The notes beneath the pieces are model-generated. The model did no database searches and was not told the DNA's origin. It saw only the letters and a list, made by a program, of their open reading frames with translations. Source: Candidatus Aenigmatarchaeota archaeon (GTDB taxonomy: Archaea > EX4484-52 > GLR71). Taken from it: DNA of 10,711 nucleotides. This document shows, one piece after another, positions 1 to 10,711 of this stretch (position 1 is the stretch's first letter; each line of letters starts with the position of its first letter). The translations under genes were made by a program, and so were the position numbers. The DNA lies in contig JAGLUQ010000018.1 in the NCBI GenBank assembly GCA_023134675.1, forward strand, positions 1 to 10,711, given 5' to 3'.

Positions 1-1848
1 CTGAACGAAAGCATGATATCAATAAGAGTCATCAATCAGACAGGCGGAGCGCTTGAAAACATAAGCATATCTGTCAATGGGCCGACACCATACTCAGAAA
101 AGACAGATGCATCAGGATGGCTCAATAAGACACAGATATTATCAGGAAACTACACGATAAGCTTCACAAACGCTACAGAATTCACAGACAACGGATATTT
201 TGCACCACAAAACATCTCAGCCACTCAGACAATAGGAAACACCACATACATAGAAGTGACAGCTATAGAAAGGATAATAAATGTCACAGTCCATGCCTAC
301 GACATAAAAGATATATACAATGCATCAAAAGCAGAAATAACAGGCAACACCTTAAACATAAGCCTGACAAATGATACAGGCACCACCCAGAATAAGACAG
401 GAGATGCAAACAGCATAATTACAAGTAACGGAATCGCCAACTTCACAACACTGTACGAAGGAGTATACAGGATAAACGCGAGCGGACTGAACTACACATC
501 AGACAATGAGACCACATTCAACACGACCGAACCAGAATTCTCAAACACGCCACAGGAGATATTCCTGAAAAAGACAGACATGGCCTACATCAACGAGACT
601 GTGCTGTCAGGTGGGTTGGCGATAGGCGGAGCCCAGGTAAAGCTGTACTGGAACTCTACCACACTCCTTGAAACAATAGCAACAGACACTTACGGAAGAG
701 CAATTATCCCTATAAATGCAACAGTATACAATTCAACACTGCATCTTGAGATATCAAAAACAGGCTATGTAACAAAGACAACAGCACAGTTCAGCATAAA
801 TATCGGCGATATATATGACAACACGACAAGCATGACACTGGAAGACTCAGGTTACAATCCTCCCGGAGGCGGCAGCAGCTCAAGCAGTCCACCATCAACC
901 CCCTCATCCTATTTTCCGCCAAGCCCGCCACCCCAAGATAATGATACAGCAGAAGACATAGACATGATACAGAAGACATACGAATATCCTGAGACACGAG
1001 AAGAGATAGAATCAGAAATAATGAATAACGCTGATCTCAACAATATGCTAAACGAATATTTCGGAGACCTGTCAGAAGAAAACATCTATGAAATCTCAAT
1101 AGAGACAGAGACAGGAATCAAAGACTTCGAGATATCAAGAGACATATACACAGATGAAGAAGGACATACAGTCATTGGCATAAACACATACTACACAGGA
1201 GACAGCACAATAGAGACCCTGGCAATCTATGATATCCTGCCGCAAGAGCTGATAGAGATAAGCGATATAGCATTCACAGAATCATCGGCAGAGATATTCA
1301 CCGATATAGGCCGAAATTCATATATGTCAATAAATTCAGGCATAGAACCAAACACATATCACAGGGTTGAATACAGGACAGACAGAAAGATTAAAGCGTC
1401 AGATATAGATAGTTTCACAAAGCCGGTAATAGTTCTCACCGACATGGCAAAGAAAGAGGCAGTAACAGAACCGGACAGGACAGATATCATAGATGAACCG
1501 GAATCAAAAAAGAGTATCCTTGACTACTGGTGGATTTTCGCCCTTGCAGCTGTAGCAGTAATAGCTGGTGTGATTGTCGCAAGAAAAGCAGGAGAAAAAA
1601 GCACAGGAAATTATAGTTTCAGTCCAAATGAAACAAGAAAGCCATTGAATCCCCCCACAACGCCTGATGCAGGCACACCTTATGGCTTTGGAATAAGCCA
1701 GAACAAGATTGCGACTTTGCCCAAAAAAGTTGCCAGCACAGTAGAGAAGATAGAAGAAGAGATATCGGAAGATATCAAAAAAGTAGCCCGAAAAGAAGTT
1801 GCATACCTCACAAAACCGCTGGAGAAAGGAAAGTTCATAGTTGACTGA
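1..1848 (+). CDS. Membrane-anchored, sequon-rich surface protein (5' partial)
   Basis: The frame is open to the left edge of the window; an ATG at 13 is internal or an alternative start, so the gene probably begins outside. Numbering from that ATG, residues 1-280 look like tandem Ig/carboxypeptidase-regulatory-type beta domains and carry 22 N-x-S/T sequons. A Gly/Ser/Pro-rich linker follows (about 283-311), then a sequon-free domain (about 312-490). That domain contains an 'IYDILPQEL...I' stretch and a late 'IEPNTYHRVEYRTDR' stretch, resembling a recurrent C-terminal beta domain of archaeal surface proteins. A single membrane helix lies at 505-527 (YWWIFALAAVAVIAGVIVA), and a roughly 84-residue Lys/Glu-rich tail should be cytoplasmic. 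The likely role is a cell-surface or adhesion protein anchored at its C-terminus; the exact function is unknown. It is the only gene on the + strand and its 3' end overlaps truA by 14 bases. It ends in TGA. Confidence 0.85.
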   Translation: MNESMISIRVINQTGGALENISISVNGPTPYSEKTDASGWLNKTQILSGNYTISFTNATEFTDNGYFAPQNISATQTIGNTTYIEVTAIERIINVTVHAYDIKDIYNASKAEITGNTLNISLTNDTGTTQNKTGDANSIITSNGIANFTTLYEGVYRINASGLNYTSDNETTFNTTEPEFSNTPQEIFLKKTDMAYINETVLSGGLAIGGAQVKLYWNSTTLLETIATDTYGRAIIPINATVYNSTLHLEISKTGYVTKTTAQFSINIGDIYDNTTSMTLEDSGYNPPGGGSSSSSPPSTPSSYFPPSPPPQDNDTAEDIDMIQKTYEYPETREEIESEIMNNADLNNMLNEYFGDLSEENIYEISIETETGIKDFEISRDIYTDEEGHTVIGINTYYTGDSTIETLAIYDILPQELIEISDIAFTESSAEIFTDIGRNSYMSINSGIEPNTYHRVEYRTDRKIKASDIDSFTKPVIVLTDMAKKEAVTEPDRTDIIDEPESKKSILDYWWIFALAAVAVIAGVIVARKAGEKSTGNYSFSPNETRKPLNPPTTPDAGTPYGFGISQNKIATLPKKVASTVEKIEEEISEDIKKVARKEVAYLTKPLEKGKFIVD

Positions 1849-2596
1849 AAAAGAAAGACTCTTTCTCCAGCAAGCCCATTTTCTCATTTATCTCTTTTTT
1901 AATTTTATTGTCAGCTTCAAACCTGACCCCCGCATCAATATCAATAAGTATCAGGTTTTCTGGTTTTGCTGCCTGATATTTTTTACTGATCCTTCTTTCA
2001 ATAAGATCTAAGACATCATTCTCTGACAGCTTCCCGAAAGAATAGTCAGTCATGCATTTAACAATACGCCGTATCATCTGCCAGAGAAACCCGGTCCCAT
2101 AAAAATGAACAATCACAATATTGCCTGCATCCTCAACAGAGACATCTATATCTCTTACAGGAGATTTAGCTTTATCTTTCTCAATCCTTGCGAAGTTAGA
2201 GAAATCATGCTTTCCTGAGAAAAGTTTTGTCGAATGGACAAGCCTGTCTATATCAATCTTAGGAACCTCATCTTTCAATATAAGATAAGCATAATGCTTC
2301 TTAAGTGGATATCTTATCTTCCCGTCAGATTTCCCGATTACAAATATATCTTCCGGAAGCTCATGGTTGAGTCTTGATATACTAAGATTCCCTTTAGGCT
2401 CAAACACAGCCAGGTTGCCGCAGGCAGACACTCCTCTATCAGTCCGGCTCAATATCCTAAACCGAGAATCTGCATCAGAGTCTATAAGTCCAAGCCTTTC
2501 AAGCGCAGAGTTGATTTCGCCTTCCACAGTCCTGCCTTTCGGCTGTACCTGCGAACCGCAGAACCCAATCCCTGTATACGCAACTTTAAGTATCAT
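1835..2596 (-). CDS. truA: tRNA pseudouridine synthase A
   Basis: This enzyme should isomerise uridine to pseudouridine at positions 38-40 of the tRNA anticodon stem-loop in the cytoplasm. At 253 residues it is normal length for archaeal TruA. The family signature RTDRGVSA lies at residues 51-58, with catalytic Asp53. The N-terminal motif YTGIGFCGSQVQ (7-18) is a variant of the usual Y-x-G-x-x-F-x-G-x-Q-x-Q. HDFSNF (130-135), GFLWQMIRRIV (169-179) and the late A-x-P-E-x-L-x-L segment (210-217) are also typical. The ATG at 2596 gives the correct conserved N-terminus. No Shine-Dalgarno is visible in the 29-base gap upstream. A T-rich TTTTTATTT at 2617-2625 sits where a TATA box for a leaderless transcript would lie, but this is weak, and truA may simply be the last gene of the cluster. 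It ends in TGA. Confidence 0.96.
   Translation of the reverse strand: MILKVAYTGIGFCGSQVQPKGRTVEGEINSALERLGLIDSDADSRFRILSRTDRGVSACGNLAVFEPKGNLSISRLNHELPEDIFVIGKSDGKIRYPLKKHYAYLILKDEVPKIDIDRLVHSTKLFSGKHDFSNFARIEKDKAKSPVRDIDVSVEDAGNIVIVHFYGTGFLWQMIRRIVKCMTDYSFGKLSENDVLDLIERRISKKYQAAKPENLILIDIDAGVRFEADNKIKKEINEKMGLLEKESFFFSQL
1895..1900 (+). terminator. Possible archaeal oligo-T terminator for the surface-protein gene
   Basis: A run of six T (within TCTCTTTTTTAATTTTA) lies about 50 bases after the TGA at 1846-1848, inside the 3' part of convergent truA. Archaeal transcription often ends at T-runs. A short inverted repeat AGAAAG-ACT-CTTTCT (1852-1866) lies between stop and T-run. Weak evidence. 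Confidence 0.25.
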
Positions 2597-2625
2597 AAAA
2601 GAAAATACACAATAAGAAATAAAAA

Positions 2626-3621
2626 TCAGTTGGGAAGAATTGAATCTGGAAGGGCTTTGGCTATATCTATATATTCCTGCGTTCTCGAATCACTGCACCC
2701 GGCTCCAAGATATACTTTTATCATGCACTTTACAGCCTCAACATCAAGCTTGCGGTTGTAAGGGTCTGTAGTGTAATGCACAAGAGCCTTTCTCATCGTC
2801 TGTTTTGTTAAGCAGTTTCCGACAGATGTCTGGTTCACACATGACGAATCGCAAAAGCTCACGCCATCAGGTAGGCAGTCACCAACAAAATATCCGTCGC
2901 AGACAGATAAACCTCCAGTACAGCCACCAGTACCCGTGCTGTTGCACACAGAGTCATCAATAAACTGGCATGTGCTGTTGCAGATATCAATGAAGTATGT
3001 CTGTCCTACTGCATCACATCTGTCAGTCCTGAATCCGGGAGGTCTGCCGTCGCACTGCGCATCAGCACCGCATGCGAGACTGCAATTCCCGTCAAGGCTG
3101 AAAACACCGTTATTGCAGGTATAACCATAAGATATATTGGCGCAGATATAATTAGAATAAGGAGAAGTCACACAGTCAGCCACATGCGAATTTGTGCCTG
3201 TGCTGTAGGTCCCGAGGCATGCCTGATACCCGGAACATGAACCCGCTTCATAGCTGTATGTAATAGTAGCATCATCAGAAGACAGGCAGACATCAAATAG
3301 ATAATTACCCTGATCGCTTCTCTCTACATGCGCATTTGTCAAATCAGAAATATCCAGAAAATTTATATCAACACAACCATTATTAAGATCCACCCTAGTA
3401 GGTATGCCTCCGATAGCATCGTGACAACAGACTTTATATGGATAATTTGTCTATGTATACAGTTCTGCATGTGCATTCGAAAGGCTGGACATCCTGTAGA
3501 GCGTGATGTTTGGAGCATTGCATACAGTCTGAACTTCACAGGACAGGACTGAAAAGGCAGGAGCCAAAATTAAGAAGAGAGATAAAAGAGCGGAAACAAA
3601 AAACAGTTTTATAAATATCAT
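2626..3621 (-). CDS. Cysteine-rich secreted repeat protein interrupted by in-frame TAG
   Basis: Family not recognised. Reading from the ATG at 3621 gives 331 codons, with a TAG at codon 57 (bases 3453-3451) and TGA at the end. The N-terminus is a clear signal peptide: Lys5, then a hydrophobic core to about residue 23, with Cys28 in a V-L-S-C context that could be a lipobox. After the TAG the frame continues without a break. A 255-codon stretch beginning with GTG at 3393 (codon 77) is uninterrupted, but starting there would remove the signal peptide and the first repeat, so 3621 is the natural start. Residues 28-160 hold three repeats centred on N-[A/S]-H-[A/V] at 49, 96 and 144, each with Cys 16 residues later. 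The rest is rich in Cys and N-x-S/T, with about 26 Cys in all, and ends in a helical segment (about 275-331). Extracellular and disulfide-bonded by inference. The start lies 12 bases after the preceding gene, in the same frame. It may be a pseudogene, a readthrough product, or carry a sequence error. Confidence 0.75.
3142..3540 (-). repeat. Three protein repeats with N-[AS]-H-[AV] ... Cys signature
   Basis: Within the cysteine-rich protein, copy 1 has NAHA at residues 49-52, copy 2 NAHV at 96-99 and copy 3 NSHV at 144-147. The spacings are 47 and 48 residues. In each copy a cysteine lies exactly 16 residues after the Asn (65, 112, 160), preceded by an aromatic-containing strand (NYPYKV, NYLFDV, YSNYI). 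Cysteines also lie before each motif (34, 83, 135). The copies are too diverged to be recent DNA duplications. They look like a small disulfide-bonded extracellular domain. Confidence 0.75.
3451..3453 (-). other. In-frame amber (TAG) codon inside the cysteine-rich protein gene
   Basis: The + strand reads cta here, so the coding strand reads TAT ACA TAG ACA AAT TAT. The protein reads sensibly on both sides: NAHAELYT before and TNYPYKVCC after. In the next internal repeat the equivalent stretch is NAHVERSDQGNYLFDVC. With no gaps the TAG (codon 57) falls exactly 47 codons before Gln104. A single C-to-T change in a CAG codon would explain it, as would genuine decoding of UAG. Confidence 0.9.
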
Positions 3622-3633
3622 AATCCCACAGAC

Positions 3634-4272
3634 CTAACCGCAACACACACCAAGACTGGCACAGCACTCCTCTTTTGTCACAAGCCTAAGATCAGAAAGC
3701 CTCGTATTGCATGTATTGCCCTTCTCTGCCGCCAGGCATGCTGTCTCCTGGAGATCAGAAAGCTTAGGTCCTGCAGGCTTAAAGACAACTGGCTCTTCTT
3801 CAGGAAGCTCAGGACCAATATCAGATATATTGTCTTCAACAGGTTCACTACCATTATCTTGTCCTACAATGACATCTTGATATTCATCAATAATATTTCC
3901 TGAAGATATATCATCAATCTCTTCCAAAAGTTCAGACATAGAAGAATCATCATGACCGGATTCCTGGATGATACGCCGTGCATTATCTAAAGATATATCC
4001 CGCCTTGCCACAAGGCTCGTAGAATACCTCTCCCTGTCACTTACATCAAGCGCCTCAAGCTCAAGCTCTCTTTCCCTTGCTATAGACACCAGAGTCCTAG
4101 CCTTCTTTTGCTGATTAAAAGCGAAAAAAAGCTCAACTCTCTCGAAAAAAAGGTCAAAAGAATACAAGAAGCCTCCAGGCATAATGCCTGCACCAGAATT
4201 ACTAGAAGCTGCATAGGATACAGGCACGGCCGACAAGGATAACAACAATGCAAAAATGATAAGTATTTTCAA
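3634..4272 (-). CDS. Secreted DUF5667-like protein with C-terminal six-cysteine module
   Basis: The N-terminus is a signal peptide: MKILIIFALLLSLSAVPVSYA, probably cut near residue 21. Residues about 30-75 (IMPGGFLYSFDLFFERVELF, then AFNQQKKA and ARERELELEA) match the DUF5667 pattern: Pro-Gly, F/L-Y, an E-R-V-x-L helix, then a K-K-A...E-R-x-x-E helix. Helices continue to about 125. A low-complexity acidic linker runs from 130 to 165 (EPVEDNIS, ELPEEEP). The C-terminus (179-211) is a six-Cys module shared with the preceding gene product. The start is TTG at 4272, chosen because GAAGGTG lies 8 bases upstream and the signal peptide begins there. It ends in TAG, and the next gene lies in the same frame 12 bases downstream. 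Its molecular role is unknown; extracellular by inference. Confidence 0.85.
   Translation of the reverse strand: MKILIIFALLLSLSAVPVSYAASSNSGAGIMPGGFLYSFDLFFERVELFFAFNQQKKARTLVSIARERELELEALDVSDRERYSTSLVARRDISLDNARRIIQESGHDDSSMSELLEEIDDISSGNIIDEYQDVIVGQDNGSEPVEDNISDIGPELPEEEPVVFKPAGPKLSDLQETACLAAEKGNTCNTRLSDLRLVTKEECCASLGVCCG
3640..3738 (-). other. C-terminal six-cysteine module, copy in the DUF5667-like protein
   Basis: Residues 179-211 follow the pattern C-L-x7-C-x14-CC-x5-CC, with Cys at 179, 188, 203, 204, 210 and 211, and a single Gly after it. The stretch before the first CC reads L-V-T-K-E-E. The same arrangement, with one extra residue, ends the neighbouring 168-residue prepilin-like protein. 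It is likely a small disulfide-bonded or metal-binding tail. Confidence 0.75.
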
Positions 4273-4280
4273 GACAAAAG

Positions 4281-4287
4281 CACCTTC
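4281..4287 (-). promoter_or_regulatory. Archaeal Shine-Dalgarno GAAGGTG before a TTG start
   Basis: The coding strand reads GAAGGTG, complementary to the CACCTCC-type 3' end of archaeal 16S rRNA, with 8 bases before TTG at 4272. It supports that non-ATG start. Confidence 0.6.
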
Positions 4288-4309
4288 AAATTATATTTAT
4301 TAGGGATAG

Positions 4310-4317
4310 TATATAAA
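4310..4317 (-). promoter_or_regulatory. Probable archaeal TATA box for the DUF5667-like gene
   Basis: On the coding strand the box reads TTTATATA, close to the archaeal TATA consensus. It sits in the only sizeable gap of the cluster (4273-4320). Its distance from the TTG at 4272 would place transcription start near 4285-4290, just ahead of the ribosome site. This suggests the last two or three genes can be transcribed separately from the pilus genes. Confidence 0.5.
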
Positions 4318-4320
4318 AAC

Positions 4321-4827
4321 TCAGCAGCAAAGGTTGAAATCAGAACAGCAGCTTGCCTGCGTAACAATATCATTTGTTGCAAGACCGACAAGGTCGCAAA
4401 AACCATTGTATTCATACCTCAAGCACCATGCATTTGTCCTTATCTCCTGCTGCATGTTAACTTTTGCGGATTTTATTGTATAATCGATAGATATATTGTT
4501 CGGATAGACACCCATATATGTCACATCTTTCTCAAAATACAGAGAATACCCAGCCTTGCTAAGAACATCCCGCTCATATATCAGATATTCCTCAATATCA
4601 TCCGGTATAGATTCATGGTCAACCACAGAGATTATATTATTCAGATTAGATTCTATCTGCCTCATAAAAAAGACAGTCATATCACTCTGCATATATGACA
4701 GATCAAGTTCGCGATCCTGCGTAAGTATCTCATTCAGGACAGTAAGAGAAAACAGGATAACCACTATACCTATCACAAAGAACTGTCCTTTTCTTACCTT
4801 TGTTTTTACACAAGAAAATTCAGTCAT
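4321..4827 (-). CDS. Prepilin-like protein with C-terminal six-cysteine module
   Basis: The product has 168 residues. The N-terminus VRKGQFFVIGIVVILFSL (11-28) is a class III (prepilin-type) leader. The basic residues K10, R12 and K13 precede Gly14, the likely cleavage point is G14|Q15, and a single hydrophobic helix of about 20 residues follows. The remainder (about 36-168) should be extracellular. It contains a helix (about 45-70), a short beta region with one N-I-S sequon (111-113), and the C-terminal module C-L-x7-C-x15-CC-x5-CC (135-168) that ends exactly at the C-terminus. ATG at 4827 overlaps the preceding gene by 8 bases, pointing to translational coupling. It ends in TGA. It is probably a minor pilin or pseudopilin of the neighbouring assembly machine; the specific family is not recognised. 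Confidence 0.82.
   Translation of the reverse strand: MTEFSCVKTKVRKGQFFVIGIVVILFSLTVLNEILTQDRELDLSYMQSDMTVFFMRQIESNLNNIISVVDHESIPDDIEEYLIYERDVLSKAGYSLYFEKDVTYMGVYPNNISIDYTIKSAKVNMQQEIRTNAWCLRYEYNGFCDLVGLATNDIVTQASCCSDFNLCC
4324..4425 (-). other. C-terminal six-cysteine module, copy in the prepilin-like protein
   Basis: Residues 135-168 have Cys at 135, 144, 160, 161, 167 and 168. The spacing equals that of the DUF5667-like neighbour except for one extra residue before the first CC. C-L, Glu at the fourth position after the first Cys position, and V-T just before the CC pair are shared as well. Confidence 0.75.
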
Positions 4828-6463
4828 AATACCACGCTTTCCATTTCATAATATACGGCTGCGACATATCCTTATTCGCAAGCAATACAAACTCTTCAGA
4901 CATTATATTCATCGCATTGTCAGATACCTCAGATACTATATATGTTTTCGGAGACACCCAAAGCACAAGACTGCGAAGGAAATGCCAATCATCCCTAGAT
5001 ACGATATTATCTGTAAACCAGGCAGTCCTGCCTGTAAACTTCCCGTAATTGACAATAGACACAGGAAGATTCCCCCCATAGCTTGTCATAAGTTCAGACT
5101 CCATGACAACAAATCGCGACCTGTTCTCAAGAATGCTGTCAAAGCCATCAACATGATACACCTCATTGTCCATATTCAGAACAGAAAAACTATGCGGCAT
5201 CTCAATCCTGAATTTTATATAATTTCCTCTTGAATCAATTTCAACAATTGTATAATTGTTCCCGTCCAAAGAGAACATATCTCCTGAATAAATACCTGAA
5301 AAATTTCCGTCATTGGTGAAATTACGGTCCTGGTTCTCATCAATATAGACAAGATCGTAATCAATGCCTAAAGAATTGATTACAATAACACCATAATCCT
5401 TATGCTTAAGAGACATAATATTAAAACCATATATGCCGTTCGTTGAATTGATCACCTCTGAATAATTCAGCGTGTCTCTGTTGTCGCCGGAACAGGGTGA
5501 TGGGTTATTTACTGTGCAATTAGCTGTACCAATAGTATAATTAATATCACCCAAATATACATCAACAGTCCCTATAGTCATATTCCACCAGTCTGCATCT
5601 GAAATATTAAGAGTAACAGAACTCTCAGTGCTAAGATAAAAAGAAAATGCATAAAAATACTTATAGAGACTATAAATATCCTCAGAAGGGCGAGCATAAG
5701 ATATATAAGACTCCTCTGCACCAGAAGGCAACACTGTCGTGCTGTTCCACTTAAGGCCGAATATATCTTTTTGGACATCAAAATTCACAAGCGACTCATT
5801 GCTAAGGTTGGACACTTGTATTATTCCCTTACCTGACAGGAGAAAAGTTGAAAGTTTTTGATGATAAGTTGAATCCATAAGCGTTATGTTCCCTAGCATA
5901 TCAACATAAGACCCTTCAAAAGGGATAATCAGAACATCAAAATGCCTCCAGTCACCAGCCCATGTAGTATTGCGCACCTCAAAACGTGTCTCTCTTCCGT
6001 TTATAATAACAGATTCATCCTGACCGAAAAAATTCTGAGACATGTTAGTGCTATAGCAAAGATATACATCATTATCATATGTCAGGATCCCTACACGCAG
6101 AAGCGGATTTATAAGATTGTGCGTAGATATGGCCACGCCCATATTCTGAAAATCGGATATATGTGTCACAAGAGCCAAAAAAGAATCCTGGCTATCTGCA
6201 ACAAGCATATCTGTATAGCTCAGGCGGCTCATAACTTCCGCAATCTCACGCGACTCCTGGGAAAGCCTTGAGATGCGCCAGTCATTCCCATCCGGTACAA
6301 CATCAATTACCCTTGCCGAATAGCTCAGAAGAATCATGATAGCTATGACTGCCTCAAGGCTGTGTACAAACCCGTCACGCCGCCTGCGCGACGATGCACC
6401 ATTCAAGCACATTGCTTTCCCATAACCGCAAAATACCATAACAATCAACATGATTTGATTCAA
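4820..6463 (-). CDS. Large prepilin-like protein with GATase/ThuA-like regions
   Basis: The product has 547 residues from the TTG at 6463, which overlaps the upstream stop. The hydrophobic helix at 31-50 (GFVHSLEAVIAIMILLSYSA) follows RRRRDG and contains Glu37, as in type IV pilin-like leaders. An ATG at 6412 (residue 18) would give a more usual 14-residue leader, so the true start is uncertain, and no convincing Shine-Dalgarno decides it. FDVLIIPFEGSY (175-186), LLSGKGIIQVSN (208-219) and YGKFTGRTAWFTDN (473-486), then LRSLVLWVSP, resemble GATase/ThuA-like (DUF4350-type) folds. No catalytic Cys-His-Glu set was recognised. Between these regions lies a sequon-rich beta section (about 280-420) with a D-E-N-Q-D loop (375-379) and a domain shared with the 230-residue neighbour. 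Cell-surface, possibly a pilus tip or minor subunit by inference. It ends in TGA. Confidence 0.8.
   Translation of the reverse strand: MNQIMLIVMVFCGYGKAMCLNGASSRRRRDGFVHSLEAVIAIMILLSYSARVIDVVPDGNDWRISRLSQESREIAEVMSRLSYTDMLVADSQDSFLALVTHISDFQNMGVAISTHNLINPLLRVGILTYDNDVYLCYSTNMSQNFFGQDESVIINGRETRFEVRNTTWAGDWRHFDVLIIPFEGSYVDMLGNITLMDSTYHQKLSTFLLSGKGIIQVSNLSNESLVNFDVQKDIFGLKWNSTTVLPSGAEESYISYARPSEDIYSLYKYFYAFSFYLSTESSVTLNISDADWWNMTIGTVDVYLGDINYTIGTANCTVNNPSPCSGDNRDTLNYSEVINSTNGIYGFNIMSLKHKDYGVIVINSLGIDYDLVYIDENQDRNFTNDGNFSGIYSGDMFSLDGNNYTIVEIDSRGNYIKFRIEMPHSFSVLNMDNEVYHVDGFDSILENRSRFVVMESELMTSYGGNLPVSIVNYGKFTGRTAWFTDNIVSRDDWHFLRSLVLWVSPKTYIVSEVSDNAMNIMSEEFVLLANKDMSQPYIMKWKAWYYD
5207..5311 (-). 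other. Shared beta domain, copy in the 547-residue prepilin-like protein
   Basis: Residues 385-419 contain SGIYSGDMFSLDGNNYTIVE and then IDSRGNYIKF. This is the counterpart of the domain in the 230-residue protein. Just before it lies an Asp/Asn-rich loop, IDENQDRNF (374-382), that looks like a calcium-binding turn. Confidence 0.65.
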
Positions 6464-7152
6464 AAATACATTATTTTTACCCTTACAATAAACCCGTCAA
6501 GTACAGAATACCTGTTCACAGTGACCATATTCCTTTCCACACTACCCCATCCATATGACAGTATTGTCCTTTCAAAGACGACAAAATTTCCGTCAGGGTC
6601 AATCTTTGATATTGTATAATTCATACCGGATATTAGAAGTGTATCACTTTCATAGAGACCCAAAGACAATACATCTGCTTCTGCATCAACAGTAGTATAA
6701 ATTAAGGATGTCGCATTACTGACTGTAAGATTTACAGTGAAAGGACCATATGTCTTGTTAAATACAGCACTGCCAGTATGGTTATAGCCATCCATATCTT
6801 TCGTGATGACGACAGGATACTGGTCAATCTCAATCTTCTGCCTGTACCTGAAATTCTCATCTATAGCATCGCGGAGTTCAGTCTTGTTCTCCACATAGCT
6901 ATAAATCTGTATCTCATTGATGACATGGTCTTCTGTCTCTATCAGATCCATTAATCTTTCAGAAAATATCCATGCCTCAGCACGGAGATTGTTGCGGTCT
7001 ATTGAACTATAGAACGGACCGATAGAATCTAATGCAATAGTTGAAGCATAAACTATAGAAAGTGCAAGTAGAAAGAAAGCGAAAAGATAATCTATATTTA
7101 GCTGGCCTTTATGCAAGGAAGTATTGTTTTTGCAAGATATGGAAAAAAACAT
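6460..7152 (-). CDS. Class III signal peptide (prepilin-like) protein
   Basis: The product has 230 residues. The leader HKGQLNIDYLFAFFLLALSI (14-33) is a textbook archaeal prepilin site: K15-G16, cleavage before Q17, and Asp21 at +5 replacing the common Glu. A long hydrophobic helix continues to about 40. The extracellular part has a helix with R-A-E-A-W-x-x-S-E (57-66), several N-x-S/T sites (89, 124, 132, 141, 146, 178), and a C-terminal beta domain (160-195) shared with the downstream 547-residue protein. ATG at 7152 lies 5 bases after the stop of the platform-protein gene. It ends in TGA, overlapping the next gene's TTG by 4 bases. It is a probable structural or minor pilin of the cluster. 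Confidence 0.83.
   Translation of the reverse strand: MFFSISCKNNTSLHKGQLNIDYLFAFFLLALSIVYASTIALDSIGPFYSSIDRNNLRAEAWIFSERLMDLIETEDHVINEIQIYSYVENKTELRDAIDENFRYRQKIEIDQYPVVITKDMDGYNHTGSAVFNKTYGPFTVNLTVSNATSLIYTTVDAEADVLSLGLYESDTLLISGMNYTISKIDPDGNFVVFERTILSYGWGSVERNMVTVNRYSVLDGFIVRVKIMYF
6571..6675 (-). other. Shared beta domain, copy in the 230-residue prepilin-like protein
   Basis: Residues 160-194 contain LGLYESDTLLISGMNYTISK and then IDPDGNFVVF. They align without gaps with residues 390-418 of the 547-residue protein at a constant offset of 225. By eye 13 of 29 positions are identical, including G, Y, D, G, NYTI, ID, GN and F. Confidence 0.65.
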
Positions 7153-7157
7153 AGTAT

Positions 7158-8090
7158 CTACCCGAAGACCAAAAACACCACAAATGCTACCACAGACAGG
7201 ACAATTGCATGCTTTACACCGGCAGCCGCGGAACCCTCGCTGATTTCACCTGCCATAAGGCCGCTTGTTATCGCCTGCACCATAGCCATTATAAAGAACA
7301 GGGCTTCAAAATAGCACAGTTGTCCCTCACCAAAACCGAAAGGCACACATATAGAACACACAAAAGGAACCATAGTGCAGTAATTTACTTCTTCCGATGA
7401 TGAGCTGGATGATCCGAAAAGGTTCACTTCTACAAGTCCTGAAGACAGGAGAGGTATAAGAATATTATACATCATAAGAGCAATCACAAGGAAAAGTACA
7501 GAGATGAAATACATCATGATGACCTGCTGAGACATATCTGATTTTCTTTCATCATGAAGCCCTTTTATTGTCTTTATGTCTGTGGAAAGGTCATCCATCA
7601 CTTCAGTGACATCACCTCCCGCATTGAACGCTTCAAGAATTATGGTGAATGAACGCTTCATTATAACGCTGTACTTAAGCCTGTCAGCAAGAGATGACAT
7701 GACCTGTATAAAAGGCATACCCCATGAAAGCTGATGTACTGCTCTGGATATTTCTAGATTAAGTTCACCATAGTCTGTATTCTTACGGCTCAGCAACGCA
7801 TCCTGAAAAGTCATGCCGCTCTTCTTTGCTTCAGCAAAATCCCTCAGGAATCTTGGAAAATGTTCTTCCATCCTACTATACTTAGAAAAATTGAAATACG
7901 CATATAATGATGATGGAATAATAGACATTATTGCCCCGATAAACAGTACAATAATGCCTATAGACTGTAGAAGAGGGTCAAAAGCAAGACTGAATCCAAA
8001 GATGATGAACAGGATGCCTAAGACAAGAGAACCCTGCTTGATAAGTCTCTCATTCTCTGGCCTGAAAAATAATTTTATGTCAAAAGCCAT
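7158..8090 (-). CDS. T2SSF/TadC-like pilus assembly platform protein (second of two)
   Basis: This inner-membrane platform protein should connect the ATPase to pilin insertion and assembly. It has 310 residues. Two N-terminal membrane helices (about 21-37 and 42-65) precede the cytoplasmic T2SSF domain (about 75-190), which contains FPRFLRDFAEAKKSGMTFQD (78-97) and EAFNAGGDVTEVMDDL (153-168), typical of archaeal ArlJ/TadC-type proteins. Further helices lie at 189-213, 261-280 and 292-309. Between helices 3 and 4 is an unusual loop (214-258) with six consecutive Ser (227-232) and four Cys (238, 245, 248, 259). ATG at 8090 follows the previous stop by 2 bases, and GGAGATGA at 8098-8105 serves as the ribosome site. 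It ends in TAG. Confidence 0.9.
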   Translation of the reverse strand: MAFDIKLFFRPENERLIKQGSLVLGILFIIFGFSLAFDPLLQSIGIIVLFIGAIMSIIPSSLYAYFNFSKYSRMEEHFPRFLRDFAEAKKSGMTFQDALLSRKNTDYGELNLEISRAVHQLSWGMPFIQVMSSLADRLKYSVIMKRSFTIILEAFNAGGDVTEVMDDLSTDIKTIKGLHDERKSDMSQQVIMMYFISVLFLVIALMMYNILIPLLSSGLVEVNLFGSSSSSSEEVNYCTMVPFVCSICVPFGFGEGQLCYFEALFFIMAMVQAITSGLMAGEISEGSAAAGVKHAIVLSVVAFVVFLVFG

Positions 8091-8092
8091 CG

Positions 8093-9019
8093 CTATTTCA
8101 TCTCCGGTGTTATTCCTTTTATAAATATTATTATACCTGCAGACACGATTGGTATGATAAAAAAGATTAAAGCCATTTGAGCGCCAACAATCATCCCTGA
8201 AAGATCAGTACCTCCCATTGAACCCATTATAGCTGTTATGACCATAAACATGATAGAACCGATCATCACGACTGTAAGATACATCTCAACAATCATCGAA
8301 AGCTTCTGCTGGAACGCCTTAAGTGTCATTTTATAACGTACAAGAGCCGCTTTTGACTTTTCATGAAGATATATTCTAAGATCACCCCCCGACATTTCTA
8401 CAGTTCTCATACCCCATAGAAGATCAACAAACTGATTTGATGGCGTTCTCTCTGCCGCATTCTTAAGCGCACTCAGCATATCTATACCAAGAACATCCAC
8501 TTCCTCTACAATCTTCCTCGCTTCCTTGGATATCTCACCATAGTCATCAAATTTAGAAAGAGTCCTAAACATAGCTATAGGAGGTGTGCCGCCTCCGGAA
8601 ATAGTCGCAAGGTAAAGAGTAGCATAAGGCACAAGACCGTCTATCTTTTTCTCTCTCTCACCCATACATATCCCCGGATATACATAAAAAAAAGCAAATA
8701 TAAGGACAGAAAAGAAAACTGCACCTAAAACTGAGAGAAACAGTGACATGAACAAGCTACCTGTTATCAGAAGTACCAATATAGACAATGGCAGTGCCAT
8801 AAAAAAAAAAACAGCAGCAGATGTGACAGCAGCGACAGAGATATAGTCCTCAAGAGACATATTTATATCTGCTTTCTTTATAGATATTTTAAGATCCTGA
8901 AAATATGCAAAATATTGTTGAAGATGAGGTGTTGCAAGGTCTGACGCAAATCTCACATAATCAAATTTTTCATGTGTTTCTTCCGGACTTTTTTGAGGTT
9001 CAAGAGTCTTCAATGTCAT
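8093..9019 (-). CDS. T2SSF/TadC-like pilus assembly platform protein (first of two)
   Basis: The product has 308 residues. A cytoplasmic N-terminal segment (1-58) is followed by about two hydrophobic helices in 60-116. The T2SSF cytoplasmic domain (about 120-240) contains IDGLVPYATLYLATISGGGT (126-145) and VEMSGGDLRIYL (207-218). Two C-terminal helices follow (about 243-265 and 277-301). It pairs with the next gene product: archaellum ArlJ carries two such domains in one chain, while here they are split across two genes, as in TadB/TadC. ATG at 9019 overlaps the ATPase gene by 20 bases. A strong GGGGAGG (9023-9029) lies only 3 bases before the ATG, so the in-frame TTG at 9013 is a possible alternative start. 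It ends in TAG. Confidence 0.92.
   Translation of the reverse strand: MTLKTLEPQKSPEETHEKFDYVRFASDLATPHLQQYFAYFQDLKISIKKADINMSLEDYISVAAVTSAAVFFFMALPLSILVLLITGSLFMSLFLSVLGAVFFSVLIFAFFYVYPGICMGEREKKIDGLVPYATLYLATISGGGTPPIAMFRTLSKFDDYGEISKEARKIVEEVDVLGIDMLSALKNAAERTPSNQFVDLLWGMRTVEMSGGDLRIYLHEKSKAALVRYKMTLKAFQQKLSMIVEMYLTVVMIGSIMFMVITAIMGSMGGTDLSGMIVGAQMALIFFIIPIVSAGIIIFIKGITPEMK
8098..8105 (-). promoter_or_regulatory. Shine-Dalgarno GGAGATGA before the second platform gene
   Basis: It matches GGAGGTGA at seven of eight positions and sits 7 bases before ATG at 8090. It lies over the last codons of the upstream gene, consistent with coupled translation. Confidence 0.5.
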
Positions 9020-10711
9020 AGTCCTCCCCTATAAGATCCATAAGTGTTCTGGTGTCATTGTAGTAAGCCTTTATGACTTCATTGACCCGCATAAAATTAG
9101 TAATATACTTATCAGACATCCACTCAAGCACTTTCATCCTCTGGCGTAGCTGGTCTTTGAGCAGATTTATGCTTATGCCTGTCTCAGCAGATATCTTGCC
9201 TAAAAGATAGCTGTCAGAGACAATGGAAAATGTATCATTAAAAGGGTTCCATTCAAATGGCTTGTTTGTTATGATTGTATCTTTTTCTGAATCATATCCT
9301 TTTATCTCTTGTATCTGAGTTACCCGTCTCACATATCCGTTCTTGAGCTTGATTCTTTTCGCAAAGACAAGCATATCTAGTGTCTCAATAAGGGATTTGG
9401 ACAGGCTTATAGGCCTTGTGACCAGTCTGTCTATCACTTTCTCAAAGGAATCTGCATGGAAAGTAGAAAGTCCGGGATGCCCTGTCGCTATCTGCTGGAA
9501 AAGGACAGAAGCCTCAACACCACGTATCTCGCCCACGACAATATAATCAGGTCTTTGGCGCAGAGAGCTTTTCAGAAGGTCAAACATGCTGACCTCCCCG
9601 CGATGCTTGCCCGTGGTATCTGCCTCCCCGAAACCGGCTCTTGAAACTTCAGGCACCCAGTGCTCATGAGGTAGCTTAAGCTCAGGTGTGTCTTCTATTG
9701 ACACTATCTTGGATGTCGGCTTTATGAACATTGAAAGAGCGTTTAGGACAGAAGTTTTTCCTGAAGCTGTAGCTCCCACAATCAAGACGGATTTACCGTG
9801 CTCGATATTAAGCCATAAGTATGCAAGCATACGGGAATCAATGCTTCCGAAATTCATCATATGCACAGGTGTCAAAGGTTCCTTAAGGAATCGCCTTATT
9901 GTTATATTTGAACCTCTTGAAGCGATATCTGTGGCAAGAGTGGCCTGAACTCTCGAACCGTCAGGCAGAGCGCCCTGAAGTATGGGTTCTGCCATAGATA
10001 TCGCCCTTCCGGTCTTCTGCGATATCCTCATGACAAGCTTGTCCAGCACTTCATGGGTCTCAAAAATGACATCTGTCTGCAGTGAGCCAAGCTTTGGATC
10101 CCTGTGATACACATAGACAGGTATGCCCATACCGTCACAGCTTATATCCTCAACCTGCGGATCATTAAGCAGCGGCTGCATACGGCCAAGACCTATAAAA
10201 TCACGGAGTATATAATACTTATATATATCAAGTTTGCTTGCATCTATATTAAACTTGAAGCGCTTCAGTATCTTGTCCATCATAGATACTATATACGCTT
10301 CAGAAGACTCCTTGCTGAAAGACTTGAAATCAACATCAATCTCATCTTCAATAACTGTCTTTATCTGTAATATACGGCTCTTGTCCTGAGGAGACAGCAC
10401 AGGCTCAACAACTTTGTATACTAAACTGTTCACCTTATTATCCCAGACAACATTTGCCCAGGCATACACTTTCTCACCACGTTTAGGAGATGGAGGTGTC
10501 AACGGATATTTTATATTAGTCTTCAGAAAATCATCAGCAGTAAGGTCTTTTCGCACCCTGACAGTCTTTACTTCAAGATTATTGAGATCAACACTCTCTA
10601 TATTATCCTTAAGCTGATTTTCTTTATTCTTAGGATTATCTTCTGGTGCATCATTGTTAAAGGAAGACCCGCCGACTGGTGTCACGACATAAGGAATTGC
10701 TGCTCCTATGC
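9000..10711 (-). CDS. Type II/IV secretion system (TadA/ArlI/GspE-type) ATPase, 5' partial
   Basis: This cytoplasmic hexameric ATPase should power pilus or filament assembly. Numbering from a GTG at 10685 gives 561 residues. Motifs are complete: DGSRVQA (242-248), Walker A GATASGKT (304-311), Asp box VSIEDTPEL (328-336), Walker B RPDYIVVGEIRG (378-389) and His box GHPGLSTFHAD (402-412). An N-terminal domain (about 95-235) with IGLGRMQPLLNDPQVEDISC is typical of the family. The C-terminus (495-560) is a helical extension. Before residue 60 the sequence is polar and disordered-looking (SSFNNDAPEDNPKNKENQ). The frame stays open from 10685 to the window edge with no ATG, and no well-spaced ribosome site precedes the GTG (AGGAG at 10703-10707 is 17 bases away). 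The true start is therefore probably outside. It is the first visible gene of the cluster and overlaps the next by 20 bases. It ends in TGA. Confidence 0.95.
   Translation of the reverse strand, partial: IGAAIPYVVTPVGGSSFNNDAPEDNPKNKENQLKDNIESVDLNNLEVKTVRVRKDLTADDFLKTNIKYPLTPPSPKRGEKVYAWANVVWDNKVNSLVYKVVEPVLSPQDKSRILQIKTVIEDEIDVDFKSFSKESSEAYIVSMMDKILKRFKFNIDASKLDIYKYYILRDFIGLGRMQPLLNDPQVEDISCDGMGIPVYVYHRDPKLGSLQTDVIFETHEVLDKLVMRISQKTGRAISMAEPILQGALPDGSRVQATLATDIASRGSNITIRRFLKEPLTPVHMMNFGSIDSRMLAYLWLNIEHGKSVLIVGATASGKTSVLNALSMFIKPTSKIVSIEDTPELKLPHEHWVPEVSRAGFGEADTTGKHRGEVSMFDLLKSSLRQRPDYIVVGEIRGVEASVLFQQIATGHPGLSTFHADSFEKVIDRLVTRPISLSKSLIETLDMLVFAKRIKLKNGYVRRVTQIQEIKGYDSEKDTIITNKPFEWNPFNDTFSIVSDSYLLGKISAETGISINLLKDQLRQRMKVLEWMSDKYITNFMRVNEVIKAYYNDTRTLMDLIGEDYDIEDS
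9023..9029 (-). promoter_or_regulatory. Strong Shine-Dalgarno GGGGAGG inside the ATPase 3' end
   Basis: The coding strand reads GGGGAGGACTATG. The match to archaeal anti-Shine-Dalgarno is good, but spacing to ATG at 9019 is only 3 bases. Spacing to the TTG at 9013 would be 9. Confidence 0.5.

Follow-up and report, generated by a model that had tools for sequence, protein, structure and literature searches.

An in-frame TAG in a gene for a probably exported, cysteine-rich protein of an Aenigmatarchaeota archaeon is best read as a recent nonsense mutation

A gene of a DPANN archaeon, probably encoding a cysteine-rich exported protein, is interrupted at codon 57 by an in-frame TAG, which we interpret, with a probability of about 77%, as a nonsense mutation of recent origin, either fixed or segregating, in a gene that is well kept in other respects, i.e., as an ordinary inactivating allele. 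The stretch analyzed (the window; 10,711 nucleotides) corresponds to contig C90 in an archaeal genome of 1.12 Mb (G000; 218 contigs, rated 85% complete). The broken gene runs along its minus strand from an ATG at 3621 through the TAG at 3453-3451 to a TGA at 2628-2626, and is flanked as follows:

9000..10685, minus strand: type II/IV secretion (PilB3-like) ATPase of a pilus-like cluster (family search)
8093..9019, minus strand: second T2SSF-family membrane protein, ending in TAG (family search)
7158..8090, minus strand: T2SSF-family membrane protein of the pilus-like cluster, ending in TAG (family search)
3634..4272, minus strand: upstream neighbor, a DUF5667 protein of 212 aa ending in TAG (at L019 and L020 its counterparts have TAA in the corresponding position)
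3454..3621, minus strand: upstream half of the broken gene, 56 codons with 2 Cys, comprising the ATG, a hydrophobic signal-peptide-like start (by eye) and the first part of repeat 1
3451..3453, minus strand: the in-frame TAG, codon 57, as read from the frame
2626..3450, minus strand: downstream half in the same frame, 274 codons then TGA, with 24 Cys, comprising the rest of repeat 1, repeats 2 and 3, a Cys-rich region and a C-terminal part
1835..2596, minus strand: truA, which comes next downstream (gene order shared by L019, L020 and L021)

The organization proposed by the first-pass annotation, namely a signal-peptide-like start, a TAG at codon 57 and 274 further codons to a TGA, is confirmed in its coordinates, with the signal peptide judged by eye. 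Self-alignment likewise bears out its placement of the TAG at Gln104 of the next repeat copy: X57 and Gln104 lie 47 codons apart with no gap, 10 of the 31 surrounding positions are identical, 47 is the best of the 80 offsets tested, and a third 'NAH' motif occurs at residue 143. Judged from these features, the gene probably encodes a Cys-rich, exported protein with three 'NAH' repeats, for which no family was found in Pfam or NCBIfam and no matching solved structure in a structure search. By base composition alone, an open stretch of 274 codons has a probability of about 1.6e-7, which, together with homologs that continue unbroken across the TAG, indicates one gene rather than two chance ORFs. 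The codon-usage score is weak (0.06 downstream, -0.15 upstream), so that the site was missed by the coding scan described below and homology carries the one-gene point.

The whole frame is present without an internal stop in three of the six congeners (G002, G005 and G006; 63% identity); of the others, G001 matches in its C-terminal part alone, and no match was found in G003 or G004 (75% and 68% complete, respectively). A protein search with the broken gene returned 14 matches, including P0001 (87% identity, 318 aa, on a contig of 25,492 bases) and P0002, which is the window's own truncated call (238 aa, 2 member sequences); nine of these were aligned, leaving out P0002 and the partial P0011-P0014. 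Orthologs in which the two halves are separate genes, named at first pass as evidence that would speak against an interrupted gene, were not encountered, the frame being whole in P0001 as in the three congeners. Eight of the nine aligned homologs cover codon 57, and the residue there is Gln in P0001, the nearest relative, and Gly (three) or Glu (four) in the seven others, with GGT, GGA and GAA as the codons of the three congeners. This spread of residues indicates that the position is not a conserved special residue. Gln codons in the sampled genes are mostly CAG (1343 vs 464 CAA), and therefore a single change can account for the TAG; within the broken gene itself they are CAG in nine of nine cases.

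Scans of the genome collection with the downstream half alone returned no relatives, and the three congeners already known were recovered by alignment. Residues 161-331, forming the C-terminal half of the protein (window 2629-3141, minus strand), show 58% identity to longer frames in G000:C50 and G001:C51 (loci L032 and L022), and also match P0011; being common to other, longer frames, they may constitute a C-terminal module shared with them. Relatives of the 'NAH' repeat (loci L023-L031 and L033) occur outside the genus in 9 of the 14 matching genomes (101 searched).

Along the minus strand the order is a type IV pilus-like cluster, the gene for the DUF5667 protein, then the broken gene and lastly truA. 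The cluster comprises the ATPase, the two T2SSF proteins and then small membrane or exported proteins with no family over the cut-off. The three congeners with the whole frame all have truA after it, and L019 and L020, the loci that reach that far, have a DUF5667-type gene before it. The proteins at window 3634-4272 and 4321-4827 have similar double Cys-Cys ends (ECCASLGVCCG and SCCSDFNLCC), and endings of this type recur at L019 and L020. A fusion of the broken gene with the 212-aa upstream gene, whose TAG at 3634 is in frame with it, was considered; we rejected it, since at L019 and L020 the two genes do not share a frame and TAA closes the upstream one, which argues that they are separate.

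The downstream half, as judged from substitution patterns, is without sign of decay. Polarized with seven outgroup proteins, the derived changes that arose after the window and P0001 diverged number 3:3 upstream of the TAG (one unassigned) and 10:10 downstream (13 unassigned), the latter a small count whose 95% interval allows a ratio of up to about 2.7 (author's estimate), so that a modest relaxed period could hide in it. Of the 120 downstream columns constant in all seven outgroups, the window breaks two and P0001 one. Restricting the outgroups to P0006 and P0009 gives 9:7 downstream; the window then departs from seven of 220 constant columns and P0001 from five. Pairs of congeners show dN of 0.14-0.15 and dS of 0.67-0.83 downstream of codon 57, such that a long unconstrained period should be visible; between the window and the congeners, synonymous sites are saturated and pN is 0.20-0.21. 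Taken together, the substitution counts and the dN and dS values indicate purifying selection on the frame, with a stop that is either recent or of little effect. The neighboring DUF5667 protein is more divergent: it is identical to P0017, from a contig of the same size as that of P0001, at 171 of 212 positions, where the broken gene reaches 277 of 317, and it has more derived changes on the window side (12:5, two outgroups).

We also surveyed TAG in 41 contigs (282 kb including the window, a quarter of the genome). Rarity of TAG as a terminator is a mark of pyrrolysine-type codes. In the sample, 45 of 265 gene-like frames (17.0%) end in TAG, and TAG makes up 4,782 of 26,948 stop triplets in all frames (17.7%), indicating that it is not depleted at gene ends. 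Consistent with the first-pass annotation, three other genes of the window, those for the DUF5667 protein and both T2SSF proteins, end in TAG. A passage of one review terms TAG use 'low (~20%)' (PMC9348620).

The sample was further compared with 602 frames from 705 kb of the congener G002, yielding 121 loci and 31,895 aligned codons. Fourteen in-frame stops were recovered, of which the TAG of the broken gene is the only one interior to a gene on its coding strand. Nine were rejected as interruptions, each lying just upstream of a same-strand gene-like frame, as were three that lie opposite a gene-like frame (L079 4655, L043 5274 and L043 16274); at the remaining one (L068 820, aligned position 4) there is no gene-like frame. 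Hence the search for other TAG-interrupted frames suggested at first pass yielded no second interior coding-strand TAG among the 121 loci, from a quarter of the genome. In the reverse comparison, of G000 frames against G002, 123 loci contained 34 in-frame stops, and there were three frameshift-like pairs; of the eight query frames inspected, five lie opposite gene-like frames. A gene-like frame of G000 (L070 7359-8192, 278 codons) meets seven in-frame stops in G002 (L141 8219-8666), including a TGA at 8219 between well-kept flanks; this G002 stretch is perhaps a decayed gene. The coding scan found stops with coding-like frames on both sides at 3 TAG, 8 TAA and 8 TGA sites. Two of the TAG sites were set aside as interruptions, since an ATG follows at once or within four codons and we read each as a boundary between genes; at the third (L047), two short frames are joined.

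An alternative that we consider unlikely is occasional readthrough by a near-cognate tRNA, e.g., tRNA-Gln, which would supply some full-length protein and render the allele tolerated. The Gln at codon 57 of the nearest relative and a downstream half conserved as well as in the sister sequence are both consistent with it, and an undecayed downstream half is equally expected from working readthrough. However, TAG serves as a normal terminator in the sampled contigs, the 121 aligned loci hold no comparable case, and RNA structure as a readthrough signal was rejected, because the 121 nt from the TAG onward fold no better than shuffled versions (z -0.16).

Also improbable is an error of base calling or assembly, or the choice of a minority allele for the consensus, with most cells carrying an intact gene. 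The base is visible in one assembly only, a single substitution is enough, and the frame behind it is not decayed, all in keeping with such an origin. Indirectly against it, the protein search recovered the truncated P0002 and no near-identical intact allele, despite near-identical copies of neighbor genes on contigs of different length (P0015, 48,022 bases; P0028, 7,572 bases).

A stronger proposal, which we regard as quite improbable, is that UAG readthrough in this gene is tolerated or exploited by the lineage, with Gln inserted by near-cognate decoding, such that one message would give both a short signal-peptide form and a full-length Cys-rich surface protein. The related possibility of natural amber suppression by a tRNA-Gln(CUA) shares with our case the Gln in the nearest relative, but differs in that no CUA tRNA was recognized, either here or among the 29 tRNA matches of G002. 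In the window genome there are 15 tRNA matches at E 0.001 and 19 at E 1. None of the 15 has a CUA anticodon (13 read by ARAGORN, two by eye, these being GAA at the intron-bearing L011 and CTT at the 59-base match L017), and none is a tRNA-Gln, from which we conclude that the recovered set is incomplete. The congener G002 has 29 matches to the 15 of the window genome (rated 85% complete), with no CUA among them (26 read by ARAGORN and three by eye, the latter less certain owing to introns). A CUA-tRNA pattern, which could miss intron-bearing genes, matched six sites in the window genome, as against 30 for the backward control, none of them a tRNA by ARAGORN. Across the genus it gave 72 matches; 32 were passed through ARAGORN (26 loci, L160-L185, plus the window genome's six) and none is a tRNA. 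A tRNA-like match in G003 (L176) was rejected by eye as the intron end of a tRNA with anticodon CAT. The amber-reading tRNA of Gln type raised at first pass was thus not recognized, in a tRNA set that is itself partial and without tRNA-Gln.

As to the pyrrolysine apparatus, the PylS C-domain profile has two weak matches in the window genome, scoring 26.6 and 20.7 bits where the cut-off is 178, and we take the frames concerned to be PheRS alpha and ThrRS; such weak matches are also seen in 13 of 14 control genomes. The PylS N-domain has no match in the window genome, and among the controls it matches only in Methanosarcina acetivorans. No PylC-like N-domain was found in it either, in a family that is not specific to pyrrolysine (matches in 6 of the 14 controls). 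The pylS search suggested at first pass thus came back negative, no PylS passing the cut-off in any of the seven genomes of the genus, or in more than two of 101 overall, both distant; the window genome is 85% complete. Among the titles in the literature searched (pyrrolysine, suppressor tRNA, readthrough and pseudogene topics), none is on UAG recoding in this lineage, and a review of archaeal codes nowhere mentions DPANN, Nanohaloarch- or Aenigmarch- in its main text (PMC9499178). Dedicated UAG decoding, by pyrrolysine or codon reassignment, would share with known pyrrolysine proteins (UAG read by tRNA-Pyl) an in-frame TAG and conserved sequence continuing across it, but with no synthetase over the cut-off, no CUA tRNA recognized in the partial tRNA set, ordinary Gln, Gly or Glu at the site in homologs and TAG undepleted at gene ends, it is hardly credible.

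Of the three explanations that the first-pass annotation left in competition, the recent nonsense mutation is accordingly the one favored, by the Gln of P0001 and the undecayed state of the gene, and pyrrolysine or reassignment finds no support. A TAG pseudogene or segregating loss-of-function allele is alike in every respect compared, i.e., a single in-frame stop, intact homologs, no second stop and ordinary residues in relatives, and we found no difference; as in nonsense-mutated genes, intact orthologs without the stop are present and the stop is isolated, not genome-wide. Under the nonsense-mutation reading, a recent point mutation would have turned codon 57 into TAG in the assembled strain; translation would then stop after 56 residues, so that a short exported peptide would be made in place of the full-length protein, and any product started inside the gene would be devoid of the signal peptide. 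We infer that the TAG allele is real in cells, with the gene thereby inactive and export lost.

The database protein for this locus (P0002) is a truncated call without the signal peptide. Were readthrough to prove true, it would represent UAG decoding in an archaeon in which no pyrrolysine genes were found. Under the reading that we favor, DPANN archaea would lose one candidate case of UAG recoding, and an ordinary nonsense allele would stand in its place.
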